The notes under the pieces: model-generated
Databases searched by the model: none
The model's input: the letters and a program-made list of their open reading frames with translations, nothing else
What the model was told of the DNA's origin: nothing
Translations under genes and position numbers: made by a program
In this document: positions 1 through 38,937 of the stretch, piece by piece
How the letters are laid out: each line of letters starts with the position of its first letter
How positions within the stretch are numbered: the first letter of the stretch is position 1
Virus record (IMG/VR): IMGVR_UViG_3300021197_001262
Location: 1-38,937 of that record
Source: a virus
Length of the DNA stretch: 38,937 bases
Direction: 5' to 3' (one strand)

Positions 1-509
1 ATTTTAGTAGGAGACCAATTTCTCTTTTTTAAATCAACAACAATATCACTCATAGAATCAACTCCATGCTTACCTCTAGCTCTATTATGTCTAATTGTAG
101 AAGCTACTCTATTGTTAATATCCTTCTGAGACTCTCTAATCGTTACTACAGGTAGATACCCATGAACTCTACCTTGTATTTCCTGACATTCCTTACCTAC
201 TCTATTCCTATGAAAACCATCTATAACCTCTCTAGTTCCATCTAGATTATCCATACTAACTATTGGTTGAGTGTATCCATCGTTTGATATACTAAGTCTT
301 AGAAGCTCCATTTCTGGAGGAGCTACACTATTAGGGTTATAGTCGTTAGCTCCAACAGTATCGTTTTTCACCCATAAAACACAATCAACAGGTTCAGACC
401 TAAAAGGACTAATTTCATGTAGTAGCACTTTTAATTCATTTATATAGTTAACTTTATCATCTAAACTCATGTTAGAAGTTTCTTTTTTTATCATTTCTTT
501 TACATTCAT
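1..509 (-). CDS. IbrB-like ParB/sulfiredoxin-fold protein, N-terminal part (gene crosses the sequence ends)
   Basis: This is the first 169 codons plus two bases of the next. Reading across base 1 to base 38937 keeps the frame (the split codon is ATA) and continues to a stop at 38802, giving 214 residues. Residues 97-103 read DGFHRNR, the ParB/DGQHR-type motif. Before it comes DYNPNSVAPPEMELL, which I recall as typical of IbrB proteins. In Escherichia coli, IbrB works with IbrA to activate prophage immunoglobulin-binding (eib) genes, and ParB-fold relatives bind DNA or nucleotides. The start ATG (509-507) overlaps the stop of the upstream nuclease gene as ATGA, so the two are translationally coupled. 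The IbrB assignment is family recall supported by the IbrA-like neighbour; the biochemical role is unknown. Confidence 0.82.
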   Translation of the reverse strand, partial: MNVKEMIKKETSNMSLDDKVNYINELKVLLHEISPFRSEPVDCVLWVKNDTVGANDYNPNSVAPPEMELLRLSISNDGYTQPIVSMDNLDGTREVIDGFHRNRVGKECQEIQGRVHGYLPVVTIRESQKDINNRVASTIRHNRARGKHGVDSMSDIVVDLKKRNWSPTK

Positions 510-1021
510 AATCTTTCGTTTATTTTGGTTAATATTTCGTTTACTTGATATAACCTACCTATTAAATTAAAGTAGTGTTTTGTTTCTATTTGTATTTCTA
601 TTATTTTAAAGTCGTGTAAATTAATAAAACATATTTTATCAGCTCCATACAAATGCTTATAAGTGCTTAGTTGTATTTTTGTAGATAAGTAGATACCTCC
701 ATTAGATTTGAAGTCACATATGTATATATATCCATTCTTTTTAAGAATAAGGTCAATCCTTCCCGCTATCCTTTCATTATTTACGTCTACTTCACAACCT
801 ATAACCTCAAATCCTTCTATACACTTATCAAACCTATAAGACTCAGGAAAATCTATACCTTTAGTAATATAATCTTCAACTTGCTTATGTTTAATTATGC
901 CTTTATTTTTACTCTTGCAAGAGTAATCTTTTAAAGAAATACCTTGTAATCCTATTTTGTTTGCCCATCCTAATAAAGCAGGTTTATTTAATAAGTCAAT
1001 TAATTTAGTTACTGATACCAT
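506..1021 (-). CDS. PD-(D/E)XK nuclease, Cas4/RecB-like
   Basis: 171 residues. The catalytic pattern is visible: Glu77 in EVDV, Asp90 in GRIDL, Asp103-Phe-Lys105 in ICDFKS, then Gln117 and Tyr121 in QLSTYK, the RecB-family QxxxY motif. His45 and Glu49 may contribute to the metal site. Members of this superfamily cut DNA, often as 5'-3' or single-strand exonucleases. The gene sits between the IbrA-like and IbrB-like genes, overlapping the first by 17 bases and the second by an ATGA, so the three are co-expressed and probably work together. I see no zinc-finger cysteines as in Cas4 iron-sulfur clusters. Substrate unknown. Confidence 0.8.
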   Translation of the reverse strand: MVSVTKLIDLLNKPALLGWANKIGLQGISLKDYSCKSKNKGIIKHKQVEDYITKGIDFPESYRFDKCIEGFEVIGCEVDVNNERIAGRIDLILKKNGYIYICDFKSNGGIYLSTKIQLSTYKHLYGADKICFINLHDFKIIEIQIETKHYFNLIGRLYQVNEILTKINERL

Positions 1022-2234
1022 TTTTTAAAAATTTAGATTCTTCTCTTTGTTTCTTTTTCAATTCCAAATATTTTTTATATGCTTTTGTTTTATGTTGAGT
1101 AAAGCCTAATCCTTTACACCAATAATCATTTCTCAACAAAGATTTACATATCCTTTTCCAAGAAGGAACTAATTTTTTAGATTCTAAAATAGTTGGAGCT
1201 TCATCAGGTATTCCATTACTATAACCTCTCTCCTCCCACCATTTAATGAAAGTGTAAATTTTATTAAGAAAATGTTCTCTAGTAATTTCTGGAACACTAT
1301 TTAGAAACAACATAGAAAAGCTTTCCCATGTGTGATTATCTGGTTTAGCTATACTATTGTACCCAGTTATAGAACCGCTTTCATTAACGTATAAAGCACC
1401 GCTATTAGCTCCATTAACCCTAGCTACCACCTTAGCCCATGTTTCTGGTTCTATTAAATGAAATAACCACAACCCTCTTCTTTGGTCATCTCCATAAGGC
1501 TGACATATTCTTTGTTGATGAATAGATAATCCTGCTTTATGCATTAATTCATACAATTTATTATATCTTTTATCTGGATTTTTAGCATGATATATCCAGA
1601 TATCTCTAGTCCTCCAGTCATAAATAGGGTAAACGTTATAAACATTATCAGTAACTTTTGTTGTATAACATTTATCTTTATACTTTATTTTAGTGTCACT
1701 AGCTATTGTTCTGTATCTATTTAAACTTTCGTCAGTTCTAATTCCAACTAAACATGCGGTTAGCTCTCCTTTTGAATACCACTCCCCAAACTCAGGAACA
1801 AATTCTTCGAACTCCATACCATCAGTAAAAAAATCGAAAAATCTATGGTCACTTATACTGTTTTCTGGCAACTCTCTAATCCATTCTTTTTTTTTATCAG
1901 CGTCCCAACATTTCCAAAATGGCTCGTAAACAGAAACAGCATTTCTTAAATGCAAAGGTAAACATATCCAATGTAAGTCAATCCATTGGTCATATTCTTT
2001 TATAGTTTCCTTAATATGGTCTATAGTTAATTTGTATTGACCTTCAAGGTCTACTATCATTAACCCTATTTTCATGTTTCTTTTCTTCGCTTCATCTATC
2101 GCTAAGTGAAGCATTACAGTAGAGTCTTTTCCAGCACTAAAAGAAACGTAAATTTGTTTAAAATTGTCAAACGTCCATTTAACTCTCTCTACAGATTCTT
2201 TGTACACGTCGTTATTTAAAATATGTTTAGGCAT
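1005..2234 (-). CDS. IbrA-like PP-loop protein (PAPS reductase superfamily, DUF3440)
   Basis: 409 residues. Residues 31-39 read SFSAGKDST, the PP-loop (SxGKDS) of adenylating enzymes related to phosphoadenylylsulfate reductase and DndC. A conserved-looking block further on reads ICQPYGDDQRRGLWLF, which I recognise as the DUF3440 signature of IbrA. The family probably activates a substrate with ATP, but the reaction of IbrA is not established; in E. coli IbrA and IbrB together act as regulators. The gene overlaps its upstream neighbour by 19 bases and the downstream nuclease by 17. Length is normal for the family. A role in sulfate reduction is unlikely in this setting. Confidence 0.88.
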   Translation of the reverse strand: MPKHILNNDVYKESVERVKWTFDNFKQIYVSFSAGKDSTVMLHLAIDEAKKRNMKIGLMIVDLEGQYKLTIDHIKETIKEYDQWIDLHWICLPLHLRNAVSVYEPFWKCWDADKKKEWIRELPENSISDHRFFDFFTDGMEFEEFVPEFGEWYSKGELTACLVGIRTDESLNRYRTIASDTKIKYKDKCYTTKVTDNVYNVYPIYDWRTRDIWIYHAKNPDKRYNKLYELMHKAGLSIHQQRICQPYGDDQRRGLWLFHLIEPETWAKVVARVNGANSGALYVNESGSITGYNSIAKPDNHTWESFSMLFLNSVPEITREHFLNKIYTFIKWWEERGYSNGIPDEAPTILESKKLVPSWKRICKSLLRNDYWCKGLGFTQHKTKAYKKYLELKKKQREESKFLKNGISN

Positions 2235-2611
2235 GTTTGTATTTGTTTATTGTTATCTTCCCATTCTTTTAATAATTTAATGGCTATTTTATTTGACCTC
2301 TCTCTAACCTCATCAGTTAATAAACTCCATGCAATCATAGTAACTGTATTTGGAATATTATCATACAAACAACAAGCTGATTGACCTAAATAAGCTATTT
2401 TATTCATTGATGGATTAGTTAAGTTGTGCTCACATGAATACTTCCATTCATTTATTACACGTCTCATGTATTTTTCTGTAGTTGTTTTACAGTTGAATAG
2501 ATTTATTACACTTTTTGTTTTAGTTTCTTTTTCAAAACCAGAGCAATTATTGTAAAATCCAAATTTATAATCTTCCCACATCTCATAGTGGTGATAAATT
2601 CTTTTACTCAT
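2216..2611 (-). CDS. Hypothetical protein, first gene of the IbrA/nuclease/IbrB cassette
   Basis: 131 residues with many aromatic residues near the start (YHHYEMWEDYKFGFY) and five scattered cysteines. I recognise no catalytic motif. The middle (TEKYMRRVINEWKYSCEHNL) and the end look helical. It overlaps the IbrA-like gene by 19 bases, so it is part of the same cassette and may be an adaptor or substrate-binding subunit (inference). The gene follows directly after a promoter and a structured RNA leader: the 3' arm of a 12-bp hairpin ends 15 bases before the ATG. Confidence 0.75.
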   Translation of the reverse strand: MSKRIYHHYEMWEDYKFGFYNNCSGFEKETKTKSVINLFNCKTTTEKYMRRVINEWKYSCEHNLTNPSMNKIAYLGQSACCLYDNIPNTVTMIAWSLLTDEVRERSNKIAIKLLKEWEDNNKQIQTCLNIF

Positions 2612-2626
2612 ATTTATAAAATTAAA

Positions 2627-2715
2627 AAGCTTCTATAAATCCTTAACGTCCGACGGTTAATTCATTATAGAAGCTTAGTTAAAATTTCTTTTAGTTGCTA
2701 TTGTCGGACACAACT
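2627..2715 (-). ncRNA. Structured 5' leader or small RNA, pseudoknot element 1
   Basis: Transcribed leftwards from the promoter at 2722-2751. A perfect 12-bp stem pairs 2665-2676 with 2627-2638. The 26-base loop contains 2648-2654, which is the exact 7-base complement of 2703-2709, close to the expected RNA 5' end. In the RNA the pair is GUCCGAC with GUCGGAC, which would form a pseudoknot. The stem is followed by a short U-run and, 15 bases on, the start codon of the gene at 2611. It could be an attenuator or translational switch for the IbrA cassette, or a small RNA. The same design with different bases occurs near 29.4 and 38.7 kb. Confidence 0.65.
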
Positions 2716-2721
2716 ATAGTG

Positions 2722-2751
2722 CAAATATAAATATATTTTACATATATGCAA
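2722..2751 (-). promoter_or_regulatory. Promoter, TTG-N19-TATATTTG
   Basis: On the minus strand, TTG (2751-2749) is followed after exactly 19 bases by TATATTTG (2729-2722), a match to the Bacteroidota -33/-7 consensus. Transcription should start near 2715 and run into the pseudoknot leader and the gene at 2611. Confidence 0.75.
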
Positions 2752-2776
2752 TATAAAAAGTTTATTTTATAATAAT

Positions 2777-3169
2777 TTATTTTAATACTCCTTCTTGGTC
2801 TAGTAAGCTGGTTTGGTTTTCGTTTTTCACAAATGTTCCGTCAATCATTTCTCCAGTTCTTTCTTTGATAATATTATAAGCTTCTTCCAAGCAATCTAAA
2901 GGGTTTAAATTAACTAGTTTACATTCTATAAGTAAAGTCACAAATACATCTCCTAAACCGTCTTTAACTTCTTCTCTAGTGTTCTTTTCTTGACCTTTGC
3001 TATTAACATAAGTTAGTAAGTTGTTTTGAAGCGAAAATAAAGCTTCTCTTGTTTCTGCAACTTCTTCTTCGGTTTTACCCCATTGAGTTAAAGGAGTTGC
3101 TTTGTCAAGTATTCCTTTTTCTTTCGCCCAGTCTAAAACGTTTTCGTTTAATTCTTTAAAGTTTTTCAT
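2777..3169 (-). CDS. MazG-like nucleotide pyrophosphohydrolase
   Basis: 130 residues when started at 3169. I choose this ATG because it overlaps the stop of the ninG-like gene as ATGA; an in-frame start 90 bases upstream would add an unlikely basic tail inside ninG. The MazG metal-binding pattern is visible: EEEVAETREAL (ExxE type) followed by EVKDGLGDVFVTLL (the later ExxD helix). MazG-fold enzymes hydrolyse (d)NTPs or ppGpp to monophosphates and diphosphate; phage copies are thought to adjust nucleotide pools or the host stringent signal. It is the last gene of the recombination operon. A second, chimeric MazG-like gene occurs at 30389-30751. Confidence 0.85.
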   Translation of the reverse strand: MKNFKELNENVLDWAKEKGILDKATPLTQWGKTEEEVAETREALFSLQNNLLTYVNSKGQEKNTREEVKDGLGDVFVTLLIECKLVNLNPLDCLEEAYNIIKERTGEMIDGTFVKNENQTSLLDQEGVLK

Positions 3170-3678
3170 AGTTCTTTTATTTTCTGTTTGTATAATATTT
3201 TTAGTTCTTTTATTTCTTCTATAGAGTATTTCTTTGGTTCGTGATTTCCTTCTAGCCATTCAACAGAATTTAACCCTATCTTATGTATTAAATTAATTCT
3301 ATAGTTAATCAAATTGGCATGCAAATAAGTATTACAGTATTCGCATTGTAAGTGAACGTTTAAAGGCTCTAGTCTTAATTCTGGACAACTTCCAACACTT
3401 CGATAATGTCCAGCGTTTTCTTTTTTAGCTGGCTTGTTACAACTTATACAGTTATTACCTTTATCCCTAAGTCTTATCCATTTGTTAAATATTACTTGAA
3501 GCTCGTTTAAATGGTCTGACCTTGTTTTTAAAGCTTCCTTTCTAAACTTCTTTTCTATCTTCCACTTCTTCGCTTTATCTTGCTTAGAATACTCCAAAAT
3601 GCATTCAGCCTTGAGACAGGATTTTTGGAGAAAGAATTTAGGCTCAAACTTTTCACGGCACACTTTGCATCTTGGCAT
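3166..3678 (-). CDS. ninG: NinG/Rap-like recombination protein
   Basis: 170 residues, close to lambda NinG. An N-terminal zinc-finger-like region has Cys4, Cys7, Cys21 and Cys26. A central HNH-like zinc region has CISCNKPAKKENAGHYRS followed by LQCEYCNTYLHAN, which is the NinG (Rap) signature. Lambda Rap is a structure-specific DNA-binding nuclease that acts on recombination intermediates. Its place after the exonuclease and DUF1367-like genes fits a phage recombination operon. It ends in an ATGA overlap with mazG. Confidence 0.9.
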   Translation of the reverse strand: MPRCKVCREKFEPKFFLQKSCLKAECILEYSKQDKAKKWKIEKKFRKEALKTRSDHLNELQVIFNKWIRLRDKGNNCISCNKPAKKENAGHYRSVGSCPELRLEPLNVHLQCEYCNTYLHANLINYRINLIHKIGLNSVEWLEGNHEPKKYSIEEIKELKILYKQKIKEL

Positions 3679-3680
3679 AT

Positions 3681-4094
3681 TTAAAAATGTTGATTTACGT
3701 TGTCAATAATATCTTGCTTATCAAAGTTAAAGTATTTTACTATAGTGTCTATAACTCGATTGTAAAGCTCTGAAAACTCTATCTCATCCATCTTTGCAAA
3801 ACTTATGCTTTTAGCTTCAGTAACTATTTCACCATCAAATGTAGAACGTTCTTCATAAAATCCAGAAGCTTTAATTAAATCGCTTCTTAAGTGTTCCAAA
3901 TTATTGTAGTGTTCTTGATTTTGGTAAACTAAATTAACTAATGCAAAAAACTTCTTATGAAATTTATAGTTCCTTCTGTTTTTAATATCAACTTCGTATT
4001 CCTTTCCTACGGGTATTTTTTTTAACTTATCATAGTCAGAATCATAAGCTACCTTAAAAGTGTTATTAAGTTGCTTTACAATAGTTATTTTCAT
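3681..4094 (-). CDS. DUF1367-like phage protein
   Basis: 137 residues. The stretch GKEYEVDIKNRRNYKFHKKFFALVN matches my recall of DUF1367, a family seen next to recombination genes (NinB/NinG area) in lambdoid phages. The function is not established; a role in recombination or replication is inferred from position. The gene starts about 15 bases after a perfect hairpin (4110-4148), which could affect its translation, and lies two bases before ninG. Confidence 0.7.
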   Translation of the reverse strand: MKITIVKQLNNTFKVAYDSDYDKLKKIPVGKEYEVDIKNRRNYKFHKKFFALVNLVYQNQEHYNNLEHLRSDLIKASGFYEERSTFDGEIVTEAKSISFAKMDEIEFSELYNRVIDTIVKYFNFDKQDIIDNVNQHF

Positions 4095-4109
4095 TTCTCT
4101 ATCTCTTTA

Positions 4110-4148
4110 ATCCAGAGAGCAAACATCTTTAGTCTTAGCTCTCTGGAT
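4110..4148 (-). promoter_or_regulatory. Perfect 11-bp hairpin in the recombination operon
   Basis: Arms 4110-4120 (ATCCAGAGAGC) and 4138-4148 are exact reverse complements around a 17-base loop. No U-run follows, so it is not a typical terminator. It lies in the 72-base gap before the DUF1367-like gene and may be an mRNA processing or translation-control element. Confidence 0.6.
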
Positions 4149-4166
4149 ATGTTGGTTATTAGGTTG

Positions 4167-4385
4167 TTAGGCATTAGTTATTTCAACGCTTTTAGTTTCA
4201 ATTATATGTTTTACGTTTTGATGTCCTAACTCATCTAAAAAAGGTCTTGGGTCGCTTTTTATTTCGTTTATAAACTCAGCAACTTGTAGAACTCTTTCTT
4301 CTTCCTTTTCGCTAAACTCATAATCTTCAGTATCTATAATGTGATTTGTTACAACTTCTTCTATAACTGTTAATTGTAATTTCAT
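4167..4385 (-). CDS. Hypothetical small acidic protein
   Basis: 72 residues, acidic in the middle (DTEDYEFSEKEEERV). No known motif. It lies five bases after the exonuclease gene and before a hairpin, so it is part of the recombination operon. A modulator of the exonuclease is possible but unsupported. Confidence 0.65.
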   Translation of the reverse strand: MKLQLTVIEEVVTNHIIDTEDYEFSEKEEERVLQVAEFINEIKSDPRPFLDELGHQNVKHIIETKSVEITNA

Positions 4386-4390
4386 AACTT

Positions 4391-5068
4391 TTATTTTTTA
4401 ATCATTGGTTTTAATTCTGTTTCGATGTATTCACGCCAATATATAACGCTATCTTTTAAGTTTTGAATCATTATAGGGTCATATTTTATATCAAATATCT
4501 TAATTCTTAAATCATCATCTAAATGATCATAGTTTAAATCTTTTTCTGCTTCGTCCCAGTTTTCAATAGTAGGCTCATCTAATCCCTGAGCGCTTGCTTT
4601 TTGCCATTGTAATTTATTAATCTGCTCATCTGTTCCATTCTCTAAACAATAAGCTAGTTTAGCTTTTTTAACACCTGTTATTTCCATGTAAATCTGTAAT
4701 TGAGCTACATATAACAATGGTGGTGTTTCCATAAAGTAAGGAAAAGTAAAAGCATCCCAACTAGATTTAGCATCAATAATATAGTCTTCTGTTATAACAT
4801 CAGGAGTTCCATTAAAAAAGTCATTTTCAAAATACTTTTCATTCTTTACCAAACTAAAACCTAAGGTTTTAGATATTCTTTCAATTGCCAAATCTTCAAC
4901 TACTATACCTCTTCTAAGATATTTTGATTCAATAGACTTTATTTTACCTGTTATTTGAGATATAAACCATTCCTTGATTAAAGATCTAGGAGTTTCACCT
5001 TTTGATATAGCGCCTTTTGCAGTTAGTAACTTTCCTGCTGACGATGCTCTTATTTTAAACTCTTTCAT
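4391..5068 (-). CDS. YqaJ/lambda-type recombination exonuclease
   Basis: 225 residues. The PD-(D/E)XK core is clear: RRGIVVEDLAIE (52-63, with Glu58), GTPD (87-90), IIDAKSSW (97-104, Asp99 and Lys101), and AQLQIYMEITG (122-132). This is the arrangement of lambda exonuclease and YqaJ proteins, which degrade the 5' strand of a DNA end so that an annealing protein can pair the remaining strand. The start overlaps the previous gene as ATGA (5065-5068), so the two proteins are probably made together. No RecT/Beta/Erf protein is recognisable; the upstream gene is the best candidate for the partner. Confidence 0.88.
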   Translation of the reverse strand: MKEFKIRASSAGKLLTAKGAISKGETPRSLIKEWFISQITGKIKSIESKYLRRGIVVEDLAIERISKTLGFSLVKNEKYFENDFFNGTPDVITEDYIIDAKSSWDAFTFPYFMETPPLLYVAQLQIYMEITGVKKAKLAYCLENGTDEQINKLQWQKASAQGLDEPTIENWDEAEKDLNYDHLDDDLRIKIFDIKYDPIMIQNLKDSVIYWREYIETELKPMIKK

Positions 5069-5574
5069 TTTTTCAATGTTTTAATTTGGTCTGCTGTTAA
5101 TTCATACATATCATTAATTTGCTCAAAAGTATAGGATCCTTTTTCTATTGCTTCTTTTGCTTTTTTAACATCTGTTAGTTTATTCTTTATAATTGGTTCA
5201 ATAGTTAAAGGCCTTCTTTTACCTCTTCCTATCGTCTCGAGAACTCTAACAGGCTCCTTAATACCTGAAGCATGACTAATTCTAATACCTCCTACTTCTG
5301 AACCTCCAAACTTTACATTATCATCTCTATATAAAGTTAATTTCTTACCTATAAAATTATCAGAATCGTCTCCAAATAACTGAACTAACACTCTTCGCAT
5401 CCCTTTCGATGGTTTGTAAGGTTTGTTATTGTCTCCTTCAAAACTAATATGTATAGGTTGCATGTCAGTCTCTAATACTTTTACTTGTGTTATTTTAATT
5501 GTTTTTGATCCTACTATTAAATCATCAGCGTTTAACTGATCAGATTTCGCTTCTATTGTTTTTGTAATTTTCAT
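5065..5574 (-). CDS. Phage recombination-associated protein (possible ssDNA-binding or annealing partner)
   Basis: 169 residues. The core includes KPYKPSKGMRRVLVQLFGDD, KKLTLYRDDNVKFGG and VGGIRISHASG. I have seen this pattern in phage proteins next to exonuclease genes, without a firm name. The beta-rich, glycine-containing centre would fit an OB-like fold (inference). The last 35 residues (TDVKKAKEAIEKGSYTFEQ) look like a separate helical tail. ATGA coupling with the exonuclease suggests a direct partner. Confidence 0.65.
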   Translation of the reverse strand: MKITKTIEAKSDQLNADDLIVGSKTIKITQVKVLETDMQPIHISFEGDNNKPYKPSKGMRRVLVQLFGDDSDNFIGKKLTLYRDDNVKFGGSEVGGIRISHASGIKEPVRVLETIGRGKRRPLTIEPIIKNKLTDVKKAKEAIEKGSYTFEQINDMYELTADQIKTLKK

Positions 5575-5577
5575 AAT

Positions 5578-5889
5578 CTATTTTTTTTGCTTTTCAATAT
5601 CTCTTTTTATTACTTCGTTTACTTGTTTGTATGGTAGTCCTAGAGCGTTTGCTAGTAATAGTTTCTTAGGTTCGTTTAACCTATCGTAACACCCCTTATA
5701 GGTTAAGTCCCAATTAGGTCTAGTAGTTCCTACGCTTTCTTTTAACTCCTTCATAGACTTGTCAGAACTAAGCATTAAAAAATGTAAGCCATCTAAGCTC
5801 CTATACATGTTATTTAGCTCTGGAAGTTTTAACCCTTCCTTCTTTAGCTTTTGAATATCTTCTCTAAGCTTTGTTTTTTCTTCTGTCAT
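5578..5889 (-). CDS. Hypothetical protein of the recombination operon
   Basis: 103 residues, charged ends and a helical look. The later part (PKKLLLANALGLPYKQVNEVIKR) resembles a helix-turn-helix but is not diagnostic. It is packed between neighbours with gaps of one to three bases, so it is expressed with the exonuclease. Function unknown. Confidence 0.6.
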   Translation of the reverse strand: MTEEKTKLREDIQKLKKEGLKLPELNNMYRSLDGLHFLMLSSDKSMKELKESVGTTRPNWDLTYKGCYDRLNEPKKLLLANALGLPYKQVNEVIKRDIEKQKK

Positions 5890-5890
5890 T

Positions 5891-6235
5891 TTATTTTAGT
5901 GCTTTGTTTATTGCTTGTTGTGCTTTCTCTAAACCTCCATCATCATTATCATCTATAAAAGAATCAAAAGATTGTGTTTCTCCATTTTTATGCCAACCAA
6001 TAACGTCAATATTTTGACCGTATAAACTGTGTAGCAAGTCTTCAAATTGAGTAGTAACCATTTGCAAAGCTTCCAATAACTCTGGTGCTGATGCTATTAG
6101 TTTGGCGTTTTCAACATGATTTGGATATAAACCATTATCTTTCATTAAACATACAGTATCTCCTGTAGTAGATTCTATAAACGTATCATCTAAAAATACA
6201 GCTCCCCACTCTCCTTTTGTTCCTTTAAATTCCAT
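5891..6235 (-). CDS. Hypothetical phage protein (NAKLIASAPELLEAL type)
   Basis: 114 residues. It contains ENAKLIASAPELLEAL, a short helix found at similar positions in many otherwise different early phage proteins. The end is acidic (DDNDDGG) and then helical. Function unknown; position in the early operon suggests a DNA metabolism or host takeover role. Confidence 0.65.
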   Translation of the reverse strand: MEFKGTKGEWGAVFLDDTFIESTTGDTVCLMKDNGLYPNHVENAKLIASAPELLEALQMVTTQFEDLLHSLYGQNIDVIGWHKNGETQSFDSFIDDNDDGGLEKAQQAINKALK

Positions 6236-6243
6236 AATATCTT

Positions 6244-6540
6244 TTATTTTTCAAAGTTAAATAATGATTCTATTTGTTTTTTCAACTCACACCATTGTTC
6301 ATCTAAGGTGTCATATTCAAAACCTTTGTTATTGTTGTGTACCATAATTGAAGATATAGTAACAGAACCTTCTTTAGTAATTAAATAATCAAATGAAAAT
6401 ATATACTTATCAATAGTATGCTCTACATTGTCTTTGTAAGCTTCGTTTATCTCACAATACTTTTCCTCCCACTCTATAAAAGGCAATTCCTTTAAGTGGT
6501 TCATTACTTTCTTAAATGCGTTGTTTCTTAGTTGTTTCAT
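6244..6540 (-). CDS. Hypothetical protein, first gene of the recombination operon
   Basis: 98 residues, no known motif; a mixed alpha/beta look with several tryptophans and glutamates. It starts about 18 bases after the expected transcription start of the strong promoter at 6565-6595, so the leader is short and unstructured, unlike the pseudoknot-led genes. Confidence 0.65.
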   Translation of the reverse strand: MKQLRNNAFKKVMNHLKELPFIEWEEKYCEINEAYKDNVEHTIDKYIFSFDYLITKEGSVTISSIMVHNNNKGFEYDTLDEQWCELKKQIESLFNFEK

Positions 6541-6564
6541 AATATATTTTGTTTTTATTTACCC

Positions 6565-6595
6565 CAAAGATAACAATTCTATTTACATAAACAAA
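6565..6595 (-). promoter_or_regulatory. Promoter of the recombination operon, TTTG-N19-TATCTTTG
   Basis: TTTG (6595-6592), 19 bases, TATCTTTG (6572-6565) on the minus strand: an exact match to the Bacteroidota consensus. It lies 24 bases before the start codon at 6540. Confidence 0.82.
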
Positions 6596-6616
6596 AGAAA
6601 CGTTAAAGTTTATTGC

Positions 6617-6686
6617 AAAAAAAACACCCTATCGTTAAATAGAGTGCTAAAATTATATGAAATCAACAAAGAACAAGAGTCCTTGA
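6617..6686 (-). ncRNA. Candidate small RNA B with intrinsic terminator
   Basis: A promoter at 6692-6721 would start a transcript near 6686. About 40 bases later a hairpin (arms 6639-6646 and 6625-6632, 8 bp with one G-U, loop of six) is followed by eight U residues: a textbook intrinsic terminator. No open reading frame of note fits inside. The transcript would be about 70 bases. It is the second of two tandem units. Confidence 0.6.
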
Positions 6687-6691
6687 GACTG

Positions 6692-6721
6692 CTAATATAG
6701 TTATTTTATTTAAAAATGCAA
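6692..6721 (-). promoter_or_regulatory. Promoter of small RNA B, TTTTG-N19-TATATTAG
   Basis: TTG at 6721-6719 and TATATTAG at 6699-6692 are 19 bases apart; the -7 box deviates from TAnnTTTG at its sixth and seventh positions. The sequence around the box (6690-6711) is nearly repeated at 6795-6815. Confidence 0.55.
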
Positions 6722-6790
6722 AAAGCTCTGATAAATAAATACCAAAGCTTTAAGGCTACTTGTTAGTAATGTAAACTACCTTCATGTAAC
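6718..6790 (-). ncRNA. Candidate small RNA A with terminator
   Basis: A promoter-like sequence at 6796-6825 precedes a gene-free stretch that ends in a 12-bp hairpin (arms 6740-6751 and 6722-6733, two G-U pairs, loop of six) followed by U residues. Expected length is about 70 bases. The 5' part could also fold by itself (GUAGU with AUUAC). It could also simply be the terminator of the lysis operon, since the amidase stop codon is 19 bases upstream of the expected start. Confidence 0.5.
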
Positions 6791-6795
6791 AGCTT

Positions 6796-6825
6796 GCAAT
6801 ATAGTTATTTTATTTGTGTAAAAAA
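6796..6825 (-). promoter_or_regulatory. Weak promoter of small RNA A overlapping the amidase gene end
   Basis: TATATTGC at 6803-6796 lies 19 bases from a TTT at 6825-6823. Both boxes are imperfect. Support comes mainly from the near-identical copy of this sequence (TGCAATATAGTTATTTTATTT at 6795-6815, against 6690-6711), which is the promoter of the next unit. Confidence 0.4.
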
Positions 6826-7253
6826 GTATTTAACCATTCTTTTACGTCAAAATTAGGGCAACTCTTTTTAACATTAGGAAAATCTCTATGCCCTTTTGTT
6901 TCTATACCCTTAAATTGGCTTGTTATTATTTTCACTACAGCTTCCATCGTTAGCATTTGTTCTGGTGTTCTAGTGTCTGAATCTTCTCCGTTAGCATCTA
7001 AACCTCCTTCGTAGCACATTGATATAGAATCTATATTAAAGCCTTTTACATGCGCTCCTACTTCCTCCCATATATCCCCATCATTATCCCTATCTCTTCC
7101 AAGTTCTAAAGACCCATCTTTTCTAACATAGTAATGATAACCAACATCTGACCACCCTCTTTTTAAATGCCATTTCTTTACTCTTTCAATTGAAACATCT
7201 TGGTCAATTCTAGTAGCTGTACAATGTATCGCTAAATATTTTGGTTCTCTCAT
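6810..7253 (-). CDS. N-acetylmuramoyl-L-alanine amidase (endolysin)
   Basis: 147 residues, similar in length to T7 lysozyme. Zinc ligands are visible: His10 in LAIHCTAT, a histidine in KGHRDFPNVKKSCPNF near residue 122, and the cysteine near 130. This is the Amidase_2/PGRP fold, which cuts between the sugar and peptide parts of peptidoglycan. There is no signal peptide, so it needs a holin to leave the cytoplasm. Four membrane-protein genes upstream are candidates. It is the last gene of the late operon; its end overlaps a small-RNA promoter. Confidence 0.93.
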   Translation of the reverse strand: MREPKYLAIHCTATRIDQDVSIERVKKWHLKRGWSDVGYHYYVRKDGSLELGRDRDNDGDIWEEVGAHVKGFNIDSISMCYEGGLDANGEDSDTRTPEQMLTMEAVVKIITSQFKGIETKGHRDFPNVKKSCPNFDVKEWLNTFLHK

Positions 7254-7337
7254 AATAAATTATTTTAAATAAGCCCCACCGTAAGTAGCAAGGAACAACT
7301 TTTTTTTAATGTTGGTGTCGATTTAAACCAATTACTA

Positions 7338-7679
7338 CTATTTTAATATTGCAACAACTCCAACCCCCAAAGCTATCAACGTCATTTTAATTATGTTTTT
7401 GTTCTTTCTTTTTATCTTGGTTTCTTGATTGTGTATTATCTGTTCCTGAATAGATATTTTTTCGTCTTTGATTTCTTCACGTTGTTTTGACCTCTCTATA
7501 ACCTTTGATTGATTATTTATTACAGTGTCTTTCTTTTCGCTATTAATAAAACATTCAAGACTTCTTTTATCTTGCTTTAAAGTATAGCATATACAACTAT
7601 CTTGGGTTGTATTTTGCCCGTAAGCTATCCCTATCTTTAATGTAATCAATAGAATCAATAGTAAATATTTCGATCTCAT
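7338..7679 (-). CDS. Secreted coiled-coil protein with C-terminal membrane segment, spanin-like
   Basis: 113 residues. A signal peptide (YLLLILLITLKIGIAYG) is followed by a short region with three cysteines, a long charged coiled coil (about 50-90) and a hydrophobic end (MTLIALGVGVVAIL). No lipobox is seen. Its first 83 bases overlap the end of the previous gene in another frame, as in Rz/Rz1 spanin pairs. It could be the envelope-bridging spanin or one half of it (inference from layout and topology). Confidence 0.65.
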   Translation of the reverse strand: MRSKYLLLILLITLKIGIAYGQNTTQDSCICYTLKQDKRSLECFINSEKKDTVINNQSKVIERSKQREEIKDEKISIQEQIIHNQETKIKRKNKNIIKMTLIALGVGVVAILK

Positions 7680-7866
7680 GCTTAAGTATATTAATGTTAT
7701 TTTCTAAACTATCAGTATTTAAATCTATCAATTTATTGTCTAAAGAATCTAATTTATTATTTAAAACTTTTATAGACGAATTGATATCGCTATTGTCCGA
7801 TTGACCAAACAACATTAATACTACAAATCCCGCAATTATTAATATGGTGTTTAAATCAATTTTCAT
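7597..7866 (-). CDS. Small membrane coiled-coil protein, candidate inner-membrane spanin
   Basis: 89 residues. One N-terminal membrane segment (TILIIAGFVVLMLFG, 7-21) is followed by a leucine/asparagine-rich coiled coil (SIKVLNNKLDSLDNKLIDL). This is the shape of Rz-type proteins: anchored inside, reaching into the periplasm. It overlaps the next gene by 83 bases and the previous by 11. Confidence 0.65.
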   Translation of the reverse strand: MKIDLNTILIIAGFVVLMLFGQSDNSDINSSIKVLNNKLDSLDNKLIDLNTDSLENNINILKHEIEIFTIDSIDYIKDRDSLRAKYNPR

Positions 7867-8089
7867 TAGTAGTCTTATTTTTAATCTTATCTATTACAGT
7901 AAGTGCTAATGTACCACCTCCAAGACCAAGGAATCCTAAACAAACGGTTAAAGCTGAGTTATTAACTTCTGGTTGTAAAATTATATACCAACCCATCAAA
8001 ATAGAATTAGCAAAAGAAACTAAAGTAGTTAAAGATTTTCTACTATAATCACCATTACTATTCTTTAATGTGTCGTTTATTATTTTCAT
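7856..8089 (-). CDS. Holin-like protein, two membrane segments
   Basis: 77 residues with two hydrophobic stretches (about 22-40 and 45-64, the second rich in glycine: CLGFLGLGGGTLAL) and a charged tail. Size, topology and position next to the amidase fit a class II holin. No name is assigned because holins share little sequence. It overlaps the upstream gene as ATGA (8086-8089). Confidence 0.65.
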   Translation of the reverse strand: MKIINDTLKNSNGDYSRKSLTTLVSFANSILMGWYIILQPEVNNSALTVCLGFLGLGGGTLALTVIDKIKNKTTNEN

Positions 8090-8376
8090 TTCTCTAATCT
8101 CTTTTCATGATATTCAACCATTATTTTTAACTGAGCAATAACTATATCTGTTTTCTTTTGAGACTCTGCTATTTCTCCATGAGATTTAGTTAATTCACTT
8201 AACAGCTTATAAGTATCATTGTGTTTGTCTTCGTTAGCTTTTAAAACTAATTTAATAACATATCCTGACAATACAAACAATAAGGTGAAAAGACCACCAA
8301 CTATTAAAGCTGGATACCAATTACCCTTACTTGCTTCTTCTATTACCTTTATTAGCTCTTGCTCTCTTGTGTCCAT
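8086..8376 (-). CDS. Membrane protein with coiled-coil tail, possible BhlA-like holin
   Basis: 96 residues: a short charged N-terminus, one membrane segment (ALIVGGLFTLLFVLSGYVIKLVL, about 23-45), then a helical charged tail. BhlA/UviB-type holins have this shape. It may instead be an accessory or antiholin. Confidence 0.6.
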   Translation of the reverse strand: MDTREQELIKVIEEASKGNWYPALIVGGLFTLLFVLSGYVIKLVLKANEDKHNDTYKLLSELTKSHGEIAESQKKTDIVIAQLKIMVEYHEKRLEK

Positions 8377-8783
8377 ATTGAGTTTAAAAATGTAAAAACT
8401 GCCGTTATAGTAAACATAATAAGCACTTTTAAATAAATTATACTAGGTTTTGAATTATCTATAATTTCACTACTTACTGACATTTTTATTAATCCATAAG
8501 TTAATCCAGCAACAAACCAAGCTCCTATCATAATACTTATAACTTTAAAGTGCTTAGGAATATTAGGAACCATAAAAGGTAACGAGACGCCTATAAATCC
8601 TAATGTTAGATGAAGTATAGTGTAATACACATCTTTAAAATATAGTCCATGTTTAACCTTTGTTAATCCACATTCATTTGTTTCTAAATATAAAACATCA
8701 AAAGCTCCTGAATCTGCAAATAGTGGGGGAATCAAATTAAGCATACACATTAATAAAATGAGTATGACTGATAATTTTACCAT
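8352..8783 (-). CDS. Multi-pass membrane protein of the lysis region
   Basis: 143 residues with about four hydrophobic segments (2-22, 55-72, 82-102, 119-136), the first perhaps a signal sequence. It overlaps the following gene by 25 bases. Function unknown; a holin-like or superinfection-exclusion role is possible. Confidence 0.6.
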   Translation of the reverse strand: MVKLSVILILLMCMLNLIPPLFADSGAFDVLYLETNECGLTKVKHGLYFKDVYYTILHLTLGFIGVSLPFMVPNIPKHFKVISIMIGAWFVAGLTYGLIKMSVSSEIIDNSKPSIIYLKVLIMFTITAVFTFLNSIWTQESKS

Positions 8784-8950
8784 GAAGGCGGTTCATTTGG
8801 ATGGACTAAAGGTCCTCCTTCACTAGCGCAAACATACTCTAATCCAAACGTCGTATTTGTCCCCTCATCTACGTTGTCAAAGATTATTTCTGATGTCTTT
8901 TCAGTATTATCATCTAATGAGATAACAGCTGTAATAGTTATTTTTGCCAT
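8777..8950 (-). CDS. Small hypothetical protein, 57 residues
   Basis: Begins MAKITITAVISLDDNTEK and ends GGPLVHPNEPPSW. Beta-rich look. Its stop lies inside the start region of the membrane-protein gene (7-base overlap), which supports real translation. It sits between tail-fibre genes and the lysis genes. Confidence 0.65.
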   Translation of the reverse strand: MAKITITAVISLDDNTEKTSEIIFDNVDEGTNTTFGLEYVCASEGGPLVHPNEPPSW

Positions 8951-8969
8951 TTTTGTTTGTTTATTTGTT

Positions 8970-8977
8970 CAAAGTTA
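8970..8977 (-). promoter_or_regulatory. Isolated -7-like box TAACTTTG
   Basis: Matches TAnnTTTG 20 bases before the gene at 8950, but has no TTG at the right distance. The same block (TTGTTCAAA then TTA on the plus strand) recurs at 9754-9766 before the next gene. It may be a weak or activator-dependent late promoter. Confidence 0.3.
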
Positions 8978-8985
8978 ATAATTTA

Positions 8986-9741
8986 CTATCGTTGTGTTAC
9001 TTTGCAATACCATCCACGAACTACTACATCACATGTTTTATCTGATTTCATTTGAAACCTTGCAAAGTTATCTAAAGTATTAGAATCACCCATATAAACA
9101 CCGTTGTATCTATTTACATTATAAGTTCCAGCTGTTTTATAATTCTGCTCAGCCACAAAAGGTATTTGATAACTTCCGTCGCCATCAGCCATAAGTAAAA
9201 ACACGTCTATTTCTGTATTTGTACTAACTGTAGTAACCTCTAAATCTAAACGTATATCTACGGTGTCACCTAGTTTTAATTCACTCCAGTCAAATCTATT
9301 GTTATCAGCATCGTAAACGTCAGCAATTCCAAAAGGAGGGTAATCCTTATTTGTAAAACCTCCTAATTCATCATTAGTTAAATCTACAAAACCACCACCT
9401 CCAGTAATAGTAATAGGTGTTATTGCAGTTGCTGAATCATTGTAGTCAAACCAACCTGCCCCATTCGCTGAGGCATCAGACTTTCCCGTATTTTCGTTTT
9501 TCCAAACTTCAAAAGTAGCTAAGTCTGTGAAGTCCGTTCCATTTTCAGCTATTATATCTGTCATCGGAACATTACTCATACCTGTAACATCTAAACCTCT
9601 GTAGATAAATCTAAAAGATGTTGATGATGTGTTTGATTTTGCTATCCTAACCTCTGATTTAGGACAGTCGTTAACTGTGAATGGGTCTTCTGTGTCTATT
9701 GCATAGAAATAATTCCCTTTTATTGATAAGTTCCAAGCCAT
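8986..9741 (-). CDS. Probable tail fibre or appendage protein
   Basis: 251 residues, beta-rich, with asparagine/aspartate/threonine-rich loops and a glycine run (TITGGGGFV). No membrane segment. Position right after the large tail-tip protein suggests a fibre, base-plate appendage or cell-binding subunit. I do not recognise the family. Confidence 0.6.
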   Translation of the reverse strand: MAWNLSIKGNYFYAIDTEDPFTVNDCPKSEVRIAKSNTSSTSFRFIYRGLDVTGMSNVPMTDIIAENGTDFTDLATFEVWKNENTGKSDASANGAGWFDYNDSATAITPITITGGGGFVDLTNDELGGFTNKDYPPFGIADVYDADNNRFDWSELKLGDTVDIRLDLEVTTVSTNTEIDVFLLMADGDGSYQIPFVAEQNYKTAGTYNVNRYNGVYMGDSNTLDNFARFQMKSDKTCDVVVRGWYCKVTQR

Positions 9742-9758
9742 TTTTCGATAGTTTTGTT

Positions 9759-9766
9759 CAAATTTA
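9759..9766 (-). promoter_or_regulatory. Isolated -7-like box TAAATTTG
   Basis: Matches TAnnTTTG 18 bases before the start at 9741, without a -33 box at 19 bases. See the related block at 8970. Confidence 0.3.
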
Positions 9767-9778
9767 CTAAATTATTTA

Positions 9779-12472
9779 TTAATATACGTGGTTTCTCACG
9801 TTTAAAAATCTTCTATTGTTTGCCACGTTTACAGCTTGAGGTATTCCGTTTGATGCTGTAGCTATATAATTAGTTGAGTTCCATTGGCAATTAAACCCCC
9901 ATAGTGTTAGGTTTCCAAAAATTACAGTATAAGGTCTAAATCCGTCTCCGTTATTGTTTATTGGTGCAAATTCTTGTAGATTCATAACTCTAAAATCGTT
10001 GTAAGTTCCAACAACTAAAGAGCTTGCATTTGACACAGCCATTGATAACATACCAAAGTAGTGAGTTATTTGATAACCTAATTTCGTAGCATTATCAATT
10101 ACATAATCTGGAGTACTTCCGTCACTATTATCGTTCCATGCTCCACCCATATCGTTAGTAAACCTAACAGTATTCCCAAATGGACTTGTAAAATCCAAAG
10201 TTAAATAATCGACATTTCTACCTGCTTGTGTATCTCCATCATCTCCAGCAACCATAACAGACTTACCGCTTTTTGTAGGGTTATATCTACTGTCAGGAAC
10301 GGAAGGGATGGCTACTATATCCTCCATAGAAGGAATATTAGAAACAACTCCATTGCTATCTGTAAAATTAATATTAGGAAGATTTAAAGTACTTCCACTA
10401 TTTACATCAACGTCATAACTTCCGCTTGAGTTTATAACTTTCGACTTCTTACAAACTACTTCACCTGTTACAGTAGGGAAATGCCACGTCACACCTTGAA
10501 CTAGTTGTATTGAACCATCAAATAAACTTACAGAGTTTTGTTGTCTTTTTGAAAGAATTACATCTATTCCCGTTACTCTACTTCCTACATTGTATTTTAT
10601 TTCCTCTCTATTATCATTGTCAAGAACACAATCATAAATTTTTAAAGCTTGTAAAGTGTTACTTCTGTTGTGGTCTGACATTCTCCAAACAGAAGCACTT
10701 AAAACAATCTTATGCAGTCTATCAATATGGCACTCTGTTGCATCAAAATGATTCAATATGTAAGTGTCTTTACTTTTAATAGACGATACCCTATTTTCGT
10801 TTCTTACCGTAAAATTAGACTCGCTAAATACATTAGGTTGCCATTGCCCAAACATACCTCTAAACCTATAAGAATCCTCGAAACCACTATCAGCATAATT
10901 TATTATTGATTCGTTGTAAAGAGTTTCAAAATTATTTTGATAAAGAACCCTAACAGAACCCTCGGCATTTTCAGAAGTGTATTCCTCTAAGTTGTAAACT
11001 CCTATATCTTCAGTTATTTCTATACCAGCTACTGTAAACACCTTTTTTATATGATAACATCCCACACCTTTATTAACTAAGTAGTGCCTCCAGTTGTAAA
11101 CAAAAGCCGAAACGTTACTATCGTTAGGAAATCCAGAAGAAAAGTCTACACCGTTATTTTCTAAAAGCTCACTACCTTTGTATATTTTAAATTCGCAAGT
11201 ATCTGTATCACTTTGATTTTTGTGGGCAACTCCTGTAATATCGTTATAAATTATATCATCTAATAAGTAAGATGCTAACTTTAACTCTGGCAAACATTCG
11301 CAACAATCTGACTTAAATTCATCCTCTAATTTTGGAGTAGGTAAAGAAGGTACTGGAAATTCTTTTTTACTTCTTTCTGAATATTCTCCAGTGCTTTCAA
11401 AGCATCTAGCTGTTAACTTTATATTATCCCCATTAGTAAGCTTAGAAGGGTCTAAAACACAAGTCAGCTCAAAAGATTTGTTTGCTCCAGTTATATTATT
11501 TAAAAATAACTTTGTATTAGTATCAAATGGTAAAAGAGGGCTTTGAGGTTGTCCTAATTGGTCGTAAAAAGAAGATATTAAGTATCTATTACTGTTTTCA
11601 AAGTTTTCAACCGTTACAGTTGCATAGTCAATATCTATAGTTGTGTTCAAAGGCATATCTCCCTTTACTACAACTTTTACAAGCTCACCAGCTACAGGAA
11701 CAGTTAACGGCGTGTTATCGGATAATTTATAAAACTCCCAAGTCCAATTAATTTTATCGTTGTCGTCGTAATCTCTTATTGAAAAAGCGTAATTATTTAC
11801 ATAGTTTCCATCTGGAGTTTCAACTTCAACCCTTTGGTATATATTCCATCCGTTTTGCTCATACCATCTCCAATTATTAGTTGCGTTAACTCCAAAAATA
11901 GATGTTAATTGCGGTAATGTTTGAAAGTATCTCCAATTTATTAAGTTAGGTAATAATAATTCTAAATTATCTCCTACTGTATTTATAACTGCTTTATTGT
12001 TTATTGCGCCACTAGGGAAGAAGTTTATCCAATCCATATCAATAACAGCGTTATAAACTAAATATCCACCTATATAAGTGTTAGGAGTTGGAATATTATA
12101 CGAATATAAAGTATAAGTATCTATACCATCAGAAATAACAACCGATGTCTTTATATTGTTTATAATCTCATTTGCGTTCATTTTCTTGTACATATGAAGA
12201 TTAACATCATCTTCAATAATCAAGTCTTTTGCAAAGTCTATACAAGGTGCTGTGTCTGCTAAACATTCAATCCCGTTTTCTGTTTGATTACCAGAAGTAT
12301 ATGAGTATCTTATTGTAACAACTAGAGCGCCAGTTCCTCCTATCTCTGAAATTCCATAACAATCACAATCTAATTCATGAAATTTGTAAACGCCGTTAAC
12401 ATCTAATGTTCCATCAAAAGAAATATTTTGTTGAACCCCATCAGATAATCTAAATATTATATAGTTAGTCAT
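9779..12472 (-). CDS. Large tail-tip/fibre protein with probable C-type-lectin-like (DUF1566/Lcl) C-terminus
   Basis: 897 residues. The body is beta-rich; a cysteine cluster (KSDCCECLPELK) lies near residue 390. The last 150-160 residues hold FTNDMGGAWNDNSDGSTP, then VIDNATKLGYQ and YNDFRVMNLQEF. These resemble the RFTD..G and (N/D)WRLPN..EL signatures of DUF1566/Lcl domains, a C-type-lectin-like fold used by phage receptor-binding proteins. It therefore probably recognises the host surface. The start overlaps the previous stop by one base. Confidence 0.65.
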   Translation of the reverse strand: MTNYIIFRLSDGVQQNISFDGTLDVNGVYKFHELDCDCYGISEIGGTGALVVTIRYSYTSGNQTENGIECLADTAPCIDFAKDLIIEDDVNLHMYKKMNANEIINNIKTSVVISDGIDTYTLYSYNIPTPNTYIGGYLVYNAVIDMDWINFFPSGAINNKAVINTVGDNLELLLPNLINWRYFQTLPQLTSIFGVNATNNWRWYEQNGWNIYQRVEVETPDGNYVNNYAFSIRDYDDNDKINWTWEFYKLSDNTPLTVPVAGELVKVVVKGDMPLNTTIDIDYATVTVENFENSNRYLISSFYDQLGQPQSPLLPFDTNTKLFLNNITGANKSFELTCVLDPSKLTNGDNIKLTARCFESTGEYSERSKKEFPVPSLPTPKLEDEFKSDCCECLPELKLASYLLDDIIYNDITGVAHKNQSDTDTCEFKIYKGSELLENNGVDFSSGFPNDSNVSAFVYNWRHYLVNKGVGCYHIKKVFTVAGIEITEDIGVYNLEEYTSENAEGSVRVLYQNNFETLYNESIINYADSGFEDSYRFRGMFGQWQPNVFSESNFTVRNENRVSSIKSKDTYILNHFDATECHIDRLHKIVLSASVWRMSDHNRSNTLQALKIYDCVLDNDNREEIKYNVGSRVTGIDVILSKRQQNSVSLFDGSIQLVQGVTWHFPTVTGEVVCKKSKVINSSGSYDVDVNSGSTLNLPNINFTDSNGVVSNIPSMEDIVAIPSVPDSRYNPTKSGKSVMVAGDDGDTQAGRNVDYLTLDFTSPFGNTVRFTNDMGGAWNDNSDGSTPDYVIDNATKLGYQITHYFGMLSMAVSNASSLVVGTYNDFRVMNLQEFAPINNNGDGFRPYTVIFGNLTLWGFNCQWNSTNYIATASNGIPQAVNVANNRRFLNVRNHVY

Positions 12473-13884
12473 TATAAATAAGTATGTATTAAATTGTTTG
12501 CATGGTCGTTTAATGTTGTAACGTCGAAATATTCCCCTAAAATTGGCAAGTATTTTTTAGCTTCACCCCTCCAAGATAAAAGATTAACAGTATCTGAGTA
12601 GTTAGAAGCTGAGAAAGTAGAGCTTTCTACTCTAGCTAGCAAACAAAAAACGTTATCTAAGTTAGTTGTATCTGAAAACTTATCTATAAATGGTTGATTA
12701 GGTGTTGTATCTCCTTCTAAAGTTAAAGTACTTCCAGAAATAGAAGCTTCTACATTTATTGTTACTTTCTCTCCATTATCACCTATAAAGCTGTCAAAGT
12801 TTATTATTGTTGATGTTGTGGGTATGTTAGCGTTCTCAGCAAATGTAGTATGTTGTAAGTGTGAATAATCACCTTTGTTATTGTTTTGAGATGCTGAATA
12901 CTTATCGCTATTACTTATGTCGTTAAAGAATATTAAACCAACATCACTTCCAAATCCATTTCCAATCAAAGTTTGTATATCTATTTTAAAAAAGCTTTGT
13001 TTTGAATAGTCAAATCCATCAATTACATTAGTTCCGTCGTTCCATTCTACAGAAGTTACTTCAAAATTATTAGGGTTTTGGTTAAAGTTCTCATCTCTAA
13101 ATCCAGAATTACCATCTCCAGAAGGTTTAAAACCATCAGATAAAACTACAGCTGGATTATTCCATATCCTAAAGAAAGAAGTCTCTATATATGGAGTTAC
13201 ACAATCCACGTCAAAAGAATAGTTTTCGAAATTCGATAAATACAACCACCAGTAAAAGCTAATTTCTATAGTGTAGTTTCTAGCTCTTCCAGACTTAGTG
13301 TCTTCAATTCTAGTTATTGTATAGTCTATAATCCCTCCTCCGCTCTTATTACCTACTAAATTTAAAGGTAAAGTAGACCCAACTGTCATTGCTGATATGT
13401 CATTTTCTTGAAGCGTTATACTAGTTGCATCAATTAAACTTTCTATGCCTGAGCTTTGAGTATTGGGAATTAAATTTATATTTGTTCTTATTGCTTCTGG
13501 AGCTTTATCAACGTAAAGTTCACCAGACACTAGTACATCAGAAAAACCAAAGGTTGTTGCAGTTATCGCTTCATTACCAGATGTTATATTAACGGTAAAA
13601 GTTCCAGTTATTTGATTAGTATTATCTATGTTGGATAATGCACTAAATACATTTACCACGTCACCAGAAGCAACCCCTAATTCAGCCCATGTTAAGCCAT
13701 TTAAAGTAAGTATGTTACTATTGTCAGATACAGATATTGACAAGTCAAAAGATAAGTTAGTGCCGAAATAAACCTCGTAATCTACTTCATAAGTTCCTTT
13801 ATCTCCTTGATTCGCTATAGGCATAGAGCCTATTATAGTTCTTCCTAAGTGGTCTTTATAACTTCTATTTACTACCTGTAACAT
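12472..13884 (-). CDS. Tail structural protein
   Basis: 470 residues, beta-rich, low in cysteine, with Ser/Thr/Asn-rich stretches. The N-terminus begins MLQVVNRSYKDHLGRTIIGS. No family recognised. Position between the tape-measure/tail-tip genes and the fibre suggests a base-plate or fibre subunit. It overlaps both neighbours by a few bases. Confidence 0.6.
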   Translation of the reverse strand: MLQVVNRSYKDHLGRTIIGSMPIANQGDKGTYEVDYEVYFGTNLSFDLSISVSDNSNILTLNGLTWAELGVASGDVVNVFSALSNIDNTNQITGTFTVNITSGNEAITATTFGFSDVLVSGELYVDKAPEAIRTNINLIPNTQSSGIESLIDATSITLQENDISAMTVGSTLPLNLVGNKSGGGIIDYTITRIEDTKSGRARNYTIEISFYWWLYLSNFENYSFDVDCVTPYIETSFFRIWNNPAVVLSDGFKPSGDGNSGFRDENFNQNPNNFEVTSVEWNDGTNVIDGFDYSKQSFFKIDIQTLIGNGFGSDVGLIFFNDISNSDKYSASQNNNKGDYSHLQHTTFAENANIPTTSTIINFDSFIGDNGEKVTINVEASISGSTLTLEGDTTPNQPFIDKFSDTTNLDNVFCLLARVESSTFSASNYSDTVNLLSWRGEAKKYLPILGEYFDVTTLNDHANNLIHTYL

Positions 13885-14110
13885 TGTCTAAGTCTTTTAA
13901 TTTGTTTTCGTTCTTCTTAATAATGCTATTTACTACAGCTTCTACACTACTACTATTATTGCTTTTAGATAGGTTAACTAAGTTTTGAATATCTTTAGAA
14001 ATAGAAGGGTCAACGTCTTTTATTAATGGTATTGTCTTTAAAGCTGTTTCCATACTTACATCTAACATTTCTAAAGACTTTTGTAAACTGTTTATAACAT
14101 CATTCTTCAT
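13865..14110 (-). CDS. Small helical protein in the tail operon
   Basis: 81 residues, nearly all helical (DVINSLQKSLEMLDVSMETALKTI), lysine-rich end. Overlaps the upstream gene by 11 bases and the downstream by 20. Possibly a tail chaperone or minor tail component. Confidence 0.6.
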   Translation of the reverse strand: MKNDVINSLQKSLEMLDVSMETALKTIPLIKDVDPSISKDIQNLVNLSKSNNSSSVEAVVNSIIKKNENKLKDLDNVTGSK

Positions 14111-15809
14111 ATACTTTTATACTTTTTATGTTTTCAGACCATTCTGTTTTAGCTTCTCTATAATCTATATTTGCGCTAGAACTTTCTGGAAAATACTCCA
14201 TTCCTATAACCTCCACCTCTTTACCTTCCAAATTTACTAAATTATTTTGTATAATAGATAAAAACTTCTCGTTGTTCATTCTCACTGGTGTTTCTAACGT
14301 TTCAATACTTAAATTGTTTTTAGAGCTATCTATTAAATGATAATTTGAATACAATGAGTTTGCACCTATTTTAGATAAATAATTGCTAGTCTGCCTACCT
14401 CCAACTTGATAAAGTAATTTAGTTACAACAAATTGTTCTTGAGATATTGCCAATATACCTATTCTTTCGTCTAATTGAGATTGATAAGAAGTTCCAAGTA
14501 ATTTGTCCGAAACTTTAGCTAACCTTTTTAAAAACTCTTCAATCTTTGTACCTTCTTTTATAGTTCCTAATGCAAAATTTATTCTATTATCATCAAAGCC
14601 TTTAATTATAGTTAAGTCATCTTCAATAACTCCATCTGGCACACTTTTGTATTCAACCCTCAAGCCTTGAGGATTGTCGAAAAGCATTTTATCGCTTGAA
14701 TCATTTGTATAACTTAATATTTTAGTATTCCAAATCCTTGACATATCAAGCGTTATTTCAGTCTCTTTTTCAGATTGCGAATTAAAGTTTAAATCAAGAT
14801 TTGTAGCGTGTATATCTGTAGAGGTTTGTTTAGGTTCTAAAGTCAATATTCCACCTCCTATTCTAGGTCTAATATTAAACATTTTACAAAGTTCTGTTAT
14901 TAATATTCCACAAGTCGGTATAGTATCCGAAGCGGTAGGATAACCTCTATTTAAAATCCTTTCATCTTCATTTAATAATAGTTGAAAAAACTTTTTATTT
15001 TGGTAATCTATCGGAACAGGAAGAACAGTTAGTTTCTTAAACTCATCTTTTAAACTACTTTGATACTGTATGTTAAACTTAGCTAAAGATACATTAAGCA
15101 AAGTGTCAACAGTCATTGCTTTAAAGTTCCTTAAAGGCGGATGTAGCAACTCAAAAACTCTAGTAACTAAGTTTTTTATAGCTATAGTTAATAGAACTAA
15201 TACAGCTATATCTAAAGCAACTAACAAACTAAACCTAATTATCATACCTGTACTTGGAGGTATTGAAGAAGTAGCTCCAATCAAATCAGCTATTCTTGTT
15301 CTTAGTTTCTCAGTTCTGTTAATGGCTTCATTAGTCAATGTGAATATTGTGCTAGATATACCTATTATTTTAATGCCTATATCATCAGGTATGACAGCGT
15401 AAGGTATATTAACAAAATGAGAGTCGTTTATATCTCCGTTTTGCTTTAGATATTCAAAAGTTAAAGTATCTATAGAAGTTTTAATATTGTCTTTTTCTTC
15501 TAAAGCTTTTATTGTTACTTCAGCTAAAGAACCTCTTATTTTTACACCTTGATACAAATCAGCAAAGTAGTTATTATTCTGATCGTCTATTTTTATGTTG
15601 TATGAAGGCATTTGCTGAACTCCTACATCGTTTAAATGTCTCATTAACTCGTTATATCCTTCTTCTGGTAAAACAACCTTACTACTAGTTGTAAAACTGT
15701 TCTCCCACTCTCCGAACTCGTCAGGGAATACAGCAGATAAAGAAAATGTATCTTTGTTAGTTGGTACAAATTCAACTCCATTAATAAAATGCTTAATTCT
15801 ATTTATCAT
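14100..15809 (-). CDS. Tail-tip/hub protein following the tape measure
   Basis: 569 residues directly after the tape-measure gene (TAATG overlap), the place of the distal tail or hub protein. The N-terminus (HFINGVEFVPTNKDTFSLSAVFPDEFGEWENSF) resembles the start of similar proteins in Bacteroidota phages as I recall them. Unusual: residues about 188-212 form a strong hydrophobic segment (MIIRFSLLVALDIAVLVLLTI), which would suit membrane insertion during DNA entry or an internal channel. Confidence 0.65.
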   Translation of the reverse strand: MINRIKHFINGVEFVPTNKDTFSLSAVFPDEFGEWENSFTTSSKVVLPEEGYNELMRHLNDVGVQQMPSYNIKIDDQNNNYFADLYQGVKIRGSLAEVTIKALEEKDNIKTSIDTLTFEYLKQNGDINDSHFVNIPYAVIPDDIGIKIIGISSTIFTLTNEAINRTEKLRTRIADLIGATSSIPPSTGMIIRFSLLVALDIAVLVLLTIAIKNLVTRVFELLHPPLRNFKAMTVDTLLNVSLAKFNIQYQSSLKDEFKKLTVLPVPIDYQNKKFFQLLLNEDERILNRGYPTASDTIPTCGILITELCKMFNIRPRIGGGILTLEPKQTSTDIHATNLDLNFNSQSEKETEITLDMSRIWNTKILSYTNDSSDKMLFDNPQGLRVEYKSVPDGVIEDDLTIIKGFDDNRINFALGTIKEGTKIEEFLKRLAKVSDKLLGTSYQSQLDERIGILAISQEQFVVTKLLYQVGGRQTSNYLSKIGANSLYSNYHLIDSSKNNLSIETLETPVRMNNEKFLSIIQNNLVNLEGKEVEVIGMEYFPESSSANIDYREAKTEWSENIKSIKVYEE

Positions 15810-18800
15810 TATCTAAAGGTTTTTTTTGACCTGTGAATGTTTCCGTTCTTCTTCTGTTCTACAATAACAGATATTTGCCCGAATAATTCCTCTACTGACA
15901 TATTGTAATTATTTATTTTTGAAAATCCATTTTCAATACTTTTTAATACTTCTGAATTATCGTTTTGAACTTGCATAACTCCAACTTGTCCAGCTGGAAC
16001 TAACAATCCTTTGTTATAGTAACTCATAATGTTAGCTAACTTTTCGTTTGAAGTGTCAAAACCTATTATTTTATTCTTAGAAGCTGGAACTATTCTTTCG
16101 TCTGGATGATTAATTGCTAGAAAACCTCCTTTATTATCTATAGGAGCACCGTCAGAGCTTAATCTATCAGCACCAATAAAGAACGAAGGTAAGGCGTTTA
16201 AAAGGCCTATAAGCCCAGCCATTTGTGCGCCAGTTTCTCCTAAAGCTTGTAATCCACCTTGTCCAGAAGCTACTTTTTGATTGAAAGTGTTTATACCTGT
16301 GCTTATCAATTCCATTCTCTGCTTTCTCTTTTGAGCTTTTTCAATTCTCTTTTGACTTTCTTCAATTGCTTTTTCTTCTGCTAATATAGATTCTTTTGCT
16401 TGTTCATTACCAGCTATTGCAGATTGCTTTATTAAATCAATAGTTCTTTGTGAATTAGCTATTAATCTATTTTGTCCTTCAATAGCTGTATCTATTGAGT
16501 CGCTAATCATAGAGTTTAGAGTTGTAAAAGTGCTAGAAACAGTATTTAAAACATTTGTGTAAGTTTCCTTTAGTTTTTCAGCTTCTTGTTTTCTTTCTAT
16601 TTCCTCCGCTTTTCTTTGTGATTTTCTTTCAGCTATTAAAGCTCTAGCGTCGTCAGCTTCTTGTTTTTGAATAGAAGTTTTTAACTCTTTATTTAAAGCT
16701 TCTTGTCTTCTTACATCATCATCATATACCTTTTGCTTTTCTTCAGCTTCTTTTAGTCTAAATTTATCTCTAATCTCAGATAGTTCTAACTGTAAATTTA
16801 TTTCTAATTGTATTCTTAAGTTGTTTTCTATTTCAGTATTTCCTTTTATAGCTTTTAGCTCTCTATCAAATTTTGTATTTGTAGCTTGTACTTCTCTTTC
16901 TTCATCATCTTTTAAAGCTTGTATTCTTAAATCTTCAGTTCTTCTAAGGAATGATTGTAAATTCTTCTCTCTTTTTACAGCTTCTGCTTGTTGTGATTTG
17001 GTTAACTTTATGTTTGATAACTCAGCTTTTCTTTCACTTTCTTTAATAGCTTTATCCAAAGCTAATTCCCTTTCGTTTAAACCTTCTATAGTTCCTTGTA
17101 TTCTAGCTTCACTAACTGGAGCTTGTATACCTTGTTCGTCTTCAATTATCAACTGTCCTGACCTTATTTTATTTTGGTCGTCAATTTGTTTTTTTAAAGC
17201 TTCTCTTTCTTCTTTTATTATTTGCTTTTTCTTCTTAAGCAAATCTATATCTACCTTATTAGAATCTTCTCCTAATGTTTTTCTTTTTTCTGCATCCTTT
17301 CCTAGCAAATCGAACCTATCTTCTAAAAGCTTTTTTTCTTGTGAATTAACATCTCTTTGAACTTCTAAAGACTCTTCCCTAGATTTGTTAAACTTTTCTT
17401 GAGCTTCTATAGATATATCTACTGAATCGCTAAACGCATAATAAGCAGAAGTAGCCAAAGCTAAAAGAGCAATAATTAAACCTAAAGGATTTGCCTTCAT
17501 AGCTAAATTAAACGCTTTAACAGCTTTAGACCCTAGTAATACGGCTGTAGTCTGTATTCTTTGAGCTATTGTTGAGGCTTTTGTTGCTGCAGTCCAAGCC
17601 GTTGTTAATACTGCATTTATTTTAGTGCCTATAGCATAAGAAGCTAAAGTAGATATAGTAATTCCTAGTACTTTTATTAAAGTTTCCAAGTTCTTAGCTA
17701 AGAATACTATTACAGCGCTAAGAGCATTACCGCCTTGTGTGGAGTCGTTTAGCTTTAATATAAACCCATCCCATGCGGAAGTCAATAGTTTAATTGCTCC
17801 ATCTAATGTCTTTAACTTTTCATTAGCTAAATCTTTCGCAGCGTTTCCGTTGTTTTCTATCTCTTTAGTTAATTCTTTTACTTTATCTCTATTGTCTGCT
17901 AGTATTATCCCTAGTGTAGCTGATTCTTTACCAAATGTTTCAGAAGCTACTGAAGCAACTTCTAAGGCTGTTTTCCCTTCTTCTTGTGCTTTTGTTATTT
18001 GATTTAATCCAAATTCTAACGTTTTTCCTTCTTCTGCTAGCTTTAAGAAAGAACTAGATAATAAACGTCCTGACCTACTAGCTTTTATTCCGTTATCAGT
18101 TAAAACACCTAATAAACCTAAAGTTTCCTCTAAAGATATATTTAATGTTTTTGCAGTTGGAGCTACAAAAGAAAGAGATTCTTTTAATGCTTGAAAATCT
18201 AGCTTTGATTTTTGCGTACTTCTAGTAAGTGAATTAACTATATTATCAGTATCATTAACAGTTAAATTAAAAGACTTCATTGTAGAACCTACAAGTTCAG
18301 CGGATTCACCTAGTCCAGCATCTAAAGCTGTTGCTAAATCTAATGTATTTTTTGTAGCTCCAAGTATTTGAGTTTGTGTAAAACCAATTCTAGCGTAAGC
18401 TGTTTGTAACTCACCTACTTGTTTAGCTGTAAACTGTGTTGAACTACCGTATTTTATCTGACTAGCTGTAAGGCGTAGTGTTTCTACTCTAGTTTTATTC
18501 AAAACACCCGCTAAGGTTGCATTTTGAAGCTCAAACTCTCTAACGGAATTAACAGCACTTTTAACAACTCTAAAAGCACCCATTATTCCAAAAGTTATAC
18601 CAACCTGACTACCTAAATCCCTGAATCTAAGCTTTAGACGTTCTGTATAATTACCTACATTTCTAAAAGTGTCACCTGTTGTTTTATCCAATCTTTTCAA
18701 CCTAGCATCCCCTAATTGAGCACTCCTAGTTACTTTATCGTAAGCTTTAGACAGTTTATTCCATGCTATTGAGTTCTTTTGACCTTTATCCTCAAGAGCC

Positions 18801-19285
18801 AACATTTCAGCCCCTAGTCTTTTTGATTCATTCTTTAATTTTAAAGTCTCATCTGAAAGTTTAGTATAAGCGTTTTTTTGACGTTCACTAGTTTTTATTG
18901 CATCTCTTTGAGCTTTATTAGCTTTGTTAGTTTCTTGTTGTAACTCAATTAAAGCTTTGTTTTCTTTATTTATCGCGATTATCTTTTTAGCTTCTGCCGT
19001 TTCAGTTGCTTTAATAAGTTTTAAACGCTCACGTTCTATTGTAGTTAACTGCTTGGTGTTTTCAGATTGTTTCTTATATAAAGTTTCTAGCTTTTCAACT
19101 TTAGCCAATAATTTAGCGAAATCTTCAGTATTTATAACTGGCTTAATCTCTGTATTCTTAGCTAATTCCAATAAAGCTTTATTGTTCTTTTTCAACTGAT
19201 TTTCCCAGTCTTTAAATTGCTTTATTACATCTTCAATCGTACCATCTTTTATGATTTGATTCTTATCAATTGGTTGTTCAGCCAT
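15809..19285 (-). CDS. Tail tape measure protein
   Basis: 1158 residues, the longest gene, as usual for this class. The N-terminal 200 residues are coiled coil. The middle holds the PhageMin_Tail-type region, with the blocks SSTQFTAKQVGELQTAYARI and TDNGIKASRSGRLLSSSFLKL. Hydrophobic stretches follow (ALSAVIVFLAKNLETLIKVL and NPLGLIIALLALATSAYYAF), then another long coiled coil rich in Lys/Glu. It sets tail length and helps DNA ejection. The three plus-strand reading frames inside are shadows of the coiled coil. Confidence 0.95.
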   Translation of the reverse strand: MAEQPIDKNQIIKDGTIEDVIKQFKDWENQLKKNNKALLELAKNTEIKPVINTEDFAKLLAKVEKLETLYKKQSENTKQLTTIERERLKLIKATETAEAKKIIAINKENKALIELQQETNKANKAQRDAIKTSERQKNAYTKLSDETLKLKNESKRLGAEMLALEDKGQKNSIAWNKLSKAYDKVTRSAQLGDARLKRLDKTTGDTFRNVGNYTERLKLRFRDLGSQVGITFGIMGAFRVVKSAVNSVREFELQNATLAGVLNKTRVETLRLTASQIKYGSSTQFTAKQVGELQTAYARIGFTQTQILGATKNTLDLATALDAGLGESAELVGSTMKSFNLTVNDTDNIVNSLTRSTQKSKLDFQALKESLSFVAPTAKTLNISLEETLGLLGVLTDNGIKASRSGRLLSSSFLKLAEEGKTLEFGLNQITKAQEEGKTALEVASVASETFGKESATLGIILADNRDKVKELTKEIENNGNAAKDLANEKLKTLDGAIKLLTSAWDGFILKLNDSTQGGNALSAVIVFLAKNLETLIKVLGITISTLASYAIGTKINAVLTTAWTAATKASTIAQRIQTTAVLLGSKAVKAFNLAMKANPLGLIIALLALATSAYYAFSDSVDISIEAQEKFNKSREESLEVQRDVNSQEKKLLEDRFDLLGKDAEKRKTLGEDSNKVDIDLLKKKKQIIKEEREALKKQIDDQNKIRSGQLIIEDEQGIQAPVSEARIQGTIEGLNERELALDKAIKESERKAELSNIKLTKSQQAEAVKREKNLQSFLRRTEDLRIQALKDDEEREVQATNTKFDRELKAIKGNTEIENNLRIQLEINLQLELSEIRDKFRLKEAEEKQKVYDDDVRRQEALNKELKTSIQKQEADDARALIAERKSQRKAEEIERKQEAEKLKETYTNVLNTVSSTFTTLNSMISDSIDTAIEGQNRLIANSQRTIDLIKQSAIAGNEQAKESILAEEKAIEESQKRIEKAQKRKQRMELISTGINTFNQKVASGQGGLQALGETGAQMAGLIGLLNALPSFFIGADRLSSDGAPIDNKGGFLAINHPDERIVPASKNKIIGFDTSNEKLANIMSYYNKGLLVPAGQVGVMQVQNDNSEVLKSIENGFSKINNYNMSVEELFGQISVIVEQKKNGNIHRSKKTFR

Positions 19286-19752
19286 TACAATACTTTTATA
19301 TAATTAAAAAACTCCTTTGCAGTTATTTCTGTAGCTATTATTCTAGCTCCTCCTATTCCAATACTAGTTTTAGCGATTATTTCGTCCCATTTTACAGATT
19401 CTTCACTAAATAATTCTTTAGCTAATTTTGTTTTCTCCATGAATAACTGATTTACCTCAGTATTTAATCGACTTCCCTCTTTAGGATTTAACAAGTATTC
19501 ACGAAGTTTTGTAGCGTATTTAAAACAAACCTTCTTAAACTTCTTTATTTCGATAGTTTCAGAGTCCATTGTTAGTACATATTCATCTTGAATTTTAAAC
19601 CATGCAGAAATAGTGTCATTATTTATAACGCCATCAGTAGAAACATGAGACAAGTCCCCTTTACTAGCTTTAATAAACTTTTCTAATACTATGTTGTCCC
19701 AAGTATAGTTGCCTATCTTTTCCTTTTTTTTCTTTTTCTTGAATAATCTCAT
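19285..19752 (-). CDS. Putative tail assembly chaperone
   Basis: 155 residues, starting with a polylysine run (MRLFKKKKKKEK). No motif, but it lies between the tape measure and the tail tube, where gpG/gpGT-type chaperones occur. I saw no second frame that would make a frameshift fusion; the A-rich start codes for the lysines. Neighbours overlap by one and four bases. Confidence 0.5.
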   Translation of the reverse strand: MRLFKKKKKKEKIGNYTWDNIVLEKFIKASKGDLSHVSTDGVINNDTISAWFKIQDEYVLTMDSETIEIKKFKKVCFKYATKLREYLLNPKEGSRLNTEVNQLFMEKTKLAKELFSEESVKWDEIIAKTSIGIGGARIIATEITAKEFFNYIKVL

Positions 19753-20183
19753 CTTTTACTTAGTATTAAGTCTCGTATATTTTCCGATATCTCTGGCTGA
19801 ATAAACGCTATTGATTCTTTTGTTAATCCTATTATTTTACCATAATTAGATTCTAATTCGTACTTATCTACCCAACGAGCTTTTAACTGACCATTAAAAT
19901 AGTATTTAACACTGTCGTACATTTCCCCAGTATCTTTAAAAGTCATGTGGTCATAACGTTTATTTTCTGCTCTTTTAAAAGCAACTGTAACAGATGAATA
20001 GTCTGGTGTCTTACTTCCGTCAGCTAAAACACCTTTATTATATAGCTGTTCGTCTGTGTTTAAATCTGCCATTTGCTCCAATACACTACTGCTATAAGCC
20101 ACTTTCTCAACATCTTTAACTTTTAGTTTTGATATTTTAGCAACAAATAAACCTAATTTAGTATTTAGCAAGCCTTTAGCCAT
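19749..20183 (-). CDS. Hypothetical neck or tail-completion protein
   Basis: 144 residues. The stretch YDHMTFKDTGEMYDSVKYYF resembles parts of phage virion morphogenesis proteins (HK97 gp10-type), where 'DTGxMxxS' is common, but this is weak. It starts right after a terminator and a -7-like box (TATCTTTG at 20196-20189). Confidence 0.5.
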   Translation of the reverse strand: MAKGLLNTKLGLFVAKISKLKVKDVEKVAYSSSVLEQMADLNTDEQLYNKGVLADGSKTPDYSSVTVAFKRAENKRYDHMTFKDTGEMYDSVKYYFNGQLKARWVDKYELESNYGKIIGLTKESIAFIQPEISENIRDLILSKR

Positions 20184-20188
20184 AATTT

Positions 20189-20228
20189 CAAAGATACAAA
20201 AAAAGGGTAAACTTTACGCCTACCCTTT
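20189..20228 (-). terminator. Terminator hairpin inside the tail operon, with a -7-like box behind it
   Basis: Arms 20221-20228 and 20202-20209 (8 bp, AAAGGGTA with TACCCTTT, loop of 11) are followed by about seven U residues. TATCTTTG at 20196-20189 follows at once, 6 bases before the ATG at 20183, without a TTG at 19 bases. It could lower expression of the downstream genes relative to the abundant tail-tube gene. Confidence 0.7.
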
Positions 20229-20232
20229 AATT

Positions 20233-20385
20233 TTACTTTTCTTCCTTTTTAGCCTTTTTAGTCGCTTTTCTTTTTATCTTACTTAGCACCGATTTAAGAC
20301 TTGGATTAGTTTTCTCTGTGAAAATCTTTTCCAGTTCTTCGTTAGATAATTTCTTTAACGCTTCAAGGTTGTAAACAACTCTCAT
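20233..20385 (-). CDS. Small basic protein after the tail tube gene, 50 residues
   Basis: MRVVYNLEALKKLSNEELEK at the start and a very lysine-rich end. The ATG overlaps the stop of the tail-tube gene as TAATG, and a terminator follows, so it is co-translated with that gene. Function unknown. Confidence 0.7.
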   Translation of the reverse strand: MRVVYNLEALKKLSNEELEKIFTEKTNPSLKSVLSKIKRKATKKAKKEEK

Positions 20386-21314
20386 TAAGGTACTAAAGTA
20401 GTAACTTTATCAGATACATAACCACTAGCTGGCGCAAGGTTTGTGATTAAAGTATCTCCACTCGTTTGAGAAGCGAAAGTTAATACATATCCAGTAGCTG
20501 AAGCTGTAGCCGTTAATACAGTTACAGGCGTTCCATTATTATCAATAAGGAAATCAGCAATTGTAAGCCCATTAATTAAAGAGCTATTACCTAAGATTCC
20601 ATATCCGTATAAAGTTGCCTTAACTTCTAAAGAAGTTGCTGTAGTTGGTGCAGTTCCTTGAACTAATAAAGCTCCTTTTGCTTCGTAGTTTTCGCTAATA
20701 TCGAAATCGTGTTCGTCTGGAGCAATAACAACCCAATTTTTATAACTCATAGAGTTTGGAAAATCTATTGTTACAGCAACTTGAGGAACACCAGTATCTG
20801 ATTTAATAGGAGTTACTACAGTAGTCCATTTTTGAACTGGCAAAGGATATACCTTTTGGTCTGAAGCTATTTCGTTTCTATCAGCATAACCAACAATTGA
20901 TCCATCAGCTAAATAAAGGAAAGTATCAGGATTTTTACAATCTAAATCTTTTACATTTCCGTTGAAAATAGGATTAGTTTCTGCAACGATAAAAGTCATT
21001 TGCAAATTACCATCTCTAACAGTAGAGCTTGTACCATCTTCCCAATCTACGGTAACACCGTCTTGAGGTTCAAATGCCGTGTTCTTTATGTCGTAAATAA
21101 CATGCAACCTTTTACCAGAGTCAGGTTCTAAAAACATTCCTTGAAAAAGAGACTCAGGAACTGGAACCGTTGATACATCAATACTCGCTTTTATACCTCC
21201 GTCCTTTCTTTGGATGGGCATAGGTGCAACAACCTTTTGTAAGACTTTCTTACAGTCTTTTTCTTGTCTTAAAGAGCTAATACCCTTTTCTGAACAATCG
21301 CATAATTCTGCCAT
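20385..21314 (-). CDS. Probable major tail (tube) protein
   Basis: 309 residues, beta-rich, without membrane segments. It lies between the neck genes and the tape measure and is followed by a terminator, as expected for a highly expressed tube protein. The last ~80 residues (about 230-309) look like an extra immunoglobulin-like domain. Two cysteines sit near the start (ELCDCSEKG). Assignment by position; the family is not recognised. Confidence 0.6.
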   Translation of the reverse strand: MAELCDCSEKGISSLRQEKDCKKVLQKVVAPMPIQRKDGGIKASIDVSTVPVPESLFQGMFLEPDSGKRLHVIYDIKNTAFEPQDGVTVDWEDGTSSTVRDGNLQMTFIVAETNPIFNGNVKDLDCKNPDTFLYLADGSIVGYADRNEIASDQKVYPLPVQKWTTVVTPIKSDTGVPQVAVTIDFPNSMSYKNWVVIAPDEHDFDISENYEAKGALLVQGTAPTTATSLEVKATLYGYGILGNSSLINGLTIADFLIDNNGTPVTVLTATASATGYVLTFASQTSGDTLITNLAPASGYVSDKVTTLVP

Positions 21315-21336
21315 TTTATTTATTTTTTATTTTTAT

Positions 21337-22074
21337 TTAACAATTACAATCGTACATTTTATTAATAGGCAATGTCAACCTAAGTTCAACCGCTGAAAGT
21401 TTACTATCTATTATGTTTGCTATAGTGCCGTTTGTACCTTCTTGTCCAAATTTCGGGAACTCGTAAGTATCAAAAGGCATGTCATCACTCATAAACGCCA
21501 TCTTATTTCTTTTAATAGCGTTTATAAATTCATGTAGCATTGAGTTTAATGGTATAATGTTTTTATTTAAAAACTGCTTAGTCGTATCGTTTGCAAAGTC
21601 AGCACTACAAGCAAAGAACATTCTAATGTCTGATTCTCTCTCTAAAGGGTTTAAATCATCATTTAAGAACGTTTGTTTAACTAATGGAGTAAATGATAGC
21701 CATGTCATAGGAAGTTTATTTCTTTCATCATCGCTAAATTGCAACCATTCGGTATTAGTAGCTCTTTTAGTCCCTCTAAAGTAGTAGAAGTTTTCTACAT
21801 TTAACTTTTCACCAACTGCAATAATAGTACTAGGAGTAGGTAAAAGAAGTTTATACACGTTGTCTGGTAGCTTTTCAGCTATTTTAAAAACATCTACACC
21901 TCTGTTTACCTCACTAAACAAAGAAGCCCATTTATCATCACAAAACACAACATCTTGATACCAGTCTGAATCTATTTGGTAAGGGGCAGTTACCGAAGAA
22001 ACAACAATAGAAGTGTCAATATTTAATTGAACTTCATCATGTATGATATCGTCTATGTTTTTAGGCTTTGACAT
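21337..22074 (-). CDS. Hypothetical neck/tail-terminator region protein
   Basis: 245 residues, no known motif, ending in a cysteine pair (MYDCNC). Position between the connector candidate and the tail tube suggests a tail terminator or completion protein. Mixed alpha/beta look. Confidence 0.5.
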   Translation of the reverse strand: MSKPKNIDDIIHDEVQLNIDTSIVVSSVTAPYQIDSDWYQDVVFCDDKWASLFSEVNRGVDVFKIAEKLPDNVYKLLLPTPSTIIAVGEKLNVENFYYFRGTKRATNTEWLQFSDDERNKLPMTWLSFTPLVKQTFLNDDLNPLERESDIRMFFACSADFANDTTKQFLNKNIIPLNSMLHEFINAIKRNKMAFMSDDMPFDTYEFPKFGQEGTNGTIANIIDSKLSAVELRLTLPINKMYDCNC

Positions 22075-22078
22075 TTGA

Positions 22079-22567
22079 TTAATTTGCTAATAGTTTTCCT
22101 TTAATACCTTTGAATGTTGGGTACACTTCTAAATTCTCTCTAATATAAGATTGTATATTAATAAAAGTATATACAGAATCATTATATATTTGATTGTTAG
22201 CCATAATAACTGAAACTTTCTCGCTATTCTCTGATAATGTAGATTGTTGCCCATTTAATGAAGCTGTAATCCCATCAGTTTGGTAATAATCGAAATAAGT
22301 AAACCCTAACAACATTCTAACAACTCCTAAAGACTTTATATGTCTACCGCAACTGTCAGACTCAAAAAACTTATCTCTAAGCTTTAAATAGATTGGGTCG
22401 CTTGCAGTTACTCCAACTAAATACAATGCGTACAACTCAGCTCCTAATAATTCATTCATTATTGAAAACTCTGTTTCATCAATAACAGTTTGAATATTGG
22501 TTACATTATTAGCGTTCTTAGTAATCAAGAATCTACCAACAAAATCAGAAGGGGTTAATATACTCAT
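22079..22567 (-). CDS. Head-tail connector (gp6-like), DUF6712 type
   Basis: 162 residues, helical. The pattern DETEFSIMNELLGAELYALYLV near the start and GVVRMLLGFTYFDYY in the middle matches connector/adaptor proteins of Bacteroidota phages as I recall them. It follows the capsid gene in order, as in HK97-like phages. Confidence 0.65.
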   Translation of the reverse strand: MSILTPSDFVGRFLITKNANNVTNIQTVIDETEFSIMNELLGAELYALYLVGVTASDPIYLKLRDKFFESDSCGRHIKSLGVVRMLLGFTYFDYYQTDGITASLNGQQSTLSENSEKVSVIMANNQIYNDSVYTFINIQSYIRENLEVYPTFKGIKGKLLAN

Positions 22568-22737
22568 TATACTATTTTAGCTTTTTTTAGGTTAACTAAT
22601 TGCTGTGCGTTTAATGAAGATGTAAAAGACTTATCACCTTTTTTAAAGTGTAAATTATCTTCTAAAAATTCAACCTCTACAGTCTTTTTATTGTTATTCA
22701 ATTTAACAACTTTTTTTACTTCCTTTTTCTTAGCCAT
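22567..22737 (-). CDS. Small basic protein after the capsid gene, 56 residues
   Basis: Starts MAKKKEVKKVVKLNNNKKTV. The stop overlaps the ATG of the connector gene as TAATG. Probably a minor head-tail joining component; function unknown. Confidence 0.65.
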   Translation of the reverse strand: MAKKKEVKKVVKLNNNKKTVEVEFLEDNLHFKKGDKSFTSSLNAQQLVNLKKAKIV

Positions 22738-22751
22738 TTTTTTAAGTTATA

Positions 22752-22802
22752 TAACCGCTCTAATATTTCTATCAAAGCGGTTAATTAGTAATTCAGCGGT
22801 TA
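22752..22802 (-). terminator. Hairpin with a duplicated arm after the capsid gene
   Basis: TAACCGCT (22752-22759) can pair with AGCGGTTA at 22776-22783 (loop 16) or with the copy at 22795-22802, giving two mutually exclusive 8-bp stems. No long U-run follows on the minus strand. It probably trims or stabilises the capsid mRNA. Confidence 0.5.
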
Positions 22803-22808
22803 CGTTAA

Positions 22809-24071
22809 TTAAGGTGCAGTTATTGTAGTTATTGCAGTTGCAACATCCGAACACTTCATAAAAGCATCACGCTTAATTGTAGGCACATGGAATTGTATTC
22901 TTTCCATAGCTACAAACGTTACAGTTTCATGCTCAATGTTATCTTTATTTTCAAAAGATGTTTTGACAGATATACTTTGTCTGTCTAAAATTTCACCTTG
23001 ATTTTTATCAAACACATATAAAGTATTAGGTGCAACTATAGGTGAAGTAATTACCTCCATACCAGCAATTGTAGCAATACTATCGCTCATAGTTTGGATT
23101 AATTTATTTCCGTTAGCATCTTTTAAGTTTCTGTATTTAACAAAATCTGTAAAGTTCATAACTACAGTGCCAGCCATCCAAGAGTTTTGCTCTCCAAAAA
23201 CAGATATTTGCGCACCCATAGCATCAACTAATTGCTCTAAGTTAGCGTCTTGAAAAGCACCTACAAAAGGAGCTAAAACATTAGCTGGATTGAACTCAGA
23301 AGCAATAGTATTAATACTTAACATATCAGTTGCTCCAGTTCCAGTTCCAAGTAATAATTCGTAATCAGCTTTTAACTTAATAGACTCATTAATCAACTCT
23401 TTTAATTCAGCTTCAACCCATGTGTAATCATCCAACATGTCGATACATGCGTCTATAATATCACGAATTTTCGCCATTTCTACAGTCTTAACTTCCCAAG
23501 TCTTTTTGGTTGTATGAGTAGAAGTAGCACAAGCAACAACAAATTTAGCGTCACGCGTTACAACATTCTCTTCTCTATACTTGAAGTACTCAGTAGACAC
23601 AGGTTTACGTCTAAACAACGGTAAAATAGCCGTGCTTCTAACTGGCTTTCTAATAGTTCCAGCTTCTATCTGAGCATAAGCATCACGCCCAACAATATCA
23701 GGGGCAACTTGTGAACCTTTTAATGTAATATCAAAAGCTTTAGCGTTAGTCTTATTAGCTTTAATATTCTTTAAAACCTCTGAGTTATCAGTAATAAACT
23801 GCTTTAATGCATTAGGCATTGGCTTTCCTCCTTCAGAATTACCTTTAACAACTAAAGAGATTCTTTCAATCTCATCTAAATGCTCTTTTAACTCAGTATT
23901 TAGCTTAGTTATCTCTTCTTTAGAGACGTTGTTTTCTTGAGCTTTAGCAATTGCTTCCTCAATTTCTCCCTTTCTTAATTCAGCCTCGTGAGCTTCTTTT
24001 GCGATTTGGTAAGCCTCTTGCTCTTCAAGCTTCATTGCTACCACCTCTTTTAATGTTTTCTTTTTGAACAT
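22809..24071 (-). CDS. Major capsid protein, HK97 fold
   Basis: 420 residues. The first ~100 are charged coiled coil (KLEEQEAYQIAKEAHEAEL), the delta/scaffold domain removed by the prohead protease. The rest has the HK97-fold pattern, including FRRKPVSTEYFKYREE, NSWMAGTVVMNFTDFVKYRN and ERIQFHVPTIKRDAFMK. It lies downstream of the protease gene, the standard order. Confidence 0.93.
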   Translation of the reverse strand: MFKKKTLKEVVAMKLEEQEAYQIAKEAHEAELRKGEIEEAIAKAQENNVSKEEITKLNTELKEHLDEIERISLVVKGNSEGGKPMPNALKQFITDNSEVLKNIKANKTNAKAFDITLKGSQVAPDIVGRDAYAQIEAGTIRKPVRSTAILPLFRRKPVSTEYFKYREENVVTRDAKFVVACATSTHTTKKTWEVKTVEMAKIRDIIDACIDMLDDYTWVEAELKELINESIKLKADYELLLGTGTGATDMLSINTIASEFNPANVLAPFVGAFQDANLEQLVDAMGAQISVFGEQNSWMAGTVVMNFTDFVKYRNLKDANGNKLIQTMSDSIATIAGMEVITSPIVAPNTLYVFDKNQGEILDRQSISVKTSFENKDNIEHETVTFVAMERIQFHVPTIKRDAFMKCSDVATAITTITAP

Positions 24072-24082
24072 TTTTTAGTTTT

Positions 24083-24886
24083 TTAAATGAATAAATGTAT
24101 GTTATTTTTTTGAGTGTCGTTTGACGGCTCGTTTGTTTGAGTGTTTTCTAACGGCTCAAATTCTTTTGTTTCTTCTATGTTTAATACTGGAGTCTGCGAG
24201 TTGCTACCAAATACAACAGCAGAACCTTCTAAAGCTTTTGCTTCTCCTACCGCCCAAAAATAACCAGTTGCTTCTACATCTTCTTTGTTGATTACTTGGT
24301 CAATGTATTTATCGTAGTTAGCTTTTTCCTCTTTATCATCTTCATGGTTAGAGTCTATACATAAATAAAGTTTATCCCAAATATATCTCATTCCAACAGA
24401 ATGCTCTTTTATTTGACCTTTTGCATACCTATCAAACATTGATTTATTAACCTCCTTCTCTATAACTGAAGTAGCAACTAAAGCTTCAACCTTATTACCT
24501 TGTATTTCTATCTCTTCAACACTAGGAGTTGAATTGTAGCTAATTACATTATCAAATATTGCTTTATGCTCTTGTAAATGTATAAATCTAGGATTATTTT
24601 TTACTGTTTGATTCCAACATCCTTTTAAGTGAACATCTCCATGTGAATCATACCAACCGCAAGAGTTAACAACAAACTTAACAGTAATTTCCTTTATATC
24701 TTCTATTGATTGATTAGCTTTATTAGCTATTGATTTACTACTTTGTAACTTATTATAAACTGCATCAGCATTTTTAACTGATATAATCTTAGTAGACTTC
24801 AAAGACTTTTTATTTTCTCTTAAAGCTTTATGTAAAGACTCTTTACTTTCAAATTCTTTTCCAATAAAATCTTTAGTTACTATCAT
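24083..24886 (-). CDS. Prohead (capsid maturation) protease
   Basis: 267 residues. The HK97-type serine protease signature is visible: His107 in LQEHKAIF and Ser163 in KEHSVGMRY. The residues WYDSHGDVHLKGCW and ALEGSAVVFGSNSQTP before and after are typical. It cuts the capsid scaffold domain during maturation. The C-terminal tail is Asn/Gln/Thr-rich and probably removed. Confidence 0.9.
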   Translation of the reverse strand: MIVTKDFIGKEFESKESLHKALRENKKSLKSTKIISVKNADAVYNKLQSSKSIANKANQSIEDIKEITVKFVVNSCGWYDSHGDVHLKGCWNQTVKNNPRFIHLQEHKAIFDNVISYNSTPSVEEIEIQGNKVEALVATSVIEKEVNKSMFDRYAKGQIKEHSVGMRYIWDKLYLCIDSNHEDDKEEKANYDKYIDQVINKEDVEATGYFWAVGEAKALEGSAVVFGSNSQTPVLNIEETKEFEPLENTQTNEPSNDTQKNNIHLFI

Positions 24887-24987
24887 TTTTTTATAATTTC
24901 GTTTGTTACTGCCGTTTTAAGCTTAGATTTATTAGCAGTTTTAATAGCATTTATCTCATCGCTAGTCAATTTTTTCTTATTTTCCAT
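24883..24987 (-). CDS. Very small basic protein, 34 residues, upstream of the protease
   Basis: Starts MENKKKLTSDEINAIKTANK. Its stop overlaps the protease start as ATGA, and it is the first frame after the divergent promoter at 25000, so it may be a true peptide or a leader that couples translation. Confidence 0.5.
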   Translation of the reverse strand: MENKKKLTSDEINAIKTANKSKLKTAVTNEIIKK

Positions 24988-24999
24988 AGTAAATATTAT

Positions 25000-25037
25000 C
25001 AAATGTATAATAATTTATGTAAATATACTTACATTTG
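25000..25037. promoter_or_regulatory. Divergent promoter region with mirrored -7 boxes
   Basis: TACATTTG reads rightwards at 25030-25037 (towards the portal) and leftwards at 25007-25000 (towards the 34-residue gene, protease and capsid). The two are exact reverse complements 22 bases apart. Neither has a TTG at 19 bases. The 22 bases between are AT-only except for one G and one C, so a shared activator site is possible. Confidence 0.5.
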
Positions 25038-25055
25038 GATAAATAATTCAACTTT

Positions 25056-26282
25056 ATGACAATTTTTTCAAACGTTTTAGATTCGTTATTCCCATCATTA
25101 AGAGGTGATTCAAAATATACAGATACTCCTTTTCCCTATTCACCACCAGTAAACTTGCAAAAATCTGCAACATGGGTAAATGTTGGCGGTGCTGAATTTG
25201 AACTTTACAAAACTACTCCAGAGCTATTTGCTATAATCAATAAGATAGCAACTTTAAGAACTAACGGAATATTTAAACACTATAGATTAAATTCTAAAGG
25301 AGAAAAAGAAGAGGTATTAGATTCTGACTATGTAAAATTATTAAACAATCCTAATGTTTTACAATCTAGTGAAATATGGCAAATTAACAGAACGGTTAAT
25401 CAATTGATTTATGGAAATGATTACACTAACGCATTAAAAGGTTCAAGACTTACAGAGGTGCCTTCAGCTCTTTGGAACTTAGCACCTAATAAAATGATTA
25501 TCAATAGAACTGGTAAGATTTGGAAGCAAACAGATATTGATAAGATAATAACTAGCTATGAGTTGTTAAATGATGGCTATGCAAATGATATATTTAAACC
25601 TTCTGAAATATTACATATTAAAAGCGCTAATTCAGTAGACCCTTTAGTAGGCGTATCTCCTTTTGAAGCATTGCAAAGACCTATATCTAATATTCGTTTA
25701 TCTTATGCTTTTAGGAACGTTATAATGGATGAACACGGAGCTTTAGGTTTTATTAGTGGAGACAATAAAGATACTATGGGAACAATTCCAATGACACCCG
25801 AACAAAGGTTAGATATAGAAAAACAATACTCTAAAAGTCACGGAATAAGAAAGGGACAAGCTAAAGTTAGAATACATAGTACACCAACTAAATGGCAGTC
25901 AACAAGTTTTAAGACTAAGGATTTAATGTTGTTTGAAGAAATAGACGCAGACAAAAGAGCCTTACTAGATGCTTATGGAGTAAATGAAAATGTGTTTTCT
26001 GGTAGTAAATCAACTTATGAGAATGTAAAAGAGGGACTAAAGTCTACTTATCAAGATGCTGTTATTCCATTGAGTAATAAAGATTGTAACGGCTTATCTG
26101 AGTTCTTAGGGTTAACTGAAAAAGGTGAGTTTATCGAACAGGACTATTCACACATTGAGTGTCTACAAGAAAATGAAGGTACTAAAGCAACTACTGCAAA
26201 CCTTAAAGCCGATGCTTATACTAAGTTAAAAGCAACTGGAGACTTTACGGAAGAAGAAATAAAAGAGATTGTTAAGCTCTAA
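25056..26282 (+). CDS. Portal protein (HK97 family), the only plus-strand gene
   Basis: 408 residues. It has the portal pattern ELYKTTPELFAIINKIATL, ...NQLIYGNDYTNALKG..., KPSEILHIKS, DPLVGVSPFEAL and LLDAYGVNENVFSG. Twelve copies form the ring through which DNA enters and leaves the head. The start is 19 bases after a -7 box. The stop overlaps the stop of terL by 11 bases, tail to tail. Having the portal reversed relative to both terL and the protease is very unusual. Confidence 0.93.
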   Translation: MTIFSNVLDSLFPSLRGDSKYTDTPFPYSPPVNLQKSATWVNVGGAEFELYKTTPELFAIINKIATLRTNGIFKHYRLNSKGEKEEVLDSDYVKLLNNPNVLQSSEIWQINRTVNQLIYGNDYTNALKGSRLTEVPSALWNLAPNKMIINRTGKIWKQTDIDKIITSYELLNDGYANDIFKPSEILHIKSANSVDPLVGVSPFEALQRPISNIRLSYAFRNVIMDEHGALGFISGDNKDTMGTIPMTPEQRLDIEKQYSKSHGIRKGQAKVRIHSTPTKWQSTSFKTKDLMLFEEIDADKRALLDAYGVNENVFSGSKSTYENVKEGLKSTYQDAVIPLSNKDCNGLSEFLGLTEKGEFIEQDYSHIECLQENEGTKATTANLKADAYTKLKATGDFTEEEIKEIVKL

Positions 26283-27444
26283 AGAAGTGAGTATAAACCC
26301 CGTACCTTATTGCATCCATTAAGTGATTCCAACTATCAATTGGAGTGTTTGTTGGCTTCCCAGTTGTTTTATCAATCATCCACATATAACGCTTCCTTTC
26401 TTCTGCTATATTCTTAGAACTAGCTGTATAGAATACGTTGTACTCATGTAATTTTAAGATTCCAGCTTTTATACTTCCAGCACCTTTGCGAGCTGGTAGA
26501 ACAGTTAATCCTAATCTTCTTTGTTGACTTATCATGTCAGGGTCATGTTCTGAATATATAGGAGTAGAAGAAGTAAATCCGTTTGACTCCCATATTATCT
26601 TTAGTTGTTTCGCTGGTATTCCTGATTCATAACAAACTTCATGTAAGTATATGTTGTTGGCTACCCTAGCTATTTTAACTCCTGCTGTAGGGTCATTAGT
26701 ATACCCATAATCTTCTGCTCCAAAGAAGTCAACATCAGGGAACTGATCGTCTGGTATCTCTTTCCAATTAGCAAATATTATACCCTCTAAATTTCCAGTT
26801 AATCCACGAGCGTAAACCTTCCACCTTTCTTTGTCTTTTATCCCTTCAGTACGGTTATGCTCTTGTTCGGTTAAAAAAGTGTTATGTCTATGGTCTGAGA
26901 TAATAAGCTCTACTGTAGCTGTTAAATCGTTGTTAGTACCAGTAGTTCCTATTAGTTTATCGTGAGCCCAAAAAGGTGCTGAGGGGTTGTAATCAATAAA
27001 TGTTTTTATTCTTGTACGTTTAGCTAACTGCCAAAATATATTCCAATCAATACCGTTCGCTTCATTAGCAAATAGATATTGCCTTTTACCTTGTTTAGCT
27101 TCTTGTTCAGATTGACACGATATAAATTCAACTACCCAACCAGTCTTAAACGTTATTGTCCTATCGGTTTCATTCCAGTTAGATATATAATCTCTTAGCC
27201 CTTCAGTAGATGATACTATATTCTTAAATGTTCTATAAGCTCCCTTTTTAAGGTTTGGAACAGTAGACCCTAGTATGGTAATTATTGGGTCAACGTCTGG
27301 GGCATTATCAACTGTAGCGTACATAGCCATAAGTTGACATAGAGCGTAAGTTTTTCCAGAATCAGTTCCACCTTGATTGATTACTATCTGTGCTTTAGAG
27401 TTGTAATTAGCGTAATACAGTGGAGCTACATCGAATTTATACAT
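26272..27444 (-). CDS. terL: Terminase large subunit
   Basis: 390 residues. Walker A is GGTDSGKT at 25-32; the Walker B-like end is YLFANEAN (123-130, Glu128). The nuclease half shows AEDYGYTNDPTAGVKI with Asp244, another acidic site near SEHDPD (about 300), and the last metal region in DSWNHLMDAIRYGVY. It pumps DNA into the head and cuts it. Close to PBSX-type terminases. The 3' end overlaps the portal gene on the other strand. Confidence 0.95.
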   Translation of the reverse strand: MYKFDVAPLYYANYNSKAQIVINQGGTDSGKTYALCQLMAMYATVDNAPDVDPIITILGSTVPNLKKGAYRTFKNIVSSTEGLRDYISNWNETDRTITFKTGWVVEFISCQSEQEAKQGKRQYLFANEANGIDWNIFWQLAKRTRIKTFIDYNPSAPFWAHDKLIGTTGTNNDLTATVELIISDHRHNTFLTEQEHNRTEGIKDKERWKVYARGLTGNLEGIIFANWKEIPDDQFPDVDFFGAEDYGYTNDPTAGVKIARVANNIYLHEVCYESGIPAKQLKIIWESNGFTSSTPIYSEHDPDMISQQRRLGLTVLPARKGAGSIKAGILKLHEYNVFYTASSKNIAEERKRYMWMIDKTTGKPTNTPIDSWNHLMDAIRYGVYTHFFRA

Positions 27445-27651
27445 TTAATCTTTACTTACAGTAGGAAGAGGTAAATCTATTTCACTCTCTTTCATTTTAT
27501 CCTTTATTTTATCTCTAAAAGATTTATTAACTCCTTGCATAGGCTTACTATTTAAAGCGTGCCTAATTAAAACATTTGACACTGACTTTATAACCATATT
27601 ATATATGAAAATAGCTATAAGCGTGTTAATTATAATTTCTGTATTTATCAT
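27445..27651 (-). CDS. Small membrane protein between terS and terL
   Basis: 68 residues with one hydrophobic segment (IIINTLIAIFIYNMVI, about 5-20) and a basic/proline tail. It abuts terL. Function unknown. Confidence 0.6.
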   Translation of the reverse strand: MINTEIIINTLIAIFIYNMVIKSVSNVLIRHALNSKPMQGVNKSFRDKIKDKMKESEIDLPLPTVSKD

Positions 27652-27662
27652 ATTTATTTTAT

Positions 27663-28205
27663 TTACTCTACTTCTGTTTCACTACTTGAAAAGCTCGGTG
27701 CGTTACCTTGATAAACGTTTATTTGTGGTGCTGTATCTTGTTTTATTTCCTTACCGTTAGTAGTATGGTCTTGATTATCTTTAAGCCCTAAAGTCCTAGC
27801 TATTATGTTTGAATTAAATATACCTACAGTAGCTCCTTCCCATTGTTGGTTCTCAATAAAATCCTCTACCTCCCTTATGACGCTTAAAAAATCGTCACTT
27901 GCAGTCTTCTTAAAATTAGTCAACCAAGTCCTAGAACACCCGATAAAATGATACCATCCAGCTTTAGTATATGGTCTTTGTGTTGGCTTAACTTCTGACA
28001 TAAATCCTTTATCAGACTGCACTTCTTTTGTAGATTCCCAAGGGTTATTGTCACACCATGTAAAATACTCTGAAGCTGAGTTAACTAAATCTTCTGGAGT
28101 TTCAAAAAGCTTTTTCCTTCCATGTCTTGACCTCATAGTCCAAAAACTATTCCCAGTCCTTCTATTTACTGGTGAACTTTCTTTTTTTTTGCTTTCTTGC
28201 TCCAT
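27663..28205 (-). CDS. terS: Terminase small subunit
   Basis: 180 residues. It contains KKLFETPEDLVNSASEYFTWCDNN, TKAGWYHFIGCSRTWLTNFKK and IARTLGLKD, the pattern of phage terminase small subunits with an N-terminal helix-turn-helix. It recognises the phage DNA and recruits TerL. Its order upstream of terL fits. The first 40 bases overlap the previous gene. Confidence 0.82.
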   Translation of the reverse strand: MEQESKKKESSPVNRRTGNSFWTMRSRHGRKKLFETPEDLVNSASEYFTWCDNNPWESTKEVQSDKGFMSEVKPTQRPYTKAGWYHFIGCSRTWLTNFKKTASDDFLSVIREVEDFIENQQWEGATVGIFNSNIIARTLGLKDNQDHTTNGKEIKQDTAPQINVYQGNAPSFSSSETEVE

Positions 28206-28333
28206 AGGGTATTAATTAATTTATTTAGTTTCTTTTTTCTTCCATCACATCCACAACCTTCTGGAACTAATTTTTTTAAGCCATTAATAGTTGTTAATGC
28301 TTCGATAGTATCTCCTAGTCCTTTATGTTTCAT
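28166..28333 (-). CDS. Small CxC protein before terS, 55 residues
   Basis: The sequence has PEGCGCDGRKKKLNKLI and a very basic end. Similar small Cys proteins with RKxKLN near terminases are familiar from Bacteroidota phages. It is the first gene of the packaging operon and overlaps terS by 40 bases. A metal-binding packaging aid is possible. Confidence 0.65.
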   Translation of the reverse strand: MKHKGLGDTIEALTTINGLKKLVPEGCGCDGRKKKLNKLINTLWSKKAKKKKVHQ

Positions 28334-28336
28334 GTG

Positions 28337-28366
28337 TAAATATACGAATTTATTATTTAATGAAAA
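28337..28366 (-). promoter_or_regulatory. Weak promoter of the packaging operon
   Basis: TATATTTA (28344-28337) lies 19 bases from TTT (28366-28364). Both boxes are one base off the consensus. It lies directly before the start at 28333 and partly inside the terminator of the previous gene. Confidence 0.35.
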
Positions 28367-28394
28367 ACCCCTACTAATTTAATAGTAAGGGTTT
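28365..28394 (-). terminator. Intrinsic terminator after the secreted-protein gene
   Basis: A 12-bp stem in the RNA (28383-28394 with 28365-28376, one G-U pair, loop of six) is followed by a U-rich run. It separates the secreted-protein gene from the packaging operon. Confidence 0.8.
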
Positions 28395-28415
28395 ACCTTG
28401 TTGGGTAAATATAAT

Positions 28416-29084
28416 TTAGTAATTATAAGTATTAATAACCTTCTCTCTAAAACCATTATCATAAGCTTTAATAACTATCTGATTCAACGGTAAATTGTTT
28501 TGATTTAAAACTCTGCCATTTAAGTCATAGTAAAAAAATGCTCCATTACCTTGTTTTACTGATTCTTCTTTTATCTCAGTATAAGCATAATCACAATTTA
28601 TTCCTTCGTCCCAAGTGTTGTTTATATTCCAACCTGTTACTACCATATCTAAATTACTTAATATAGAAACGTTTAAGTAACCGTATTTGTATTTATGTTG
28701 ATTATCTACAGTGTCTAGCCTTAATAGCCTAAAAGGTACGTTATACTCTCCCTCTGTAGCTTCTGTAACGTTTTGCTCTCTCATGTAAGCATAAGTGTTT
28801 TGCCATTCCTTAAACTCATCTAAATAGCCTTGACACTCTCTTACTATTTCGTTATTGTTTATAGATAGTATTTCACCTCCATAAATTACACCAATAGCAT
28901 TATATATTGAGTCGTTATTAGATATAGATATATCATTTACACCATCTACATCATCTACAATATCTATGTATAAAGTTTGTACGCTTAAGTACTCTATTAG
29001 TATTGTAGTGTCAGTATGTGTTATTTGAGCTTTAAAACTAGTTAAAGCAATTAATGTTAATAGTAATGTAGTTAATGTTTTCAT
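28416..29084 (-). CDS. Secreted protein with T9SS-like C-terminal end
   Basis: 222 residues. Signal peptide: MKTLTTLLLTLIALTSFKAQ, with cleavage after A19 or so. The last 40 residues include FFYYDLNGRVLNQN and NQIVIKAYDNGFREKV. These resemble the T9SS type A sorting domain ('YDLxGRxV... G.Y.vk...g....K'), but are shorter. Position alone between terS and the early genes, with its own leader and terminator, marks it as a separately controlled accessory (moron-like) gene. A surface role such as superinfection exclusion is possible. Confidence 0.65.
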   Translation of the reverse strand: MKTLTTLLLTLIALTSFKAQITHTDTTILIEYLSVQTLYIDIVDDVDGVNDISISNNDSIYNAIGVIYGGEILSINNNEIVRECQGYLDEFKEWQNTYAYMREQNVTEATEGEYNVPFRLLRLDTVDNQHKYKYGYLNVSILSNLDMVVTGWNINNTWDEGINCDYAYTEIKEESVKQGNGAFFYYDLNGRVLNQNNLPLNQIVIKAYDNGFREKVINTYNY

Positions 29085-29387
29085 GTTGTTTGTTTTTATT
29101 AGTTAATATATTACTTATGTTAGATTCTAAAGTTTAAGAAAGGTAAGAAAAATTAAGTTTATCCCCTTACCCCTTATAAGAAGATAAACCTATTTAACTT
29201 ACCAAATAGTTGTTTTACTTCCGTTGAGTTCTGAAAGATAAGATTAGGCTCTTAAGTAGTGACAAGTTTGTCGAAACACTTTCTTAAGATTTAAAAGTTA
29301 GAATCCTAGGTGTTATCCGTTATGCTATTTATGATTTGATTGATTACTTAGCCACTCAATTAATTTTATGTAATGGCTTTAAAACAA
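29085..29387 (-). other. Gene-free leader region with RNA folds before the secreted-protein gene
   Basis: No gene seen. On the minus strand it could be read as a long leader of the gene at 29084. It has a 13-bp hairpin (29177-29189 with 29157-29169, two G-U pairs, loop UAAGGGG) followed by a U-rich run. It also has an imperfect nested hairpin with outer CTTAAG arms at 29251-29256 and 29283-29288. Confidence 0.5.
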
Positions 29388-29477
29388 AAAAGCCTACTCC
29401 AAGGTCGCGTTGAGTAAGCTTTTAAACGTTGATAAATCAACAAATGTCTTTTAAGATTATCTAAAGCGCGACAATAG
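29388..29477 (-). ncRNA. Small RNA or leader, pseudoknot element 2
   Basis: From the promoter at 29484-29513, an RNA would begin near 29477. A 12-bp stem (29412-29423 with 29388-29399, one G-U) has a 12-base loop that contains 29404-29409, the exact complement of 29467-29472 at the RNA 5' end (GUCGCG with CGCGAC). Six U residues follow the stem, so it could end a transcript of about 95 bases. Same design as elements near 2.65 and 38.7 kb. Confidence 0.62.
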
Positions 29478-29483
29478 ATATGA

Positions 29484-29513
29484 CAAATGTAATAACTTAT
29501 TTTTAATAAACAA
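29484..29513 (-). promoter_or_regulatory. Promoter, TTG-N19-TACATTTG
   Basis: TTG (29513-29511), 19 bases, TACATTTG (29491-29484): an exact match to the Bacteroidota consensus. It drives pseudoknot element 2 and perhaps the secreted-protein gene. Confidence 0.75.
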
Positions 29514-29542
29514 GTATTTTTGTAATAAAGTTTATCATAGTT

Positions 29543-29917
29543 CTAATTGTTTATAGTTAGTTCTTCACCAGTTAAAGCGAAATAAAGGTTTTGTAATTGA
29601 TGTAAATACATTAATATAGTTGCTTTATATTTTCCAGTTTTAGGCTCATTTAATAAAAAATCAACGGTTCCAGTTTTAATATTTCCATGTAACAATAACC
29701 AATCTTTTTCATAGTTTGTACCTATTTTTTCAAACCCCATCTTAATCAACCACTCTTCTGTTAGTGGTATAGGTTTGATAACACCTCCACTAGAAGTTCC
29801 GTAAGCATCCTTATAAACATTGCCATAACCTTGTCTAGAATCTAAACTAACCACTTCCATTAAGTTGTAATGCTTGTCGTATACTAAATTACCTATCCTT
29901 AAATCTTGTGCTTTCAT
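29543..29917 (-). CDS. Hypothetical phage protein (MKAQDLRIGNLVY type)
   Basis: 124 residues. It begins MKAQDLRIGNLVYDKHYNLM and ends LHQLQNLYFALTGEELTI, a pattern I recall as common in phages and prophages of Bacteroidota, with no established function. It is the last gene of the accessory operon. Confidence 0.72.
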   Translation of the reverse strand: MKAQDLRIGNLVYDKHYNLMEVVSLDSRQGYGNVYKDAYGTSSGGVIKPIPLTEEWLIKMGFEKIGTNYEKDWLLLHGNIKTGTVDFLLNEPKTGKYKATILMYLHQLQNLYFALTGEELTINN

Positions 29918-29997
29918 TTTTCTTTCTTTTTAATCCACGCCTTAAACAGCTTTTCTATTAGTTTACTAGTTTTTGGTATTGTGTAGGTTGGTTTCAT
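29914..29997 (-). CDS. Very small basic protein, 27 residues
   Basis: MKPTYTIPKTSKLIEKLFKA at the start and a Lys-rich end. ATGA overlaps at both ends with its neighbours argue for translation. Confidence 0.5.
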   Translation of the reverse strand: MKPTYTIPKTSKLIEKLFKAWIKKKEK

Positions 29998-30227
29998 AAC
30001 TCTTTAATATTTTCTTCGTCTATATTTATATAGTCATCAGCTTCTATACTCACACTGCCATAGTCAGAATCTGTAACACCTATCAATTTGTCACACCCTC
30101 CATTACCACAATATCCATTTACAGACCCTTCCTCGCGAGCTAACTCAATAGCTTCATCAATACTATTTGCTTCTAGTTCCATTTCTATATAGAAAGTTCC
30201 TTTTGCTGTTATCTTATATTTACTCAT
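29994..30227 (-). CDS. Hypothetical small acidic protein
   Basis: 77 residues. A beta-alpha start (YKITAKGTFYIEMELEANS, then IDEAIELAREEG) looks like a short ferredoxin-like or DpnD/PcfM-like fold. There are two cysteines in the middle (GYCGNGGCD). Function unknown. Confidence 0.62.
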   Translation of the reverse strand: MSKYKITAKGTFYIEMELEANSIDEAIELAREEGSVNGYCGNGGCDKLIGVTDSDYGSVSIEADDYINIDEENIKEL

Positions 30228-30234
30228 ATCTTAC

Positions 30235-30372
30235 TTATTTAACCTTAACCACATCCTTAACATTATATTCTGTAGAGCAATCCTTAGCATTTATATAAGT
30301 ATCTCTTAGAGAGCTTTTATATACTTCTACTTCTGTTCCGTTCTTTAATCTAATTGTTATTACTTTGTTCAT
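30235..30372 (-). CDS. Small hypothetical protein, 45 residues
   Basis: Begins MNKVITIRLKNGTEVEVYKS. It fills the gap between its neighbours with 7 and 16 bases left over. No motif. Confidence 0.55.
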   Translation of the reverse strand: MNKVITIRLKNGTEVEVYKSSLRDTYINAKDCSTEYNVKDVVKVK

Positions 30373-30388
30373 ATTTTTTGTTTTTTAT

Positions 30389-30751
30389 TTACTTATTTTC
30401 ATTGTACCACTTTTCGAATTGTGTTATAGCTTCTTGTTGGGCTTCTGGACGGGATTCAAATAAATTACCGTCATAGTATGGAGAAAACACATCTCCTTTT
30501 CCAAACTCATTTACACCTAACAAGTAACCTACACTATCTCCAAAAGCTTGTACTACTCCCCATTGCATTTCTATAGGCTGTCTGTAATAATCACCTAAAG
30601 CGTCTAGTATCTCAGGTTCGTCATTTTTTAATATAGCTTTAGCTAACTCTCCTGCTTCTTCCTGTAATTTAACATACTGTGTTTTTGGATCACCACTTTT
30701 ATAAATACCTTTTTCTTTTGCCCATTGTCTAATTAAATCGAAGTTTTCCAT
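30389..30751 (-). CDS. MazG-type N-terminus fused to an unrelated phage tail region
   Basis: 120 residues. Residues 1-54 follow the start of MazG-like proteins (WAKEKGIYKSGDPKTQYVKL, QEEAGELAKAIL, then EILDALGD), keeping the first metal-binding helices. After GD the MazG pattern stops, and YYRQPIEMQWGVVQAFGDSV to YDGNLFESRPEAQQEAITQF follows, which I recall from other phage proteins. There is no break in the frame. It is either an evolutionary fusion or a half-sized MazG that dimerises. Confidence 0.6.
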   Translation of the reverse strand: MENFDLIRQWAKEKGIYKSGDPKTQYVKLQEEAGELAKAILKNDEPEILDALGDYYRQPIEMQWGVVQAFGDSVGYLLGVNEFGKGDVFSPYYDGNLFESRPEAQQEAITQFEKWYNENK

Positions 30752-30752
30752 T

Positions 30753-31022
30753 TTATTTGTTTTTATTGTTTATATAATTATTCATACTACCTAAATAAGA
30801 AACAGCATCTAATAAGTTATCTTCTTTATGAGAATAACTCTCTCTTGATAATTTTAATGCTACCATGCATTTATACATGTCTTCTGTTGTTATTGTCTTA
30901 GAAGTCATTAGAGTTGCTATTTTAGCTGCTTTATTCATACTCTCTTCAAATGGTCCATACATTCTTTCTTTTTCTTCAGACCTTTTATTTGTTATTTCAT
31001 TTGCTTTTTCTAAAATATTCAT
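30753..31022 (-). CDS. DUF6378-like phage protein
   Basis: 89 residues when started at MNILEKANEITNKRSEEKER (31022). I choose this start because the upstream gene ends at 31027; an earlier ATG at 31046 would overlap it. The pattern ERMYGPFEESMNKAAKIATLM with MYKCMVALKLSRES is known from many phage proteins (DUF6378), of unknown role. Confidence 0.75.
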   Translation of the reverse strand: MNILEKANEITNKRSEEKERMYGPFEESMNKAAKIATLMTSKTITTEDMYKCMVALKLSRESYSHKEDNLLDAVSYLGSMNNYINNKNK

Positions 31023-31026
31023 GATA

Positions 31027-31170
31027 TTATTTTTTATCCAACGCACTTTTAAGTAAGTGGTTAATTTCTTTGTTTACGCTTCTATCATTTTCAGAAGCCA
31101 ACCGAACTATCTTTTCAAATAACTCGGTTGGAATTTCAATTAGTTTCTTTTTCGTTTTACAAGTTTCCAT
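31027..31170 (-). CDS. Small ribbon-helix-helix protein, 47 residues
   Basis: The stretch LIEIPTELFEKIVRLASEND with SVNKEINHLLKSAL has the beta strand and two helices of the Arc/MetJ fold. Such proteins bind DNA as dimers. It overlaps the previous gene by 14 bases. It may control nearby early genes. Confidence 0.72.
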   Translation of the reverse strand: METCKTKKKLIEIPTELFEKIVRLASENDRSVNKEINHLLKSALDKK

Positions 31171-31528
31171 ATCCGTTACCTTTAGAGTTTTGAAGTTTAC
31201 AAATTGATTTGTTTAAATTGTTTGGAACGTTTTGAAGCCTTGTTTTAAGAGTTGAGTAAATAACAAAAGTTGTCAAACATTGTTTCCCCCATTTAGATTG
31301 AAATTCTTTTTTTGCTTCAATTTCCTTTTTAACTTGCTTTTTATATTCTTCTGTAATTACTCCTTCAACTTTAAAAGTTACTTTTTTGCCAGCTTCACAA
31401 ACTTTATGAAGTTTTTTAATATCTTCCTCTATTGTTGTTTCTTCGTTCATCAGTGCGTCTAATTTCGCTTCAAGTTCTTCGGTTGTATATTCTTTACAGT
31501 TGTTGTTATTTAGTTCAATTGTTGTCAT
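31157..31528 (-). CDS. Hypothetical charged protein
   Basis: 123 residues, helical and Lys/Glu-rich (ELEAKLDALMNEETTIEEDI), then a strand-rich middle (KKVTFKVEGVITEEYKKQV). No motif. It starts about 29 bases after the expected start of the weak promoter at 31564. Confidence 0.6.
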   Translation of the reverse strand: MTTIELNNNNCKEYTTEELEAKLDALMNEETTIEEDIKKLHKVCEAGKKVTFKVEGVITEEYKKQVKKEIEAKKEFQSKWGKQCLTTFVIYSTLKTRLQNVPNNLNKSICKLQNSKGNGYGNL

Positions 31529-31563
31529 TTTGTTTTTGTTTTTGTTTTAATGATTAACTGATA

Positions 31564-31593
31564 CAAATATACATATATATTTTATATATATAA
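31564..31593 (-). promoter_or_regulatory. Promoter candidate, TTA-N19-TATATTTG
   Basis: The -7 box TATATTTG (31571-31564) is perfect. The triplet at 31593-31591 is TTA rather than TTG, so the score is lower. It precedes the gene at 31528. Confidence 0.45.
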
Positions 31594-31707
31594 TAGATAT
31601 ACAAAGAAATATTAAAAATATTTTTCCAACGCTAAAAAATAAAAGCATATAACAACAAATAAAGGGCATTCGTTCCTCACGCACCATATACTAATCGTTG
31701 TGCTTAA

Positions 31708-31836
31708 TTATTTTGCCAACGCTACCCTTATGCTTTGACGTATTTCGTGGTTTACACTCGTCCCGTTTTCTTTAGCTAACTTCTTTAGTTGCTCTAATTG
31801 TTCTGGTTCAATTCTTATTTGATATGGTATTTTCAT
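31708..31836 (-). CDS. Small ribbon-helix-helix protein, 42 residues
   Basis: MKIPYQIRIEPEQLEQLKKL, then AKENGTSVNHEIRQSIRVAL: a clear Arc-like ribbon-helix-helix unit with almost nothing else. It overlaps the previous gene by 29 bases. A direct repeat CCAACGCTA (31625 and 31715 regions) lies at and after its end. Confidence 0.75.
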   Translation of the reverse strand: MKIPYQIRIEPEQLEQLKKLAKENGTSVNHEIRQSIRVALAK

Positions 31837-32035
31837 AGTTAATTATTTCTTTTATTTTGTCACTTGTTATATCTTCATTAAAAATATAATCTTTAAATGA
31901 GTTATCATCAGATAAAATAGAAATGCAAATTTCATTATTATGACATCCTATATTTTTAGGTGCTGATTTCACTATTGTAACATTATTTTCTTCCAATAAT
32001 ATTGATAGCTTTTTTAAAATTTCCTTAGTTTTCAT
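31808..32035 (-). CDS. Hypothetical protein
   Basis: 75 residues with a helical start (TKEILKKLSILLEENNV), no motif. It is coupled by ATGA to the gene upstream and overlaps the small ribbon-helix-helix gene downstream. Confidence 0.6.
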   Translation of the reverse strand: MKTKEILKKLSILLEENNVTIVKSAPKNIGCHNNEICISILSDDNSFKDYIFNEDITSDKIKEIINYENTISNKN

Positions 32036-32295
32036 AATTTTGTTTCATTTTCAATAAAATCAGTAGCTAAACAAACTAACGAGTCATAACTATCTAAATT
32101 AATAGTTGTGTCTGTTTTATATACCAATAACTCAACTAATAAAGTTATAAACTCTTCTTTATTATTAAAGCAAATAGAGGAGTTTATTAAATTGTAGTAT
32201 TCATTAACTTCTACTTTATTTTGAATATTATCTCCATCATGTACCATCTCGCTCAATCTTAATGCTACTTTTTTTAAATCTAATTTATCGGTCAT
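32032..32295 (-). CDS. Hypothetical protein
   Basis: 87 residues, leucine-rich helices, acidic. No motif. It overlaps the next gene as ATGA and lies 41 bases after the gene at 32337. Confidence 0.6.
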   Translation of the reverse strand: MTDKLDLKKVALRLSEMVHDGDNIQNKVEVNEYYNLINSSICFNNKEEFITLLVELLVYKTDTTINLDSYDSLVCLATDFIENETKL

Positions 32296-32336
32296 TTGTC
32301 AGATATTCTTTTTTATCGGTCTTAAACACGATATTA

Positions 32337-32558
32337 TTAAAATTGTATATTTAAGTACTTCTTGGCTTTTTCAGTTAAAAAAAAGTTTTTAGATGATGAA
32401 TATTTGTTCCCAAACGCATCAACACTATAATTATTTGTTATTTTAATTAAACCTAAATCTTGAAACAAAGCAACATTAAAAAAAACCTTTTGCTTATTTT
32501 TTATTTTGTTTAGTGTATTTTTTAGTTCTAAAATATCCTTTCTTTCTTGTATTGTCAT
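32337..32558 (-). CDS. Hypothetical protein, possible winged-helix
   Basis: 73 residues. FFNVALFQDLGLIKITNNYS then KNFFLTEKAKKYLN reads like the end of a winged-helix domain (helix, wing strand, helix), but this is weak. It is the first gene after the promoter at 32583-32612. Confidence 0.55.
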   Translation of the reverse strand: MTIQERKDILELKNTLNKIKNKQKVFFNVALFQDLGLIKITNNYSVDAFGNKYSSSKNFFLTEKAKKYLNIQF

Positions 32559-32582
32559 ATCTATTTGTTTTTGTTTACGGTG

Positions 32583-32612
32583 TAAAGATACTATAATACT
32601 TTAAATATACAA
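32583..32612 (-). promoter_or_regulatory. Promoter, TTG-N19-TATCTTTA
   Basis: TTG (32612-32610), 19 bases, TATCTTTA (32590-32583): one mismatch in the last base of the -7 box. The expected leader to the gene at 32558 is short. Confidence 0.65.
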
Positions 32613-32645
32613 CTACAATACGTAAAAACTTTACATTTATTTTTA

Positions 32646-32710
32646 ACACCAACCTAGACCGCTACCTTTTCAGCCCCTTGTCGGTTACTCTCGGTGTTGG
32701 TTGTGTGCTT
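32646..32710 (-). repeat. Imperfect inverted repeat in the gap before the promoter
   Basis: ACACCAACC-type sequence (about 32647-32656) and GGTGTTGGTT (about 32691-32701) can pair through ACCAAC/GTTGGT, with a weaker inner stem (ACCG/CGGT). It is richer in G+C than its surroundings. It may be the terminator of the gene at 32738 or a remnant of another element. Confidence 0.4.
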
Positions 32711-32737
32711 CGAAAAAATGGGTTAATTACTAATTTA

Positions 32738-32995
32738 TCAGCCTATCCATTTAAAGTGACCTACTGTATACTCGATTTGTTTAATTTGATTTATTAAAGC
32801 TTCAACAGAAGACAATACAAAATCAGAATTATATTCTTTAGGTTCTTTAGTTAATTCAATTTCACCTTTTATATTTTCTATAACAGATGTTAATTGTTTT
32901 ATCTTTTCTTCTTGACACCTTATCAAAGCTTCTCCCTGTTCATTAACCATATAAGAAGCATACCAACTAGCCATATTTAATTTCTTAATCTCCAT
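32738..32995 (-). CDS. Hypothetical protein
   Basis: 85 residues: a short start with tryptophan and tyrosines, then helical coiled-coil-like sequence (EEKIKQLTSVIENIKGEIEL). Unknown role. Confidence 0.58.
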   Translation of the reverse strand: MEIKKLNMASWYASYMVNEQGEALIRCQEEKIKQLTSVIENIKGEIELTKEPKEYNSDFVLSSVEALINQIKQIEYTVGHFKWIG

Positions 32996-33029
32996 AATCT
33001 TTTATTTACTTATTAATAATTTATAACTA

Positions 33030-33062
33030 CATATAAAAAACATTAAAACGTTTTCTTATATG
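33030..33062 (-). terminator. Hairpin between small genes
   Basis: CATATAA..AAAAC-type arms pair over 12 bp with one bulged base, loop about eight. The U-run is inside the stem, so terminator activity is uncertain. A 15-base direct repeat (33038-33052 and 33072-33086) overlaps it. Confidence 0.5.
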
Positions 33063-33065
33063 GGC

Positions 33066-33103
33066 GTTAGCAAACATTAAAACGTTCACTTCGTTTTGCT
33101 AAC
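33066..33103 (-). repeat. Inverted repeat over the end of a small gene
   Basis: GTTAGCAAA (33066-33074) and TTTGCTAAC (33095-33103) are exact reverse complements; the 3' end of the gene at 33086-33256 lies inside. An inner AAAACG/CGTTTT stem is an alternative. Confidence 0.5.
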
Positions 33104-33256
33104 AAGGTGTAAACTCAATTTTTTAACCTTAGCTTCAAGCCATTCAACATACTCTTCTGAGAATCCATGCTCCTCCATTGAAGCCCCTGCATATTCTTGA
33201 AACCAATAGTATAATTGGTCTTTAGTTTCTTTTTCAAACTCTTTTCTTAAATCCAT
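33086..33256 (-). CDS. Small hypothetical protein, 56 residues
   Basis: MDLRKEFEKETKDQLYYWFQ, then EYAGASMEEHGFSEEYVEWL and a basic end: a charged helical protein of a type frequent in phage early regions. It ends within an inverted repeat. Confidence 0.6.
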   Translation of the reverse strand: MDLRKEFEKETKDQLYYWFQEYAGASMEEHGFSEEYVEWLEAKVKKLSLHLVSKTK

Positions 33257-33303
33257 GTTTATTCTTTTATTCGGTTAAAAATCTGTGTTTACACTAAGCG
33301 TTA

Positions 33304-33594
33304 TCAAACCCTACTAGGTAGTATTAAATAACACTTACTAGGGTTTTTGTGTGGTTCTATTCTCCCTATTACTTTTCTTGTTTTTACTTTGTTTAAAGTA
33401 ACTTCTAAAGGTTTAGTTAAAATACATTCATTGATGTTATAGTTCTTTAGAATCTCATTTTCCATGTATTCAGTTTTCCTTTCTTTTAAATCCTTTATTA
33501 TACTTTTACAATAATCACATATTCTTTCATACTTCCTAAAGTACTTATGTTTTTTATGCATTTCGCATGACGTGCATTTTCTTGAACTTTTCAT
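33304..33594 (-). CDS. Small zinc-ribbon protein
   Basis: 96 residues. CTSCEMHKKHKYFRKYERIC followed by DYC gives a CxxC-(16)-CxxC pattern at residues 7-30, likely one zinc. The rest is basic and helical. It may bind nucleic acid or modify host transcription (inference). Confidence 0.65.
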   Translation of the reverse strand: MKSSRKCTSCEMHKKHKYFRKYERICDYCKSIIKDLKERKTEYMENEILKNYNINECILTKPLEVTLNKVKTRKVIGRIEPHKNPSKCYLILPSRV

Positions 33595-33630
33595 ATAATT
33601 TGTATTTACTATTTATAACAGTTGTTAAAA

Positions 33631-33873
33631 CTAAACAAATCCAACACATACAGCATTTGGTTTAAAATCTTTTTGAGGTTCGTCTTCACTAAAAAATTCA
33701 ATACCGTCATGACTTTTGTTTTTATTTTTAAAAGCTGGTCTAATAACTTGACTTGTGTATATTGGATGAAAAAAACCGTGCCTATAGGTTGAAATTTCAT
33801 TTTCTAATAATTCTGGGTTTTCATCTGCAAAATCATTAATTAATTGCAAGTATTCCTTAAATTTAATTCCCAT
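33631..33873 (-). CDS. Hypothetical protein
   Basis: 80 residues, helical start (KFKEYLQLINDFADENPELL), then a region rich in aromatic residues. I prefer this frame to the overlapping one at 33609-33800, because it starts after a good spacer from the upstream gene and has a normal composition. No motif. Confidence 0.58.
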   Translation of the reverse strand: MGIKFKEYLQLINDFADENPELLENEISTYRHGFFHPIYTSQVIRPAFKNKNKSHDGIEFFSEDEPQKDFKPNAVCVGFV

Positions 33874-33900
33874 ATCTTTTAATATTAAGTTGTTTATAAT

Positions 33901-34131
33901 CTAATTTCTTAAGTTACATACATTTACATATATTAACCATATTTCGTAATTAGATATATAGTCGTTTGGTATTATTATTTTTACGATATTCATTGGCTTA
34001 GGCTTAACACTTCTCTTCTTAATCTTAACTAACTCTTTCTTTATAGTTATTGCTAGTAACCAGATAAAGAATAATACCATTATAACTTGAATAAGAAATA
34101 CCATTACTTCTTCTATTGTTTCTGCTGTCAT
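33901..34131 (-). CDS. Small membrane protein
   Basis: 76 residues with one membrane helix (VMVFLIQVIMVLFFIWLLAI, about 9-28), then a basic stretch (KKELVKIKKRSVKPKP) that should stay inside. It ends with a less usual hydrophobic tail. Unknown role. Confidence 0.58.
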   Translation of the reverse strand: MTAETIEEVMVFLIQVIMVLFFIWLLAITIKKELVKIKKRSVKPKPMNIVKIIIPNDYISNYEIWLIYVNVCNLRN

Positions 34132-34135
34132 TTTA

Positions 34136-34501
34136 TTAGTTTTTGTCGTGGATGCTTCCTATTACTTCATTATTAAAACCCCATAAAGGATGGCATTCAG
34201 AGCAAACGCACCACAAGCCATTTATAAAAACTACTTCACCTTTAATCAATTCCCAATCTGAAATATCTAAATAATTACTTTGAACATCATGTTCTACAAT
34301 ATCCCCTTCATAAATTTCAAAACCGTTCTTGTCTTTTAAGCCAGTGAATTGCGAAACAGTTTCTGGAATTACTCGAATAGGCTTACAGTCTAATTCTTGA
34401 ATATAATACTTTATATTACCACCTATTACCATCCTCCTATAATCGCCATAAACCCAACCTTTACCATCTGTTCTTTGTGCTTTAAATTTAATTTCTCTCA
34501 T
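34136..34501 (-). CDS. YopX-like protein
   Basis: 121 residues. The YopX pattern is clear: MREIKFKAQRTDGKGWVYGD, ...ETVSQFTGLKDKNGFEIYEG, DIVEHD..., and the final GSIHDKN. YopX proteins are common in phages; their function is not known. It is the first gene after a strong promoter. Confidence 0.88.
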   Translation of the reverse strand: MREIKFKAQRTDGKGWVYGDYRRMVIGGNIKYYIQELDCKPIRVIPETVSQFTGLKDKNGFEIYEGDIVEHDVQSNYLDISDWELIKGEVVFINGLWCVCSECHPLWGFNNEVIGSIHDKN

Positions 34502-34523
34502 AATCTCTTGTTGTTAATTTATC

Positions 34524-34554
34524 CAAAGGTAACAATAATATTTACATTTCCAAA
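34524..34554 (-). promoter_or_regulatory. Promoter, TTTG-N19-TACCTTTG
   Basis: TTTG (34554-34551), 19 bases, TACCTTTG (34531-34524) match the Bacteroidota consensus exactly. It precedes the YopX-like gene. Confidence 0.8.
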
Positions 34555-34566
34555 CAAAAGGTAAGT

Positions 34567-34962
34567 TTATTTAGTTATTAATTGTTTACAAGCTTCTGTT
34601 AGTTCGATAGGTTGTGATGTCAATTTAAATAAGTCTTTAACTTTACTATATCTACCACTCAACACTATATGTTCACTTCCTTTATATATAAGCTCTTCCC
34701 AAGCTGATTCCCATTCAAAACCTTTAAATAACACTTTCTTTTCTGCTTGATAATAAATTTGCTTGTCATAAAAAGAACTATTTAAGTCTGGTTCTGGCAA
34801 CGGCACACCATCCACACAAGGAACGAACATTCCTAGTTCTAAAGGTTTGTATAGTAGGTCTATGTAGTTGGACAACAAATCAAACTTAACACCTTTCTGT
34901 AGAGGGTATTTTATCTCTATTAAATCCTTAAACTCCTTTATACTCTTTAATTTATCTATCAT
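34567..34962 (-). CDS. Hypothetical protein
   Basis: 131 residues, mixed alpha/beta. It contains ELGMFVPCVDGVPLPEPDLN and WESAWEELIYKG. I recognise no family. It is the last gene before the YopX promoter. Confidence 0.62.
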   Translation of the reverse strand: MIDKLKSIKEFKDLIEIKYPLQKGVKFDLLSNYIDLLYKPLELGMFVPCVDGVPLPEPDLNSSFYDKQIYYQAEKKVLFKGFEWESAWEELIYKGSEHIVLSGRYSKVKDLFKLTSQPIELTEACKQLITK

Positions 34963-34966
34963 AACT

Positions 34967-35224
34967 TTATTTTATTTGTGTTTGTATATATTCTTTCTTA
35001 CTGTAGTAAATCTCCCGAAAATTAATTAAAGTCTTTAGCTTATTATACAGCTTATCTTGTTTGTTTTCTCTAAGCATCCTTAGTAAATCTTTAGTAGCTA
35101 TGTTAGGAAGTCCTAAACTATTCCTAGCTTTAGTTAACTCTTCTTTTAGATACTTATCAAAGTCATGCTCTATGTTTATTTGCTTTACTAAAGTGTCTGC
35201 TCTTTGTCTTTTATGTTCTGTCAT
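34967..35224 (-). CDS. Hypothetical basic helical protein
   Basis: 85 residues, Lys/Leu-rich helices. NIATKDLLRMLRENKQDKLY resembles a short DNA-binding helix pair. It overlaps the upstream gene by four bases (ATGA). Confidence 0.58.
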   Translation of the reverse strand: MTEHKRQRADTLVKQINIEHDFDKYLKEELTKARNSLGLPNIATKDLLRMLRENKQDKLYNKLKTLINFREIYYSKKEYIQTQIK

Positions 35225-35409
35225 TTACTATTTTTTTTAATTCTAGCCAATGTGTTGTTAGCAATATTCATTTGCCTTTCTCTTTCTTCTTTTTTTATCC
35301 TTATTTTTACTTTATCACTTATTGTATTGCAATTGCAATTAGGATATTGACAATATAACATTTCGAAATCGTCTTTTTGGTCGCAATAATATCTAATTTC
35401 TTCACTCAT
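35221..35409 (-). CDS. Small cysteine-rich protein
   Basis: 62 residues. YYCDQ, then YCQYPNCNCN gives four cysteines in the first 30 residues, perhaps a metal site, then a basic helix. Coupled to the next gene by ATGA. Confidence 0.58.
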   Translation of the reverse strand: MSEEIRYYCDQKDDFEMLYCQYPNCNCNTISDKVKIRIKKEERERQMNIANNTLARIKKNSK

Positions 35410-35441
35410 AATCTATTTGTTTTTTAATTGTGTTTGTAATT

Positions 35442-35711
35442 CTAGTTTATATCTTTAAAAGCTTGCAATTCTTCTTCGAAATCTGAATAGTCAAAAGTCA
35501 ATAAATCTCTAGCCTTAAGAAAAGTTAAGAAATCTTTAGCCTTAAGAAAAGTTAAGAAATCAACTAGTACTTTTTCTTTTTCAATCTCGTTAAATACTAT
35601 AAAGTCTTTTTCAAGCTGACTACCATAATATTTATTCCAAGACCCTTTGCCGTTATTTTCTTCTATATGGCTTTTAAGCCTTTTTCTAACTTTGTTATAT
35701 TTACTTTTCAT
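35442..35711 (-). CDS. Hypothetical protein with tandem internal duplication
   Basis: 89 residues. The unit DFLTFLKAK/R is present twice, followed by a third degenerate copy (DLLTF). It is encoded by a 27-base tandem repeat. Without the second copy the protein would be 80 residues. It is followed 37 bases upstream by the primase-helicase gene. Confidence 0.6.
   Translation of the reverse strand: MKSKYNKVRKRLKSHIEENNGKGSWNKYYGSQLEKDFIVFNEIEKEKVLVDFLTFLKAKDFLTFLKARDLLTFDYSDFEEELQAFKDIN
35503..35556. repeat. 27-base tandem duplication inside a gene
   Basis: 35503-35529 and 35530-35556 are the same 27 bases with one difference. The frame is kept. It looks recent, so it may be unstable. Confidence 0.85.
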
Positions 35712-35748
35712 ATTCTTTTAGTTTAGTTTGTAGTCTTACTATTTGTAT

Positions 35749-37620
35749 TTAAAATGGCGCTTCTCCTTCTTCAAAAAATAAGTCGTCATCTTCTTGTCTA
35801 ACTTTTGAAAAGTCAAATTCTTTTAACTCTTCGTTTAATTTTGATATGTTTTTTTCTTCTGGCTTTAACCAACTTGAATTATCCCACGTTACATCTGGCT
35901 CACATTCATCTTCTGGTCTCCAATCATTATTTGTTGACGTATAACGACCATTATTAATATTCCACCCTAGCCAAACGTCTTGACCTGAAACACCTAAGTG
36001 CTGAAATTTAACTTTAAGAGTTTGAATATTCACCATATTATGTTCGTAATCTCTTACCATACCTAACATATTGTAACTCATGTCAAAATGCTCTCCACCG
36101 CCTTTTACTTTATAAGAGTCAGGCATTACAAATGTTTTTGTACTTCCTTCTTTATTAGCTAATTTAACTGGATGAGCAACTAAAAAAGTGTGACTATCGT
36201 GCAATTGGTCAAAAGCATCTATTTGTTGATGATACTCAGCAGTGTAAGCAGTTATGTCAGATTTACTAAAGTTCTTTAAACTTATTTTATTGTAAGGGTC
36301 TAATATAAATATCTTTACATTTTTACGCTTGTTCAATTCTGAAAACTTAGCCAAAACATCTTCAAGAAAGTAACGTCCTTTTATATCAACATGATAAAAA
36401 TTCTCGTCTATAAATTCCTTACACTCCAACACTTGTTTACTTTTTAAATTGTCAGCAGTTGGTCGCATTCCGTTAATCTTTTTAACTAGCTTATCATAAT
36501 GAAATATTTCTGGCTTATTTTCAGTAGAGCAAATACCTATTTTTTCATTGTATTTAACTGCCATTTTACAAACTATATGGTCTATTAAATCAGACTTCCC
36601 AGAGCCCGGTGCAGAAACTAAAAGAGTGTGTTGTTTTTTAACTATAGAATATATATTGTCTATTTCTGGAATATCAATAGTCATACCTTTTTTAGCTCCA
36701 TTAATCCAAAAATCTTCTAGCTCGTCATTAACATCGCTTATATTCATAATTCCCTCTAAAGGAACTATTTTAGCATCAACTAAAGTTTGTTTCAATGCTT
36801 CACCACCGTATTTTATTTTGTAATCATTTGCGTCTTTACAATCTTTAAAATCTACTATGTAGCATTTTTCAGCCCCTAACCTCCTTATAAATTCTTTTTG
36901 ACCTTCAATTCCAGCTACATCATTATCAAATGCTAGGTAAATCTTTTTAATAGGTTCAAAAACACCATAATAATCATCTAAGTATGCAGTTTGAACAGAA
37001 CTAGAACCATCAGCTTTAGGTAAGGTAAATCCATTAGGCACACTTGCAACGTTTTTAACACCACAATCATGGTAACTTAATGCGTCTGGCTCACCCTCTA
37101 CTAATACAGCTTCATCTTTTCCAATTATAGAATCTAAATTATACATTATTAACTCACAATCCTTTTCAAATTTAAAATCTTTGTTCTTACCTCTTGATTT
37201 TGTATTTATCAATTCTCCAAACAAATAATAATTAAATTCAATTGTATTTATGTTAGCTTTAGCTTTAGGCATCCATTTAATACCTTCTGTTACTTTTAAG
37301 TCAATTAAAGTTTGTTTTGATATGTGACGCTCACTACTAAACCAATCTATCGCTAAATCGCTTAAAACAGCTTTGTCTTTTTTAACTGGCTTTACATAAA
37401 CCTTCTTAGTGTTGTCTTCTTTTTTCTTATATGTATGCATTTGAATACGTTCCCCACAATGATTGCACTGTAATAATCCAGTGTCCCAAAATACAGAAGC
37501 ACATTTATCTTTTTTCTTTTTTCTACTTTCCGAACATTCAGGACAAGTGCTTGTAGTTGCTCCATTTGGTATTCTGTGAATATTATATTCGTCAATTTCA
37601 AATCCGTTTATTTCTTTCAT
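35749..37620 (-). CDS. DNA primase-helicase, T7 gp4-like
   Basis: 623 residues. A zinc ribbon comes first (CPEC at 26-29, CNHC at 52-55), then a Toprim domain (VEGEPDA at 174-180; FDND at 231-234), and a RecA/DnaB-like helicase domain with Walker A APGSGKS (337-343) and a later FLVAHP stretch (sensor region). It unwinds DNA and lays down primers at the fork. It follows the initiator-like gene with a one-base overlap. No phage DNA polymerase is visible in the window, so the host polymerase must be used. Confidence 0.93.
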   Translation of the reverse strand: MKEINGFEIDEYNIHRIPNGATTSTCPECSESRKKKKDKCASVFWDTGLLQCNHCGERIQMHTYKKKEDNTKKVYVKPVKKDKAVLSDLAIDWFSSERHISKQTLIDLKVTEGIKWMPKAKANINTIEFNYYLFGELINTKSRGKNKDFKFEKDCELIMYNLDSIIGKDEAVLVEGEPDALSYHDCGVKNVASVPNGFTLPKADGSSSVQTAYLDDYYGVFEPIKKIYLAFDNDVAGIEGQKEFIRRLGAEKCYIVDFKDCKDANDYKIKYGGEALKQTLVDAKIVPLEGIMNISDVNDELEDFWINGAKKGMTIDIPEIDNIYSIVKKQHTLLVSAPGSGKSDLIDHIVCKMAVKYNEKIGICSTENKPEIFHYDKLVKKINGMRPTADNLKSKQVLECKEFIDENFYHVDIKGRYFLEDVLAKFSELNKRKNVKIFILDPYNKISLKNFSKSDITAYTAEYHQQIDAFDQLHDSHTFLVAHPVKLANKEGSTKTFVMPDSYKVKGGGEHFDMSYNMLGMVRDYEHNMVNIQTLKVKFQHLGVSGQDVWLGWNINNGRYTSTNNDWRPEDECEPDVTWDNSSWLKPEEKNISKLNEELKEFDFSKVRQEDDDLFFEEGEAPF

Positions 37621-38399
37621 TAGTCAACTATTGTGTAAATATAACCCCCATCTTTCATGGCTTTTTGAAGAGCTAAAAATTTACTTTCTGGCAACTTCTT
37701 TTTTGTTCTGTCAATGTTCGAATAAAATGTTATTATCTTTTCATTATCTGGATTAGGAGTTTCTATTTTCGACCCTTTTATTTCATCCTCCCATCTTTTT
37801 TGATTTAAGTAAGTTAAAGGATTTGGATGGGTATAATCCTTAAATGGTTTAAAAGAAACATAATTGCTAATCGTTGACATTATTAAATCTACATCGTTTT
37901 GATTTAACTTTACAAACTTTTCAAAGCATTTAGATTTAGAAACTTTATTAGGGTATAAAGACCAAAAAAAATTAAAATCTTTCTCTCTTCTTTCTTTCTT
38001 TAACTTCTTCTCTTCTTTAGTTGGTGTTACTTTGCTGTTGTTCTTCTGTTGATTATCTGTTGGTTTTGCTGTTACTTTACTGTTAACACCTTGCAACTCT
38101 CCCCATTTACAAAGGCTTACAAGCTGATATTTACCTGTTAGACTACGTGTTACTTCATTGCTAGATTCTAACTTACCCATAGATGTGCGTAATTGCTGTT
38201 TTGAAAGCCCACATTTTAAAGATAAAGTATCCCAACTAAAAGCCATTGAACCAGCTTTTATAATATTACCCTTCCACTTTTTATCTTCATGGTTTACAGA
38301 CACTAATAAGTGTATTAGAAGCCTTGTTGTATTCTTGTCGTCATACCATTCCCAATCTAAAATAGAACGGTGTAGTTTTATCCACCCTATATTAGCCAT
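37620..38399 (-). CDS. Replication initiator / helicase loader-like protein with winged helix
   Basis: 259 residues. The N-terminus (IGWIKLHRSILDWEWYDDKN) and the region SWDTLSLKCGLSKQQLRTSM match phage replisome organiser winged-helix domains. A basic, low-complexity linker (about 105-137) has two NSKVT units. The C-terminal part (FWSLYPNKVSKSKCFEKFVK) is typical of proteins that load the helicase. By analogy with lambda O, the linker DNA could hold the origin. Confidence 0.82.
   Translation of the reverse strand: MANIGWIKLHRSILDWEWYDDKNTTRLLIHLLVSVNHEDKKWKGNIIKAGSMAFSWDTLSLKCGLSKQQLRTSMGKLESSNEVTRSLTGKYQLVSLCKWGELQGVNSKVTAKPTDNQQKNNSKVTPTKEEKKLKKERREKDFNFFWSLYPNKVSKSKCFEKFVKLNQNDVDLIMSTISNYVSFKPFKDYTHPNPLTYLNQKRWEDEIKGSKIETPNPDNEKIITFYSNIDRTKKKLPESKFLALQKAMKDGGYIYTIVD
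38026..38084. other. Possible origin-like direct repeats in the initiator linker
   Basis: GTTACTTTrCTGTT occurs at 38026-38039 and 38071-38084. Lambda-type origins lie in this part of the initiator gene as iterons. Two copies are too few for a firm call, and the coded repeat NSKVT explains them as well. Confidence 0.3.
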
Positions 38400-38607
38400 T
38401 GTTTGAAGATTTTATTTGATTAATTTTAGTTCTAAGTGTTTTAGTTAGCTTTATCGCTGTTTGAACATCGAATATATAGTCAACTTTTTTTGAATTTTGA
38501 ATACCAGAAACTCTTATGTCTGTTTCCTCAGTTACATACTCTATAATACTAACTGTTAAATAATCTTCTTTAACATCTGAACAATGAAATTTCAATTCTA
38601 CTGCCAT
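38392..38607 (-). CDS. Hypothetical protein, first gene of the replication operon
   Basis: 71 residues, beta-rich start (ELKFHCSDVKEDYLTVSIIE), then a helix (AIKLTKTLRTKINQIK). No motif. It overlaps the initiator gene by eight bases. Its start is 8 bases from a small hairpin and about 40 bases from pseudoknot element 3. Confidence 0.62.
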   Translation of the reverse strand: MAVELKFHCSDVKEDYLTVSIIEYVTEETDIRVSGIQNSKKVDYIFDVQTAIKLTKTLRTKINQIKSSNNG

Positions 38608-38614
38608 AATAATA

Positions 38615-38633
38615 ACGGTTTGTAGATAACCGT
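38615..38633 (-). promoter_or_regulatory. Small hairpin before the first replication gene
   Basis: ACGGTT (38615-38620) pairs with AACCGT (38628-38633), loop of seven, ending 8 bases before the start codon at 38607. It could hide the ribosome binding region. Confidence 0.5.
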
Positions 38634-38650
38634 AAACTTTTAAGAACGCA

Positions 38651-38745
38651 AAAACCTATTATCTGATTGGCTGTTGTTGAAGACACCGCACAAATAATAG
38701 GTTTTCTAATAAGTTCGTTTTATAACTAAGCTTCAACTCTTAACT
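38651..38745 (-). ncRNA. Structured 5' leader, pseudoknot element 3
   Basis: After the promoter at 38752-38781, the RNA should start near 38745. A perfect 12-bp stem pairs 38694-38705 with 38651-38662. The 31-base loop holds 38676-38682, the exact 7-base complement of 38731-38737 at the RNA 5' end (GUUGAAG with CUUCAAC). Only one U follows the stem before a G, so it is a poor terminator; control of the replication operon by the fold is more likely. Confidence 0.65.
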
Positions 38746-38751
38746 ATACCC

Positions 38752-38781
38752 CAAAGATAGTAATTCTTTTTTAATATGCAA
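38752..38781 (-). promoter_or_regulatory. Promoter of the replication operon, TTG-N19-TATCTTTG
   Basis: TTG (38781-38779), 19 bases, TATCTTTG (38759-38752): an exact match to the Bacteroidota consensus. It lies between the end of the IbrB-like gene and pseudoknot element 3. Confidence 0.8.
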
Positions 38782-38801
38782 GGGGTTTAGAATAATTCTA
38801 G

Positions 38802-38937
38802 TTATAATCTACTACCTTCTTCTTGATAGTCAACATCCCAAGCTTTAGAAAAACTTTCATCTTTAAACAACTCTACCAACCCCGATATTTGAGAAAGTCT
38901 AAGAACTTCATCAGAATCCATTCCTAATTCTTTTGCT
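38802..38937 (-). CDS. IbrB-like ParB-fold protein, C-terminal part (continues from base 1)
   Basis: Base 38937 completes the codon begun at bases 2-1. The next 44 codons start AKELGMDSDEVLRL and end at a TAA at 38804-38802. The joined region reads WSPTKIAKELGMDSDEVLRL, a helix-turn-helix-like stretch that I recall as typical for the end of IbrB/ParB-domain proteins. It is only complete when the window is treated as a circle. Just downstream of the stop lies the promoter that drives the replication genes. Confidence 0.82.
   Translation of the reverse strand, partial: AKELGMDSDEVLRLSQISGLVELFKDESFSKAWDVDYQEEGSRL

Follow-up and report, generated by a model that had tools for sequence, protein, structure and literature searches.

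Bacteroidota phage leader RNAs in which a 5'-terminal hairpin kisses a terminator loop in cis: a family of candidate attenuators of phage operons

In the immunity RNAs of phages P4 (CI) and P1 (c4), a phage leader RNA with complementary segments acts in trans to control transcription. The put RNA of phage HK022, a structured RNA near a phage operon promoter, acts on elongation by RNA polymerase, and plasmid pIP501 carries an antisense-controlled attenuator of the same type as that of pT181. In pT181 itself the leader ahead of the replication gene is governed by transcription attenuation with loop-loop kissing (PMC3753616). The HMP-PP (thiS) riboswitch embeds its aptamer in a terminator, the hairpin loop region of which takes part in a possible pseudoknot, the pseudoknot state being ON (PMC6478431), and IsrK of prophage Gifsy-1 is a phage leader at which some transcripts end as a small RNA while others extend through it (PMC4825925).

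The sequence analysed here, hereafter the window, is a virus record of 38,937 bases with Bacteroidota promoters. The first of its leaders lies ahead of an IbrB-IbrA cassette and comprises the following features:

2751-2722, minus strand: promoter of leader 1, TTG-N19-TATATTTG, of the Bacteroidota -33/-7 type (TTG-N19-TAnnTTTG)
2692-2716, minus strand: 5'-terminal hairpin of leader 1, 7 bp, loop GUCCGACAAUA, kissing segment GUCCGAC at 2709-2703
2677-2691, minus strand: linker of leader 1, AAAGAAAUUUUAACU, 15 nt, unpaired in the predicted fold, with an AAANAUU-like motif
2627-2676, minus strand: terminator hairpin of leader 1, with an outer perfect 12-bp stem (2676-2665/2638-2627)
2216-2611, minus strand: IbrB-like gene, 131 aa, first gene after the leader and putatively controlled by it
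1005-2234, minus strand: IbrA gene (PAPS reductase/DUF3440), following and paired with the IbrB-like gene

A first-pass annotation had described a promoter, a segment matching the loop of a 12-bp stem, and a start codon 15 nt beyond that stem, and all of these are found on the minus strand with the coordinates and sequences that it gave. Its reading of the matching segment as a free RNA 5' end, forming a bare pseudoknot with the loop, was mistaken: the segment is itself the loop of a second hairpin, UAGUUGU[GUCCGACaaua]GCAACUA, which begins about 6 nt past the -7 box. The bare pseudoknot is therefore rejected, and leader 1 is a loop-loop kiss with the terminator hairpin. Within the latter, the outer stem is followed by an internal loop (UGAA/GGAU), a 5-bp inner stem (UUAAC/GUUAA) and the apical loop C-GUCGGAC, in which GTCGGAC (2654-2648) is the perfect complement of GTCCGAC (2709-2703). 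The annotation had also overlooked a U-tract, starting at 2626 (UUUAAUUUUAU after the stem), that closes the 3' hairpin in the manner of an intrinsic terminator; the AUG (2611) lies 15 nt past the stem.

The same layout had been reported at 29.4 and 38.7 kb, with the pairs GUCGCG/CGCGAC and GUUGAAG/CUUCAAC, and both leaders are present as described:

29484-29513, minus strand: promoter motif of leader 2
29458-29480, minus strand: 5'-terminal hairpin of leader 2, UAUCUA[uuGUCGCGcuu]UAGAUA, kissing segment GUCGCG at 29472-29467
29428-29441, minus strand: additional linker hairpin of leader 2, GUUGA-UUUA-UCAAC, marking a class II element
29388-29423, minus strand: terminator hairpin of leader 2, a plain stem followed by a U-run, kissing segment CGCGAC at 29409-29404
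38752-38781, minus strand: promoter motif of leader 3
38721-38748, minus strand: 5'-terminal hairpin of leader 3, UAUAGUUAAG[aGUUGAAG]CUUAGUUAUA, kissing segment GUUGAAG at 38737-38731
38650-38706, minus strand: terminator hairpin of leader 3, with an internal loop, kissing segment CUUCAAC at 38682-38676
38392-38607, minus strand: first gene of the replication operon, 71 aa, under leader 3
37620-38399: DnaD-like loader gene, following the 71-aa gene in the leader 3 operon
35749-37620: primase/helicase gene of the leader 3 operon

The TTG-N19 promoter spacing is identical in the three leaders, all of which fold stably even when the kiss is left out (z -2.5 to -3.6). Downstream of leader 2, some 300 nt (29084-29388, minus strand) contain no long open reading frame, and the next gene, at a distance of 303 nt, encodes a product with a signal-like N-terminus; the main product of this region may be the terminated leader itself. 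A 17-pair hairpin followed by a U-run is located downstream of leader 2, at 29192-29154. Two further minus-strand promoters (34553-34524 and 6594-6565) have the same TTG-N19-TAnnTTTG spacing and short A-rich leaders from which the hairpins are absent, indicating that this phage has two kinds of operon start. The sole long plus-strand gene, encoding the portal protein (25056-26282), sits within the minus-strand structural region.

Relatives of the IbrB-like gene, IbrA, the primase and the DnaD-like loader were taken from IMG/VR, and their loci were searched with a detector that requires a 5' hairpin, a hairpin with a T-run and complementary loops, without demanding a promoter. The 1.58 Mb of phage DNA contained 76 sites with a score of at least 25, and an equal amount of dinucleotide-shuffled DNA contained 0, which refutes chance complementarity. 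The three best sites in the window are the three leaders (31.6, 29.6 and 28.5, the next site scoring 21.0), which bears out the earlier judgement that the matches were unlikely to be accidental. Dropping a few doubtful matches and collapsing the remainder at 85% identity left a non-redundant set of 53 elements, which carry 51 different kiss sequences. When loops were swapped among elements, at least 6 pairs formed in only about 4% of cases, a figure conditioned on the detector; since only sites with a kiss of 6 bp or more pass the detector, its counts are biased, and the shuffles and the covariance model built without the kiss are the only tests independent of that requirement.

Evidence for pairing also comes from the way in which the kiss changes. 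In an alignment (A1) of 15 close orthologues preceding a replication gene, 100% of the cells of the kiss helix are paired, with five of its seven pairs changed on both sides and none on one side only, and the covariation score of the whole structure is 0.333, against 0.123 for shuffled alignments and 0.01-0.07 with the partners slid. The cultured phages sniff9-1 (GUGAGACG/CGUCUCAC), mumin and snusmum (GUGGAACG/CGUUCCAC) and morran (GUGAGAAG/CUUCUCAC) show compensated changes in the kiss in leaders that are nearly identical elsewhere, and in two class II leaders, L062 and L088, covariation extends over the kiss, the stem of the 5' hairpin and the hairpin in the linker. The first-pass annotation had let its reading depend on covariation in related phages, which is thus strong. 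The kiss changes solely between Watson-Crick pairs, as an inverted repeat acting at the DNA level, for instance as a protein binding site, would also do. Such a repeat would not, however, use the G-U pairs that occur in the stems, the three different repeats of one genome do not amount to the site of one protein, and the orientation of the element to promoter and gene is fixed; together with the empty shuffles, these observations make either a DNA repeat or chance complementarity extremely improbable.

Covariance models built on the hairpins alone, with the kiss left out, recovered the leader in other phages, as the search proposed at the outset had envisaged. Model R1 recovered leader 1 (E=1e-4), and the further elements that it found carry kisses by eye, among them L174 (GGTCGAG/CTCGACC) and L119 (CTTCTCAC/GTGAGAAG). 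Model R2, applied to 18 cultured phage records, gave nine matches with E<0.01 (phi19:1, phi10:1, JQ, P12002L, P12002S, mumin9-1, FCL-2, P2559S and phi18:3), and a perfect kiss of 6-10 bp is present in all nine. Among weaker R2 matches, a kiss is present in phage 11b (E 0.047) and at another phi18:3 site (E 0.012) and is absent from phi46:1 (E 0.012). R2 gave no match to a Staphylococcus phage or to Bacteroides phage B124-14. The models are not fully sensitive, since R2 misses the sniff9-1 leader found by the detector. That the RNA family exists is close to certain.

The leader occurs in cultured phages of Cellulophaga, Flavobacterium, Polaribacter, Tenacibaculum and Croceibacter, usually ahead of the replication operon. 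It precedes the first gene of this operon in the window (leader 3), in phi10:1 (gp024), in sniff9-1 (gp44), in phi18:3 (gp007, with a DnaD-like helicase loader next to it downstream), in P12002L (a primosomal protein gene) and in mumin9-1 (gp37, upstream of a helicase). A second kissing leader of mumin9-1 (GTCGTCG/CGACGAC; L204 476, at about record position 11676) stands before endonuclease-SSB genes. The IbrB-IbrA cassette is preceded by a leader in the window and in L006, L013, L014, L048, L068 and L083. An element tied to the IbrBA cassette was nevertheless rejected, because leaders are found ahead of replication and other operons as well and are missing from many IbrB relatives, and a general feature of phages with DnaD operons was rejected as well, most loci from the distant DnaD query, including apparent Firmicutes phages, being without it. 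One scan of IMG/VR yielded 541 relatives of IbrA, with and without the leader. Bacterial genomes, scanned twice, provided no prophage loci that could be used. In Croceibacter phage P2559S (NC_018276) the leader (33901-34007) contains the annotated start of gp48 (33955), which is probably placed too early. L181, assigned to an Arcobacter MAG, is probably a mis-binned phage contig; over 19 residues, a fragment that it encodes shares 84% identity with a DnaD-like protein of a Flavobacterium phage.

Two structural classes can be distinguished among the 53 elements. In 43, a bare linker is followed by a terminator with a loop region of 16-45 nt, usually made up of an internal loop and an inner stem; two internal-loop motifs recur, UGAA/GGAU, in one orientation or the other, in 16 elements and a loop-E-like AGUA/GAA in 11. 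The other ten (class II) have a linker hairpin, in nine cases together with a plain short loop of 6-11 nt, and both classes occur in one phage, as leader 2 of the window belongs to the second. AAANAUU occurs in the linker of 18 of the 53 elements, an enrichment over the 4.1 in shuffles, the 5' hairpin begins 3-7 nt past the -7 box in most elements, and in 50 of the 53 an ATG lies 8-53 nt beyond the end of the hairpin. A taut-linker geometry, with the linker lengthening with hairpin height, was not supported (Spearman -0.29, p 0.06).

Neither the window nor 23 related loci (leaders from cultured phages and IMG/VR) gave a gathering-score match to Rfam 15, the only matches being at chance level (E 0.9-5) and located away from the leaders, and a known Rfam family was therefore rejected. 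The proposal of a new RNA family acting after the promoter thus stands as regards covariation, the Rfam result and the relatives found by model, while the anatomy behind it has given way to kissing hairpins in two subtypes. The P4 CI and c4 RNAs resemble the phage leaders in being phage leader RNAs with complementary segments; unlike the c4 antisense RNA, which is Rfam family RF01695, the leaders in the window and related loci have no match to that or any other family. HK022 put, an RNA of the kind that makes RNA polymerase resist terminators further downstream, resembles the leader described here as a structured RNA close to the promoter of phage operons, but it consists of two adjacent hairpins and lacks the kiss and the terminator. 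The pT181 and pIP501 systems share with our leader the position before a replication gene, a loop-loop kiss and, as proposed here, attenuation, but their kissing partner is a separate antisense RNA and their kiss works through a mutually exclusive antiterminator, whereas here both loops are in one RNA. A mutually exclusive antiterminator helix of that type gave no signal in the phage leaders (own versus swapped complementarity 5.2 v 5.4 and 6.3 v 6.1), which indicates that the mechanism is not textbook attenuation. The HMP-PP riboswitch is alike in that a terminator hairpin loop region takes part in a possible pseudoknot, but its loop and ligand pocket are strictly conserved; the loops of the phage leader are variable (51 kiss sequences in 53 elements, and no Rfam match) and covarying, and their partner comes from a separate 5' hairpin. 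IsrK is likewise a phage leader with termination and read-through, observed there and proposed here from sequence, but it is built differently and, as a trans-acting RNA, affects how its own long mRNA is translated. A literature search found no description of the element, which may have been listed earlier in a survey of candidate structured RNAs; HMP_4078, a 109-nt Bacteroidetes phage-associated candidate, has been described as having no predicted terminator (PMC8040213). In kind the leader would be an attenuator, and we found no account of one whose 5'-terminal hairpin kisses the terminator loop of the same RNA.

The U-tracts point to termination as the controlled step. A G+C-bearing hairpin with a U-tract between promoter and first codon is what defines an intrinsic terminator or attenuator, and the leaders have it. 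When the T-run requirement was dropped, 26 promoter-anchored elements scored at least 25, compared with one in shuffles, and 23 of these 26 have at least five T in a 9-nt window at the hairpin end, against a background of 12%, which favours control of termination. The leader could alternatively stabilise the mRNA, the 5' hairpin and kiss blocking 5'-end-dependent decay while the second hairpin and the AU-rich stretch only present the start codon. A hairpin at the very start of the transcript, 3-7 nt after the -7 box, and a fold that is stable without the kiss and ends shortly before the ATG would suit such a role; a stabiliser needs no U-tract, however, and the other promoters of the window manage with short A-rich leaders devoid of such structure, so that we regard this alternative as unlikely.

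The structure of the leader, comprising promoter, both hairpins, kiss, U-tract and position, is well supported by the sequence comparisons. That it works as a cis-acting conditional terminator (an attenuator leader) of Bacteroidota phages, in which the kiss sets termination against read-through, appears to us somewhat more probable than its being otherwise. The transcript begins with a hairpin, and a hairpin of intrinsic terminator type follows 10-35 nt later, just ahead of the operon's first codon; its apical loop and that of the first hairpin pair with each other over 6-8 nt within the same molecule, giving a compact kissing complex. The kiss would form first, because both loops leave RNA polymerase earlier than the 3' arm of the terminator does, and would decide how the terminator folds or meets the polymerase, which would then either stop, releasing an RNA of about 100 nt, or continue into the operon. 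We lean towards the kissed state favouring read-through, since a strong stem with a U-tract terminates unaided. The converse, a kiss that speeds or locks terminator folding and must be broken by a factor to turn the operon on, draws on the fact that the full terminator stem leaves room for the kiss (clearest in class II, with nothing but a short loop taking part) and on the expectation that the kiss would form by default, its median duplex energy being -9 kcal/mol. As the stems are strong already, and the phages would need an extra device to express their replication genes, a pro-termination kiss seems quite unlikely.

The letters of the kiss differ in nearly every leader, even within one phage, so under the conditional-terminator reading the recognising partner, whether RNA polymerase itself or a phage or host protein that senses structure, must respond to shape and not to sequence. 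In every multi-leader contig the leaders of one phage differ in their kiss letters, although such contigs are too few for a claim of selection for orthogonality. The same diversity is what self-specific control would need if the terminated leader were a stable small RNA that targeted, in trans, further copies of the same leader while they are being transcribed, an auto-attenuation like that of P4 immunity in which each leader would control itself alone; both complementary loops lie in one RNA, so that two copies could pair, and IsrK of Gifsy-1, which acts on the mRNA of its own read-through, is a precedent for a dual leader and small RNA (PMC4825925). Intramolecular pairing at such a distance should nonetheless win over pairing in trans, and the kiss 7-mers of leader 1 have no other copy, and hence no third partner, within the 39-kb window, which favours pairing in cis. 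We consider such trans control improbable.

To our knowledge, little is known about gene timing in Bacteroidota phages. The covariation of the leader RNA is very clean, and we tentatively suggest, as a possibility short of an even chance, that these leaders are widespread phage RNA switches in which a terminator, controlled by an intramolecular kiss with a 5' hairpin and recognised by shape, serves general operon timing, above all of replication. The leader is present in laboratory-grown phages (the Flavobacterium LMO phages and Cellulophaga phi10:1, phi18:3 and phi19:1) and is thus testable at once. If the kiss controls termination, it would represent attenuation without an antisense RNA, a leader peptide or a known ligand, and the 51 kiss sequences would constitute many mutually orthogonal cis-acting RNA switches.
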